Source of the DNA: Pseudo-nitzschia pungens
Taxonomy: Eukaryota; Bacillariophyta; Bacillariophyceae; Bacillariales; Bacillariaceae
DNA length: 64,000 nucleotides
Reading direction: 5' to 3'
Assembly (NCBI GenBank): GCA_037355855.1
Contig: CM074758.1
Location: 5,429,001-5,493,000, forward strand
In this document: positions 1-64,000 of the stretch, piece by piece
Position numbering within the stretch: the first letter of the stretch is position 1
Layout: every line of letters starts with the position of its first letter
Position numbers and translations under genes: made by a program
Notes under the pieces: generated by a model
Told to the model about the DNA's origin: nothing
Seen by the model: only the letters and a program-made list of their open reading frames with translations
The model's database searches: none

Positions 1-85
1 TCGCTCTGGAGAGCATCTGTCTGAATCGAATGAATCGAATCGATGACCGACTCTTCTGTCCTTCTTCATCCAAAAAAACCTGTGA

Positions 86-2371
86 TCAAAACCGTATCCG
101 TAAGATCTTATCCGTATCTTCTTCCAAGGGGCATTCCAAATGACACCACGGTCCAACCGATGGGTTTGGGTCCTTGGTGTCGGGACAGGCGGTCCCCTGA
201 AACATGTTCGTCACTTCCACGCTAACATTAAGGTTACTCGTATCGAAAGTCTTGTTGTTGGAAGCCCAACTCGACAGACACTGAGAAAACGCCGACGCCT
301 CTCGGAACATTCCCGACATCACGCGCACCCTGGCAACGTTCCATTCGTCCAGGGGCTGGTTGAAACTGGTTGCAGCCGCAAACATGCTCTTGGTGTCGGT
401 GACCGACGTAACGTTCCAGCTCCGGAGCGGCTGGTTGAACGAGGATGCGCTCTGGAACATCCCCGCCATCTTTTGGACCCTTGCTACGTTCCACCGCTGG
501 TTGAAGGCTTTGGCACCGGCAAACACGGAGGTCAATGTCGTCGCTCTGGAAACGTCCCAGTCGTTCAGAGGCTGGTCGAAGGAAGATGCTCCGTCAAAGA
601 TTCCCGCCATCCTCCGGACGCGCCCCACCCTCCACTTTTCCAGGGGCTGATTGAACCGCTCCGCCCCCCAAAACATGGACGTCATGTAGGTCACCTTGGA
701 CACGTCCCAGTTTTCCAGGGGCTGGTCGAACGCGGAAGCGTGCTCGAACATGCCCGGCATCTTGCGAACGCGGCTCGTGTTCCAGTGGTCGAGGGGCTGA
801 TTGAACACGGTGGCGTTCGAAAACATGTGCGTCGTCGCGGTGACGTGCCGGACGTTCCAGTCGTTCAGGGGCTGGTTGAACGAAGACGCGCGCTCGAACA
901 TGCCCGACATTTTCTTGACCTTTTGGACGTTCCACCCTTCGAGGGGTTGGTTGAAGGACTTTGCCTCGGAAAACATGGACGTCGTGCTGGTGACGCTCCG
1001 GGTGTCCCAGCGGTCGAGGGGCTGGTTGAAGGCGGAAGCGCGCTGGAACATGCCGGGCATTTTTCTGACCTTTTGGACGTTCCACTGTTCGAGGGGTTGG
1101 TTGAATTGCTCGGCGTGGGAAAACATGGACGTCATGCTCGTGACGCCGGCGACATTCCAGCTGCCGAGGGGACGATTGAATCCGGTGCATTTGTAGAACA
1201 TGCGCATCGTTTCTCTCAGGCGCGGACTCGTCGTCCACGAATCGATTGGTTGGTCGAAGGAAGATGCGGAAGAAAACATGTCATTCATGCTTTCCACGCT
1301 TGCCACGTCCCAGTAATGGAGAGGTTGGTTGAAGGAAGCCGCACCCGCAAACATGCCGTCCATGACCGTCACACGTGATGTATCCCAGCACTCGACGGAT
1401 TGGTCGAACAACGACAGGCCGGAAAAAGCACCAGTCATATCGGTAACCATCGAAGTATTCCAGCAGTTCAAGGGCAACTGGAAACCGTAGCTGCAGACCT
1501 TGCCGTAGAGACAATCGGAAATGGCCTTTTGCAAGTCCGCACCGTTGAGTCGGACCGAGGGGCGTTCTCCGCCGCAAGTTTGCAAACAATGCTCGTATTT
1601 TTGTGTGAGTTGGAGTTCGGGTTGCAGACCCCGCCGCAACCATCGGACGGTTGTGCCGCTGCGTGTAGCAGAAATAGGAGAAGTACCGGTAGGAAAAGTA
1701 GGAGAAATGCTCGATAACAACGCTGGTGGGTCCGGGGGGTCTTCCCGCGTGGCAAACCTCCCAAACTTTTTCGGAGTGGTACCGGCAGGGTACGGGTGCG
1801 TGGAGTAGAGACCGTGTGTGTCTTGGTGCGAACCATACACGTGCCAAGAAGAAGAAGAAGAACTCTCGTACTCAATAGCCTCATCCGACGTAACTCTGCT
1901 CGTAGCCGTGTCGGCACCGAATCGAAATCGAAAAGCGTCGACATCAGCATTGTAGAAATAATATCCATTGTCAACTGCACTCGCATCATCAGAAGCAAAA
2001 GCAAAAGTAGGCACGCCATGACTTGTACGACTTGACCGGTGCCCTTCGAGACCCTGGCTTTCGATGACACCCAGGTCCGGGTCCGGAGAGCCTTCGGACC
2101 ACTTCTCGGCTTGTCTTTCGGCCGGAGTTGATGTTCTTGTTCTTGTTCGTGTTGAAGCCTCAGCATTGTGTATGATTTTCGAGTTGTGAAGAGCCGTTTT
2201 GCGAAGACCACGATTTTCGAAGCGCCAGCCGGGGAAATGTATGTTTTCATTTGTAGCATGCAGCAGATGCTTCTGCAGAGCTTCTTCGTCGTGATCGTTG
2301 TTATCGTTGTTATCGCTGTTGACAGAGCCAATCGCAGCGAGAAGAGCAAGGACGGGAACAGCAAAACGCAT
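86..2371 (-). CDS. BspA-like (DUF285-type) secreted repeat protein
   Basis: A 761-residue intronless reading frame from an ATG at 2371. The first ~19 residues form a signal peptide (basic start, Ala/Leu core, small residues before a Ser-Asp junction). Residues ~20-250 are a low-complexity Ser/Thr/Asp linker. From ~255 to 735 there are about 17 repeats of ~25 residues with the consensus FNQPLxxWNVxxVxxMxxMF, the hallmark of BspA-like/DUF285 leucine-rich-type repeats known from bacterial surface proteins and expanded in several protists. No membrane anchor is visible at the acidic C-terminus, so it is probably secreted or wall-associated; adhesion or ligand binding is inferred from the family. 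Repeats alternate between two subtypes, giving a ~150-bp higher-order unit, and one repeat lacks three residues after FNQ. Confidence 0.85.
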   Translation of the reverse strand: MRFAVPVLALLAAIGSVNSDNNDNNDHDEEALQKHLLHATNENIHFPGWRFENRGLRKTALHNSKIIHNAEASTRTRTRTSTPAERQAEKWSEGSPDPDLGVIESQGLEGHRSSRTSHGVPTFAFASDDASAVDNGYYFYNADVDAFRFRFGADTATSRVTSDEAIEYESSSSSSWHVYGSHQDTHGLYSTHPYPAGTTPKKFGRFATREDPPDPPALLSSISPTFPTGTSPISATRSGTTVRWLRRGLQPELQLTQKYEHCLQTCGGERPSVRLNGADLQKAISDCLYGKVCSYGFQLPLNCWNTSMVTDMTGAFSGLSLFDQSVECWDTSRVTVMDGMFAGAASFNQPLHYWDVASVESMNDMFSSASSFDQPIDSWTTSPRLRETMRMFYKCTGFNRPLGSWNVAGVTSMTSMFSHAEQFNQPLEQWNVQKVRKMPGMFQRASAFNQPLDRWDTRSVTSTTSMFSEAKSFNQPLEGWNVQKVKKMSGMFERASSFNQPLNDWNVRHVTATTHMFSNATVFNQPLDHWNTSRVRKMPGMFEHASAFDQPLENWDVSKVTYMTSMFWGAERFNQPLEKWRVGRVRRMAGIFDGASSFDQPLNDWDVSRATTLTSVFAGAKAFNQRWNVARVQKMAGMFQSASSFNQPLRSWNVTSVTDTKSMFAAATSFNQPLDEWNVARVRVMSGMFREASAFSQCLSSWASNNKTFDTSNLNVSVEVTNMFQGTACPDTKDPNPSVGPWCHLECPLEEDTDKILRIRF

Positions 2372-2439
2372 GCTGCTCGCAAGAGTTGTATTTATTCTGC
2401 TCTGAGTAAATCTTACACGTAGAAACAGACGTTCTCAGG

Positions 2440-3034
2440 TCGGTCGATGACCGAGTCACTAAATTTTTTTGTCCTCGATGGTTCGACAAATTGGGGACGC
2501 CAAAAGGACCGCTGATGATCGACAGCTCCTCCTCTTTCCGGGAGCAAGGCAAGCGAATGAATATGAATATACCTGTCCGTCTTTCGAGCCAATAATAGGA
2601 TGCCGATTCTCGGCGAAATCGTCGTCACTGTCTCCGAGTGCACAGTTAGTCAAATAGCTTGGGTTGTTGGAATCAACAAGTGCACGGCAACCGGCGGGGA
2701 GGAATGCCACGATTCCAGACCGTCTCGAAGATGCAATCTTGTCAATTACTGTAAGGTTACGAAGTAAGTTAACCTTACCTTACTCGTATTACTTCTTTCA
2801 AAATCGAACATCACGGAACCATACCAAAATTATCAATCGGAACCACATAATCGTGACTAACTCGTGATGTTTCGGATGCACTTCTTTAAAGATCGCAACA
2901 GAATGGGACGGGGGTTCGCTTAGGGATCGGAAAATTTCAGCGAACCAGAAACGTGACATGACAAGACATGACAAGACTAAAGAGACACAGTTTTCAGTTT
3001 TGTTGTTAAAGCCTTCCATTGTCATACCGTACAG
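2440..3034. other. intergenic, no gene seen
   Basis: AT-rich DNA between the BspA-like gene and the first MITE. It contains a cluster of GTAAGGTTA/TAACCTTAC-type words near 2750-2785. No convincing coding frame, RNA gene or promoter was recognised. Confidence 0.5.
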
Positions 3035-3036
3035 TA

Positions 3037-3126
3037 CTGCGAAATTCCCAACAGCTGTCCTTAAGTCCACGTAGAAATTGGTACATAGGGGCGTAGAACC
3101 AACGGACAGCTGTAAAGATGTTGTAG
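3037..3126. mobile_element. ~90-bp TA-flanked MITE (copy 1)
   Basis: A 90-bp unit with terminal inverted repeats containing ACAGCTGTCC / GGACAGCTGT, flanked on both sides by the dinucleotide TA. A second copy lies at 3373-3463. TA target duplications and small size fit a non-autonomous Tc1/mariner-type MITE. Superfamily is inferred, as no transposase is present. Confidence 0.6.
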
Positions 3127-3192
3127 TACATCGTAACTGTAATTTTACGATTGAATGAATGAAGAGATAGATGAAATAAGTAAGTTACCGTA

Positions 3193-3550
3193 TGTATAAT
3201 AACCTTCGAGTTGCTCGCGCCACGCGTGAAACCTATTTGTAATCCGCGCGGGTTACAGAAAAAGAACCCACTGGCCTCCCTATAAGGAGTACTACTGAAA
3301 TTATGAAACCTAAGAGAGCGAGTGCAACGAGCCCGACTAGGTTTCATAATTTCAGTAGTAAGTTACTCCTTACTACGGAATTCCTATCAGCTGTCCCCCG
3401 GCTTCCGTAGAAACGAGTAGTTGGGGATGTAGAACCAGGGGACAGCTGATAGGAATTTTGTAGTATAGGGAGGCCAGTGGGTTCTTTTTTTGTAACCCGC
3501 ACGGATTACAAATAGGTTTCACGCGTCGCGAGCAACTCGAAGGTTATTGA
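3193..3550. repeat. foldback unit A, copy 1 (interrupted)
   Basis: A long inverted repeat: arms of roughly 125 bp containing the block AACCCACTGGCCTCCCTA and its complement, around a ~28-bp loop. The right arm is interrupted by the MITE at 3373-3463, which is absent from the otherwise matching copy at 3810-4080. It encodes no protein. Confidence 0.7.
3373..3463. mobile_element. ~91-bp TA-flanked MITE (copy 2), nested
   Basis: Inserted in the right arm of foldback unit A. The uninterrupted copy at 3810-4080 shows the empty site, with one TA where this copy has TA on both sides of the insert. Ends are inverted repeats built on AGCTGTCCCC / GGGGACAGCT. This is direct evidence of transposition with TA duplication. 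Confidence 0.7.
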
Positions 3551-3809
3551 TGTAATCCACGACGTACCGGTAGGACCGATTCTCCCTTGCAATCCTGCTC
3601 CGTGCGATTTCCAGTGTATTAGTACGAGGAGGCCCGGATTCTTTTTTCAGATTCTTTTTTTAGTGCGCACTGTTGTAATCCGGTGGAGGTGCGGTTTGTA
3701 ATCCTAAAAATTAACTAATGTTTCTTAGTGTCGAGCTCCTCGATTTTTCGAGAACCACTTTGAAACCTCGCAGGCGGGACTGCAAGGGAAATCGGTCCTA
3801 CTCGTGGAT
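3551..3809. repeat. TIR unit B, copy 1
   Basis: A ~260-bp spacer between the two foldback A units. Its ends are inverted repeats related to AGGACCGATTTCCCTTGCA. Near-identical DNA recurs at 4081-4326, so A and B form a tandem A-B-A-B array. It has no coding potential. Confidence 0.6.
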
Positions 3810-4080
3810 TATGTATAATAACCTTCGAGTTGCTCGTGCCATGCGTGAAACCTATTTGTAATCCGTCCGGGTTACAAAAAAAAGAACCCACTGGCCTCCC
3901 TATAAGGAGTACTACTGAAGTTATGAAACCTAAGAGAGCGAGTGCAACGAGCCCGACTAGGTTTCATAATTTCAGTAGTACTCCTTATAGGGAGGCCAGT
4001 GGGTTCTTTTTTTTGTAACCCGGACGGATTACAAATAGGTTTCACGCATGGCGCGAGCAACTCCGAAGGTTATTGATGTA
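3810..4080. repeat. foldback unit A, copy 2 (uninterrupted)
   Basis: A ~270-bp almost perfect palindrome with ~120-bp arms and a ~28-bp loop, matching 3193-3550 without the nested MITE. It could extrude a cruciform or give a long hairpin transcript. Short ORFs across it are artefacts of the symmetry. Confidence 0.7.
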
Positions 4081-4326
4081 ATACACGAGTAGGACCGATT
4101 TCCCTTGCAATCCTGCGTGCGATTTCCAGTGTATTAGTACGAGGAGGCCCGGATTCTTTTTTCAGATTCTTTTTTCTAGTGCGCAGTTTTGTAATCCGGG
4201 GGAGGTGCGTTTGTAATCCTAAAAATTAACTAGTGTTTCTTAGTGTCGAGCTCCTCGATTTTTCGAGAACCACTTTGAAACCTCGCAGGCGGGATTGCAA
4301 GGGAAATCGGTCCTACTCGTGGATTA
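4081..4326. repeat. TIR unit B, copy 2
   Basis: The second ~245-bp copy of unit B, with inverted ends around AGGACCGATTTCCCTTGCA and its complement near 4300. It differs from copy 1 by small indels. Confidence 0.6.
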
Positions 4327-4448
4327 CTCTTATCACTGCTCAGAATTACGAAGTAACTTACCTGGAAGAAAAACAATAAGGAGCTGGGGTAATCAGTAAT
4401 TACGAGTAGTAGAAACTGAATACGTTCTTCTTCTTGTTCGTACAGACC

Positions 4449-4500
4449 CAGGAGCGGTCGGAAATAGAAAAACGCGAGCAATTCTTGTTTCCGACCGCTA
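4449..4500. repeat. short foldback of the CAGGAGCGG family
   Basis: It starts CAGGAGCGGTCGGAAATAGA and folds back on a complementary TTTCCGACCGCT about 30 bp later. The same terminal sequence bounds the larger elements at 48975-49736 and at 63216, so this looks like a deletion derivative. Confidence 0.5.
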
Positions 4501-4624
4501 CCGTACCGTACAGTGCCAGGAGAGTAAGAAAATTGGCGCTCAATTAAAGCGTGTGGAGTTGTGCCAAAAAAAAACGCGCAATTATTGCATTTTACTAAGC
4601 ATTTATGGTGCATTTTACAGCTAT

Positions 4625-6620
4625 GCCCTTCCAGTAGGATTTGTACCAGATCTACATACCCCAACTCTTAGCAACGCTATCATATCAATAGTAAGATGTG
4701 CAGGATGCTAAGATAGGGACTGTACAAGCAAAAGGGATGAGATACTAAACAGAACAATGCTAGACAGGATGCTACTAGACAGGATGCTGGGCCCTTCAAG
4801 TAGGATTTGTACCTGATCTACATACCCCAACTTTTAGCAGCCCTATAATGATATTATGAGATGTAGTAGTATGAACCTGCCTACACTGATGGACTGGATA
4901 GATTTGAACTGGATCCCCATGTTCAGGATGCCCCAATCTCACTATCAGCAGTGTACTACAAGGACAAACAAATCAAGTGGGCTGACCTAGAAGAGCCAAT
5001 TCCTGATCTGGAGACCGAGACCATCCAAAGAAGAAAGCAATGGGGACCATACTACTATATAGATACAGACCGGTACTACAGCAAAATTGATTCAGACCAA
5101 CTCTCCAAGATGTGGGACATATCTGATAGGAAGGCCCGAGCAACCCTCAAGGTGACTGCACAGAAAGGATTTAGGAATCCCCAGCACCCTTTGGTTAGAA
5201 GGCTTCCAACCTAGCAGAGCTTTAGGAACAAACGTGTGCTGGCAGCAGGCAAGTGGGGAACTGGTGATACTAGTACATGCATGCCAAAGTGCCAAGCATT
5301 ATGAGACAAGACAAGGCAGCTCAAGTGTTCAGCAATGGTAAGGGCTGTGAGGAATTCATCCCTGCTGTCCACAGCAAAAAGCAAGCGTTTGAAGGCCTGA
5401 AGATCTTTATCCATGAGGTTGGAATTCCAGAGCACTTGATTTCAGATGGGGCCAAGGAGCAAGGCACACCAGTTGGCACTTACAAGATCCCCTGGAATGC
5501 TGTGATCAGGAAGAACAATATCCACCAAACGTTCATCCAACCACACTGCCCTTTCCAAAACAGAGGAGAGCTCAGCATAGGGCACCTAAGCAGAAGTATT
5601 TGGAAGAAGCCTGCCCGGAAGAGATCCCCCAAGAGACTCTGGTTAGCATCCTGTCTAGCATCCTGTTTAGTATTGCCTTCTTGGTTCTACAGTTCCGTTC
5701 TCATCTTACTACTAGTAGCATCCTGTATATCTTATATTCTTATAGGGCTGCTGGGAGTTGGGGTATGTAAATCTGGTACAAATCCTACTGGAAGTGCCTA
5801 GCATCCTGTTCAGCATCCTGTTTAGTATCGCCTTCTCGGTTCTACAGTTCCGTTCTTATCTTAGCATCCTGTATATCTTATAATATATGGCTGCTAGGAG
5901 TTGGGGTATGTAGATCTGGTACAAATCCTACTTGAGGGGCCTAGCATCCTGTCTAGCATCCTGTTTAGGAGATCTACAGGATGCTAATTGATGAACCAAA
6001 CCGCACTGTGCTACAGGTGATAGTGAACAGGATGCTACTAAGCAGGATGCTGGTGAGCCCTTCTTCTAGTAGGATTTGTACCATATCTCCATCCCCCAGT
6101 TCTTAGCAGATCAATAGTGGGAGATCTACAGGATGCTAATTGATGAACCAAACTGCACTGTGCTATAGGTGATACTAAACATGATGCTAAGCAGGATGCT
6201 GGGCCCTTCTAGTAGAATTTTTACCATATCTACTACATACCCCAGCTCTTAGCAGCATTATAATAATATTACAAGATATTCAGTGTGCTAACAGTTAGAC
6301 CAAACTGTACAGAAATAAGGGGGACATACCAAATAGGATAGTAGACGCTGGGCCCTTCTAGTAGGATTTGTACCATTTCTACATTCCCCAGCTCTTAGCA
6401 GCTATATATTATAAGATATTCAGTGTGCTACTAAGATATAGACGGAACTATACAGAAATAAGGTGGACATTCTAAATAGGATGCTAGACTATGCTGATTC
6501 ACCACCTTCCTCCAAGATGCTAAGGCTTCTGTGTAGGAATATGTACCAGAGCTACAGGTAGCAACGAGAGCTATCTAGAAGGTCCCAGATAAGCGCTAAG
6601 CAACAGGCTTAGCAACAGGC
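4625..6620. repeat. dispersed ~45-bp box array, both orientations
   Basis: A box of the form GGATTTGTACCA...ATCTACATACCCC...CTCTTAGCA recurs near 4625, 4793, 6059, 6199 and 6350, and in reverse complement near 5740 and 5889. Many AGGATGCTA / TAGCATCCT words are interspersed. The array surrounds a dead integrase fragment, so it is probably the decayed non-coding part of transposable elements. Confidence 0.5.
4930..5640 (+). pseudogene. decayed Ty1/copia integrase fragment
   Basis: Two conceptual frames separated by a stop near 5214. The first has the pattern WDISDRKARATLKVTAQKG, typical of the segment preceding the integrase core in diatom and oomycete copia elements. The second contains HEVGIPEHLISDGAKEQ and PFQNRGE, matching the second Asp and the Glu of an integrase DDE core. 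Upstream gag/protease and downstream reverse transcriptase are missing, and the frame runs into the AGGATGCTA-type repeats after ~5640. It is a truncated, non-functional relic. Confidence 0.6.
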
Positions 6621-7524
6621 TTAGCAAAAACGCTATGGGGTGCTACAGGCAAGTGACCCGGGGCATCGTGTGGGATTTGTACCAGTTACAAAACCCCGGA
6701 TACAGCATCTGCTAGCATACCCTGTAGCTCCTCAGTGCTACAAGGTAGGTACACTAATCTTACTGCAAAGTTATTCAACAAAAAAAATATACCGTAACCT
6801 TACCGTAAACCTTACGGTTCTAAAAAAATAGAGGCCGTGATGGCGGTAAACCTTACCATACGGTAACTCCACTACACCCCCCGAGGTCCAATCAGTACTA
6901 CTGTATTTGGTATGCTACCATACCATGCTACCTTATTATTCTACCGATAGAGGTGCTGAGTGAATGAGCCAATCAAAAAATTCCAGTACAAACTGTACAG
7001 GAATGTAAGTAGAAAAAAAATTTCGTTCAACTCAGATTTGGTATGATCTTTTTGTTCTTTTTGCTGAGTCGAGTCACTCCTTCTCTTCACAACTTGTCAC
7101 TAACTCACTTTTTTCTCTACCGTAATTAAGACCCCGGGACGATAAAAAGGCACCATTTTAGCGTCTGTGGGTGAAATTTCAAAATTCTTGCCAAGGCTTC
7201 CCAGACCACCCCACCAGCGCAGCTGTCTAGAGAGTAGTCTTCTAGAGCATGGTGTCGAAGGACGTTCTCTGATATTCATCCTAGGTGGTTCGTTTTCAAC
7301 CTCACAATATCGACGATTTGGACCAATTTCGATCCTTTTTTGGTGATTCGGATGGTCATAGTGATAAAAATAGGATGACACGTGAAGTTTCTTTTGTTTT
7401 TTGGGAGTCTTTGTCGATTCGTGCGTCATCGAGTGGAACAGACTGGAACATGATCTAATTTTTTTATTTATGCCTCTGGAAACAGATAAACTTCAACTAG
7501 GCATATGTGTACCAATATTGCTCA
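5791..7524. repeat. 1.73-kb duplicated segment, copy 1
   Basis: Virtually identical to 13690-15418 in the same orientation; by eye one substitution and a 5-bp indel were seen. The ends at 5791/13690 and 7524/15418 are sharp. It carries TAGCATCC repeats on one side and a 109-codon minus-strand frame (7100-7429). No clear terminal repeats or target duplication were found, so whether this is a transposable element or a segmental duplication is open. Confidence 0.8.
7100..7429 (-). CDS. hypothetical 109-aa frame inside the duplicated segment
   Basis: A basic, His/Lys/Arg-rich 109-residue frame preserved with no change in both copies (also 14994-15323). No domain is recognised. Preservation may only reflect the youth of the duplication, so evidence for translation is weak. 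Confidence 0.2.
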   Translation of the reverse strand: MTHESTKTPKKQKKLHVSSYFYHYDHPNHQKRIEIGPNRRYCEVENEPPRMNIRERPSTPCSRRLLSRQLRWWGGLGSLGKNFEISPTDAKMVPFYRPGVLITVEKKVS

Positions 7525-7953
7525 TTGGGGCTTGAACAGGGACTGTCCCGCCCTGCAAATGTGATTTCACCGCATGAAAGGGTTCCACGACCTGGCATTT
7601 GAACCTCCGGAAAGTTCCCCCTGAAAGCTGAGACCGAGAGCTTTTTAAAATTTGTTTTATTTACCAAAAAACGCTCCGTATCAGATAATTTGGGAAAATT
7701 ATCATATAATATGCGCGCGATCTTAATAGTAGTATTAATAACGCAGTTATTAATAACAGTAGAAACAATAAATCAAGTTTTTTTTTGTTTTTTGGTCTAT
7801 AGGGTGTGCCTAAGTACAAGTAGAAAAATAATACGAAGTAGCAACAAAAACGTTCCAAGTTATTGTTACCTTATCAGCGTAGCTTTACTACGAGACAAAC
7901 AGAGCAAACACACACAATGTGCGCAGTGACACAAAAAGGAAGAACAACCATAT
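7525..7953. other. intergenic, no gene seen
   Basis: AT-rich DNA with no recognisable gene, repeat family or RNA between the duplicated segment and the TIR element at 7954. Confidence 0.4.
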
Positions 7954-8518
7954 TGAGTGATTCCCGGAAGTACATAACACATTACTTATGTATCCTAGAA
8001 AATGTAAGGGAACGTTCCTGAAAACATGGGGAGATATATTTAGGTTTTCAGCACATATATAGTGGAAGGGCCGTCTGTCCGACTTCCACTCGACATAAAC
8101 CTAGATGGAATCTAAGAATCAAAAATTTCAGTCACTCAACGCATGTCAACGTTCGTGGAACAAAATTTCATGTACCGTACCTCTGTAGGTTTACGTGAAA
8201 GTCTTGCTCTGCTCAGGTACAACAAACTATCCCTTGTTGTTGCTGCTGTTGCTGTTTTCTTCAGCTTGAACTTCTATTTGCTCAATTCAACACCGAAGAT
8301 TCACCAGCAGAAAAAAATACGAAGTAGTCGATAGAGGCGCGGGTTGACAGCTAAAAGGGAATTTTTGTTTCTTTTCCCAAGATTCCTAATTCCAAAATAG
8401 GCCTCGTGCGTTGAGAGAGATCTAGGTTTTCCGTTGGGCGCGCAATTTTTATATGTGTTATGTCATTCCGGGATTGCTTATATGTATTATGTCGATATGT
8501 ACTTCCGGGAATCACTCA
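7954..8518. mobile_element. 565-bp element with 23-bp perfect terminal inverted repeats
   Basis: Bases 7954-7976 and 8496-8518 are exact reverse complements (core GATTCCCGGAAGTACATA). The interior has no transposase, only a doubtful 63-codon frame (8143-8334) with one hydrophobic stretch. No convincing target duplication was found. It is probably a non-autonomous DNA transposon. Confidence 0.5.
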
Positions 8519-8599
8519 TTATCCGCATTGCTCCCATCCGAGGTGCTTAAGACAGAAACAAACTTCTTATGTACCGTATTACGAAAGAAACTTCTTAGG

Positions 8600-9095
8600 G
8601 AACGAACGGGTAACTGAGGGAAAAAAAAAAAAATAAACAAACGACGACAAGAAAAATGCCGCAACACAAGACCATCACACACATCCAAACGCTGCAACAA
8701 CCACAACAAGTACAGCAAATAAAACAACCATCATCCTAAACAAAACACTCCCCTTTCTCTCCAGCAAGCAACAAACATCCAACAAAGAAGAGAGAAATAG
8801 ACAAAAGAAAACAAGCAAACAACAAGCAACGAAACGCCGAAACGCCGCAACACTGCAACAAAACGTCGAACCAAATCAACGAAAGAAACGCCTGAAACGT
8901 CGAAGCAAAGGTGTCCTCTTTATTGCTGCTGTTGTTGTACTGCCGTCAAAACACCGAAACGCTGCAACAACAACGCCAAAACGCCAAATCACTGAAAAAA
9001 CAGGATCAACGCTCCTGCTGGTGCTGCTGCTGCTGCTGCTGCTATCGATCGACGTTCCTGCTGCTGCTGCAACGGATTGACGTTCCTGCTGCAAT
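8600..9095. repeat. A/C-rich low-complexity tract
   Basis: Biased DNA rich in AACAA, CAACG and GCTGCTG words with an A12 run near 8620. No gene is apparent; overlapping short ORFs are all low complexity. Confidence 0.4.
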
Positions 9096-9470
9096 CAGGG
9101 ACAGCAGCAAAGTGTTGATATACAGGGGACAGCAGCAAAGTGTTGATAATACATGGGACAGCAGCAGCAACACGTCGATAGCATACTACACCAGGGGACA
9201 GCAACGCATTGATATACTGCGAACAACAACGCGTCGATAATACAGGGGACAGCAACGCATTGATATACTGCGAACAACAACGCGTCGATAATACAGGGGA
9301 CAGCAGCAGCAACGCGTCGGCAACGCATTGATATGCAGCAAGCGTCAATATACAGGGGGGGGGGAGCAGCAAGCAGCGAGCAGCAAATAACTTACAGGGG
9401 TTTCGCTGGGTTCGCCGCGCGGATTATGTACTACTGTGAAGAGATAAGATTACCCTAACGCAGCCAGGAT
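9096..9470 (-). repeat. minisatellite array, inverted relative to the array at 16.7 kb
   Basis: Tandem ~30-37-bp units built on GACAGCAGCAACGCGTCGAT and ATACAGGGG. This is the reverse complement of the array at 16655-18240. It ends (9380-9470) in a divergent copy of the same non-tandem module (AAATAAC...CCTAACGCAGCCA) that punctuates the other array. Confidence 0.7.
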
Positions 9471-9680
9471 AGAATCCGCAGCTTCCAAGACCATGACGAC
9501 AACAGCAGGTCGTGCAAAACAAAAACAACAACCAAATTCTTCAAACACTTTAACGTTGAACGTTCCGCAAACAATTAGTAGATGACGATTTGCATGTTTC
9601 TTACAAGTTACATAGTACTAGTGTTGTGTGTTTTGTGTATTTCGTGTTTCGTTTTCGTGTGTTTTCTCTCTCTTGTTTCG

Positions 9681-10559
9681 TCACTTTCGTTGCGGCGTTC
9701 CGTGTGCATCAGAAAGTTCGGGCCATCCTTCACATTTTCCCACTCTGAACGCGTCTTCAAACCAATGCCACACTCCCTCATACGGTAGGCGCCAATCTTT
9801 GCCGTAATATCCCGTCAACGTAGAATCGAAGGGTTCCGGTATGCGAACTTTAAGATTACCCCACTTTGAGATCGCGTACCGATCACGGAATCCGTAACAA
9901 TTGTACGCTTTACCTTCCTTCCAAAGTGACGTTACGTAACGGTCTGGTTCTTCAATTCTTGAAAATAAATCCACTTTAACTGAACGTTTCCCCACTGCCA
10001 CTTCATATCCAGGTCGATCGATCTTACCAAATCGCGCCATGGGATACATAAAACCAGCTTCGCGCAACCTGCCGGCCAAAGTTTGTTCATTTTGTCGCAA
10101 CCAATCTATCGATATCGCGATATCTATGTCTGTATCTCTCATTTCACAATCACGAATGAAATTCAATAACGTTCCGCCATGCAAATTGTAATCGCATTCC
10201 AAATCGTTCAATACTTCAATTATTTCTGTAAAAGTTTCTCCTCTTGAAGTTGTTTCGATGTTGTCAGGACAACCTTCGTAATCCGTCTTTTTCAAAGCAC
10301 CCACGTCATAAAAGGCAAAATCCGATGTGATGCTATTAACAAATTCCAACTGAAGCAATGTTATGACATTCGCCACGGCGATTGCCACTGCAAGGAAGAG
10401 AAAAATATTGCTTGTCGAAACAAGGGACTTCCTCCATTTGGAGTGCTCTGTTTTTCCTTGGGACTCTGTTACTTCTGCCAAAGTCTTCTTCTTGTCTTCC
10501 GGCTCGCTATCCGAATCCTTCGGTGCTGCCGTTGTCTTTGGATCTTCCTCCGTAGACAT
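9681..10559 (-). CDS. LicD/fukutin-like type II membrane protein
   Basis: A 292-residue single-exon protein with ATG at 10559. The N-terminus (1-45) is charged and cytosolic. A transmembrane helix spans ~47-68, followed by a lumenal catalytic-like domain. At ~125-145 lies HGGTLLNFIRD followed by DTDIDIAI, the GG-T-L-x-x-R...DxDID signature of the LicD/fukutin nucleotidyltransferase-fold family. Members transfer phosphocholine or ribitol-phosphate-type groups to glycans, usually in the Golgi of eukaryotes. A Golgi glycan-modifying role is inferred from fold and topology; the substrate cannot be told. The signature acidic residues are present and the length fits, so it is likely functional. Confidence 0.75.
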   Translation of the reverse strand: MSTEEDPKTTAAPKDSDSEPEDKKKTLAEVTESQGKTEHSKWRKSLVSTSNIFLFLAVAIAVANVITLLQLEFVNSITSDFAFYDVGALKKTDYEGCPDNIETTSRGETFTEIIEVLNDLECDYNLHGGTLLNFIRDCEMRDTDIDIAISIDWLRQNEQTLAGRLREAGFMYPMARFGKIDRPGYEVAVGKRSVKVDLFSRIEEPDRYVTSLWKEGKAYNCYGFRDRYAISKWGNLKVRIPEPFDSTLTGYYGKDWRLPYEGVWHWFEDAFRVGKCEGWPELSDAHGTPQRK

Positions 10560-10633
10560 GTCTTTCTATTTGATGCGCCTTTTGTTAATTTTATGTTGAA
10601 ACCAACGTTGCAAGAGGTCTCTCGCCCAAAGAA

Positions 10634-11276
10634 TGTTTGGAGGGCTCGTAGAGTCGGTAGATTTTGTACAAGTTTAGGGATTTTGTTGTTTTAATGTTTT
10701 GCTTACTTACTTTAATTGTGAGCAGAAATGAATCCACTCTAATTTTCCTAATTTTGCTAAATTTCTTTATCACGTGTATTCTCGTGTTATTTATTGGTTT
10801 CTTTGTTCCGGTCCATTCATTCCAAGCCCCCATACATTTGTGTACTGGATCCAGTGGAAACTTACTTAATGCTCTGTAGGCTTTGAATGAAATAAGACCA
10901 TTGAATATGGACTGGGACTTGAGATATGAGGGAATAAGAATGACCGGGACTAGAGATATGGGACATTACCACTTACTGAAAGAGGAATACCAAGGTTACT
11001 AAAAATAGGACTCTAAGTACCGAGTCTACAGTGCAATAAGTATGAATACAGTGCAATAAGTATGAATATACGGTCTCTAGTAGACTCGTGTACAGAAGGT
11101 CAATTGTGTGGATAAGAATAAGAACAGGAAATAGGAGATGAGAATGGAGAATCGGTGGTCGGAATGATCATCTCAGTAATCTAAAGGATTCAGGATTTAA
11201 CAATGTAAATGAACAATTAAGAAACTCAAACCTCGTAGGTTACAAATCTACACGATCTTTACGAGCCCTCCAAACA
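10634..11276. mobile_element. ~640-bp element with imperfect TIRs
   Basis: The ends are inverted repeats: GTTTGGAGGGCTCGTA at 10635 and its complement ending at 11275, continuing imperfectly for ~35 bp (shared GTAGATTT). Flanks are AAAGAA/T-like on the left and AAAGATT on the right, a possible imperfect target duplication. There is no coding sequence inside. It sits just upstream of the LicD-like gene and may have displaced its promoter. Confidence 0.45.
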
Positions 11277-11384
11277 AAGATTATGCAAACAAACGTTGAA
11301 GTTGATTCCTCTAAGCAGATATAGTTGTTAATAACGTGTTGCATCTTAACAACACAGAACAAGGTTGTTAAGTAATAAGAAACA

Positions 11385-11510
11385 AACAGTGAGCGCAACA
11401 GTATCGCGCGTAGAAACAGACAGTGAGCGCAACAGTACCGCGCGTAGAAACAGACAGTGAGCGCAACAGTACCGCGCGTAGAAACAGAAAGAAGTCGTGC
11501 AACAGTACCG
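11385..11510. repeat. 34-bp minisatellite, about 3.5 copies
   Basis: The unit GCGCGTAGAAACAGACAGTG plus AGCGCAACAGTACC repeats at 11406, 11440 and 11474 with exact 34-bp spacing, flanked by degenerate copies. Because 34 is not a multiple of 3, the same peptide appears in successive frames, so the short ORFs across it are not genes. Confidence 0.75.
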
Positions 11511-11934
11511 CACGCACATACATAAGCCATACAACAGTACCGTATGGCGCGCCCAGAGGTGCGCAAGATATTGAAGTATCCAAAGAACACAGTTGAAGTA
11601 TTAACTGAAGAAGATAAAGAATCGAGCAACATACAGAGAAACATACAATTATCGAGAGTTATCATGTAAAAGAGAGAAAACACATGATTCGATACATAGA
11701 ACAATAAGAGCTCATAATTTCCAGTTATACAACTTGTTGATTAACAGTCGCAGATCGCAATAAAATTACTCTACCACACGACGCGTTCGATACTCAACAT
11801 TTCGAAACACGCACGATTGAAAATTCTTTTTATTTTTAACTGGAACACGATCATACCCTAACTACCTACCGACATATCTTCAAAAAAAAAAAAAAAAAAT
11901 ATATATATATTCCAACATGTCCTTCGCCGCCGAC
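11511..11934. other. intergenic, no gene seen
   Basis: AT-rich DNA with an A17 run followed by (AT)n at 11880-11910, just 3' of the gag-like gene. Nothing else is recognised. Confidence 0.4.
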
Positions 11935-12753
11935 CTACTCCTCTTCCGAGTAACTGGATGGTGCAGTGCCGTTTGCAGCGCCACTCTCCCAGAGGCAATC
12001 GGGTAGATAGCTCTGTAGCTCGGCCATACGGTTTGCCCATGAGCGAATACCGTGTTTCATGTCGATTTTCGTGTTCCGGATGAATCTCCGGAGCAGAATG
12101 TAGGATCGTTTGCCATTCATGTCATTGCCAAAGATTTTGAGCTTGAGGGCGTGCATACACTCCTCAATGATATCCTTTCTGTACTCCTGGGTTTGGTAGT
12201 ACTGGATGAGGGTATTCGAGACCCTTTTCTTTGGGACCGGACCGTCAAGTGCGGTTGGTTCCGGTTCTTGTTCGGACGCCGCCGTAGCAGTCGTGTTGTC
12301 CTTCTCGGTTGGGGCGTTGGCGCCCTTCACCGCCTCTTTGGATTTGTCAGCGGGGGGTTCCTTAGGAGGTTCCTTAGGTTCCCGCATGGCAATCCTCTCG
12401 AGTTTTTGTTGGATCAGTTGGTTGTTGTGTACCTTGTGTCCTGGTTCGGCATAATATGTCCGGCCCAAAACCATCTGGACAATAGAGAGTGCCTCGAGGG
12501 AGAGGATTCTCTGTAGGACGTCCAGTTTCTGGTCTCCTTGGAGTTTCTCGTTGTTGACAATTTTCTGGTCAAAGTCTCGCTTCCAGATGATGAAGAGTTC
12601 CGGTCTTTCAGTGCCGGTGAGTACCTTTAGATAGTCACTGAAGGCCACTCCCCCTTTCTCGGAGTCTATGCTCATCTTCACCGCGTTGGCGTCTTCCGGC
12701 CAGTCCTCGCGAGTGAAGGTAAAGGGTTTCTGTTTGGTTCCTTTGGACGCCAT
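11935..12753 (-). CDS. orphan retrotransposon gag-like protein
   Basis: A 272-residue frame from the ATG at 12753, with no signal or membrane segment. The C-terminal part (~185-255: YYQTQEYRKDIIEECMHALK followed by RRFIRNTKIDMKHGIRSWANR) resembles the helical capsid-like gag domain of LTR retroelements. A central Pro/Lys/Glu-rich linker covers ~125-175. No zinc knuckle is seen. No protease, integrase or reverse transcriptase frame follows within 1.5 kb and no matching LTR pair was found. It is either a gag-only remnant or a co-opted gag gene; the undamaged frame slightly favours constraint or youth. Confidence 0.5.
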   Translation of the reverse strand: MASKGTKQKPFTFTREDWPEDANAVKMSIDSEKGGVAFSDYLKVLTGTERPELFIIWKRDFDQKIVNNEKLQGDQKLDVLQRILSLEALSIVQMVLGRTYYAEPGHKVHNNQLIQQKLERIAMREPKEPPKEPPADKSKEAVKGANAPTEKDNTTATAASEQEPEPTALDGPVPKKRVSNTLIQYYQTQEYRKDIIEECMHALKLKIFGNDMNGKRSYILLRRFIRNTKIDMKHGIRSWANRMAELQSYLPDCLWESGAANGTAPSSYSEEE

Positions 12754-13689
12754 GGTTAACCAGTTTTATTTAGTTAATTTAGTTACTTTAGTCTGTTATC
12801 TGTTAATCTGTTAATTTCAGTGTGGAAATGAGCAAGAGTGGTTGCTCCAGATTTTGCAGTTTTTGCTACTAAATTTGGGTTCCACGCGATAACTCGTGTT
12901 GTAACTGATTTTGCTCTCATCCATCTTGGTGGTGGGAGTTGTTTCTCTCTTTAGCTCCCGGGAATCCTGTGGTTCTCCGGAGTTGTTTCTGTTTTTATTT
13001 TGTGGGATTCGATTCCCGTGGTTCTCCGGCGTTGCTTCTCTGTTAAGCGGTCACCGGGCCGGTCCCACTTCCCGTTTCCCGTGGGATTAGTGGTGTTCGG
13101 GTATTTATCATATACCTTTCCGGATATCCGTATATTTCGGTTGTGGTTGGCATCCCCTCTCCGGTCTGTCCATCCCCTCGGTGTTGGTCCAATTAGTCCA
13201 TTCACTGATTTATGTGTCACTTTTTCGGCACATGTTTTCGTATTTTTCGATTATTTCTGTTGTCGACCATGGTCCTGTTTAGGTCCTTAGGTGTCTCTGT
13301 TGCTGCAGTTGCTCCTTGTAATGGAGCCAACTGTTGCTGGGGTTGGTCTTCCTTAGTGCTGCAGACACCGGATGTCCTTTCCCCTGTTTGCTTCTATGCG
13401 CCTCCATTTTTCGGCAGTTTCTTCGGTCCCGTCGGTTTGCCGACCGATCGGTCCCTTCTCTTGCTCATGGTCATCAGCGCTCAGCTTGATTTTAAAATCA
13501 TGCCATACCCCGGGTCTACTAGTGATTAAAATAGTAGTGATATGCAAATTGTGAGCTCTATTGGTTAGTCTATTTGCTACAGTTCTAAGAGCCTTCCGAA
13601 TCAGCGATTCTGTCGACTCGCCGATTGTTTTTATCCTTATCCTTAATCCAGTCCCGAGTAGACTCGTGACTGTATTCCGGTGCACGGCA
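12754..13689. other. intergenic; possible LTR-end motif near 13519
   Basis: Contains two related pieces with TGTGGTTCTCCGG / CGTGGTTCTCCGG near 12968 and 13017. Near 13515-13552 there is AAAATAGTAGTGATATGCAA, close to a motif at 62940 (see findings). No convincing gene was seen. Confidence 0.35.
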
Positions 13690-15418
13690 GAAGTGCCTAG
13701 CATCCTGTTCAGCATCCTGTTTAGTATCGCCTTCTCGGTTCTACAGTTCCGTTCTTATCTTAGCATCCTGTATATCTTATAATATATGGCTGCTAGGAGT
13801 TGGGGTATGTAGATCTGGTACAAATCCTACTTGAGGGGCCTAGCATCCTGTCTAGCATCCTGTTTAGGAGATCTACAGGATGCTAATTGATGAACCAAAC
13901 CGCACTGTGCTACAGGTGATAGTGAACAGGATGCTACTAAGCAGGATGCTGGTGAGCCCTTCTTCTAGTAGGATTTGTACCATATCTCCATCCCCCAGTT
14001 CTTGGCAGATCAATAGTGGGAGATCTACAGGATGCTAATTGATGAACCAAACTGCACTGTGCTATAGGTGATACTAAACATGATGCTAAGCAGGATGCTG
14101 GGCCCTTCTAGTAGAATTTTTACCATATCTACTACATACCCCAGCTCTTAGCAGCATTATAATAATATTACAAGATATTCAGTGTGCTAACAGTTAGACC
14201 AAACTGTACAGAAATAAGGGGGACATACCAAATAGGATAGTAGACGCTGGGCCCTTCTAGTAGGATTTGTACCATTTCTACATTCCCCAGCTCTTAGCAG
14301 CTATATATTATAAGATATTCAGTGTGCTACTAAGATATAGACGGAACTATACAGAAATAAGGTGGACATTCTAAATAGGATGCTAGACTATGCTGATTCA
14401 CCACCTTCCTCCAAGATGCTAAGGCTTCTGTGTAGGAATATGTACCAGAGCTACAGGTAGCAACGAGAGCTATCTAGAAGGTCCCAGATAAGCGCTAAGC
14501 AACAGGCTTAGCAACAGGCTTAGCAAAAACGCTATGGGGTGCTACAGGCAAGTGACCCGGGGCATCGTGTGGGATTTGTACCAGTTACAAAACCCCGGAT
14601 ACAGCATCTGCTAGCATACCCTGTAGCTCCTCAGTGCTACAAGGTAGGTAATCTTACTGCAAAGTTATTCAACAAAAAAAATATACCGTAACCTTACCGT
14701 AAACCTTACGGTTCTAAAAAAATAGAGGCCGTGATGGCGGTAAACCTTACCATACGGTAACTCCACTACACCCCCCGAGGTCCAATCAGTACTACTGTAT
14801 TTGGTATGCTACCATACCATGCTACCTTATTATTCTACCGATAGAGGTGCTGAGTGAATGAGCCAATCAAAAAATTCCAGTACAAACTGTACAGGAATGT
14901 AAGTAGAAAAAAAATTTCGTTCAACTCAGATTTGGTATGATCTTTTTGTTCTTTTTGCTGAGTCGAGTCACTCCTTCTCTTCACAACTTGTCACTAACTC
15001 ACTTTTTTCTCTACCGTAATTAAGACCCCGGGACGATAAAAAGGCACCATTTTAGCGTCTGTGGGTGAAATTTCAAAATTCTTGCCAAGGCTTCCCAGAC
15101 CACCCCACCAGCGCAGCTGTCTAGAGAGTAGTCTTCTAGAGCATGGTGTCGAAGGACGTTCTCTGATATTCATCCTAGGTGGTTCGTTTTCAACCTCACA
15201 ATATCGACGATTTGGACCAATTTCGATCCTTTTTTGGTGATTCGGATGGTCATAGTGATAAAAATAGGATGACACGTGAAGTTTCTTTTGTTTTTTGGGA
15301 GTCTTTGTCGATTCGTGCGTCATCGAGTGGAACAGACTGGAACATGATCTAATTTTTTTATTTATGCCTCTGGAAACAGATAAACTTCAACTAGGCATAT
15401 GTGTACCAATATTGCTCA
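13690..15418. repeat. 1.73-kb duplicated segment, copy 2
   Basis: Direct copy of 5791-7524 about 7.9 kb away, including the 109-codon minus-strand frame (14994-15323). Known differences are a single base near 14013 and a 5-bp deletion near 14650. Flanking DNA is unrelated to that of copy 1. Confidence 0.8.
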
Positions 15419-15816
15419 CTCGTGCACCACTACTGGTCTTTTTGTAATCACAGTAGTCAATTGTAATCGTAAGAATCTAATCCAAACACAGATTCGGTCG
15501 CTCACAAAATGGATTTTGATTGAGCTACCGGTACGAGTACCAAAAGGCCATCAGTATACCAAGATGAGAAACTTTGGGATCAGCGAGCGAGTACTAATGG
15601 ATGGAGACAATACAGTCAACAGCACTACTAGAGTACTGCTGTCTGTTCTGGGATCTTTTTGTTACATTTCGTGCAGTCGACAAGAGTTTCCAATAATTTT
15701 TCTCCAGAGCACCTCCACCGGTGCTGTCTCTAGGTTTTGTGGGATTGCTCCTAAATATTTTTGGGATCTTTGTGGATAGAGTGTTTGCCAAGGATAAAGG
15801 TGCTGTTTTTGTTGGG

Positions 15817-15955
15817 GATCCAAAGAGCACCCGAAACAGGGATCCAGAGATTCGCCGCTTGTAACAACAAGGATTCACTCCACTTGTAACAGCAACAGGG
15901 ATACACGCCGCTCATAGTAACAGCAACAGAGATTTGCCGCTCATAACAGCAAGGA
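15817..15955. repeat. short tandem repeat with CGCCGCTCATAACAGCAA-type units
   Basis: About four degenerate ~28-bp units (GAGATTCGCCGCTTGTAACA and similar) just before the 181-bp satellite. Non-coding. Confidence 0.45.
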
Positions 15956-16640
15956 ACACTTCTTTTGGAATACTCTTCCCCATGGATAGGACGAGGAATA
16001 TTCACACTGGAATCACACAAAGATTGACCAGATTCATTCAGACATTTGATTTTACAGCAGTTTCTACTAAATGCTGAGGTACTGGGCCAAATATTAATTA
16101 TTCAGTGGTGACATCCATACCATTGGTGATTTTTGAATACTTCTTTTTGCATACTCTTGCCCATGCATAGGATGAGCAATATTCACACTGGAATCACACA
16201 AAGATTGACCAGATTCATTCAGACATTTGATTTTACAGCAGTTTCTACTAAATGCTGAGGTACTGGGCCAAATATTAATTATTCAGTGGTGACATCCAAA
16301 CTTTCAATGATTATGGAATACTTCTTTTTGAATAGTCTTGCCCATGCATAGGATGAGGAATATTCACACTGGAATCACACAAAGAATGGCCAGATTCATT
16401 CAGATATGTGATCTGGTACTTTTTTATAGTACATTTTCCAGTAGTTAACCAAAATACTAGTAAGTATTCAGTGGTAACACCCAAACTATTGGTGATTTTT
16501 GAATACTTCTTTTTGAATAGTCTTGCCCATGCATAGGATGAGGAATATTCACACTGGAATCACACAAACACTGACCAGATTCATTCAGATATGTGATTTG
16601 GTACTTTTTTATAGTAAATTCCTCAGTAGTAGTACTAGTG
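15956..16640. repeat. ~180-185-bp tandem satellite, about 3.8 copies
   Basis: Units begin near 15956, 16135, 16315 and 16501. Each contains GAATACTTCTTTTT, CCCATGCATAGGATGAGGAA, GGAATCACACAAAGA and ATTCAGTGGTGACATCCA. Copies diverge by several percent. Confidence 0.75.
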
Positions 16641-16654
16641 CACCAACAAATACG

Positions 16655-18240
16655 CGTTGCTGCTGCTGTCCCCTGTATAGTATTATCGACGCGTTGCTGC
16701 TTGCTGTCCCCCCCTGTATTATCGACGCGTTGCTGCTGCTTGCTGTCCCCCCTCTATTATCGACGTGTTGCTGCTGCTTGCTGTCCCCTGTATTATGTAC
16801 GCGTTGTATTATCGACGCGTTGCTGCTGCTGCTGTCCCCTGTATTATGTACGCGTTGTATTATCGACGCGTTGCTGTTGCTGTCCCCTGTATAGTATCGA
16901 CACGTTGTATTATCGACGCGTTGCTGCTGTCCCTTGTATTATGTAGGCGTTGTATTATCGACGCGTTGTTGCTGTCCCCTGTATTATCGACGCGTTGCTC
17001 GCTGTTGTCCCCTGTATAGTATCGACGCGTTGACGCGTTGCTCGCTGCTGTCCCCCTGTATTATCGACGCGTTGCTCGCTGTCCCCTGTATAGTATCGAC
17101 GCGTTGACGCGTTGCTCGCTGTTGTCCCCTGTATAGTATCGACGCGTTGCGACGCGTTGCTATTCGATGTCCCCTGTATTATCGACGCGTTGCGATGTGT
17201 TGCTGTCCCTGTATTATCGACGCGTTGCTGTTGCTGCTGTCCCCTGTATTATCAACGCGTTGCTGCTTGCTGCTGCTTGCTGTCCCCCCTGTAGTATATC
17301 GACGCATTGCTGCTGTCCCCCCCTGTATTATCGACGCGTTGCTGTTGCTGCTGTCCCCTGGAATATATCGACGCGTTGCTGCTGCTTGCTGTCCCCCCTG
17401 CTATATGGATTTTGTCTTGGCTGCGCTAGGGTATCCCCTTACAGTACAAAATCCACGCGTCGAACCTAGCAAAACCCTGTATGTTGTTATTTGCCCCCCT
17501 GCAAATCGACGCGTTGCTATCCCCTGTATATCGACGCGTTGCTATCCCCTGTATATCGACGCGTTGCTATCCCCTGTATAGTATCGACGCGTTGCTGCTT
17601 GCTGTCCCCCCTGTATTATCGACGCGTTGCTATCCCCTGTATAGTATCGACGCGTTGCTTCTGCTTGCTGCTATATCGCTTTTTTCTTGGCTGCGCTAGG
17701 GTATCCCTTTACAGTACATAATCCACGCGTGGAACCTAGCAAAACCCTGTATTATCGACGCGTTGTTGCTCGCTGTCCCCCCCTGTATTATCCACGCGTT
17801 GCTGCTGCTTGCTGCTATATCGATTTTGTCTTGGCTGCGCTAGGGTATCCCTTTACAGTACAAAATCCACGCGTCGGACCTAGCAAAACCCTGTATGTTG
17901 TTATTTGCTGCTCGCTGCTGCTGCTCGCTGTCCCCCCCCCCTGTATTATCCACGCGTTGCTGCTTGCTGTCCCCCCCTGCTGTATCGATTTTATCTTGGC
18001 TGCGCTAGGGTATCCTTTTACAGTACAAAATCCACGCGTCGGACCTAGCAAAACCCTGTATGTTGTTATTTGCTGCTCGCTGCTGCTGCTCGTTGCTGCT
18101 GCTCGCTGCTGCTGCTCGCTGTCCCCCCCCTGTATTATCGACGCGTCGCTGCTTGCTGCTGCTGTATCGATTTCGCCTTGGCCATGCTAGGGTATCCCTT
18201 TACAGTACAAAAACAACGCGTCGGACCTAGCAAAACCACT
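16655..18240 (+). repeat. large minisatellite array with interspersed composite modules
   Basis: Tandem ~25-40-bp units of the form TGTATTATCGACGCGTTGCT followed by (GCT)n TGTCCCC. From 17400 on they are punctuated by five copies (near 17405, 17685, 17815, 17985, 18165) of a ~75-bp module containing TTGGCTGCGCTAGGGTATCC and GGACCTAGCAAAACC. All frames stay open for long stretches because the unit lacks stops, so the ORFs are not genes. It matches 9096-9470 in inverted orientation. Confidence 0.75.
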
Positions 18241-19400
18241 CGCTGTATGCTACTCGCTGTTTGCCACTCGCTGTTTGCTGTTGCTGCTTGCTGTCAACCT
18301 GTTTCGATCGAGTGGGTGTGATGTGTCGTTACGTGTTATTATCGTGTTCTTTTTTCCATTTACATACGCATTTACATGCGTTTGCCAACCATCAAAATCG
18401 TGGAAATATTGTAAATTTGGACATTCCTGGTACAAAAGGTCTGTAGAAACCCTGTAGAAATATCGTGATCAGGAAAAGAGCCTCATTTTTTCCAATTTCA
18501 ACTCTCCGTGTTGTTGCTAGTAATACGTCGAATTATTCTATTCCTATGGTAAGTATCTATGTGGAGTACATTGTAATTTTGGTTGGTCGCATAGGTTGAA
18601 GTTGAGTGGGGGCATAGGAATTTTCCTGGGTTCTCTGCATCTCATTTTTATGAGTCTCCAACCAAAAACTTCAGTCATACGAAATAAAAAACAGTCATTC
18701 ATGCGAGCCGGGCGACATGTCAACAATGGCTTGATATTTTGGATTTTGTCAGTTTCACTGAAAAATCTCTCTACAACACGGTGTTGTTAGTAAATGGGGC
18801 ACCTCTGATTGGAATGGTTGCAGATAAGCTATTGAGAAACGAAAACGACAGCTTATCAGGAAAAAAAATAGTCCCTCGAACGGTTCAAACCGCTTCGGCA
18901 GCCCCTAAGTATTCAGGAACATGCAAAGTGCGCCTAACGGGTTTTGGGGGGTACCTTTTTATCGTCCCAGGGTCTTAAGTTACCGTATGGTATGATGTTT
19001 CCTCGCAGAATCACTCTTTTTCTTCAAATTTCTTTGTTCCGTTCCGTGACACAAATCGCTGCTGTTTCGATGCACAATCCGACTTATTTTGAGCAGAGTT
19101 GCCTTATCGCACTCCGTCCCGAGAACGAAGAGAACCCCCGTTATTTCGGCAGGATCTCTTGGCTCATTGTACTTTAGTCCGAATAACATTCTTTTCTGGA
19201 AAGAGGAAGGAGTAATCTTACCCATTGGAGAAGAGTGTGTTTGCTGGAAAGGTATTGTTTGACTTGGCCCCCAAACATACATGTCTTGAAAGCAATAAAT
19301 CTGTTTCCATTGCTGGTAGGATTCCAACAGGCTCAAGTTCTTTGTTTTCGTGACGTAGGAGTAAGAAGACAACGGCAGTATTATTCCTTTTTTCACGCCC
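18241..19400. other. intergenic, no gene seen
   Basis: Mixed-composition DNA. A minus-strand 138-codon frame (18980-19396) has no recognisable domain, signal or family, so it is not called as a gene. Confidence 0.35.
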
Positions 19401-19940
19401 TACGATCCATTCCAAGCCGGTGAGTGATTCCAACCAACCGGGAGTGTTGTTTGTTTCTTTCAACCCGTGTGTGATTCAAAGCCGGCGGCTTGAAAGGAAC
19501 AAACTACAGGCTTGGATCGAAGGATCGTAACGACCCCTACGATCCTTCGATCCAGGCCCGTGGTTTGTTCCTTTCAACCCGTACGATGTTACAATCCTAG
19601 CGTACGATCCTTCGATCCAAGCCGGTGGTTCATTACTTCAACCCCTTACGATCCTTCGATCCAAACCGGTGGTTTGATTCTTTCAACCCCTACGATCCAT
19701 TCCAAGCCGGTGGTTTGATTCTTTCAACCCCTACGATCCATTCCGCTACGACCGATTCCAAGCCGGTGTGGTATTTCTTCCCCCCACGATCGTTTCCAAC
19801 CAACAACCCGGTGTGATTCCAAGCCGGCGACGAATGAAAGGAGGAGGACGACGACAAAGAGTTACGATCGATTCCAAGCTGGTGGTTTCTTTTAATTCTT
19901 TCCCCTACGATTGATTCCAAGCCGGTGTGGTATTTCTTTC
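19401..19940. repeat. minisatellite with GATTCCAAGCCGGTGGTTT-type units
   Basis: About ten degenerate ~45-50-bp units containing CCTACGATCCATTCCAAGCC, GGTGGTTTGATTC and TTTCAACCCC. At its left end (19491-19579) lies an inverted pair around CTTGGATCGAAGGATCGTA, able to form a ~38-bp-stem hairpin. Confidence 0.65.
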
Positions 19941-20249
19941 CCCTACGAATCCATGTCTGTACGGTAGGGAATGCTGAGAAACAAATACGGAATGATCCGT
20001 AAATTAATTCAAGAACATGCGAGCCCAATGTAGATAATACTGAGAAGAACAGCAGCCTAGTGGAAAGTGGGTGTGATTCGAAGGCGGTGGTTTATTTTCT
20101 CTCCCCTGCGATTCGAAGCCTATCCCCTACGATACATCAAGTCTGTAGGGAATGGCGTCAACCAAATACAGAATGATCCCAACTAAAGGTAGATAATAAT
20201 TTCAACAGAACAGCAGATCAGTAGCAAGCAAATTCGCATCCACCCCTCC

Positions 20250-20930
20250 ATGCTAGTACTACTAGTAGTACTAGCAAACAATGAATAATACTGGAACAGC
20301 AATCACTCCTCTGTAAATAGCAGCAGCACGCAAGCTGATTGCAAAAAATAGCAGGACAGCAAGCAAATTTGTAAGCGGAACTAGGAACTACTACTACTAG
20401 TAATAGTTGAGGGTGGTATTAGTAGTTGATTCGTCAGGGGACTAGCCTACGGTAGAATCAACTGCTGATGAGGATCATAGATCTACTACTACTACAACCA
20501 CCAGGAACTAGTAGTACTACTACCGGTACCAATAGTTGAGGGTGGTATTAGTAGTTGATTCATCTGGGGACTAGTAGCTTAGAATCAACTGAGGATAGAT
20601 TTACTACTAGTACTACTTCCACCACCAGTAACTAGTAGTAGTAGTAGTACTAGTAGTTAAAATTTGTCTGGAGACGAGCCTAGAGTCAACTGGTGAGGAT
20701 CGATTTCTTACTACTACTACTACAAGAACCACCACCAGTTACTACTAATACTAGCTAATAGTTGAGGGTGGTATTAGTAGTATTTGATTCGTCTTGGGAC
20801 TAGCGTAGAATCAACTGAGGATAGATCCCCTACTACTACAAGAGAGAAGCACCAGTTACTACTACTAGTACTACTACTACTACTAGTAGTAGTGGTAGGA
20901 AACGGTGGTATCAGCAGTAAACCTTAGTTG
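20250..20930. repeat. TAG/CTA-rich tandem repeat, ~110-127-bp units
   Basis: Units starting GTTGAGGGTGGTATTAGTAG recur near 20407, 20534 and 20760, with degraded copies near 20656 and 20886. Each holds a (TAC)n/(TAG)n microsatellite and GATTCGTC...GGGACTAG. Non-coding. Confidence 0.6.
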
Positions 20931-21527
20931 ATTCGCCTTGGGTTTCGGGTTGACGAACCAACTTTGTTTTTTCGCAACACGAAAAACCGACCGAACCAAC
21001 AACAAACCAGCATTCCTAATTGCGATGAACTCTGAGCAGTCCACCATGCTTCGTGCTACTACGTGTATTCCAGTTAGAGCTGATTACTTCGTACCGTATA
21101 CCTAGTTTTTGCGACTACACGTACTGGTTTGGAAAATCTTTTCTTACTTATTTTGGAGTCATTCATTCATGCATCCATTCCTTTGTTCGCGCTGCTTCTG
21201 ACCCACTCGAAGACGTGGTGTGGGTGCCGCCGGCAACAGGTTCGACAAACGTCAATGTAGGCAAAACCCTACTCTACTCAAATCCACTCTACTCTTTGTC
21301 TCACTGCGGTGGTCCTTGTATTGAAAAATTGTGGTGTGGCTTTCGGACAGCGAATGCAATAGATACGTTGGAGACTGTTTGGTTGTCTTGATATGCCATT
21401 TTCGTGAATCAATCATCGATTGCGCCGTGCAATACACGTGCTTGTACTCGTGTTCGTGTTCGTGCTTGTACCACGAACCAAGTCTATTTCCTGATCAAGT
21501 ACACGTAATTACTGTACTTCCTGGATT
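20931..21527. other. intergenic, no gene seen
   Basis: No credible gene. A forward 112-codon frame at 21053-21391 lacks any recognisable domain. Confidence 0.35.
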
Positions 21528-22715
21528 CTAGTCCCTGTCAACCAGCACCGCGAAAGAGGCCCCAACGATGCATGCGCCGCCGAGCCATTCTCTCCCGGAA
21601 GGCATCTCTCCCAGGAGGAGTGCCGCCAGCAACGCCGCAAAAAAGGGTTCGAGCGACGGCAGCACGTTGGACTCGGCCGCCGGCACGCTGGAATGTCCCT
21701 GGGCGGTCTGCTGCAATACGGGGCAGAGTGCTCCCGACGAGGCGGCCGTGTATAAGAGAATTGATAGCGCCACCGGGTCCCTCCAACCCTCCCAGAGGCA
21801 AAATGTGGAAATTGTGTCGTTGCTGTTGTCGATGTCGTTGATGTTGGAAGTGCTGTCTTGTATGCTGTCTTGTATGCTCTCGTGGTTGCCGCTGCCGCAG
21901 TCGGGAGACCGTAGGTAGGACGTCGCTGCCCATAGCGAGTAGAGGATCGCAATAAGGATGTTCTTGACCAGCATCGTTTGCACCTCGTCGTACCGACTCC
22001 CCCAATCGCTGAGCGCTAAACAACACATCCACACTTCGCTTCAACACCACGCACTGCCCCCTCAGGGCTCCAATGGCATAGGTCAACACCGGAGTAATGA
22101 CCACGCTGAGCTGGGTGAAGAAGGCCGATCGGGCGCTGCCAGGGCAAAGCCGTAAAAGGATGGGGATTGGGATGGGCATTGAAACGGAGCAGGAAAAGAG
22201 AATGAAAAAGAGAACGGAAAACCCCAAGCCAGCGGCAACTGCAAAGGCAATCGCAAAGACGAAGATGTTGTGGAGTTTGTTTCGTATTCACCACGCATCG
22301 TGCCTGGTTTGCGCCTCGATCCAGATCTCGATCTCGATCTCGAGCCAGATCTCGAGCCAGATCTCAATCCCGACCTCCATCGCAGCAGCACAACTGGCAG
22401 GAAGCAGAGCACCGTCATCCATCCGCGAGTGACCGACAGCACGCTCGGAACCGGCGGTCCCGGACGGGCGTAGACCGCGCGGAGGCTCACGGAGAGGGAG
22501 CCGTACAGAAAGGCTACCAAAAGCAAAAGGAGGCGGCCCTTTTGTCTGCTGGCGGATGTGGACGGAAGCGGAAACGAAAACGGAAACGACAATGACAATG
22601 GCGCGGTCGGAAGCAGTGTCGTGTGCTCCATGTCAATTTCCATTTCCATTTCCCTGTCCAGTTCCATTTCCATGTCCAGTTCCGTTTCCATTTCAAACTC
22701 CCTTTCCAATTCCAT
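21528..22715 (-). pseudogene. EamA/DMT-family transporter with two frameshifts
   Basis: Reading from 22715, three frames must be used in turn to follow one protein. Frame one (to about 22280) gives an N-terminal acidic Met/Glu tail and the first EamA helices (LLLLLVAFLYGSLSVSLRAV). Frame two (~22260-22030) gives NIFVFAIAFAVAAGLGFSVL and a helix ending TYAIGALRGQ. Frame three (~22035-21528) gives the last helices (EPFFAALLAALLLGEM), typical of the EamA C-terminus with its P-F-x-A...GE motif. No GT-AG intron fits either switch, so 1-2-nt indels are more likely. Family members export metabolites across plastid, Golgi or plasma membranes. It is either a recent pseudogene or carries assembly errors. 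Confidence 0.55.
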
Positions 22716-23023
22716 CTCCGGTTCCCCCTTCTCGTTGTCTCCCGTAAGTGGCTACCGTCCTTGGTCTTGTCACTCTTTGGTGGATGCCCAAGATGCTAAC
22801 TGAATGCAAACCAGATGCAGATGAAGATAATGAATTCATGAATACTTGTAAGGTTACAAAGAAGATGAATAGTCTCCGACTGTTATCTGTTTCTCATCAA
22901 AAAAAAAAAATACTGTACGTAGTAACCTTAATAAAAAGTGACAGGTGTGTGACGGGCAACTGTACGAGTAAGGTTACGGTAAGATTAACCTTACCTTACA
23001 CGTCCACTTCTGGATTTATTCCC
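22716..23023. other. intergenic, no gene seen
   Basis: A cluster of GTAAGGTTACGG / AACCTTACC words at 22960-23000 precedes the hAT-like element. Nothing else is recognised. Confidence 0.35.
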
Positions 23024-23031
23024 ATATATTC

Positions 23032-23819
23032 AGGGGTCATAATATAAAGGGGTATGCCACTGCGCGAGAAAAAAAAATACCCATGCTGGCACAAATAGCA
23101 AAACCTGTCCCCTCATTTTTTTTTCCAATTTGTTTTTAACTAACAAACACTAGTTAAAATACCTTAACTTCAGATAGTAATAACTCTATCAAAAATCAAT
23201 CCTAATCTCTATTTCAAATACCTGCATTATAGTTTAAACTGTTTTAAACAAGAATATTGAATAATAATGAGGTTTTGAATGAGCCTAAAGTCATCTATTA
23301 CTGATACAAAGTTGAAGGCCATTTTTTACTTCAGACGTGCTACAAATTGTCAGTCATGCACCCGACTTCTCCAGTCATGCACCCAACTTCGCCAGTCATG
23401 CACCGAAATTTGCCAGTCATGCACCCAAAAAGGCCATAAAGTAATCATATGTTTCATACCTAAGACAGGTATCTTCCGCGAAAAAAGCCAAAAAAAGGCC
23501 TACAACCTTGTATCAGTAATAGATGACTTTAGACTCATTCAAAACCTCATTATTATTCGATATTCTTGTTTAAAACATTTTAAACTATAATGAAGGTATT
23601 TGAAATAGAGATTAGAATTGATTTTTGATTGAGTTGTTACTATCTGAAGTTAAGGTATTTTAACTAGTGTTTGTTAGTTAAAAACAAATTGAAAGAAAAA
23701 AATGAGGGGACAGGTTTTGTTAGTTGTGCCACGCATAGGTAATTTTTTTTTCCAGATTCGAACGAAGTTTTTGTACTGGAGCGCGCATCGTGGCATACCC
23801 CTTTATATTATGACCCCTG
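23032..23819. mobile_element. 788-bp non-autonomous hAT-like element
   Basis: It begins CAGGGGTCATAATATAAAGG and ends with the reverse complement. The inverted arms are very long (~290 bp, imperfect), leaving a ~175-bp centre. Both sides carry the same 8-bp sequence CATATATT (23024-23031 and 23820-23827). An 8-bp duplication with CAGGG-type ends fits the hAT superfamily. There is no transposase, so it must be mobilised in trans. The centre holds a 21-bp tandem repeat. Confidence 0.8.
23351..23434. repeat. 21-bp tandem repeat, four copies, inside the hAT-like element
   Basis: CAGTCATGCACC recurs at 23351, 23372, 23393 and 23414 with exact 21-bp spacing. It may be a subterminal-type binding-site cluster or simple slippage. 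Confidence 0.7.
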
Positions 23820-23827
23820 CATATATT

Positions 23828-24440
23828 CTGATTAAAAATATTCCACCTGGGTCATTTTAAGTCATTCTCGGAATTGAAAAAATTGAATACGTACCGAAGT
23901 ACATGCGTCTACGGTAGTATGAAGTAGTACTTACTTTGTAATTACTGCTTCGTAGAAGTTCGTACGACTACTATTTATTTTTAAAAGGGTCCAAAAGCAC
24001 CCGGATGTGTCTTTTTTTGTTGCTATGCTTAACCTTACTCTTCACTACGACCAATTACGGTAACTAACTTACTCCGTAAGGTCTTACTTGTATGAGGTCC
24101 GATAATTACTGGTACAAGTAACCTTACTTGTACCACGGGCAAGTCGATACAACAACGTCGAGACATTCGGTAAGTGAACCTTACAAGATACTTGTACGGA
24201 TAAGATTACTCGTAGTATTTTTTTGGGTTACGAGTAATTTAGCCAATTTCATCTTCTCCACTACCTTACGGTACCGTACGAGTACTACCGTACCGTACAG
24301 AACGAAAAAAAAGTTGCGTACATTACTTTATTGGTACGTAAGTCTTACGGTAACTTACTTGGTACACGAAGACGATCGTCCGCGGACAGCCACAATCTCC
24401 ACTCGGATCATCAACCCAATCTCACATCCGGTTCATCTGC
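23828..24440. other. intergenic, rich in GTAAGGTTAC-type words
   Basis: No gene seen. Many copies of ACCTTAC, GTAAG, TACGGTA and related words crowd 24030-24360. Confidence 0.4.
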
Positions 24441-25430
24441 ACACATAAGGTCTAACAGACTGGGCCAGATAGGTAAGGTTAGTTCGAAGACACCTGGCTG
24501 GATCCCCAATCGTACTTTCTTGTAGCGGATATCGCCGGAGACGTTGAAACCAAGCATCGTTGTGCCGGTACGTACACTTGTCACGTAAGAAGTTTTCAGT
24601 GTCGATGCTGCGTATTTTATTCACTTCTACAAGCTGCCTTTGGATCTGTTGGCTCACTACCCACGTTCTCTTTCCTTCCGATAGAGAACAAAGTCACGAG
24701 ATTTGGCAAGCTCAGAAAGCTGAAGATCTACGGCAACGGCAAGGACAGTCCTCGTGGAAAATTCACCGATTTTGACGCTCCTGTCTTTACAGTCACGAAA
24801 AAAGACTTTCGACCGCTCTACATCCAGGCCGTTCACGAATTTTGTATCCCCCCCGCCATTCCGAACACGACAGTGCCACTGCGGTCGTCAAGCTCCAAAT
24901 ATTGACGGAAAAAGAATTTTTTCTTTCCCCTCTGTTGTATCCATTCCGCTCGTCCCGACACAACAACAACGTGCATCTGTTGTTGCTGCTACACCTCCAC
25001 AAGAACACTGTTCGAAGAGACAGCAGCTGATTAAAGGTGCTCTCCTCATACACTGAGATACAATCAACATCCCCAATCGGTGTATCCATATCCAAGTTTT
25101 GTTGAATTCGAAGGAGTACATTTTGGAGTCACAAAGTTTCGGAATTACGACAAAATCCTGACAACGGCATATCATCAACAACCCCAACTCAACGCCTAAA
25201 CGCTTTACACCCAGGCTTACCAACGCCATCAATATTTGCCTTGTAGCAATTCATCACAGACACAACAGTTTCATTCCGATCCTGACACTTGACATATTGA
25301 CGGAGAAAGAATTTTTTTCCTCATTTGATCGTATCCATTTTGCTCGTGCGAACACAGCAGGCCTCTTTCTGTCAACGTTCCAGGAGAGACTGACGCAGCA
25401 ACACAGCAATACGCAGCTGATTTGACAACG
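24440..25430 (+). repeat. retroelement leader-like DNA upstream of the LRR gene
   Basis: Pieces match the copia element at 28221-36592 in the same order. TAAGGTCTAACAGACTGGGC near 24447 resembles the LTR at 28510. GCTGAAGATCTAC near 24719 resembles 28735. GACGGAAAAAGAATTTTTT at 24904 and again at 25300 resembles 28939. The last block is itself duplicated (24893-25032 and 25289-25423). This suggests a diverged LTR and leader of a related element lying directly in front of the LRR gene. Similarity was judged by eye and is patchy. Confidence 0.4.
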
Positions 25431-25780
25431 TAAGTTATAAATTGTCATCTACTCAAGCTCATCGATCCCTGTCTTCGTCTCATACAGACAAAGTATCGTC
25501 GATGGCATCTCAGAACACCTGCTTTTGATACCCTTTGCAAATCAGCACCTCTTTGATCCGCTCAAACTGTACTATCTCTGTCGACCTCCTCTTGGATTGC
25601 CACACTGATACTCCATCCAAATTTTTGTCCAACGATTTTTCAATCTAGCGACGAAACTGATATCAAAACGCGCAACATCATAATTTACATTTATTGTTGC
25701 AAAGATTTGTTACATCTCAAACGGAAACAATAGTCACCACCCTTTGGCAATAAGTAGCGTTCTATTTGACCGCAAGCAAT

Positions 25781-28233
25781 ATGGCTGAGTTAGAATCTAT
25801 TGGGAATGCAGCCGAAATTGGAGTCAATGCTACAATGGTGACAACGAATCAATTTCCAAGATTTCATCACAATGTTGCACGCATCCTCAAAGAATTGTTG
25901 GATGAAACCAATGATGAATCCCTCCTCTGCAGTGCTCTCATTGCATCCGGGTTTACTCAGTGGGACTCCTTTATTGAACTCACATCCACCACTGTCAACA
26001 GTCTTGCTTTGAGTGAACACGGAGTCCAAATTCCCACTTCCAAGGCACTTCATCGACAACTCTTGAAATTTGTGGCATTCAAAAAATATCTTGGAGATTC
26101 AGGCCAGAATTACAAGGATCCCAAATCATACACCAGAGCAGCTTTCGGAGATTTTGTTGTGTCCTATGGTGAAGTTCCACAGGTGAATTATCATACCATC
26201 TACGGTAGCAATGTCCATAACTCCACCAAAAATGACAATCAAGACAGCAATGAAACTTCCGATGCTGGGCATCAGGTGGAGAAAACACCAGACTTGGAGA
26301 GGAGCAAGGCAAAGGAGACAGACGCACGCTCCAATGAGAATTCATTGGAATTATCCGACGATGATATAGAGAGTGGTGCTCCAAAACATTATGGCAAGGA
26401 TTCAATCAATACTTTGATTAGGGAAGATACTGTAAACGATGAATCGAACAAGAAAAGTCAAAGGGAAGGAAACACAAATGAAGGGGATAGAGATACTAGT
26501 GAATTGTTCTGTGTTGAGGATATTCCACATCCAGTCTATCCAAAAGACTCCTATTCTTTCTTGTCCCTCCACGGGCCCATTGACCAACCACTTTTCTTTG
26601 GTATGGGAATTATGGTTTCCATCTTTCAAGTGTCGCTTGTTAGTATGATGTTACTAAGTGTTCTTCACCCAAACTGGGGTACAAAGCACGATGACAATCC
26701 AGATGATGATGTGCTTGGGAGAATTGTTCCTGCCAATGCAGATCCAGTCGTACAAGCAACACAGTTCATAGCTATTTCAGCCTATGTCTTGTTTGCAGAT
26801 GCATCTATGCTGGACATTACTACTGCAATTGAGAAATTCCCCAATTTCTCCAAAACCAACCATGGTGACAAAGTTGGATGCATGGTATTTTCTTGCATGC
26901 TTCGTTTGTTTCAAGGTTTGTTGGCAATGCTTGCAGCTTTTCTACTAATTGTAACATCAGAAACTGCAGTTGAGATTGTCCTAAACTTCTCTGCAGTGGT
27001 GAGAGCCATATTACGTTTCCAATTGACACCAGATTGCAATCAGATTACAGATGTTGTCTCACACTACTTTCCTCTGTTCTCCATTTCCTGGACACTTGCT
27101 CTTCATTAATTTTTTTCATTTGCCTTCTTGGAAAGAATTTCATAAGTAGCTTGGATAATGTGGCCTTTCAGTTGGCCTTGAGTGGGAAATATGGTAAAAA
27201 AGTTCAACACGAAGCAAAAAGAATCACCAAACTTCAACTCCCACCTTGCATGTCACGACGGAAGCATACTCGATTCCATTTCACTTTGGTATCTCTGGGT
27301 GCTATTTTTGTTGCATTCATGGGTCGAATCGTTTTTAACCAAACAGACCCAAATAAATGGCGTACTTATATTTTCAGGGTTGACTTCCAGACAACAGAAC
27401 TCCAAGGGTTCAGTGGATGCTACAAACAGATGAATCAAAGCCAGTCATCAGGCTTGAAGCTACACAAGAGAGATGTCTATTTTCTGGAAGAAGCTGACAA
27501 TGACACACCAAGGTTTCAGTACTGCATTAAGGATCGCCGTTGGACACTATCCTCAAATACTACTCATGCATGTCAGAAAGAGGCAAAGGCTGATGAACTT
27601 GCATTTTCATCCAAGATGGACACCTTTGACATATTGACTGCTTTTGATGAGGGATGGTACAGTGCTTCTGGCACGCCTATTGATGTGTCTGTATTCAAAT
27701 GGCCAAAAAAGGAGGAGCAAATTTGCTACTCGATTGATGATGGAAAATGTGACGATAAATTGAACAACTTGACATTGGGATATGATGGTGGAGATTGCTG
27801 CTCTGCAACATGCTCTCATTCTGTCTGTGGGATTGATGCCATCACCAAAGCTTTTGGTGTGTCAAACATCACTGGCAATGGCTTTCCCAACTGCACAGAT
27901 CCAAGCATGGTTCCAATCACAATCCATCTTGGTAACGTTACAGAATCAGAAAAAGATCCGTGGTGTTATGAAGAAGGCAATCCAGTTGACAATCCTTATC
28001 TTATCCTTGAGTGCGAGGGAAAAATTGTTTTATCACTTGACATCAGTGAAAACATGACCAATGGTAGTGAGACTGTTCATGTCAGTGATCGTGCAAATTG
28101 CCTTATGACAGTGAAGAATCAAACTGATATCACCAATACCATCTGGTATTTTGACTATTCCCTTTACATGGGAGACAGTGTTGCAAACACTACAAAGATC
28201 CTTGCAGGCAACAGTGTTGATGTTAAATTGTAA
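25781..28233 (+). pseudogene. 5' fragment of the split LRR gene
   Basis: What could be translated from this haplotype: exons 25781-26998 and 27136-28233 (intron 26999-27135, GTGAGA...GGAAAG). The product would carry the gag-like domain, four membrane helices and the LNR motif but no LRRs. It would end with four codons read from the inserted element (a codon made across the junction, then three LTR codons) before TAA. It might act as a soluble-ectodomain-lacking decoy or be removed by decay. Confidence 0.7.
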
Positions 28234-31200
28234 CCAAAATCGGTTTTCGTTTGACAAACCCTTAACCCTACATACATTACATATGAACGCTCACACACTG
28301 CGCGTAAAGAAAACAAAATATTTTCTACTGAGTTTACAGTACAAGAAAACAAGCAGCAGCAGCAGCAACCACTCAGTAGAATTAACAAGACAGCAACGTC
28401 GAATTCCCGACAAGGTTGTTGTCCTCACATCTTTAGTTTAACTCTGATTTGAATACCTTGATACTTACATCCTGCTCTTTGAGCAGCTCCCTGTAGAACT
28501 ACAAGCCTAAGGTCTAACTGACTGAGCCCACAGGTAGTTAGAATAGACCTGGTCGATTCGTTCGATCGTAGTGGTAAATCCGAGACTATCGATAGAATAA
28601 ACCGGCACCTCAACCGGTTTGCATGCCTTTGCTCTTGCTGCATCTCCAAGCTTGCCCTGGGATCTATCAGCTTAAACCAGTTTCAGCTACATTTTTACAG
28701 ATTAACAGTCGCAAGCTTATTTTAAGCTTGCAAAGCTGGAGATCTACAAACAACACGAACTAACAAGGAACAAGGAACAACGACGACGAAAGACGAAAGA
28801 CGAAATCGACGCTGCTCTCAGTTTTAATTCCATACTGGAACATCAAGCCCCCTGTCGCAAGGCCGTTCCAGGTATTATTATTCTCCTTGTTATTACGGTT
28901 AATACGGTACAAACGGCGTCTCCAAATTCCAAGAACTGACGGAGAAAGAATTTTTTGAAATTCTTCTGCTGCTGCTGCACCTATTCCTCCAGTCACGACG
29001 AGACCCAAGTACAACATATAACCTCCCACTGATAGATCTGTATTCTCCGAATACAGCTGTATCTTCCTCTGTATCCACCAGGCAAATATACCCTGTTCCC
29101 TTGCCGGATACACCTCCTCGGATTTATCCACACCACACGAACGTTGTTTTCGAACGACAACAACGGCGTTTCGGAACACCACACGAACAACGACGGTTTT
29201 CGAACTACAAGTCCATCTATAAATTCAACACTCTGTTTTAACGGTGTTTTTCGAACGACAACGGCGCTTTCGAACAACAACGGTGTTCCACGGTGTTTTC
29301 GAACCACAACGGTCCCCACGACAACGGCGTTTCGAACAACAACGGCGACGGCGCTTTCGAACCACAAAGCGTTCAGCAATATTTAACCTCCACTGAGTTC
29401 ACGAATACAGCTGCAATAACAACTGTATTCCTCCAGGCATATTTTCTTCCTATTCTTGGATCTTATTCTATCCTTGGATCTTATCCTACTTTTGGATACT
29501 GGATCCTATACCATCGAATTTCGGATATTCTATGCCATACCAAACCCGACAACGAGCTCCATTTCCTAATACCACCGAAGACACCTACCGTACCTTCCAA
29601 TCTATTCAAACTGCAGCTCGCACCCGATTCAACACGAACACGATGTCCGACGACCATGCAAGCACGAACACCAACGACGCGAATGACGCATCCACCGATG
29701 ACGGTGATTCATTCTTCCCTTCGTTTGATTCGCATGTGGCACACATCCTTCGCAACTTCCTCAACATCCACACAGAGGATGGGGATATCATCTGTGATGC
29801 ACTCCGCTATGTTGGCTACACCACCTGGGGCGAATTTCGATTCTTATCCCATGACCTCATCTCCTGTCTCCAATATGAAGACCAGCACGGCCGTCTCGTA
29901 TCCATTTCCCCTGGTCATACCCTACGGCTACGCCCCATTGCTGCCTACATAAACCACATTAAAACCACTGTCGGCTTACGAGAATCACTGGACTTCGCCA
30001 ACTATAACTCCGATGCATTCCATGAATTCCGAGCCACTTATCACGCACCATCACTCTCCCCACCTGCTCCACCCCATCAGCTGACCACCCCCCACGAACG
30101 CACACAGCACACCTCCTCTTCCCGCTTTGTCAAAACCGATGAACAACTCAAATACGAGAACTGGATCAAACGATCCCATGATGTCACTGTTTTTGATGTT
30201 CTCAAGAATGACACTCGGTTTGAAACCTGGCTCACCGGCTTTCGTGCTCAACTTGCTGCTTATGACTTTGATGTTGATCAGTTCCTTAACCCTGAATGGG
30301 ATACCTCCACTCTCGACGGCTACCATCACAAACTCTTTCAGAAACAATGCACCTTTTTCTGGGTTCTTATCCTCCGTGTCCTCAAGTCTGACCTCTCCCT
30401 CTCCTGTGTCCAAACACACACACCCACCATGGATGGACGAGCTGCTTATTTTGAGTACATTAAACTCCGTGCATCGACCTTCACTCAAGAGTTTGACATT
30501 GCCAAACAGACCCAAACCCTTCAATCCCTCAACCTTGCCTCCTGGAAGGAATCCACTGTCAAATTTCTTACACACTGGTTTGACCAATATGACCTCTTAT
30601 GCAAGATGACAGCCCCCAAGTCCCCCATGCAATATCACATGCTTCGGACCCTCCTTCTCAATGCCTGTGCACATGACGCTCATCTCAGTGACCAGTTTTC
30701 CAAAGTGCCTCTTCCTTCCACTCGTGACCTTTCCCAAGGCAACGACACTGTCCACATCCTTAAACTCAAAACCACTCTCTTGGCTGAAGCAACACGACTG
30801 GACTCTCGTGCAACCCTCACTTTGCCCACTTCTCGGAGCACCATTCGCGCCAACCTCCACGAAGCCTTTTCATTCCTTGACGCCTCTGAGTTGACTGATG
30901 ACTTCATGGATGATGTCCAAACCTATGCTGCTTTCCGTGCCTCTCAGCCCCGTAAACCTGATCCCAGCACACGCCTTCCTGACTCTTTCTGGAAAAGTCT
31001 CACACCTGAGGGCATGACCCTCTGGCGAAAAATGAATCCTGTGGATAAACGCAAATTCATTGCTGTTCTCAATCCCACTAAATTCCCTGACCTTCATTCC
31101 TTTTCCACCCCAACTACTAAACCTGTTGGCCGCAAAGCCTATGCCACTGACCTTCTCACTGGACCATACACTGCACCCGCATCCCTCCCGGCTTCTACCA

Positions 31201-34200
31201 CCTTTTCTGACCCTTCTGCTTTTGATGATATTGCCTACGTTGCCTCCGATGATGTTGCCAACGATGCCTCCGATGCTTTGGTCACCCAATGGATTGCTCG
31301 CCAACACGGCTCCACTCCCACAGGGTCCTTCCAAGAACTTTCCAAACGCCACGCCACCACCAGGCAATCTCAATCCAGCAAGCCCTCCGGACACACCCAA
31401 CTTCCACTTGCATCTTCCATGTCCCCTGGGCATCCCGCACGCCTCCTTGCTGACAACAAGCCCAAACCACCTACTCAACTTGTTGCTCGCATGGCTGATG
31501 GTTCCAGTTCTGTTGTTGCTCGGTTCGATGACCCTGTTGCTTGTCAGTCCGTCACCCATCTCCTCCAACAACATACCAGCCCCCACAACTGGTCAGCCTG
31601 CCAACACCACACTTATTGCTGCAGCCAGGGTCGTTTCTCCACTCCCAATCTTGCCATGATCGATCGTGGTGCCAATGGCTGTATCATTGGGCGCGATGCT
31701 ACCCTTATTTCTGTCGATGTCCCAAAACGGTTTGTGCATGTCACTGGCATCAACAATCATCAGATGCAGAACATTCCAATTGCTACTGCTGGTGCTTATT
31801 GCCACTCCAACCGTGGTCCTGTCATTCTGATTTTTCATGAATGTGCCTACACTGGGAAACACGACTCTATCATCTCCTCTGCTCAATTGGAAGCCCACCA
31901 CCTCACCGTTGATGACAAATCCCTCAAATCTGGTGGCAAACAAATCATCTCCACTCCTGATGGCTTTGTCTTTCCCCTCTCCATTCAACACGGGCTCCCA
32001 TATCTGCGCATGCGTAAATTCACACCAGCCGAATATGATTCCCTGCCCCATGTGATCATGACCTCTGACCAATTTTGGGATCCCACCCTCCTTGATCAAG
32101 ACTACCATGCCAGTGATCCCTCATTTGTGGCATTATACCCTGACACTCTCACCGACCTTCCTCACCCTGACATCGATCTACAGGGCAATCCTCGCAATCT
32201 CAACCCCAGGCACCCTGATTCCTCCACACAGTTTCACACCACCCTCCTAAATCCTGGTTCCTGTGTCCACTTCCACGAGTTTGTCACCGTCCCTAGCATT
32301 GACAATCCTGGCCCTTCTGTCTCTGCCTCGGCCATCGCTGCTGGTTCATTTTGGCTTCACGATGCTGACTATTTTCACAGTGAACTTCTCGCTCGCTGCG
32401 CTTTCACCGCACTCCAATCCAAAATTGACCCATCTGACGATGACATCTCAGACCCCATCCTCTTTGCCACCGACCAACCTCGCACGTCGGCTGCCACCCC
32501 TCATGACTTTGCTGCCCTGAAACCATTCTTTGCCTGGATTCCCATTGACAGGATTCATGCCACCTTTCAGAACTCCACTCAATACGGTTCCCTGCCCAAC
32601 AGTCCTGACGGCACCCTTTTCAAGCGGTACAAAGCACCTCAACCTGCCATGAATGTCCGCCCCTTTAATGATGATGTCCTCTCCGATGCCATCTATTGTG
32701 ACACCCCCGCCATTGATGGAGGTTCCAAAATGGCTCAACTCTTCTTTGGGCGCCTTTCCCACATCATCCACGTTGAACCCATGAAAACTACCGGTGAATT
32801 CCTTTCCTGCTTCCAGAATTTTGTTCGCACCTGGGGAAGACCACTTCGCCTGCTTTGTGACTCTGGTAAATACCAAGCCAGCAACCGTGTTCTTGACTAC
32901 CTTCGCCTCCTCTGGATTCGGCTCTGGCAATCTGAACCATATTACCAACACCAAAACAAGTTTGAGCGACGCTATCAAACCTTTCTCCGCACTGTCAATC
33001 GTGTCATGGACCGCACTGGCACCCCCCCTCACCTGTGGTTCCACTGCATGCAATATATTGCTGGCTTACTCAACCATATCTCTGACCCCACTCTCCATGA
33101 TCGTCAACCCATTTTTGTTGCCACTGGCACTCTTGGTGACATCTCTGCCTACACCGCATTCTTTTGGTTCGAGCCTGTCTACTTCAAAGTGGATGACTCC
33201 CCCTTTGGGTCTCCCACCGAACGCTTCGGGCATTTCGTTGGCCTCGCTGATCACGTCGGCAATGCCATGACCTTCAACATTTGGGTCCCTGACACCAACA
33301 AGATTGTCCCTCGGAGCAATGTCCGCACTGCTTTAGATGCCTCTACCCGCAACCAACGTGCTGGGACTTTCACTGACGATGCCTTCCTCGCCTGGCGTCA
33401 ACACCTCAATTCCTCTCACCTACCCACTGCCTCTGGTGACACTCCGTCTCGCACTGCGTATGATCCTCTTCCTGTCTCACCTGCTTCCTCTTCTGTTTAT
33501 CGTGCCTCTGACACTTATGCCCAGATTGATGGCACATGGCAAATTGTTCCACTCAAGCACAACTATGGGGAGATGGGTGATGCACCTTTTCGTCAGGTGG
33601 TCTACACCAAAGACAAAACGGGTACTCCACGCCTTGAATCAGATTTTGGTGATCCTGAACTTGCTTATCTTGACACAAGCGTCTCACCAGCTGATCCAAG
33701 CCTTGATTACATTCCCGACACCGGTCCATCGAAGGTAGTTCTACTTGACCATGATGGCAATCCTGTATGCAACCAACATGGGGAGCTACAAACAATTGAT
33801 GCCATCCCTCCTGATGATCTCATTGGACGTTCCTTCCTCATCTCCAATCCCGATGGCACAAGGACCCGAACCACTGTTGTCAGCATTCTTGACAAGCTCC
33901 AAACGAACCCTGACCTCATCAAGTTCAAATGCAACCACGACAATGACACTGTTGATGACGTCATTGCATACAATGACATCATGAATCACATCCATCGTGA
34001 CGAAACTCAAGAAGATGGCCCATTGTGGGCCTTCAGACGCATTCTTGGACACCAAGGTCCATTGACTCACCGTCATCCCGACTACAAGGGAAGCCTTTAC
34101 AATCTATGGGTTGAATGGGAAAACATGGAACGTACTTTTGAACCACTCAACATAATGGCAGCTGATGACCCTGTCACTGTGGCACAATATGCCAAGGAAC

Positions 34201-37200
34201 ACAACCTCTTACAAACCAGAGGTTGGAAACGACTTCGGCGCATTGTCAAACTGGCCAAACGTACCAAACAATTGGAGCGCCTCACCAAACAAGCCAAACT
34301 CAGATCCTTCAACACCAGTCCCAAATACCAATATGGATTCCAAGTCCCCAACAATCATGAAGAAGCTGTCCAACTGGACATCAAGAATGGCAACACCAAA
34401 TGGCAAGATGCCATCAAGCTTGAAATGCAACAACTCCATGAATATGACACCTTTATTGACAATGGACTCTTTGAAGCATCCAACATTCCTTCTGGATATC
34501 AACAAATCAAAGTCCACATGATCTTCGCAGTCAAACATGATGGACGTCACAAGGCAAGACTTGTAGCCAATGGCAATCTCACAGATGTACCACTTGACAG
34601 CGTGTATGCTGGTGTGGTGTCACTCCGGGGCCTTCGCATGTGCCTGTTTGCAGCTGAACTCAACTCCCTTGATGCATGGGGCACTGACATTGGAAATGCC
34701 TATTTAGAAGCCCTAACCTCTGAAAAGGTCTGCATCAAAGCAGGTCCAGAGTTTGGTCCACTCAAAGGTCACATGCTGCTTATCCACAAAGCTCTTTATG
34801 GCCTACGATCTTCTGGGAAATGTTTTGGTGACCTTCTCGCTGCCTGCCTCATTGAACAAGGTTTTGAACGGTCCAAGAATGAAGCTGAAATCTTCATGCG
34901 TCCTGGCGTTAACAAACATGGGGAGCCTGTTTATGAATATGTGGCAACCTATGTTGATGATCTTTGTGTATGCATGTCAGAACCAAACCAATTTCTTGAA
35001 GTCCTCCAAGCTGAACCCTACAACTTCAAACTCAAAGGTTCAGGACCCATGCAATTCCATCTTGGATGTGGTTTCACAAGAGACAAACATGGGATCCTAT
35101 GTATGGATCCATCCAAATTCATCTCCAAACTTGAAACCTCTTATCAGCAGATGTTTGGATGTGCACCTAAAACAAGAGCACAGTCTCCACTTGAAGAAAA
35201 TGACCATCCTGAACTTGACACATCTGACTTCCTTGATGAAGAAGACACCAAGAAATACCAGAGCATGATTGGATCCCTCCAATGGCTTGTCACGATCGGG
35301 CGCTTTGATATTCAAACAGCTGTGATGACAATGTCCAGTTTCAGAACTCAACCAAGACAAGGCCACTTGGAACGTGCAAAACGCATCTACGGTTATGTAA
35401 CAAAGTTCAAAGGATTCAAAATTCGCTTTCGCACTCAAGCTCCAGAACTCCCAGTTTCTGCCTCTGACAACAAGTCTCACGATTGGTCACTCAGTGTGTA
35501 TGGTGAATGCAAAGAAGAACTGCCAACTGATGCACCGACACCACTTGGCAAACCTGTTGTCCTCAACCATTTCTATGATGCAAATCTCATGCATGATATT
35601 CTCTCTGGGAAAGCTGTCACTGGCATCCTGCATTTTGCAAACAAAACACCAATCATGTGGTTCTCCAAGAAACAATCCACTGTGGAAACTGCAACTTTTG
35701 GTGCTGAATTTGTTGCAGCAAGGACATGCATTGAACAGATTGTAGACTTGCGCCAATCATTTCGATACATGGGTATCCCTGTCAAAGACACATCATTTGG
35801 ATGGGGAGACAATGAAAAGCAAGTACTCAGCGCTTCATTTCCTTATGCAAGACTCCACAAGAGACACAATATCCTCACATATCACTATGTTCGAGGCATG
35901 ATTGCACGAGGCTTCATCAACCTGCAACACATTGTTGGTAAGGACAACTGTGCTGACATCCTCACCAAACATTGGAGTCACAATTCTGTCTATTCCCTGA
36001 TTAAACCCATCTTCAACTATGAAGGCAACACCGGTGATCTTTTCATTCAAGATTGATGACATCATACCCTGTTGGTAGATTGAACATGGCAAAATCAAGG
36101 AACAGATGGGGAGTGTTAAATTGTAACCAAAATCGGTTTTCGTTTGACAAACCCTTAACCCTACATACATTACATATGAACGCTCACACACTGCGCGTAA
36201 AGAAAACAAAATATTTTCTACTGAGTTTACAGTACAAGAAAACAAGCAGCAGCAGCAGCAACCACTCAGTAGAATTAACAAGACAGCAACGTCGAATTCC
36301 CGACAAGGTTGTTGTCCTCACATCTTTAGTTTAACTCTGATTTGAATACCTTGATACTTACATCCTGCTCTTTGAGCAGCTCCCTGTAGAACTACAAGCC
36401 TAAGGTCTAACTGACTGAGCCCACAGGTAGTTAGAATAGACCTGGTCGATTCGTTCGATCGTAGTGGTAAATCCGAGACTATCGATAGAATAAACCGGCA
36501 CCTCAACCGGTTTGCATGCCTTTGCTCTTGCTGCATCTCCAAGCTTGCCCTGGGATCTATCAGCTTAAACCAGTTTCAGCTACATTTTTACAGTTGAAGA
36601 AGGAAGTGTATCCTTTAAGGCGATTCCTGAATGCATGATAGACAAGCTTTCTGTGGCTGCTAATGTATTTGCATTATACAATGATTTTCATGCAAAGCAA
36701 GCTCTGTACTGGATTGTTGAAGATGACTCAGGGAATTCAGACTGTAGTGACGAATATTTCAATGAGAGATTTGGACTGAGTCTATTGAACTATAGTGCCC
36801 CAGTGAAAGGCGGGGGAAGATCATGGATCAATTCCAATCCAACATGTCTCTGGTCTGCAATAGTTTGCAAGAAAGATTTAGCTCCCAAAGAACTGGATTT
36901 GAACCAATTGGGACTTTCTGGGACAATTCCAAAATATACAATGTTGCTACAATCATTTTCCAGATTGTCTTTAGGTGAGTTGAGACTCGTAGCATACTTT
37001 TTTGAAAAATGTTCATGTAACTGTAATGGAGCTAATTGGTAGTCTCTTCACATTTTTCAGGTAACAATGAATTGATTGGAACCATTCCTTCTGAGATTGG
37101 ATTGTTGAGAAACTTGACATATCTTTCTTTGTGTGAGTGCGGATGTTGTAGTGGTTGTTGGAGGCGTGAACAGAGATTGGGGGTTTGTCAATGTTTTGTG

Positions 37201-40200
37201 TTTTTGTGTTATTCGATTTGTTGATGATATACTTAATGTGTGTGTTGAATATTTGTTTCATCTTGTGTATTATTATGTGTTTGCAGATGAGAATGAATTG
37301 AATGGAAGCATTCCTTCTGAGATTGGGTTGTTGACAGGCTTGACAGGTCTTGATTTGTGTGAGTGCGGATGTTGTAGTGGTTGTTGATGGTGTGAAAGAT
37401 TGGGGTTTTGTGAATGCTGTGTGTTTTTGTGTCAATGGATTTGTTGATGATATACTTAAAATGTGTGTGTTGAATGTTTGTTTCGTGTTGTGTATTGGTG
37501 TGTGTTTGCAGCTTGGAATCAATTGACTGGAACCATTCCTTCTGAGATTGGGTTGTTGACAGGCTTGTATGTTCTTTCTTTGTGTGAGTGGGGATGTTGT
37601 AGTGGTTGTTGATGGTGTGAAAGATTGGGGTTTTGTGAATGCTGTGTGTTTTTGTGTCAATGGATTTGTTGATGATATACTTAATGTGTGTGTCGAATGT
37701 TTGTTTCATGTTTTGTATTGGTGTGTTTGCAGCTGTGAATCAATTGACTGGAAGCATTCCTTCTGTGATTGGGTTGTTGACAGGCTTGGAATATCTTTCT
37801 TTGTGTGAGTGGGGATGTTGTAGTGGTTGTTGATGGTGTGAAAGGTTGGGGTTTTGTGAATGCTGTGTGTTTTTGTGTCAATGGATTTGTTGATGATATA
37901 CTTAATGTGTGTGTTGAATGTTTGTTTCACGTTGTGTATTGGTGTGTGTTTGCAGCTTGGAATGAATTGAATGGAAGCATTCCTTCTGAGATTGGGTTGT
38001 TGACAGGCTTGACAGGTCTTGATTTGTGTGAGTGCGGATGTTGTAGTGGTTGTTGATGGTGTGAAAGATTGGGGTTTTGTGAATGCTGTGTGTTTTTGTG
38101 TCAATGGATTTGTTGATGATATACTTAAAATGTGTGTGTTGAATGTTTGTTTCATGTTGTGTATTGGTGTGTGTTTGCAGTTGAGAATGAATTGAATGGA
38201 ACCATTCCTTCTGAGATTGGGTTGTTGACAGGCTTGACAGGTCTTGATTTGTGTGAGTGGGGATGTTGTAGTGGTTGTTGATGGTGTGAAAGATTGGGGT
38301 TTTGTGAATGCTGTGTGTTTTTGTGTCAATGGATTTGTTGATGATATACTTAAAATGTGTGTGTTGAATGTTTGTTTCACGTTGTGTATTGGTGTGTGTT
38401 TGCAGCTTGGAATGAATTGAATGGAAGCATTCCTTCTGAGATTGGGTTGTTGACAGGCTTGACAGGTCTTGATTTGTGTGAGTGGGGATGTTGTAGTGGT
38501 TGTTGATGGTGTGAAAGATTGGGGTTTTGTGAATGCTGTGTGTTTTTGTGTCAACGGATTTGTTGATGATATACTTAATGTGTGTGTCGAATGTTTGTTT
38601 CATGTTGTGTATTGGTGTGTGTTTGCAGATGAGAATGAATTGAATGGAAGCATTCCTTCTGAGATTGGGTTGTTGACAGGCTTGACAGGTCTTGATTTGT
38701 GTGAGTGGGGATGTTGTAGTGGTTGTTGATGGTGTGAAAGGTTGGGGTTTTGTGAATGCTGTCTGTTTTTGTGTCAATGGATTTGTTGATGATATACTTA
38801 ATGTGTGTGTTGAATATTTGTTTCATCTTGTGTATTATTATGTGTTTGCAGATGAGAATGAATTGAATGGAAGCATTCCTTCTGAGATTGGGTTGTTGAC
38901 AGGCTTGACAGGTCTTGATTTGTGTGAGTGCGGATGTTGTAGTGGTTGTTGATGGTGTGAAAGATTGGGGTTTTGTGAATGCTGTGTGTTTTTGTGTCAA
39001 CGGATTCGTTGATGATATACTTAAAATGTGTGTGTTGAATGTTTGTTTTGTGTTGTGTATTGGTGTGTGTTTGCAGCTTGGAATCAATTGACTGGAACCA
39101 TTCCTTCTGAGATTGGGTTGTTGACAGGCTTGTATGTTCTTTCTTTGTGTGAGTGGGGATGTTGTAGTGGTTGTTGATGGTGTGAAAGATTGGGGTTTTG
39201 TGAATGCTGTGTGTTTTTGTGTCAATGGATTTGTTGATGATATACTTAATGTGTGTGTCGAATGTTTGTTTCACGTTGTGTATTGGTGTGTGTTTGCAGC
39301 TTGGAATGAATTGACTGGAACCATTCCTTCTGAGATTGGGTTGTTGACAGGCTTGTATGTTCTTTCTTTGTGTGAGTGGGGATGTTGTAGTGGTTGTTGA
39401 TGGTGTGAAAGATTGGGGTTTTGTGAATGCTGTGTGTTTTTGTGTCAATGGATTAGTTGATGATATACTTAATGTGTGTGTCGAATGTTTGTTTCATGTT
39501 TTGTATTGGTGTGTTTGCAGCTTGGAATCAATTGAATGGAAGCATTCCTTCTGAGATTGGGTTGTTGACAGGCTTGGAATATCTTTCTTTGTGTGAGTGG
39601 GGATGTTGTAGTGGTTGTTGATGGTGTGAAAGATTGGGGTTTTGTGAATGCTGTGTGTTTTTGTGTCAATGGATTTGTTGATGATATACTTAATGTGTGT
39701 GTTGAATGTTTGTTTCACGTTGTGTATTGGTGTGTGTTTGCAGCTTGGAATCAATTGACTGGAAGCATTCCTTCTGAGATTGGGTTGTTGACAGGCTTGA
39801 CAGGTCTTGATTTGTGTGAGTGCGGATGTTGTAGTGGTTGTTGATGGTGTGAAAGATTGGGGTTTTGTGAATGCTGTGTGTTTTTGTGTCAATGGATTTG
39901 TTGATGATATACTTAATGTGTGTGTTGAATGTTTGTTTCACGTTGTGTATTGGTGTGTGTTTGCAGCTTGGAATGAATTGAATGGAAGCATTCCTTCTGA
40001 GATTGGGTTGTTGACAGGCTTGACAGGTCTTGATTTGTGTGAGTGCGGATGTTGTAGTGGTTGTTGATGGTGTGAAAGGTTGGGGTTTTGTGAATGCTGT
40101 GTGTTTTTGTGTCAACGGATTCGTTGATGATATACTTAATGTGTGTGTCGAATGTTTGTTTCATGTTGTGTATTGGTGTGTGTTTGCAGATGAGAATGAA

Positions 40201-40743
40201 TTGAATGGAAGCATTCCTTCTGAGATTGGGTTGTTGACAGGCTTGACAGGTCTTGATTTGTGTGAGTGCGGATGTTGTAGTGGTTGTTGATGGTGTGAAA
40301 GATTGGGGTTTTGTGAATGCTGTGTGTTTTTGTGTCAATGGATTTGTTGATGATATACTTAAAATGTGTGTGTTGAATGTTTGTTTCATGTTGTGTACTG
40401 GTGTGTGTTTGCAGATGAGAATGAATTGAATGGAAGCATTCCTTCTGAGATTGGGTTGTTGACAGGCTTGGAATATCTTTATTTGTGTGAGTAAAGAACT
40501 TTGACAGAAGAATTGTTCAAGGGAATTATTGTGATTTGTATAAGTATAAGGTCTTTAGTTCCTTTTGTGGTTAATTTTTTTCTCAATTATTTTGTCATGC
40601 TGTGTCTTTTGGCCGTGTTTTCAGCTAATTCAATGTGTGAAGGTGATGAGGTTTTGTCATTGACAAACCTCACTTGTGCAGAAGATTATTTTGAGGATGA
40701 AGTTGGTGGTAACATCACGTATTGTTCATGCAGCATCTATTAA
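25781..40743 (+). CDS. LNR/LRR multi-pass membrane protein, interrupted by a copia insertion
   Basis: Model with the insertion ignored: exons 25781-26998, 27136-28220, 36598-36974, sixteen 72-bp exons (starts 37061, 37287, 37512, 37733, 37956, 38181, 38406, 38629, 38852, 39077, 39300, 39521, 39744, 39967, 40190, 40415) and 40625-40743. They sum to 3951 nt, one frame, 1316 residues. Order: gag-like N-terminal domain (~25-115), charged linker, helices near 270-292, 326-348, 366-392 and 451-473, an LNR-type motif (CDDKLNNLTLGYDGGDCC, ~605-625), an LRR N-cap (NPTCLWSAIVC) and about 17 plant-type LRRs to ~1277, then a Cys-containing tail. Start: the ATG at 25781; an upstream in-frame TTG is not needed. 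Receptor or adhesion function is inferred. In this haplotype translation would stop 9 nt into the LTR, at 28231. Confidence 0.8.
26999..27135 (+). other. intron 1 of the LRR gene (137 bp)
   Basis: Starts GTGAGAGCC and ends TTGGAAAG. Removing it joins ...NFSAV to NFISSLDNVAF without a frame break (phase 0), which gives a continuous membrane segment. A conserved junction of this kind is typical of this diatom protein group. Confidence 0.75.
28221..28699 (+). repeat. 5' LTR of the copia element
   Basis: 479 bp, starting TG and ending CA, matching 36114-36592. It contains a short (CAG)n run and is presumed to carry promoter and polyadenylation signals, though no canonical TATA box was pinpointed. 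Confidence 0.95.
28711..28731 (+). promoter_or_regulatory. perfect hairpin just after the 5' LTR
   Basis: GCAAGCTTA-TTT-TAAGCTTGC, a 9-bp perfect stem beginning 12 bp after the LTR, i.e. overlapping or abutting the primer-binding region. The initiator-tRNA complement TGGTATCAGAGC common in copia elements is not seen here, so priming may differ. Confidence 0.5.
29148..29372 (+). repeat. GTTTTCGAAC / ACAACGGCG minisatellite in the copia leader
   Basis: Degenerate ~25-30-bp units (TTTCGAACNACAACGGCG) in the untranslated leader of the copia element. It is partly open in several frames but ends before the polyprotein start. Confidence 0.55.
29532..36056 (+). CDS. Ty1/copia Gag-Pol polyprotein (2174 codons, intact)
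   Basis: A single ORF with domains in copia order. Residues 1-~690 are gag, with an N-terminal domain at ~60-170 related to the N-terminus of the host LRR gene. Protease: MIDRGANGC with Asp711; DRGA instead of DSG/DTG is familiar in diatom CoDi elements. Integrase: Asp1057 (YCDTPAIDGG), then LLCDSGKY and the Glu of NKFERRY. Reverse transcriptase: TDIGNAYLEA and YVDD at 1807-1810. RNase H: Asp2016 (YDAN), Glu2059 (GAEFVAARTC) and KDNCADILTKHW near the end. There are no stops or frameshifts and all catalytic residues are present. The ATG at 29643 is an alternative start. No separate gag frame or env is present. Confidence 0.95.
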   Translation: MPYQTRQRAPFPNTTEDTYRTFQSIQTAARTRFNTNTMSDDHASTNTNDANDASTDDGDSFFPSFDSHVAHILRNFLNIHTEDGDIICDALRYVGYTTWGEFRFLSHDLISCLQYEDQHGRLVSISPGHTLRLRPIAAYINHIKTTVGLRESLDFANYNSDAFHEFRATYHAPSLSPPAPPHQLTTPHERTQHTSSSRFVKTDEQLKYENWIKRSHDVTVFDVLKNDTRFETWLTGFRAQLAAYDFDVDQFLNPEWDTSTLDGYHHKLFQKQCTFFWVLILRVLKSDLSLSCVQTHTPTMDGRAAYFEYIKLRASTFTQEFDIAKQTQTLQSLNLASWKESTVKFLTHWFDQYDLLCKMTAPKSPMQYHMLRTLLLNACAHDAHLSDQFSKVPLPSTRDLSQGNDTVHILKLKTTLLAEATRLDSRATLTLPTSRSTIRANLHEAFSFLDASELTDDFMDDVQTYAAFRASQPRKPDPSTRLPDSFWKSLTPEGMTLWRKMNPVDKRKFIAVLNPTKFPDLHSFSTPTTKPVGRKAYATDLLTGPYTAPASLPASTTFSDPSAFDDIAYVASDDVANDASDALVTQWIARQHGSTPTGSFQELSKRHATTRQSQSSKPSGHTQLPLASSMSPGHPARLLADNKPKPPTQLVARMADGSSSVVARFDDPVACQSVTHLLQQHTSPHNWSACQHHTYCCSQGRFSTPNLAMIDRGANGCIIGRDATLISVDVPKRFVHVTGINNHQMQNIPIATAGAYCHSNRGPVILIFHECAYTGKHDSIISSAQLEAHHLTVDDKSLKSGGKQIISTPDGFVFPLSIQHGLPYLRMRKFTPAEYDSLPHVIMTSDQFWDPTLLDQDYHASDPSFVALYPDTLTDLPHPDIDLQGNPRNLNPRHPDSSTQFHTTLLNPGSCVHFHEFVTVPSIDNPGPSVSASAIAAGSFWLHDADYFHSELLARCAFTALQSKIDPSDDDISDPILFATDQPRTSAATPHDFAALKPFFAWIPIDRIHATFQNSTQYGSLPNSPDGTLFKRYKAPQPAMNVRPFNDDVLSDAIYCDTPAIDGGSKMAQLFFGRLSHIIHVEPMKTTGEFLSCFQNFVRTWGRPLRLLCDSGKYQASNRVLDYLRLLWIRLWQSEPYYQHQNKFERRYQTFLRTVNRVMDRTGTPPHLWFHCMQYIAGLLNHISDPTLHDRQPIFVATGTLGDISAYTAFFWFEPVYFKVDDSPFGSPTERFGHFVGLADHVGNAMTFNIWVPDTNKIVPRSNVRTALDASTRNQRAGTFTDDAFLAWRQHLNSSHLPTASGDTPSRTAYDPLPVSPASSSVYRASDTYAQIDGTWQIVPLKHNYGEMGDAPFRQVVYTKDKTGTPRLESDFGDPELAYLDTSVSPADPSLDYIPDTGPSKVVLLDHDGNPVCNQHGELQTIDAIPPDDLIGRSFLISNPDGTRTRTTVVSILDKLQTNPDLIKFKCNHDNDTVDDVIAYNDIMNHIHRDETQEDGPLWAFRRILGHQGPLTHRHPDYKGSLYNLWVEWENMERTFEPLNIMAADDPVTVAQYAKEHNLLQTRGWKRLRRIVKLAKRTKQLERLTKQAKLRSFNTSPKYQYGFQVPNNHEEAVQLDIKNGNTKWQDAIKLEMQQLHEYDTFIDNGLFEASNIPSGYQQIKVHMIFAVKHDGRHKARLVANGNLTDVPLDSVYAGVVSLRGLRMCLFAAELNSLDAWGTDIGNAYLEALTSEKVCIKAGPEFGPLKGHMLLIHKALYGLRSSGKCFGDLLAACLIEQGFERSKNEAEIFMRPGVNKHGEPVYEYVATYVDDLCVCMSEPNQFLEVLQAEPYNFKLKGSGPMQFHLGCGFTRDKHGILCMDPSKFISKLETSYQQMFGCAPKTRAQSPLEENDHPELDTSDFLDEEDTKKYQSMIGSLQWLVTIGRFDIQTAVMTMSSFRTQPRQGHLERAKRIYGYVTKFKGFKIRFRTQAPELPVSASDNKSHDWSLSVYGECKEELPTDAPTPLGKPVVLNHFYDANLMHDILSGKAVTGILHFANKTPIMWFSKKQSTVETATFGAEFVAARTCIEQIVDLRQSFRYMGIPVKDTSFGWGDNEKQVLSASFPYARLHKRHNILTYHYVRGMIARGFINLQHIVGKDNCADILTKHWSHNSVYSLIKPIFNYEGNTGDLFIQD
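36097..36113 (+). promoter_or_regulatory. polypurine tract
   Basis: AAGGAACAGATGGGGAG directly abuts the 3' LTR and is almost all purine, as expected for the plus-strand primer of an LTR retrotransposon. Confidence 0.8.
36114..36592 (+). repeat. 3' LTR of the copia element
   Basis: 479 bp matching the 5' LTR base for base as far as can be read by eye, followed by the second GTTGA target duplication at 36593-36597. Confidence 0.95.
37061..40486 (+). repeat. tandem exon-intron array: sixteen 72-bp LRR exons
   Basis: Each unit is a 72-bp exon bounded by TTTGCAG and GTGAGT plus a ~149-154-bp intron, period 221-226 bp. Every exon is phase 1 at both ends and encodes one 24-residue LRR (NELNGSIPSEIGLLTGL plus a variable tail). 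Exon 1 of the set and its upstream intron are divergent; the following fifteen units are nearly identical in exon and intron alike. Variable positions are the first two residues (YE, SW, FE, SV), Asn/Thr, Ser/Thr and the last five residues. Confidence 0.9.
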
Positions 40744-41486
40744 TAGTATTTTTGTTAATTATTATGTTGTTTTGTTTGTTTGGGGTTGGGGCTGTTGGGG
40801 TTGGGGTTGTTGGGGTTGGGGTTGTTGGGGTTGGGGTTTTTGTTGTTGGGGTTTTTGTTGTTGGGGTTTTTGTTGTTGGGGTTTTTGTTGTTGGGGTTGT
40901 TGGGGTTGTTGGGGTTGGGGTTGTAGGGGTTGGGTTTGTTGGGGTTGGGGTTGGGGTTGTTGGGGTTGGGGTTGTTGGGGTTGGGGTGTTGGGGTTGGTT
41001 GGGGTTGTTGGGGTTGTTGGGGTTGGGGTTGTTGGGGTTGTTGGGGTTGGGGTTGTTGGGGTTGTTGGGGTTGGGGTTGTTGGGGTTGGTTGGGGTTGTT
41101 GGGGTTGGGGTTGTTGTTGTTGGGGTTGTTGGGGTTGGGGTTGTTGGGGTTGGGGTTGTTGTTGTTGGGGTTGGGGTTGTTGGGGTTGGGGTTGTTGGGG
41201 TTGGGGTTGTTGTTGTTGGGGTTGGGGTTGGGGTTGTTGTTGTTGGGGTTGTTGGGGTTGGGGTTGGGGTTGTTGGGGTTGGGGTTGTTGGGGTTGTTGG
41301 GGTTGTTGGGGTTGGGGTTGTTGGGGTTGGGTTGTTGGGGTTGGGGTTGTTGGGGTTGGGGTTGTTGGGGTTGGGTTGTTGGGGTTTGGGGTTGTTGTTG
41401 GGGTTGGGGTTGTTGGGGTTGGTTGGGGTTGTTGGGGTTGGGGTTGTTGGGGGGTTGGGGTTGTTGGGGTTGGGGTTGTTGGGGTT
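40744..41486 (+). repeat. GGGGTT/GTTGTT-rich low-complexity array
   Basis: About 740 bp built only from TTGGGG and TTGTTGGGG units plus TTTTTG variants. It begins immediately after the stop of the LRR gene and runs into the assembly gap. The minus strand would read as Pro/Asn/Gln/Thr repeats in every frame. It has dozens of G4 runs and is strongly quadruplex-prone. Confidence 0.85.
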
Positions 41487-41986
41487 NNNNNNNNNNNNNN
41501 NNNNNNNNNNNNNNNNNNNNNNNNNNNNNNNNNNNNNNNNNNNNNNNNNNNNNNNNNNNNNNNNNNNNNNNNNNNNNNNNNNNNNNNNNNNNNNNNNNNN
41601 NNNNNNNNNNNNNNNNNNNNNNNNNNNNNNNNNNNNNNNNNNNNNNNNNNNNNNNNNNNNNNNNNNNNNNNNNNNNNNNNNNNNNNNNNNNNNNNNNNNN
41701 NNNNNNNNNNNNNNNNNNNNNNNNNNNNNNNNNNNNNNNNNNNNNNNNNNNNNNNNNNNNNNNNNNNNNNNNNNNNNNNNNNNNNNNNNNNNNNNNNNNN
41801 NNNNNNNNNNNNNNNNNNNNNNNNNNNNNNNNNNNNNNNNNNNNNNNNNNNNNNNNNNNNNNNNNNNNNNNNNNNNNNNNNNNNNNNNNNNNNNNNNNNN
41901 NNNNNNNNNNNNNNNNNNNNNNNNNNNNNNNNNNNNNNNNNNNNNNNNNNNNNNNNNNNNNNNNNNNNNNNNNNNNNNNNNNNNNN
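41487..41986. other. assembly gap (500 N)
   Basis: Exactly 500 undetermined bases, a conventional scaffold-gap placeholder, so the true distance and the reading frame across it are unknown. It probably covers the rest of the G-rich array and the 3' end of the minus-strand gene. Confidence 0.95.
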
Positions 41987-44085
41987 AATCGTAAAGTCGC
42001 AAGAAACAATGGCACGTCGCCGTGTTCTCCGACCTTTTCGGCATCTCGGATCATGAACACTATCTCCAGCAACCTCAAATCAAAAAGAACTGCTTGGCAA
42101 GTTGGGACCTCGATGCACCTTTTAATTTGATATATGTGCATGTCTACCTCATTGGTACTTCCACAGGATTCAGACGTCGCCTTGTAATGCATTAGTAGGT
42201 ATTCTCGCCATTCGTGAAGCGCATCATCAGGATCCCGAATCATGTAGATCCAGTTCAACGCCGGTTCTTTTGGTCTCCACCTTCTTGCGAAATAGGATGT
42301 GAAATCTCTCGTTAGTTTCCCTCTCATTGTAAGGAACTCCATCATGAAGTGGAAGCCAGCAAAAAATACCCGCGGTCTCTTATACGTTCTATCCTCAAAC
42401 ACTCCGTCCGCACTTTCGATGTCAGCGGCTTGAAAGTCGAGCCATCTCTTAGCAGGTGATCCATCAGCAGTAGCAGGAGCTATAATATCACGGACAGGAA
42501 ACTCACCACCACTGTCATCTAAATCAATCAATGCCGGATCAACGAAAGATGCCTCATCCAGATATTCAACTATTCTTTCAGTTACGGCAATAGATCCAGG
42601 ATCTCCATGGAGCGCATGATCCAAAGTTATATCATTCATCTCGTAAAATGTTGAAGGAGGTTCATCATCACTGTCATTGCTTCTTTCCTTTGTCCGAAAG
42701 AAGTCTGTAGAGACAAAGTCGGAGTACTTAGCGCCTTGAGCTTTCCGATCAGCAGACGTAGTATTGATTCTTACACCAAGATTGGAGGGATAGCGATGCT
42801 GGCACTTCACTGCACCATCACTATCCAGTATGTCGCGGCAATCGACTGGTGACGGCATATCTAAGCTCGCTGCAGTCTTCATTGCAGTCATAACTCTATG
42901 TTTCAGTGCATTGTAATCTGATCTTTTTGGTTCGACAATGCTTTTTGCAAGCTCGAAATGATCACCGTCAAACTCCTGAAGCAAATCCTCAAAATCTATC
43001 TTTTCTCTTGATATTTGATTATTATTGTAGAAACCGAGTTTTCGTAGCTTCTTCTCCTGTATCATGCATATCTGTATGGTTGTGTGTTGTGCCCACTTGC
43101 CCTTTCTGCCTTTAAAACCAAAATTGTCATAGGAGAGAACGAACGCATCTAGCGGACGGAGGTTGACCTTATCCATCAAATTGTGAACTGTTCGTTTGAG
43201 CACCATCCTATCCATTGTCCTCCTGCCAGTTGAAAGTCTTATTCTCGACAAGAATTCTCTGATATGCTTCGGCGCATTGATCATTGATAGCATGTCACCC
43301 ACCATCAATTGAAGAGGCCCTGGCTTCAGAGAGTTTACTCTTTCAATCATGCCCTTAGCAACACAGACAGCAAGAAAGTTTGATAACTCTTTCGCTTTAC
43401 TCTTGCTGTTACCCCCCAATTTATTCCTAAGTCTTGATGGTGTGAAGGAGAGCTTACCACTTGTCAATGCATATAATAGCTTCAATAACAAGCTCTCGTC
43501 GTTCTCTAAACAATAATCGCAATATTCGGCAGGTGTCCTCCTAGGGATCTTCTGACTTTCAATCTCAGTTGAATGGAAAGACATGATAGGAAGATGGAGT
43601 AGACCAAATATGTGACGAAGTTTATCTTTCTCTTTTTCCGATTCGAATCCGTGCTTTGAATCTAATATTGACGTCATTGCAGTAACTTGAGGAACTCCGT
43701 TCTCAGCATCTAAGGGTTTTGTCACCCATGTCAAATTGAGAAACATTTTGTCCATCATAAGTTCCTTATTTTTTTTAAATTCGTTTAGGAATACCCGTCC
43801 AGGTTCTTTATCGATGTCCGTACTGAATTGATCTACATTGATGCTGTGGCATCGTCCAGCTTTTACTCTCGAAGAAAGAAAGTATTTTATTTCCTGGACA
43901 ACTTCCCCATCCACCGGGCAAAGAATGGGTTTGCTCTTTCGATTTACGGAATGTTCCAAGATGCATCTCGGGCAGGAGAGACATTGACATCCTCGTTGAT
44001 TTATCATCACGAAATCATCGCCCTTGCCATTGTGCTCTACCGCAATCGATGTTTTGCAGAAGCAGCATGTTCTGTTGATGACCAT
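41987..44085 (-). CDS. large protein, DUF6589-like (C-terminus lost in the gap)
   Basis: About 699 residues can be read from the ATG at 44085 to the gap. The N-terminus has a Cys cluster (CCFC, then GCQCLSCPRC and ILCPVDG, ~6-60) suggesting a zinc-binding domain. Further on, FVLSYDNFGFKGRKG (~315-330) followed by a conserved-looking segment resembles the DUF6589 family, common in diatom and fungal genomes and often linked to mobile DNA; this assignment is tentative. No transmembrane segment is apparent. The apparent continuation into Pro/Asn/Gln repeats beyond the gap cannot be trusted. Upstream codons to an in-frame stop contain no better ATG. Confidence 0.6.
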
Positions 44086-45405
44086 GATCTCGCTGAGTCT
44101 GGAACAATTGTTATCAACCGTAATTGGAATGTCGGATTGTCCACAATACTAGCATTACATCGATCACTTTGTCTGTCAGCAGCTGTAGCACCAATTGCTT
44201 CGTTGCCCATTGAATTCATACTAGTACGAAGCGACATGGTCGGGGTCTTCGGTCTCTAGAAGGTACTCCTGCGAATTGCGAATTCATTCAAAATGCTCTA
44301 ATTTTGTGACACATGCAAGTTTGAATGCATCTAACATGGTTGGTTGGAGTTGATGAGATACTACTAGAGAAACTACGTTCAATTCTACGTAGTGTCGAGT
44401 TCGAGTGAACCAAAAAAAAAAATTAGGGGGGGGGAACTACGGAAAAATTGGATGAAAAAAAAAAAAAAGCGTCGAGAAAAAAAAAAAAGCGTCGAGAAAA
44501 AAAAAAAAGCGGCGCCTCCAAAAAAAAAGCGGGGAGATCACGCCGATTTATTTTGAAATCGTTCCATTTTTTCCGTGGCCCCAGATGATACTCTTGCTTG
44601 TCCAGCTTCAATCAGGAACATTAAAGAGGGAATGATACAATACAAATTCTGAGAGAAAGTCAGAGGGATTCCAAACATCGTTCGAAATACAAAGTATGAC
44701 CTCACCATGTTAAATATCTCGAACCTACTATGACCAGGACTTCATAGACATCCTCACTATTGATACATTCCATACCAAATAGATCTGAAAGCATTATTTG
44801 GACCTAGAGTGCACACACACTTGTTAAATGTGAGTAAAAAAAGTGTTGATAATGATTATCAGACCAAAGATGTGAAGCAGCAGTAAGTGCACAGGGCAGC
44901 TGCATTTTCATAACAAAAAAAATAAGAATGCTCTTTCGAACACCGGTTCACAGCACATACATGGAAGACATTTCTACGAAACAAGAAAAAGAGACAAGAA
45001 GCAAGATACAAGATACAAGTTGAACTCACATATTTGTAATGGTGAGACGCTATCTATCATGCAAGAGGAGAGTTTTTGAATGAGAAGGGGACTATTGTGG
45101 GATTCCCCATCGTCATGGGGTTAAAGACTTCTTTCTGTCTTCTTGCCAATCTAATGATGCTATAATATGAGTCTTCAAAATACAGCGCAGTATCTCTAAG
45201 TTGAACAACAAATATCTTTCAGACACGATAGAAAAGCAATCTTCCATTTCAAAACGAACCCAGATTCAGATCCTAATCCAAAGGAAATTGCAAATGCGGC
45301 TTTTTCAATCAGAACAGAATAATCTTGTAACGTTTGGTCTTCGTTCACGTAATTAAAGCAGGAAACTGTAATTAAAAGCTCACTTGAACACAACAGGCAG
45401 CTCAG
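44086..45405. other. intergenic with A-rich 22-bp repeat
   Basis: A tract at 44450-44530 repeats A12-GCGTCGAG about three times. The rest is AT-rich with no gene, RNA or element recognised. Confidence 0.45.
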
Positions 45406-47198
45406 CTATACCACATGGAAAGGTCTCCCAAAACAATTAGAACCATCATCCGTCGTGCGCATATCTCCAATCGGAGTAGCCCGATCGCGATCAAAGTCAC
45501 AAAACATCTGAGCCTTGCGACGCTTCGAATTATAGACGTACTCGGCTGAATAGTAGCGTTTCAGACTATCGTCTACACGTTTGCTTTCACGTGTATCCGG
45601 AGAATTTGTTGTTGGATTCGTGTCAGTAATAACTGAGACAGCATTTTCAATTGTTGCTTTCAGCTGTCGAGATTCTTTTCTCTGACGATTATGCTGCTTG
45701 AGGGCCGAGGCGATTTTGGTTCGTGTCTTACTGCGGTCTTTGCACACGATCCATACATCGTCTGCCTTTGACCATTCCAAAAATCGCCCTTTTCGCTCTT
45801 CGATATTTTCCATGATCTCCACTGTGATTTCGTATTTTTGATCCTTGTTTGCTTTGAGGTGTCTATCACAATGCAACTGAATTAAATCCCGAAAATATAT
45901 GTTGCCGGGATTACTTTTGTAGGCTGGACCTTGTTTGAAAACCACATCTACTGATCTTGGGCACTCAACAATCTCATCGTTGCTTTCATTCCGCATCTTT
46001 GCTCGTTGTCCGTTTACCCAAATCGATTGAGCAGCCGTTTTCACCTTTCCTGTCGATGATACTGGCATTAAATCGTGAGGTATACCATAAGTTGACAGTG
46101 TGTAAAGAAGCTCCGTGTGCGCGCCTTTTCCGTTGGAGAGAAACAAAGGACATTTTTGTAGTTGATTGAAGATTCAAGATGTCAACAATTATGTCTAATT
46201 GAGTAGAGAAAAAGGAGTGTGGGCAAGAATTCATGCCTTGATAAAAGTCACTCACCAGCATGCCGCCTAAATATTGTTTGATGGCGCGAATCCAAACCAA
46301 AGACATACATAGCCGAAAGGGCGTAGAAAAATGGTGTGTTCTTAAAGCAATGATGTACGCATGCCTCCCGCAGCGGTAGAGAAGCGTTATGCTTTTGATG
46401 GTATGCTCGAAACCTTTTCCGGAGTGTAGGCCGAATCGCACGTTCCCACGTGCTTTCTTTCGCACCACCATCTTCGTCAAACAACCATCCAACTATCACT
46501 ATGCCTTTGCGTTGAGTTTCGATGTCTTCAGAAGCAACCCAGTGCAAATAGATAAGGATTTTGTTTCGCAAACGATAGTTCAAGTGAAAGTTACAATTCC
46601 CGACACCAACCAGAACACGCCTTCCACTTCTGTCTCGGAATGGCAATAATTGGTTCCTGGAGTTCTGGAGCGCTAGCTCTTCTTCTCTGGTATTAAAATC
46701 AGAGAGCTGAATAGGGCGTTCCGCAACGTAGTCACCGAACAAATCGGCGGTGAACTCCAAGAAAGAGACCATTCTCTGAACAGCCTTCTCGATGGCAAAA
46801 CATTCACATCGTAAAAACCGTAGACGTACGTCCGGATCGTTCAAGTAGCAATTCGGTTTCTTGGGTGTTTCTGTACTCGAACCTAAAGAATAAACTCGAG
46901 TAATGTTCCTAAATAGCCTGTTGTTAGGTTCTTGCTCTTTTCTCGCATTGAGTCGTTCATCAAATTCAGTTAAGGAGCGTTCAACAAGCTCGGGTGTTTC
47001 CTCCACAGCTCCGCATCGCACACCATGGATTTCTTCTTGTATCGCGAGGCGATCATCAAAATTCAAATCCAGTAGTGCGTCTGCTAAATATTTGTCGACG
47101 TCAAAGGTCGATGGTGCATTCGATAGGCGACTAGGTCGTGAAGCTGCACTACCTCTGTTTGAGCTTTCTGCAAATGAGACACCTTGCGGTTGTGTCAT
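45406..47198 (-). CDS. CRAL-TRIO-like plus DUF6824-like two-domain protein
   Basis: Two exons: 47198-46256 and 46124-45406, with intron 46255-46125 (131 bp, GTGAGT...AAAAG, phase 1). They join FRRHAG to AHTELLYTLSTYGIP in frame, for 1662 nt or 553 residues. The N-terminal half (~45-320) has AIQEEIHGV...EETPELV, a region of lipid-binding CRAL-TRIO type as seen in many diatom proteins. The C-terminal half has DVVFKQGPAYKSNPGNIYFRD and a Trp/Val block (ADDVWIVCKDRSKTRTKIASAL), the DUF6824 pattern. This domain pair is diatom-typical; its function is unknown, possibly regulatory. The ATG at 47198 is used; the TTG at 46146 is not a start. Confidence 0.75.
46125..46255 (-). other. intron of the CRAL-TRIO/DUF6824 gene (131 bp)
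   Basis: Donor GTGAGTGAC and acceptor GGAAAAG on the minus strand. Phase 1 on both sides keeps the frame and joins the two domains without a gap. Confidence 0.75.
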
Positions 47199-48199
47199 TG
47201 CTACTTGTAGCTTGTTTTCTTGGAGAGGGACCTGGAAATAGGGTCTTTCATGTAGTGGAGCAAAAGATTGTATGCGTTAGATTCGAGTAACCTTACTTGT
47301 ACAGAGCGATCCGTAACGTACCGGTAACTTTTGTGTTTTAATCGTAACTCGTAACTTTTAACCTGTGCCTGGGTTACGATTTACAGTAAACCTTATTCGT
47401 TGTAATTATATTTTGATCCCAAGAAAATAGCCGTGAAAAGCTCGGCTTACCTTCATTATTTCAAAAATATTATCGATGACGTTGAATGACCACAATCAAA
47501 GAGCGACAATCAATAATGATTTTCGAAGTACTGTAAGCGAGTTTTTTCTATTTGAGAGGACTCTTTTGCTAGGCTTAAACAGTAAGTTACGTTATTTAAT
47601 CAACAAAAATTGGGTAAGTAATCTTCATGCATTGTTCAGGTTAAGTGCGATCGAGTAAAAACTATTGCCTGACAAACAATGTAACACTGACAATTAAACA
47701 TTGGCTTTTCATCCTTTCGAGAATGACTTTTTCGTGACTGCTTCGGATCTTTCGGAAAAAAAGCGAACATCCGAAGTTTTCAGTCTACTGGCAGGATACC
47801 TTATGTCAAGAAATGGTATTAAGGACTTCAGCTGACATCAGTGACGCAGTAATCAAACAAAGCTAGCGGTACGGAGCACGTTAGTTAGCCCTCGGATGGT
47901 CAAATTCCCAAAATATTGTTCATTGCCAACCTGCGTGTACGCAGGCCTTGTACACATTCTACACAAATCGATTTATTACGGTGACAGCAGTTTTGGAGGT
48001 TGACAAAAACTTTTATTATTTTTTGTTCTTTGTCGTTCCACTACTTGACTATTTGATTGAGGTGATCAAAAACTGAGTAATTTAGATCCACCAACTTTGG
48101 TGGTTAATGTTACTTAAATAAATATATTATTCACAATATTATTATTCTATTTGTTCTTTGCATCCTCTTCCAACAACCAGAAACAAGCCCCCCTCACAT
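47199..48199. other. intergenic, no gene seen
   Basis: GTAACTTACC / AACCTTACTTG words cluster at 47280-47400, upstream of the CRAL-TRIO gene. Nothing else is recognised. Confidence 0.4.
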
Positions 48200-48699
48200 C
48201 TTGTTGTTTCTCTCAATTCATGAAAGACCAGGATCATCATGTAGTTGTGTAGTTACTGAAATAAGTATATTATTATTATTATTGTGTATGGGCATCCACA
48301 AGAGACCAGGATCATCATGTGTTTGGTTCCCTATATTCCAGCCTGAAAGACCAGGAGCCTCCTTTATTTGTTTACCAGCAATCACGAAAGACTGGCATGA
48401 TCATGTCTTTGTTTACCACCAATCACAAAGGACTGGGATGATCATGTCTTTGTTTCTCTGCATTTCTGACACACCAGGATCATCATGTATTTGTGTAGGC
48501 ACAAAAGGCTGTTATCGCCATGTAGTATTAGGTTTAATGCATTTCCAAAAGACAGGTATCATCATGTATTTGGTTCCCTGCATTCACAAAATACCAGACT
48601 CATTGTGTTATTATTTTACCATTTGTGTCTTTGTTTCTTTGCATTTACAGAAGACCAGGATGATCATGTATTTGATTGCAGGAGGAACTTTGGTTGATT

Positions 48700-48734
<35 letters not shown>

Positions 48735-48900
48735 AGAAGAAGAAGAAGACCAGGATCAAGTGTATTTGGTTCCAGCAGGAAAGTCAATTGATAGCACCAG
48801 CAGCAGGAAGGACAGGGATTGTTGTGTTGTTGTTTCTTTGAATTCTGAAAAGACCAGGATCATCATGTATTTTGTTCTCTGCATTCCTGAAACAGTATGA
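48200..48900 (+). repeat. degenerate tandem repeat with AGACCAGGATCATCATGT
   Basis: About eleven copies of a ~50-70-bp unit containing AAAGACCAGGATCATCATGT and TATTTGGTTCC, strongly diverged. It includes a (CAG)n(AAG)n microsatellite at 48699-48750. The 196-codon forward frame across it is a repeat artefact. Confidence 0.6.
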
Positions 48901-48974
48901 TTGCTCATCAGCAGTCAGAAATAGAAAACGTGCCCAACACGTGATATGTTCATTTCAAAAAAGAAATAGGGGAT

Positions 48975-49736
48975 CAGGAGCGGCCGGAAATAGAAAAACG
49001 CGCAGAACGCACAATATGTTTTCTAAAAGTTTTTCAAAATAAATGGTATGAACTTATTATTACCGTACAATCTCCACATTCAGAATTCGAAGGGGGCTCT
49101 GGAAAATCATCTTCATGGTTTTTTTGTGTAATAAATTAATTACGCACGCAATAAAATTGCTTGCGTATGTCATTAATTGATTAATTACGCAAAATATTAC
49201 GCACAATTGCAGTTAATTACGCAAGTAAGTTACAGTTACAAAGTACTTAAGTAAGGACAAAAAATAGACACTTTTAGACACTTTTAAGACAACCTATCAG
49301 CGTCACTGAGGGGCAGTCCCACTAAAAGGGGCCATCAGCGCCACTGGAAGGGGCTATAAGCGTTACTCAAAAGGACCAGTACCATTTGAAGGGTCTTTAA
49401 GCGCCAATCAAAGGGTTATTAATTGGCTTATTTACGTAATAAACCCACGTAATTGCATAATTAATCCACATAATTATTCAATTGTACGTAATTAACTGCA
49501 ATCGTGCATAATATTTTGCATAATTAATTATTAATTATGCAAGAAACAGAATTAATTACGTGCGTAGTAAAAATTAATTACATAACAAAAAAGAAACGCT
49601 TTTTAGTTTCCTGGAGCCCCCTTTGAATTTTGAATCGTGGAGATTATGGAGATTATGTTCGGTAAGTTCATATCATTTTGAAAGACTTAAAAAATTTATT
49701 GCGTGTTGTGCATTTTTCTATTTCTGACCACTCCTG
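48975..49736. mobile_element. 762-bp foldback element, CAGGAGCGG family
   Basis: It begins CAGGAGCGGCCGGAAATAGA and ends with an imperfect reverse complement (TTTCTATTTCTGACCACTCCTG). The long inverted arms (~270 bp) are full of TTAATTACG words. A centre of ~30-bp units (AGCGCCACTGGAAGGGGC) occupies 49290-49430. No coding frame and no clear target duplication were seen. It is related to 4449-4500 and 63216 onward. Confidence 0.6.
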
Positions 49737-49779
49737 GAAAACTAAAGTAACTTTTCAGATTTGGTGCACTTAATTATGC

Positions 49780-50217
49780 AAAGAAGCCAAATAATTCTGC
49801 ACATAAGTGACAATTGTGATGCTTATAAGAGCAAGCATATTTCGATGAATAGCCCCTTGCAGTGTCACTAGTAGCCCCTTTCAATGGTACTGCTCCCCCA
49901 AGTGACACTTATAGCCTATTTTGGTGGTGCTGATTGCCCCTCTCAGTGGGATTACCCCTCTCAGTGACGCTGATAATTTTTCACGTTTCCTCAAGTAATA
50001 ATATTCTGTAATTGATTGCGTAATTATTTGCATAATGATCTATTAATTATGTGTGTAATAAAATTGATTACATATTTAAGCCATTTTATTAGATGCAAAA
50101 TTAATTAATTATGCATAAAAATTGGTTGATATGATTTCCCTCAGCCACCAAATAATTTTGAGTTATGGAGAACTTAATTGTATTGCATGTGTTTTTCTAT
50201 TTCTGCTCATTCCAGGT
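49780..50217. mobile_element. partial second foldback copy next to the first
   Basis: Contains the centre units in reverse orientation (AGCCCCTTGCAGTGTCAC etc., 49850-49985) and a right end TTTTTCTATTTCTGCTCATTCC. The left end is missing. It is likely a nested or rearranged relative of the element at 48975. Confidence 0.4.
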
Positions 50218-51557
50218 GATGCACAACATTCAAGTACTATATTGAAATTGACGGTTTTCAAATGGAAGGAGGCTGATGCTGTAAAGCACCTAAAAACATT
50301 TTATTAGGACTAATGACTGAGCAGTATTGGTACTAGCCAACATAGGCACGAAGTTTGAATCTCTTTTCACCTCATGGTATCAGGGTAAGAAATTGGTCCA
50401 AAATTTTTAAATCAGGTCCAACAATAGATGCTTTTGAAAGTTGTGTACTTTGTGTCAACAAAGAAGGAGGAATGTTGCATAAAGATATTGAAAATCAATT
50501 GTGAGTACTCTATCATTACCCATCTGGTGTGAATGTACAAAAATCAAGTAGAAGCACCTGGTGGAGTCGGTTAGCCACGTTTTGAGTCAATAGATAGTTC
50601 TCAATCATAGGATGTATTGAATAACAAGAATTGCAGATTTCCAATAAGTCTTAGTCAACTGACTTCACTGAAAAGCTTGCAGAAACATCCACACTATGGT
50701 GATTGCTCAAATAGAAAAATAATTTGAAAACAATGAGGGCTGTATGGTAGGATTTGAATGCAATTGTGAAGTCGTCAATCAATGGGTGCTGTTCCAGCAC
50801 CTTACGAATAGACAGACCGCTCTTGAGGTAAGGAATAGCACCTATATTTACGTATTTTACTTTGGTGATGCCGATCCAACATGATGACAGTTTTCTAGGG
50901 TTGATTAACAGATGTTTTGTGGGCTGACAATTATTTTCGCAACATGTACCGTACGGTAGGGAAAAACTGCTTCTTAGTGTTGCACTCTTTTCCCGAGTAT
51001 TAAAATTGCTACACGTAATTACTGAATGTCAAAGGGACGTCATCGTTTCGTGATCCAACTCATAATGTTGAATAAAAACATAAGCCTTCTGGAGATTTAA
51101 AAACGCATGCCACGAGTCGGCATTGTTTTTTACATAAGCAAAATGAGCACTGGCCAGAATTCGTCACACGACAGCGAACAATTGAACAAATTCCACGTTC
51201 CATAACGAACAAAGGATTGATTGGCAGCAGTCGAAAACCAGATGTGAGAAAGTTTTTTTTTTTTTTTTTAATTCACTTTCGTAGCATGACACTGAGTTCG
51301 CTAAGTTACGCAATCGTACTCGTTCAAGAGCAGTGATCTGGTAGAGAGAAACCAGGTTCGTATTCGCTAGTATGGAAAACACAACGCAGCGCTTCGTTCA
51401 AAAATTATTTGATTCAGGGGAAAGAAACCTTGTGTCAACACTGCGAGTTCCATTCTTCGAAATCAACATCGAGTGCACCGTCAGTAAGGTAATAACAGGT
51501 CTAGATATTACGAATTATACAGTTTCAATGTCATCAACAGGTTTGGAGAAAGTCAAG
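50218..51557. other. intergenic; possible retroelement primer-site relic
   Basis: No gene recognised. CCTCATGGTATCAGGG at ~50369 resembles an LTR end followed by an initiator-Met tRNA primer-binding site, but no LTR pair or polyprotein is seen nearby. A T18 run lies at 51252. Confidence 0.3.
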
Positions 51558-52468
51558 ATGAGACAGGGAAGACGGCGTTTGAATCGAGTGGTTGGTGTCG
51601 AGGTTCCGCTATTTCTACTCTTGTTACTGGGCGGTGTCAACGGCCTTGTTCCCCGCAAAATGATGAGATGCAAACAACAAAGAGCGTTGAATAGTCGTCC
51701 GCGCTGCGAATTCGTGCCTACCTTGCCCTTGCAGTACGCGATAGATTCTACCAGACTGTCAACTACGGATGTAACGCAAAACATGTCGCAAAACTTGACG
51801 TTTCCTCTGATACTTTCCGATGATGGGCACTCCGTTCAATCTCTAGTTTCAACAAGTTCGACAACGACTATGAGGAACAATTTTTTAACAAAGACATGGG
51901 GGAAAATAAAGGAAGCGATGAAATTTGACAAGCAAGCGATAGCCAAAATGGGCATTGACTTCGGACTGACATACAACATGATTAGCAACATAAACGGCAG
52001 TATCACGCTATCGACAGCTTGGTATATAGCCTCTATGAAGGTGTGTAATATAGACTGGAAGTTCCATTTGTTCGAAGTGTTATTGTCGATGCAGCTAAGG
52101 TGCTCACACGAAGATTTTGTGCTTCGCTCTGATCGCTCCGTCGGCTGTTGCAACGACTGACATGTATCCATGAACAGAGTGGTATTTCACCACTGGCACC
52201 CGGAAATTGGAGAAGCCTTTTGGCTGCATATGCAAGCTTATACGTAGTGGCCGCGTTGATTCGCCCCTTTCGGATTGCATTTGCTATCGGAATCACCCAT
52301 AAAATGGAACACTTTCTTCAATATGTAGAAAAACGAATAGGATGCACCCGAACGAATGCCATCGGCATGGTGTTTGCCTTTGGGATTGTGTTGTGGCTCA
52401 CGTGCTGTGCAGCAGGTGTGACTCTGGCGAGTACCCTTGCGGGGGTACCGCTTTGGAAATACGAGTGA
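51558..52468 (+). CDS. probable plastid-targeted conserved membrane protein
   Basis: Two exons: to 52040 (…WYIASMK) and from 52178 (SGISPLAPGNW…), phase 0, intron 52041-52177 (GTGTGT...AACAG). The mature core, ~130 residues with KMGIDFGLTYNMISNINGSI, LAPGNWRSLLAAYASLYV, an Arg-Pro-Phe-Arg element and a hydrophobic C-terminal segment, matches a conserved protein of plant and algal plastids whose function I cannot name. The ATG at 51558 is preferred because it starts a signal peptide (Arg-rich, then PLFLLLLLGGVNG) and has A at -3. In-frame ATGs at 51528 and 51372 are alternatives. The signal plus the following basic stretch fits a secondary-plastid leader, though the +1 residue is Leu, not the usual Phe. 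The total is 257 residues. Confidence 0.6.
52041..52177 (+). other. intron of the plastid membrane protein gene (137 bp)
   Basis: GTGTGTAATA donor and TGAACAG acceptor, phase 0. Splicing fuses YIASMK to SGISPLAPG, restoring the conserved core across the junction. Confidence 0.7.
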
Positions 52469-52974
52469 GTAAACCACCAAACTCCAGGGCAAAACCATGA
52501 CTCCGACAGAAAAATAACCACAGTCACGACGTCCAATTGATCATCGGCCGATAGCGTTGTTGTATACACATTTATAATTCTTGTAATATTATGACTAGCA
52601 CTTATAACGTACGATTTTCAATTTTCCGCATGGAGTTCAACCAGTGTCACAATGACTGTGGTCCATCCAGTAGAGACACACGGACGGTGGTGACTACTCG
52701 AAGGGGGCGTGCAACGGATAGTGATACTCGAGGGAGAACACTGAACACAATACCGCAAACACTTTTCATGTGAAAGCAAACTGGAATCGAGGACTGTTGA
52801 TGCAATCATAAATCTGATCTGCGATAGACTTTCCTAATTGATATCTGTGTATTATCCCGGTACAAGCACACTGCGAACGTGGGTGTAGTCGTTTTGCATG
52901 CTATGATACAAAATTACAAATTATACTACTCATACTGTCCTAATACTCCTAATACTATTGATTGTTGCCATGAT
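52469..52974. other. intergenic, no gene seen
   Basis: Short 3' spacer between convergent genes. No element or RNA recognised. Confidence 0.35.
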
Positions 52975-53279
52975 CTATTGTATGACACAGCACGACTTCT
53001 CCGCCTTTGGTGTACAACCTACCTGTTCCGTATCAATGATCAACTCGGGTCCCGCGGATTGTCCCTTCGATCCATCCGAATTGAGGCAATATGCTCGCAG
53101 GCAATACGTCATGCCGGGATCCAGGTTCTCGGCTTCTGCTTTCAGGAGCTTGCCCTCACTGGCCACCGACACCGTTGTCTTGCCAGCGGGTGACGTCCAT
53201 TGGTGTTCGATCTGTTTCCATTCCAACTCGTACTTGTCAATGGCCGACACCGGTTTGAATTGAACCGCAATGGTAGTCT
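52975..53279 (-). CDS. fibronectin type III-like protein with CaaX end (3' exon)
   Basis: The last exon reads from an AG acceptor near 53280 (AATAG on the minus strand). It gives an FN3-like beta-sandwich: FKPVSAIDKYELEWKQI, then ...AENLDPGMTYCLRAYCLNSDG with the conserved Leu-Pro-Gly-Tyr-type core. It ends SCCVIQ; CVIQ is a canonical CaaX box, so the protein should be prenylated and membrane-tethered from the cytosol. The upstream exon is uncertain: a plausible one starts with the ATG at ~53460 (MADERNESQN), across a (GT)n-containing intron. Function unknown; a small prenylated adaptor is inferred. Confidence 0.5.
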
Positions 53280-53304
53280 ATTGTGTTATGATTGGTGTGG
53301 GACG

Positions 53305-53342
53305 CATTGTGTGTGTGTGTGTGTGTGTGTGTTTGTTTGTTT
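53305..53342. repeat. (GT)n/(GTTT)n microsatellite
   Basis: About 14 GT dinucleotides followed by GTTTGTTTGTTTG, within the presumed intron or 5' region of the FN3/CaaX gene. Confidence 0.85.
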
Positions 53343-55312
53343 GATAGTTTAGGAGAAGATTTAGAAACATGTTGTAAGTTCCACGTAGTTGATTGGTTGG
53401 GTTGGGTTGGCGCAAAAAAGTGAAGGCTAAATTCTGACTTTCGTTTCTCTCGTCTGCCATTGGCTGCAACACATACTGTAGCGAAACTGTTTGTTCGTTC
53501 TTCTCCGATACTATCTAGCAAAACAAAATGGAGTCTTCACTTTTGAAATTCAATCAGGTCAAAACTGAATTTTGGTTTCTCATCCTAGAAGGTTTTCGTC
53601 CAACTGTCCTACACATACGGTTGTTGCTGCGCCAATTACAGAGAGAGAAACAGAACGTCACAATATCGCATCGAAACTGCTCGACAGAAACAACAATAAA
53701 GCGAACGCCTTGCGCGCTTTCAAATCATCCAGCTCTCACCTCGGTAGCTTCTATGAATTCTAGCTTTGGTCCTGTGGGCGTCGACATGATGAAGAAGATT
53801 CAATTTTAATTCAGAACGTGTACGTCGTTTTGAGGGTAATCAGATTCTTCCCACTCTGCGATCCTGAGGCTTTATCGTTTGGTAGTAATCGTTTCTGGTC
53901 GTCGATTGTGTTGTGGAAGGTTTATATCCTTTGGTTACTGCACTTCGATGTCAATCGGTTATGATACAGGATCATTTTAAAATGATTTTGGTAAGCCATC
54001 GAAAAGGAGGGAATACCAATAAACACCGTTGCATTTTTTTCACCAGTTGCACACGCGCTAGCATTTATGTCGCGATTTGGTTTCCGTTCAAAGCTACGGG
54101 TAGACATACCGGCTTACGCTTTTTGAATAATGTCCATGTATTCATCCTGCCGGCTCCCAGCTCTTAAGTACCATACAGTTCTACGAAGTAAATAATACTG
54201 AAGTACTTGTAGTACATAAGGTTACTCAATACGTACAGAATAAGCTACTACCGAGAACTCACCCCAGTATGGACGTTCGAACCTAAAGTGTACTATACAT
54301 CTTACTTATCTACGGTAAGTTCTTATGGTAAACTTACCTGGTACGAGAAGCTTTACTATCGAAAATGAACGCATCTCAATGAATCAATCATCACGCATAA
54401 CCTTACTGTACCGTAAAACGAAGTACTACTTCTTTGTGAAGTACGAAGTATTACGAAGTAAGCAGTAAGGTTACTTCGTACTTCGTAAATACTAGTAGCA
54501 GCAGGGGTACAGAAAATAAGTTACGTAACCTTACCGGTATTCTGAATTCATTAGGGATAACTCTAACAAGTAAGTTACATAATCTTACCGGTAGAGGTTA
54601 GAGGTAAGCCTTAACCTTACGATAAGCCTTTATCTTCACTTCAGATTGAGATACGTTGGGTTTGATTTTTCCGCACCATAGCAACGAAAAATTCTACCAA
54701 AAATTTTGATCCTGTACTAAGACTCTTACTCGTAACATGACGCAGTAAGGTTTACCGTACGAGAAATGTCACAGTAAGCAAGTCATAGAAAACAAAAACC
54801 TTGCTTATGCTTCCAGACTGACAAAATAGCAATATGGGATACAGTAAGGGGCAAGGATCTTGTTGAGAAAGCAAAGGATTTCGACACGACAACAACAAGA
54901 ATGAATCAAAAAGTTCCTTGTTCGTTTCCAACGAAATAGCGGCAAAATACGGTAGATTAATTTTTTTTCAATAACACACTGGAGCAGGACTGATCGAGAT
55001 TATTTGGCTGCAAAAGTTCACCCTCTAGAAAGTCTTACCGCCTCCAGATCATTCAATTAGTGACTCATCAACAGACAATCGATCCGAATCCAATCCAACT
55101 GGAATAACCCTCATCAATCTAGCCGTTGGCTACCGATCTGCACTTTGCCATCATTGCCACAACCACCATCCTACATTCGACTAACTTTTACTTCGTATTT
55201 TGTTGATTGAGTGACTAGGCGAAAGCATTCTTTTACGCCTTGGAAGGTCGAAGAAACTAGAAGGAACGAAAGACTCGGCTCCTTGCTACAATACTTGACA
55301 CTCGACTCCATC
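53343..55312. other. intergenic; dense GTAAGGTTAC-type words at 54180-54790
   Basis: No gene recognised. The 54180-54790 stretch has many AAGGTTAC, TAAGTTAC, AACCTTAC and GTACGAAGTA words. Such clusters recur across the window's intergenic DNA. Confidence 0.4.
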
Positions 55313-57983
55313 ATGAGCACTACCACCACCAGCAAGAAGCAAGGTGGTTCTGCAACTCCTTCGTCGAGATACAGCACGAGGATCAGGCGGCCGACGACCA
55401 CGAACGATACTGGGGATCCTACTGATGATTGTTTGTTCGATGCGAAACGGGTCCTGAGGTTAATCGAGGATGAACGCTACTTTTCCGCTCAAGCACTTTA
55501 CGAGACCATCCAGGATCGGATGAAAGGCGAAGTCGGCAATTTTATGGTCAGCAGTAGAGAGGGAGGCATCGAGTCAAGTAGGTCGAAGCGACGGAAAAAG
55601 TCCAAGAAAGGAGAAGAGGAGCGGAACCGAAAGGTTCTGGAACTCATTGAGGAAAACGAGGAAATCCTGAACAAGATGGAAGATCTCAGCCGGTTGTTCC
55701 AGAAAGCAAAGGTTAACCTCGACAACGACGCCGACTGGACTTTGGCGCAAACTCTTTTTGGTGTGAAGACCTTCTACAGACACGAAACCGACGGTAGCAT
55801 GTCGATAAAACTAGAGGGCCCCGTCCACGACTGCTCAATGTTCGATCAACTCGTCGTGTTGCGAGAAGTTGATTTGAATTACTTATGGGCACCCTTCGTG
55901 ACATCGAGCACGACGGTTGCCCACCTCGACAAACTTGTAAGAGATAAAATCAACGATGCATAATTTCCTGAAGGGCCCGATGGATTCCTTCGACATGCAA
56001 TGTCGGTCTTTGCATCAATCGCCGTAATATTTCCTCACAATTTTATCTCTTCTCTTACAGGACATTGTTGGATGGTTTCTGGTTGGACTACCTAGTTTTG
56101 GATTGATGCGCGATGCTCTATTTCGGGCCATTGGATGTGATTCAATGTACGAGGATGGAAGTATCTTAGTTATTGCACACGGAATCGCAGATCGACCTGA
56201 AGAAAAAGGGAATATCAGCAAGTCCAGCATAGGACAAAAGACGGCTGACTCGAATATTTCGAGTAGTTTCGGAAGCATGGGTTTCGACCACGAAGAGATC
56301 GCGATAATCGACAACATCCGTCAAGATCCTATATTGGAAACGCTTGATTTGCCGCCGGTACCGACGCGGATGGGAGGTGGACGATTAACGGTTCGGTCTT
56401 TGGCAGCTCAGATACACGTGGAATCCCCCACTGCAGCTACAACAAAAGTAGTGGCAAATATCGATCCGAACTTGCCCTTCATTCCAAAACCTCTTGTGGA
56501 TTTTGTAATGAAGCGTATGTGTGGCGCTATCCTAAACAAAATGCAGGGAGCGGCGAACAACATACCGAAAGATCCGATTACAAATCTCCACGCAATCAGG
56601 ATAAGAGAAGACGAATTCTACAAGAATTTTTTGTTGCCAAAGTTCGAAGGAATATGCAAAATTCGTGGGTGGGAAATGCCTTCAATCTCCGCGTTTGGGT
56701 TATCCGATGCACAGCTAGAAATGTCGGAACTTTTCATGTCGAAACAGAAGCACAAGTCAGAAGTGAATGTGGTGAAACACTTTAGTTCCACAGAACAAAA
56801 TTTAGACGAGTATCTGGAATCATCTTCCCCGCGAAATCGTGCCAAGGGCGAAGCAATGAATGGTTCAGTCGGTTCAGGAAGTGGACCGAAAGTTCCGACC
56901 CGTGACATGCACAAAGATTTGGATGACATGTCAGATATCTCGAAAAGTACAAACGTTAGCTTTTGGCAGTCGAACCCAGTAGCAAACTACATACGTCATA
57001 TGGATGAAGCGGCACAGCGAAAGAAACAACGCGTGATTGATGAAGCAAGGGCACGAGCGGCGAAGCGACTGAAACCGAAAAGTTTGGACGAGGATTCGGT
57101 TTCGCGATTGAATGAATTACAACTTGCTCGAAAGAACAAAGCAGCAAGCGATAATTGGGTGATGTCTTTGCGTGGTCATGGCTTGTTCACGAAGATTTTT
57201 GTCCTGCAATTTTTGATGGTGTCATTATTTTGCCTTCTTTACCTAGACACACCATTTCAAAAGTTTGTCGCGGTTCGGGATGATGCCTTTGGTGTCGAAA
57301 GATGGAGAGATGCTGCCACTCTGACGTACATTGGAATCAGCGCTTTGGTCCATTCTGGTTTTTGTTACGTCGCATTGATTTATGCATTCTCAGCCTTGCA
57401 GCTTGGCTTGATTGCTGGTAAACGAACAAGGAATTTTTACCGTGAATATGTCCACTACGCAGTGGTACTTTCGAGTGTGAGTATGGTCGGCGTGGGCGTC
57501 GTGAAGCCTGGGATAGAGAAAATTCTCCGATGGACTATTTGGAGTGTCTATTCGGCCTCAACAGTTGTGAAAATGGCAATGCTCTCGAGAATCCCAGATA
57601 AGATTACAGCCACCCTTGAACTGACGGTCAGTGTAATCCTATCGATAATCTCGTCTACCGAAGAGTTGGTGCTCGAGTCAAATATTATTGGTCGTTGCAT
57701 TGTATCGGTTGTGAAAACCATCTCTGGTTTGATGTTGAGAACCTTCCGCGAACCTTTTGCGACCTATGTCGACACTGCCATCAAGCAATATGAAGGTACT
57801 TTAAGTATCATACCGTGGCGGGAAGATACCTTTTATACAACCCGCGCTCTACTTTCGCATTCCGCCTTTTTTCTCGTGGTACTTCTGTTTCTGTTTGACG
57901 CTTCAGCCAAGAGAGCTCGAAGAGCGATTTATTTTGAAGAGCGATCTTCATCCACCTTGTCTTCCAAGGCGGCATCAGGGTGA
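55313..57983 (+). CDS. START-like domain multi-pass membrane protein
   Basis: Exons 55313-55936 and 56061-57983 (intron 55937-56060, GTAAGAG...TCTTACAG, phase 0), 2547 nt, 848 residues. The ATG at 55313 begins MSTTTTSKK; an upstream in-frame GTG at 55211 is not a start. A short coiled region with Lys/Arg precedes a START/StAR-type lipid-binding domain (~135-400): FGVKTFYRHETDGSMSIKLE, the intron-spanning VAHLDKL-DIVGWFLVGLPSFG, and VANIDPNLPFIPKPLVDFVM. A charged linker follows, then about five hydrophobic helices (~583-603, 630-660, 670-690, 728-745, 806-822). Lipid sensing or transfer at an internal membrane is inferred. The length and unbroken frame suggest an intact gene. Confidence 0.8.
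55937..56060 (+). other. intron of the START-like gene (124 bp)
   Basis: GTAAGAGATA donor, pyrimidine-rich TCTTCTCTTACAG acceptor, phase 0. It splits the START-like domain inside a conserved HLDKL/DIVGWF stretch. Confidence 0.85.
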
Positions 57984-58295
57984 GATTTTCGGGGAGACAG
58001 ATTTGTAAAGATGTTTAAACATTGGCGTTTTGGTCAATTTTGTCAACATGGAGAGTGCAATGGGATATAGAGGCAAATTCGTTCTCGTGCGAAGAAAAGG
58101 GCTTCGTTCATACGTTCGCTAACCAAGGGTTCCGAGTACATCAATTACGTAAAGTCATCGACAAAGTTGAAAACATTTGACTACGGAAGATTTTCCAAGA
58201 TTCCAAATGCTGCATTGCGTTATTTGGACGAATCTCGAATGACGGAGATGTCGGTGTTTGAATTGCTACAATTTTGGAGCTTGGAGTGCTCAAAA

Positions 58296-58442
58296 ATGTC
58301 ACTTTACGTTTTGGGTCAGTTGAGGTTACAAAGGCATAATCACACATCACTTTATGTTTTGGGTCAGTTGAGGTTAAGAAGGCACAATTACACATCCCTT
58401 AATGTTTTGGGTCAGTTAGGTTACAAAGGCATAATCACACCG
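58296..58442 (+). repeat. 48-bp tandem repeat, three copies
   Basis: The unit TTTTGGGTCAGTTGAGGTTA plus CAAAGGCATAATCACACATC recurs with 48-bp spacing between the START-like and acidic-repeat genes. Non-coding, at the 3' ends of convergent genes. Confidence 0.7.
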
Positions 58443-58454
58443 TGAAAGCTTTAT

Positions 58455-61341
58455 TTAATTCTTAATTGATCCTCTCAGATTTCCTTTGTCTGTTAATTGG
58501 ACTGCATCTCCGTTACTGGATGCAATCTTTACACTCTCGGCTTTCTTCTTCTTCTTCTTGTCTGTCTTGCCAACTTTATCTGTTTTGGCCGAACTTGTTT
58601 TCTTCGTGCTTTCACTTCCCTTGTCCTCCTCCTCTTTCTTTTTCTTCTTGTTTTTGCTATTGCTGCTGTTGATCTCCGTCAAGTTCGTTTTCCCATCACC
58701 CGATTTACCACCTTCAGCATCTTTGTCAGCATTAGCATCTGGTTCGACTGAATCTCCATCACTAGATATTTTTGTTGCTTTCGTTGTACTTGCTGGCTCC
58801 ACCTTGCCTTCGTCCATTGTTTCTTTGCTCGCTCCTGAATCTTCTTTTGACTCGACCAAGCTCCCATCTGTGGCATCCTTGCCGTCGTTGTCATCCTCTG
58901 TAGTCTCTGGGCCTTTATCAGATGCCTCCCCATCCTCCTTCTCTTTGTCTTCATCCTTAACATCTGAATCGCCATTGGTGGCATCCTTGTCGTCGTCATC
59001 CTTTTTCGTCTCTGAGTCTTTATCAGATGCCTCCCCATCTTGCTTCCCTTTGTCTTCATTCTTAACATCTGAGTCTCCGTCTGTGGCATCCTTGTCGTCC
59101 TTGTCATCTTTTTCACTCTCTGAGTCTTTATCAGATGCCTCCCCATCCTCCTTCTCTTTGTCTTCATCCTTAACATCTGAATCGCCATTGGTGGCATCCT
59201 TGTCGTCCTTGTCGTCCTTGTCATCTTTTTCACTCTCTGAGTCTTTATCAGATGCCTCCCCATCCTCCTTCTGTTTGTCTTCATCCTTAACATCTGAATC
59301 GCCATTGGTGGCATCCTTGTCGTCCTTGTCATCTTTTTCACTCTCTAAGTCTTTATCAGATGCCTCCCCATCCTCCTTCTGTTTGTCTTCATCCTTAACA
59401 TCTGAATCGCCATTGGTGGCATCCTTGTCGTCGTCATCCTTTTTCGTCTCTGAGTCTTTATCAGATGCCTCCCCATCCTCCTTCTCTTTGTCTTCATCCT
59501 TAACATCTGAATCGCCATTGGTGGCATCCTTGTCGTCGTCATCCTTTTTCGTCTCTGAGTCTTTATCAGATGCCTCCCCATCCTCCTTCTGTTTGTCTGC
59601 ATCCTTAACATCTGAGTCTCCATCCGTAGCAACCTTGTCGTCGCCATCGTCGTCCTTTGGCCTTTGAGTCTTTATCAGATGCCTCCCCATCTTGCTTCTC
59701 TTCGTCTGCATCCTTAACATCTGAGTCTCCATCCGTAGCAACCTTGTCGTCGCCATCGTCGTCTTTGGTCTCTGAGTCTTTATCAGATGCCTCCCCATCT
59801 TCCTTCTCTTCGTCTCCGTCCTTACCATCTGAGTCTCCATCTGTAGCCACCTTGTCGTCGCCATCGTCATCCTTTTTTGTCTCTGAGTCTTTATCAGATG
59901 CCTCCCCATCTTGCTTCTCGTCGTCTCCGTCCTTACCATCTGAGTCTCCATCTGGACCAACCTTATCGTCGTCATCGTCGTCTTTGGTCTCTGAGTCTTT
60001 ATCAGATGCCTCCCCATCTTGATCTTCATCCTTGCCATCTGACCCATCTGGACCAACCTTGTCGACGTCATCATCATCTTTGGTCTCTGAGTCTTTATCA
60101 GATGCCTCCCCGTCTTGCTCGACTCCGTCTTGATCTTCATCCTTGCCATCTGACCCATCTGGACCAACCTTGTCGACGTCATCATCATCTTTGGCCTCTG
60201 AGTCTTTATCAGATGCCTCCCCGTCTTGCTCGACTCCGTCTTGATCTTCATCCTTGCCATCTGAATCCCCATCTGGAGCAACCTTGTCGTCGTCGTCATC
60301 ATTTTTGTTCTCTGAGTCTTCATCAGATGCCTCGCCATCTTGCTTGACTCCGTCTTGATCTTCATCCTTGCCATCTGAATCCCCATCTGGAGCAACCTTG
60401 TCGTCGTCATCATCACTTTTGGTCTCTGAGTCTTTACCAGATGCCTCCCCATCTTGCTTGACTCCGTCTTGATCTTCATCCTTGCCATCTGAATCCCCAT
60501 CTGCAGCAACACTGTCATCGTCGCCATCATTATCTTTCGTCTCAGAGCCTTGATCGGATGCATTGACTCCACCGCCGTTTTCATCTGTTTTAACAGTGTC
60601 GTCATCATCATCGTCTTTGGTCTTTGAGCCTTGATCGGATGGTATCACTCCATCTTCGTCTTTGTCTTCGTCGCTACCAAGAGAATCTTCGTTCGCACCA
60701 ATAGTATCATCATCATTTTCTTTGGTATCTGCGCCATCGTCGGTTGTGTTCTCGTTCGCACCAACATTGTCGTCATCATTGTTTTCTTTGGCCTGTGAGT
60801 CTTGGAACGATGAATCACCCATTGCCGGGTATTCGTCTCTGTCTTCCGCGCCACCACCAGCTCCGTCCTCGTCTTTGGCCTCTGAGTCTAGATAGGAGTT
60901 GTGCTCGTCGCTTCGTTCGTCGTTGAGCTCGTCACTCCCGCCCATTTGGTATCCGGGTGGATACTTTTCGGCTTCGTTCGAATCCTTGTCTCCATCGTTG
61001 TTCTCGTCGTTGTAATTGGCTGATTCTGGTTGAAGACCAGTGTTGTAATTTTCTCCTTGGTTTCCATTTTTATTTGTTGACGACTGATAGTCGGTATCCT
61101 TGGACTTGATTTGGCTTACCGACAAAGCAGAATTATACTCATATTCTGACGAAGAAGATCCGCCAAACATAAAGTAAATAGTCAGGATGCAAACCCCAAA
61201 GATAACCAGTGTACTTCGAGAACCTTTTCGTGCTCGTTGATTGTGATTATTTGCGTATCGATGATCAGAGTATCCCACGGTTCGTCGATTCTTGTTCGCG
61301 AAAGGATTGTCAACGTTCACGTGTCGGCGGTGCGTCGTCAT
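58455..61341 (-). CDS. type II membrane protein with long acidic repeats (one frameshift)
   Basis: The ATG at 61341 gives a basic N-terminus, one membrane helix (~44-60, TLVIFGVCILTIYFMFGG) and then ~700 residues of Asp/Glu/Ser/Lys repeats of ~30-43 residues (DGEASDKDSETKDDD…DGDSDGKDED). It ends with a Lys-rich tail (KKKKKEEEDKG, TDKKKKKKAES) and GNLRGSIKN. Near 59655 one extra base (CCTTTGG instead of CTTTGG) breaks the frame. Without it, 2886 nt read as 961 residues. Topology suggests a lumenal or extracellular acidic domain; Ca2+ or silica-associated roles can be imagined but are not shown. The insertion may be a sequencing error, a null allele or ongoing decay. Confidence 0.65.
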
Positions 61342-63215
61342 CTTGTCACTGCTGCTGTAGCTTCTATTCTGTCTGCCTAGGATGTGGTATTCGCCGTGAA
61401 TACAGTACAGTGCAATACTCCACTCTGGGTGTTTTAGGTTCTTATTTTAGAAATCGGTGATTCCAAACAAGTTGAGGGTGAGGGTGAGGATCTTCCTGTC
61501 TTTCTGAAAGACAGAGGAATTCCAAATAAAATCGATAGAAATGACGATCAACGAAAGATAGAAGTAAAAAATAACGTTTTCGGTGAATACGTTTTTTGTG
61601 ACTTGCTCTCGAAAACAGCTGGATGACCCACGCCACACGCCTGTTCGGCGCGGGAGTTTTGTCGAGGTTTTTTGTCCAAAATTTCACTTCGTGCAAGGTT
61701 CGATGGAAGAAGATCGAAGAATGCACAAAAAGCGCTCATCTTGCTTGGAACATAGATTCCCATGAAGATTGCGAGTACGAAGTAAGTTTAACCTTACTGT
61801 AATTAGTAACTTACTCGTACCCGTAACTGTCCGTGGGATAAAAGGAGTTGATTTTAATCCCGGCGTACAAAGTAAATTACTGGTCAGTCCCTGTGGTGCA
61901 AAGTATCAAAAGAGGAACTGAGAAAGATCTTCTTCAATTGACCAAAATACTACTGGGAATTCATGGCAAAACAACGTAACTTGCATCAGAACCACTGTTG
62001 TCTTTGTGGTCATATAAGTTTCGCTCAGAGGAAGTCATGGTCTGCATGCATTTTAACACTTTCTGGGAAGTATACTACTAGTAAGATGTTTGTCTCTTTG
62101 TTGAACTTACAGTGCACAAAAAGCTGTGTGCACATGAGTTGTTGTTTTGGGAGTTGATCATGAATTGATGCGTTTAAAGTGGAGGAATCAAATGTGTGGA
62201 AAGTAGGCTGTTGATTTTGATTCTGAACTAAATTATCTCTGTTCTTGTGGACCTGGTTTGGACAGCTTTTCCATGGTAAAGACGTGCTGACCATGTCTCC
62301 ATTTCTGATTTGTTTCCTTTTGAGTGATGTGAATGTAACATGTTGATATTGCAATCCTACAAAAGGCTCTGAATGATTCATTGAATCCCGCATGTACTCC
62401 AATATATATGATATTCATATACATATACTGAATATTCAACAAATATCAAGATAAATATCAAGAGTCCCATGACTCACCAATTGTTGATATTATGCCCGCC
62501 AAATAATATCATACTCAAGAAATCATTCCCATCTCGTAAAGTATTCAACCATTCACAATTTATAAATCATTCATCTTTAAAATACCTCTATCCTGTAACA
62601 CTCCATCTAATTCTACCGTAATGTGTCACAGTGAATTGTGCGGTGTTCCCCCATCCATTAAATATTTGGGTTACTTCACCCCTAGAATCATTGGCACTTC
62701 AATCCTTCCCAGTTGGTAGTACAAAATACTTTGCTTCCACAAGTTGTGGGAAAGCTATCAATCAACAAAAATCATTTCTTAAATTTTGAGGTGTGAGAGA
62801 GTTGTGGTGTGTGTTTGGTCTGTTCAGTAATAGTACTAGTTTCATTGCCTGTATTACTACTGTGAATTACAGAACTTGCTGTTGCAGCTCTCTTGGTTTG
62901 CGGCTTGCACTTTTTCCATACCTCTGGTCTATTGGTGTTAGAATAGTAGTGATGTGCAAAGTAATTGTGAGCTACTTAATAATAATAATATACTTATTTT
63001 AAGTAGGAAAATCCACCAGAGGTGGTTAAAAGCTACTCAGTCTGTAACCAGACTTTATCATTGCCTCAATCAAAGAGTCAGGACCCCAAGTTGTAGAACG
63101 ACACGTTGCCTCAATCAAAGAGAGTTTAGGCCCCAAGTTGTAAAACACAATTTTGCAAACGAAGCTTGGAAACAATCAGGGAAAAATGAACCAGTCCAGA
63201 GCACAACAGACACTG
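61342..63215. other. intergenic; possible LTR-end motif near 62936
   Basis: No gene recognised. TGTTAGAATAGTAGTGATGT at ~62936 is TG-initiated and resembles 13515. AACCTTACTG / GTAACTTAC words lie at 61775-61830. Confidence 0.35.
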
Positions 63216-64000
63216 GAGCGGTCGGAAACAGAAAAATGCGCGCACCACGTGACAGGTTAAGTTTTTTCAAAATGATACGTAAGTTAAAAATCTCCATGAT
63301 TCAAATCTAAAAGGGGGAACCCCAGAATTAAAAATAGTTTTTTTAGGTAATTAATTAATTACGTACGTTATAAAATTGCTTGCGTACGTAATTAATGAAT
63401 TAATTACGCAAAATATCACACACGATTGCAGTTAATTACGTACGATTGCAGCTGCTCACGCACGATTGTATAATTAAGCTCTTAAGTGGCTTATATAATA
63501 ATTAACAGGCAAGTCCAACTTTAAATCTTACCAGTAAAGGCACCGTTTTAAGTGCCGCTGACAGCCACTTATTTGTACGTACCATCACGTACATACAGTA
63601 CTCAGCTCTAGTGCAAGTCGTAGGTGTACGTACTGAATAAGTGGCTGTCAGCGGCACTTTCAAAGGCGCGTATACATACGTCCTTGTCATTAAATTGAAG
63701 CAATTTGGAGGCTTTAATAAGTGGCTTAAGTCATATATTGATATGAGGCTCGATTAAATTATAAAGCCACATAATTACATCATTAATCCATGTAATTGTT
63801 CAATCGTACGTAATTAACTGCAATCGTGCGTAATTTTGCGTAATTAATCAATTAATTACGTAAGAAATTACATATGTAATAAAATTAATTACGCAACCCC
63901 AAAAAAAATATTTTTCGTTTCCTGGATCCCCCTTTGAATTTTGAATTGTGGAGATTTTAATACGATAATATGTTTTGAAAGACTTAACGTGCCGCGCATT
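63216..64000. mobile_element. foldback element, CAGGAGCGG family (runs off the window)
   Basis: Starts TGGAGCGGTCGGAAACAGAA, then long TTAATTACG-rich arms like those of 48975-49736. Its centre instead has a hairpin (63550-63660) with ~20-bp perfect arms around AGTGCCGCTGACAGCCACTT. The right arm (TTAATTACGCAA, CCCCCTTTGAATTTTGAAT, GTGGAGATT) is present, but the terminus lies beyond 64000. Confidence 0.6.

What the first reader, a model, noticed from the sequence alone, without database searches (positions are those of the whole stretch)
25781..40743. A young copia element sits inside a coding exon of an otherwise perfect LRR gene
Seen: LTRs that match throughout, GTTGA duplicated on both sides and an intact 2174-codon ORF. 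With the insertion and one GTTGA removed, 20 exons sum to 3951 nt, a multiple of 3, with no stop. Known: identical LTRs mean too little time for substitutions. Inferred: this is a fresh loss-of-function or altered-function allele of a receptor-like gene, possibly present on only one haplotype, and the element may be currently mobile.
Basis: partly seen in the sequence, partly recalled or inferred. Interest (0 to 1): 0.9.

Follow-up and report, generated by a model that had tools for sequence, protein, structure and literature searches.

The report
Jumping gene inside gag-fused receptor gene
In a Pseudo-nitzschia-like diatom a very recently moved retrotransposon has cut a cell-surface receptor gene in two, and several members of that receptor family are fused to pieces of the same kind of retrotransposon.

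Summary
An 8,372 bp Copia-type element (28221-36592) has LTRs identical over 479/479 bp, a GTTGA duplication and an open 2,174-codon frame, inside exon 2 of an LRR receptor gene that is otherwise open (3,951 nt; 19 exons, not 20). A second copy, identical over 8,372/8,372 bp, has another duplication (GTTTC) and unrelated flanks: recent transposition. Paralogues show the uninterrupted site.

The larger result lies outside the claim. The gene's N-terminus resembles the gag N-terminal domain of this Copia lineage; at least 12 of 59 receptor loci carry such a domain. A single origin is rejected (AU p 0.0004). One gene is LTR + leader + 488 aa of gag (76% identical to the inserted element) + receptor; another has two gag domains in element order. 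In the window's subfamily the domain shows dN/dS 0.41 and occurs in a P. pungens protein. Same-strand LTR-leader sequence precedes receptor loci more often than shuffles give, though loci are partly related. LRR exons vary mainly in amino acids. Best reading: repeated capture of Copia promoter and gag pieces by fast-evolving receptors, one now interrupted. The donor of this gene's own domain, haplotype status and gag function are untested.

The parts
24865..24965 (+). degenerate stretch resembling the Copia leader, upstream of the receptor gene
   Evidence: weak local matches to the leader of the element and of LTR-led receptor genes (67-88% over 29-171 bp, E 4e-11 to 5e-5 in small searches)
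25260..25359 (+). second such stretch, about 72% like the first, with an exact 20-22 bp match to leaders
   Evidence: contains a 17-mer found 75 times in the genome, 0 in the reversed control
25781..26998 (+). receptor gene exon 1: gag-like domain, linker, first hydrophobic segments
25853..26167 (+). gag-like N-terminal domain (residues 25-129)
   Evidence: 28% to element gag, E 4e-7; 40% to type-B gag over 120 columns, E 2e-19; alignment A1
27136..28220 (+). receptor gene exon 2, part before the insertion
28216..28220 (+). target site duplication GTTGA, 5' copy
28221..28699 (+). 5' LTR
   Evidence: identical to 3' LTR, 479/479
28700..29531 (+). untranslated leader of the element
29532..36056 (+). 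single gag-pol ORF, 2174 codons
29715..30041 (+). gag N-terminal domain of the element (residues 62-170)
34470..35135 (+). reverse transcriptase (Pfam RVT_2)
   Evidence: E 1.5e-19
36114..36592 (+). 3' LTR
36593..36597 (+). target site duplication GTTGA, 3' copy
36598..36974 (+). receptor gene exon 2, part after the insertion
37061..40486 (+). 16 LRR exons of 72 nt each; the 14 introns between the last 15 average 97% identity
40625..40743 (+). last exon and stop codon
   Evidence: conserved at 5 other loci

Best explanation
Shown: an intact Copia-type LTR retrotransposon transposed very recently into exon 2 of a multi-copy LRR receptor gene, after codon 767 of 1316, and the LTR supplies a stop three codons on. 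Shown: other receptor genes of the same family carry, in their coding exon, gag N-terminal domains of this Copia lineage from more than one source, and some lie directly behind a same-strand Copia LTR and leader. Inferred mechanism: elements insert in or just upstream of receptor genes; deletion or ectopic recombination then joins LTR-leader-gag to the receptor exon, giving a gene with an LTR promoter and a gag N-terminus, after which the module duplicates with the gene and can be kept by selection. The window locus shows the insertion step inside a gene that already carries an older gag-like module. Inferred for this allele: a truncated membrane protein without LRRs, and possibly a separate LRR-only transcript from the 3' LTR.
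For: Identical LTRs and TSD; second copy with 0 differences in 8,372 bp, TSD GTTTC, flanks alike only in dispersed repeats. Empty site in 17 of 19 other loci. Gag-receptor fusion C1:3675083-3677515, 372/490 identical to the window element's gag, LTR and leader upstream, 82%. C7:3313114-3315936 with two gag domains; the first groups with first domains of two-domain ORFs (95/89), the second with a clade holding their second domains and single-domain elements (89/93). C11:784150-785538: domain 41% to element gag, E 1.3e-19. Window subfamily of 9 genes. One origin rejected, AU p 0.0004; the four A-type domains alone, p 0.002. dN/dS of the domain 0.41 (bootstrap 0.26-0.66) against 0.82 (0.58-1.20) in the linker. 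P. pungens protein P0001 has the domain, E 1e-39, plus the receptor start. Same-strand LTR+leader within 2.5 kb upstream of 4 of 59 receptor loci, 1 on the opposite strand, 0.11 expected, 0 of 1000 shuffles as high; 17-mer at 7 loci against 0.27, 0 of 1000.
Against: For the window gene's own subfamily the domain is only 28% identical to the inserted element and 40-42% to type-B gag, which sits on a long branch (1.89), so its donor is not identified and the reverse direction is not excluded there. The association counts are weaker than they look: the LTR query came from a receptor-linked copy and only 40 of 380 candidates were scored; the 17-mer was chosen because it stands before the window gene (without it 6 loci remain); two loci are one duplicate pair and three are close paralogues. 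The intervals of dN/dS for domain and linker overlap. Some rows labelled TE in the tree (two-domain and three-domain ORFs) were not checked for pol. Trees carry long-branch warnings. The structural model is poor (pLDDT 57). No RNA data. Among 15 protein relatives, 13 receptor relatives show no clear gag domain, though several start close to the receptor part. Only 24 of 59 loci were held as sequence: 12 with and 12 without the domain.
Confidence: 0.85

Rival explanations
1. Ordinary case: a fresh Copia insertion into one gene of a large family; the gag resemblance elsewhere is incidental debris of elements lying in TE-rich regions and has no function.
For: The same regions hold many elements; another insertion into a receptor gene is a type-B LTR inside an LRR intron at C4.
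Against: Open frames across the fusions, dN/dS 0.41 in the domain, a P. pungens protein with the fusion, same-strand enrichment, with its caveats.
Confidence: 0.12
2. The domain was a host receptor domain first and was captured by Copia gag; the window subfamily shows the ancestral arrangement.
For: Direction is not fixed for the window subfamily (28% and 40-42% identity); short leader-like stretches lie upstream of several receptor genes.
Against: C1:3675k carries 488 aa of gag, of which only the N-terminal domain is seen in other receptor genes here; C7:3313k keeps the two-domain order seen in gag ORFs; 13 receptor relatives from other sources show no clear domain, several being partial.
Confidence: 0.1
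3. The receptor genes are passengers carried inside LTR elements (transduction) and move with them.
For: 5' LTR and leader directly ahead of receptor genes; an LTR fragment follows the LRR array at C1:4851k.
Against: Introns are kept; the LTR after that array lacks the polypurine tract seen in the element; the duplicate pair L026/L027 is alike beyond the LTR (3 differences in 3,474), so it is a segmental duplication. Only four downstream regions were fetched.
Confidence: 0.05

Closest known systems
CoDi / Blackbeard Copia elements of Phaeodactylum tricornutum (PMC2806351; passages and one section read)
   Same: Recent Ty1/copia-type insertions in a diatom; many found on one haplotype only
   Different: No gag-receptor fusions in the passages I saw; CoDi group membership of this element was not tested
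Plant NLR immune receptors fused to copia gag domains (PMC4759884; passages read)
   Same: LRR receptors found fused to copia gag-type domains in several plants; [quoted passage not shown]
   Different: Diatom LRR proteins with several hydrophobic segments, not NLRs; here LTR and leader are still attached in one case and the same element family has moved recently
TR-GAG non-autonomous elements (papers seen as a search listing only)
   Same: Type-B element at C7 has LTR, gag and LTR with no room for pol
   Different: The listed papers concern plants; the diatom element is not formally classified
Domesticated metaviral capsid genes in mammals (PMC11011659, search listing only)
   Same: gag-derived sequence kept by the host
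   Different: There capsid genes are described as genes of their own; here gag is a module of a receptor

Membership tests
Ty1/Copia LTR retrotransposon | paired LTRs with TG..CA ends and target site duplication | tested here: met
   also at the C7 copy
Ty1/Copia LTR retrotransposon | Copia-type reverse transcriptase (RVT_2) | tested here: met
   E 1.5e-19, residues 1647-1868
Ty1/Copia LTR retrotransposon | integrase encoded before reverse transcriptase | tested here: inconclusive
   no Pfam integrase match; a DDE-like stretch before the RT was read by eye, motif recalled
CoDi group of diatom Copia elements | place in RT phylogeny | not tested
   no CoDi sequences fetched
TR-GAG element (type-B, C7:3363325-3367474) | LTRs and gag without pol | tested here: met
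   LTRs 99.8% over 426 bp, 4.15 kb, gag 708 aa; definition recalled
LRR receptor-like protein | tandem plant-type LRRs with membrane segments | tested here: met
   16 LRR exons; four hydrophobic segments; homologue P0011 matches LRR families
Domesticated gag gene | gag-derived sequence kept in a host gene under selection | tested here: met
   dN/dS 0.41, bootstrap 0.26-0.66, 9 genes, pooled pairs; P. pungens protein. For this subfamily the gag origin itself is likely, not proven
Domesticated gag gene | host function shown | not testable with these tools
   needs experiment
Receptor with integrated decoy (works like plant NLR-ID) | integrated domain binds the parasite's protein | not testable with these tools
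   no binding data

The most novel reading that the evidence does not exclude
Fast-evolving LRR receptors of this diatom use captured gag modules as sensors or dominant inhibitors of the very Copia elements that move in the genome, refreshing the module by new captures as elements diverge: a retrotransposon-fed receptor repertoire, with the LTR also supplying element-linked expression.
Probability: 0.12. Interest if true: 0.92.

Novelty: new variant of a known kind. Interest (0 to 1): 0.72.

Why it matters
Gag-receptor fusions are listed for plant NLRs, but there the authors found the evidence for a role of transposon activity insufficient (PMC4759884, passages). Here one genome holds several apparent stages side by side: a recently moved element, a fresh insertion in a receptor gene, a fusion with LTR, leader and much of gag still attached, a two-domain case, and an older subfamily whose gag-like domain shows constraint. 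That makes the origin and use of such fusions directly testable.

Tried and rejected
Receptor genes as passengers of LTR elements: not supported in the cases seen (no polypurine tract before the one LTR found after an array, introns kept, duplication extends past the LTR). Segmental duplication as the cause of the second identical element: rejected, flanks are alike only in dispersed repeats and TSDs differ. Fold search: not run, model too poor. PDB by profile: no match at E 1. Pfam for the 24 domains: five families, each matched by one member, best E 0.05. Homology searches with two other fusion proteins gave 2 and 9 hits; by length of match and by eye these fit the receptor part, except P0015, which looks like a gag protein; both searches scored only a capped set of about 8,000 candidates.

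Literature: the searches listed no title or abstract start that describes gag-receptor fusions in diatoms; this covers only that open-access library, those terms and the rows listed. PMC5485032 (P. multistriata genome; passages) names LRR receptor-like genes, two of them with Ka:Ks above 1, but whether they belong to this family was not checked.

Limits of counts: the shuffle used guessed lengths for contigs C2, C10 and C22. The profile was built from alignment A1, so members of A1 match it by construction; P0001 is not a member. Pair tests (C1 with either C7 domain) were chosen after seeing the tree.

Full report
WHAT IS THERE. The window is C1:5429001-5493000 of a 66.9 Mb, 28-contig genome. 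The element spans 28221-36592 (8,372 bp). LTRs are identical over 479/479 bp and GTTGA flanks both ends. One ORF of 2,174 codons carries RVT_2. A copy at C7:3536267 is identical over 8,372/8,372 bp, is flanked by GTTTC on both sides, and its flanks share only dispersed repeats with the window. With the P. tricornutum base substitution rate of 4.77e-10 per site per generation (abstract of PMC6604790), no difference in 8,372 bp puts the split of the copies below about 3.8e5 generations (95% bound; another species' rate and no gene conversion assumed, so rough). The LTR query listed 42 matches, 40 of 234 candidates being scored.

THE HOST GENE. ATG 25781 to stop 40743: 3,951 nt including the stop, 1,316 codons, 20 pieces that are 19 exons because the insertion splits exon 2. 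Intron 1 differs in length among the window and 15 paralogues, as an intron should. Joined flanks align across the site in 17 of 19 other loci, 99.4% over 678 bp to C11 (L036) and 98.1% to C5 (L033). The last exon is conserved at 5 other loci, one with a stop. The LTR brings a stop three codons on, after codon 767, so a product without LRRs is expected; that, and any transcript from the 3' LTR, is inference.

THE N-TERMINUS IS GAG-RELATED. Residues 25-129 of the host protein match residues 62-170 of the inserted element's own gag (28%, E 4e-7) and match better the gag of a 4.15 kb LTR-gag-LTR element without pol, called type-B here (40% over 120 columns, E 2e-19). In alignment A1 of 24 rows eight columns are invariant. 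The domain has no PDB match at E 1 and no Pfam match below 0.05; the predicted model is all-helical but poor (pLDDT 57).

HOW WIDESPREAD. I clustered 55 of 106 rows and 58 of 69 rows (gag-only rows and secondary fragments left out) into 59 receptor loci, a few of them fragments. At least 12 carry the gag domain in the same reading frame: nine in the window's subfamily, plus C1:3675083-3677515, C7:3313114-3315936 and C11:784150-785538 (start codon of the last unsure). Of 24 loci held as sequence 12 have it and 12 do not; the other 35 were covered only by six-frame protein searches. C1:3675k is the clearest: an 810-aa ORF whose first 488 residues are Copia gag, 372/490 identical to the window element, joined where gag-less relatives have their own N-terminal start, with LTR and leader upstream in the same orientation (82% over element 156-718). 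C7:3313k has two gag domains; the first groups with the first domains of two-domain ORFs (95/89), the second with a clade that holds their second domains and single-domain elements (89/93). One of those two-domain ORFs (C4:6065k) lies behind a Copia LTR and leader; pol was not checked for either.

INDEPENDENT ORIGINS. On a tree of 30 domains the receptor label needs five changes, three forced by well-supported branches; the tool warns of long branches. Holding all 14 receptor domains together is rejected (AU p 0.0004), as is holding the four A-type ones together (p 0.002); pairing C1 with the second or the first C7 domain gives p 0.005 and 0.033, pairs chosen after the tree. On a tree of the receptor part (35 rows; P0001 dropped as too short) gag-bearing and gag-less genes are interleaved, five changes, two forced. 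The window subfamily groups with type-B, but type-B has a branch of 1.89, so its donor stays uncertain.

SELECTION AND AGE OF CAPTURE. Across the nine genes dN/dS is 0.41 in the gag domain (bootstrap 0.26-0.66), 0.37 in the membrane part (0.27-0.51) and 0.82 in the linker (0.58-1.20); pairs are pooled and the first and last intervals overlap slightly. A P. pungens protein (P0001, from the MMETSP set, which I recall as transcriptomes) has the domain and the start of the receptor part. Of the other 14 proteins found, 13 are receptor relatives without a clear domain, several of them short at the N-terminus, and P0015 looks like a gag protein by eye. I infer a capture that predates at least one species split, followed by constraint.

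LTR AND LEADER IN FRONT. Of 40 LTR+leader places (40 of the 47 rows, short ones dropped), 4 lie within 2.5 kb upstream of a receptor locus on the same strand and 1 on the opposite strand; shifting places by up to 300 kb with random strand gives 0.11 on average and never 4 in 1000 trials. C1:3675k is a fifth case, beyond 2.5 kb because gag lies between. A 17-mer of the leader (75 of 75 exact places, 0 in the reversed control) gives 7 loci against 0.27 expected, 0 of 1000, with 1 on the opposite strand and 1 downstream, which is the inserted element itself. Against this: the LTR query came from a receptor-linked copy and only 40 of 380 candidates were scored; the 17-mer was picked because it precedes the window gene, so 6 loci are the fair count; two loci are one segmental duplicate pair (L026/L027) and three are close paralogues that share their upstream region, so events are fewer than loci. 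Read as sequence, clear LTR or leader stretches stand before L014, L020, L022, L026, L027, L028 and the C1 gene, and none was found in sense before L019, L021, L023, L024, L029 and L031. The window gene keeps only two degenerate stretches. In its C4 paralogue an LTR and leader (85-88%) have replaced the older upstream sequence about 420 bp before the ATG.

RECEPTOR ARRAY. In 15 LRR exons of the window gene pN is 0.110 and pS 0.012, while introns differ by 0.030; changes sit at 8 of 23 codons. Five other loci were examined (pN, pS, intron): C4 shows the same (0.129, 0.020, 0.034), C5 (0.166, 0.073, 0.066) and C11:14k (0.162, 0.139, 0.093) point the same way, while C11:2235k (0.134, 0.144, 0.197) and C1:4847k (0.211, 0.340, 0.280) do not. 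Young arrays thus look diversified by selection; pairs of exons are not independent, and no formal test was made.

MECHANISM. Shown: recent transposition; disruption of the frame; gag fusions of more than one origin; constraint on the domain. Supported with caveats: same-strand LTR association. Inferred: fusion by deletion or recombination between nearby elements and receptor genes, the shared LTR-leader giving the homology; LTR-driven expression; any role of the gag part, whether assembly of receptors or sensing or blocking of elements.

NOVELTY. Recent, haplotype-specific Copia insertions are known in diatoms (PMC2806351, section on haplotypes read). Copia gag fused to plant NLRs is known, with transposon involvement stated as not sufficiently supported (PMC4759884, passages). 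I found no report of diatom gag-receptor fusions with the searches. I therefore file this as a new variant of a known kind.

Noticed in passing
window 37287-40486: LRR exons differ more than their introns (pN 0.110, pS 0.012, introns 0.030): an array that looks diversified by selection. The C4 paralogue is alike; of four more loci two point the same way and two do not.
   Followed up: partly
C7:3363325-3367474 (L072, L064): Type-B LTR-gag-LTR element without pol; 11 loci, this one included, have a gag domain identical over 119 aa, so the family looks very recently active. It lies amid other retroelement-like ORFs.
   Followed up: partly
L075 (C4:3000-9000): A type-B LTR begins inside an LRR intron of another gag-receptor gene: a second insertion into a receptor gene body.
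   Followed up: partly
L068 (C9:2784500-2786900): An ORF with three gag N-terminal domains in tandem and a proline/alanine-rich tail, behind a Copia LTR and leader.
   Followed up: no
L026 and L027 (C1:4845k and C1:5235k): Receptor genes duplicated about 390 kb apart in opposite orientation with 3 differences in 3,474 bp.
   Followed up: partly
window 40761-41986: A long TTGGGG/TTG-rich array begins just after the receptor stop codon and runs into a 500-base assembly gap (41487-41986).
   Followed up: no
window 86-2371, minus strand: An ORF of 761 aa matching DUF285 in five stretches (E 4e-151).
   Followed up: no
window 29532-36056: The protease-like site reads D-R-G where D-S/T-G is usual (read by eye, motif recalled); whether this is normal for the lineage was not checked.
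   Followed up: no
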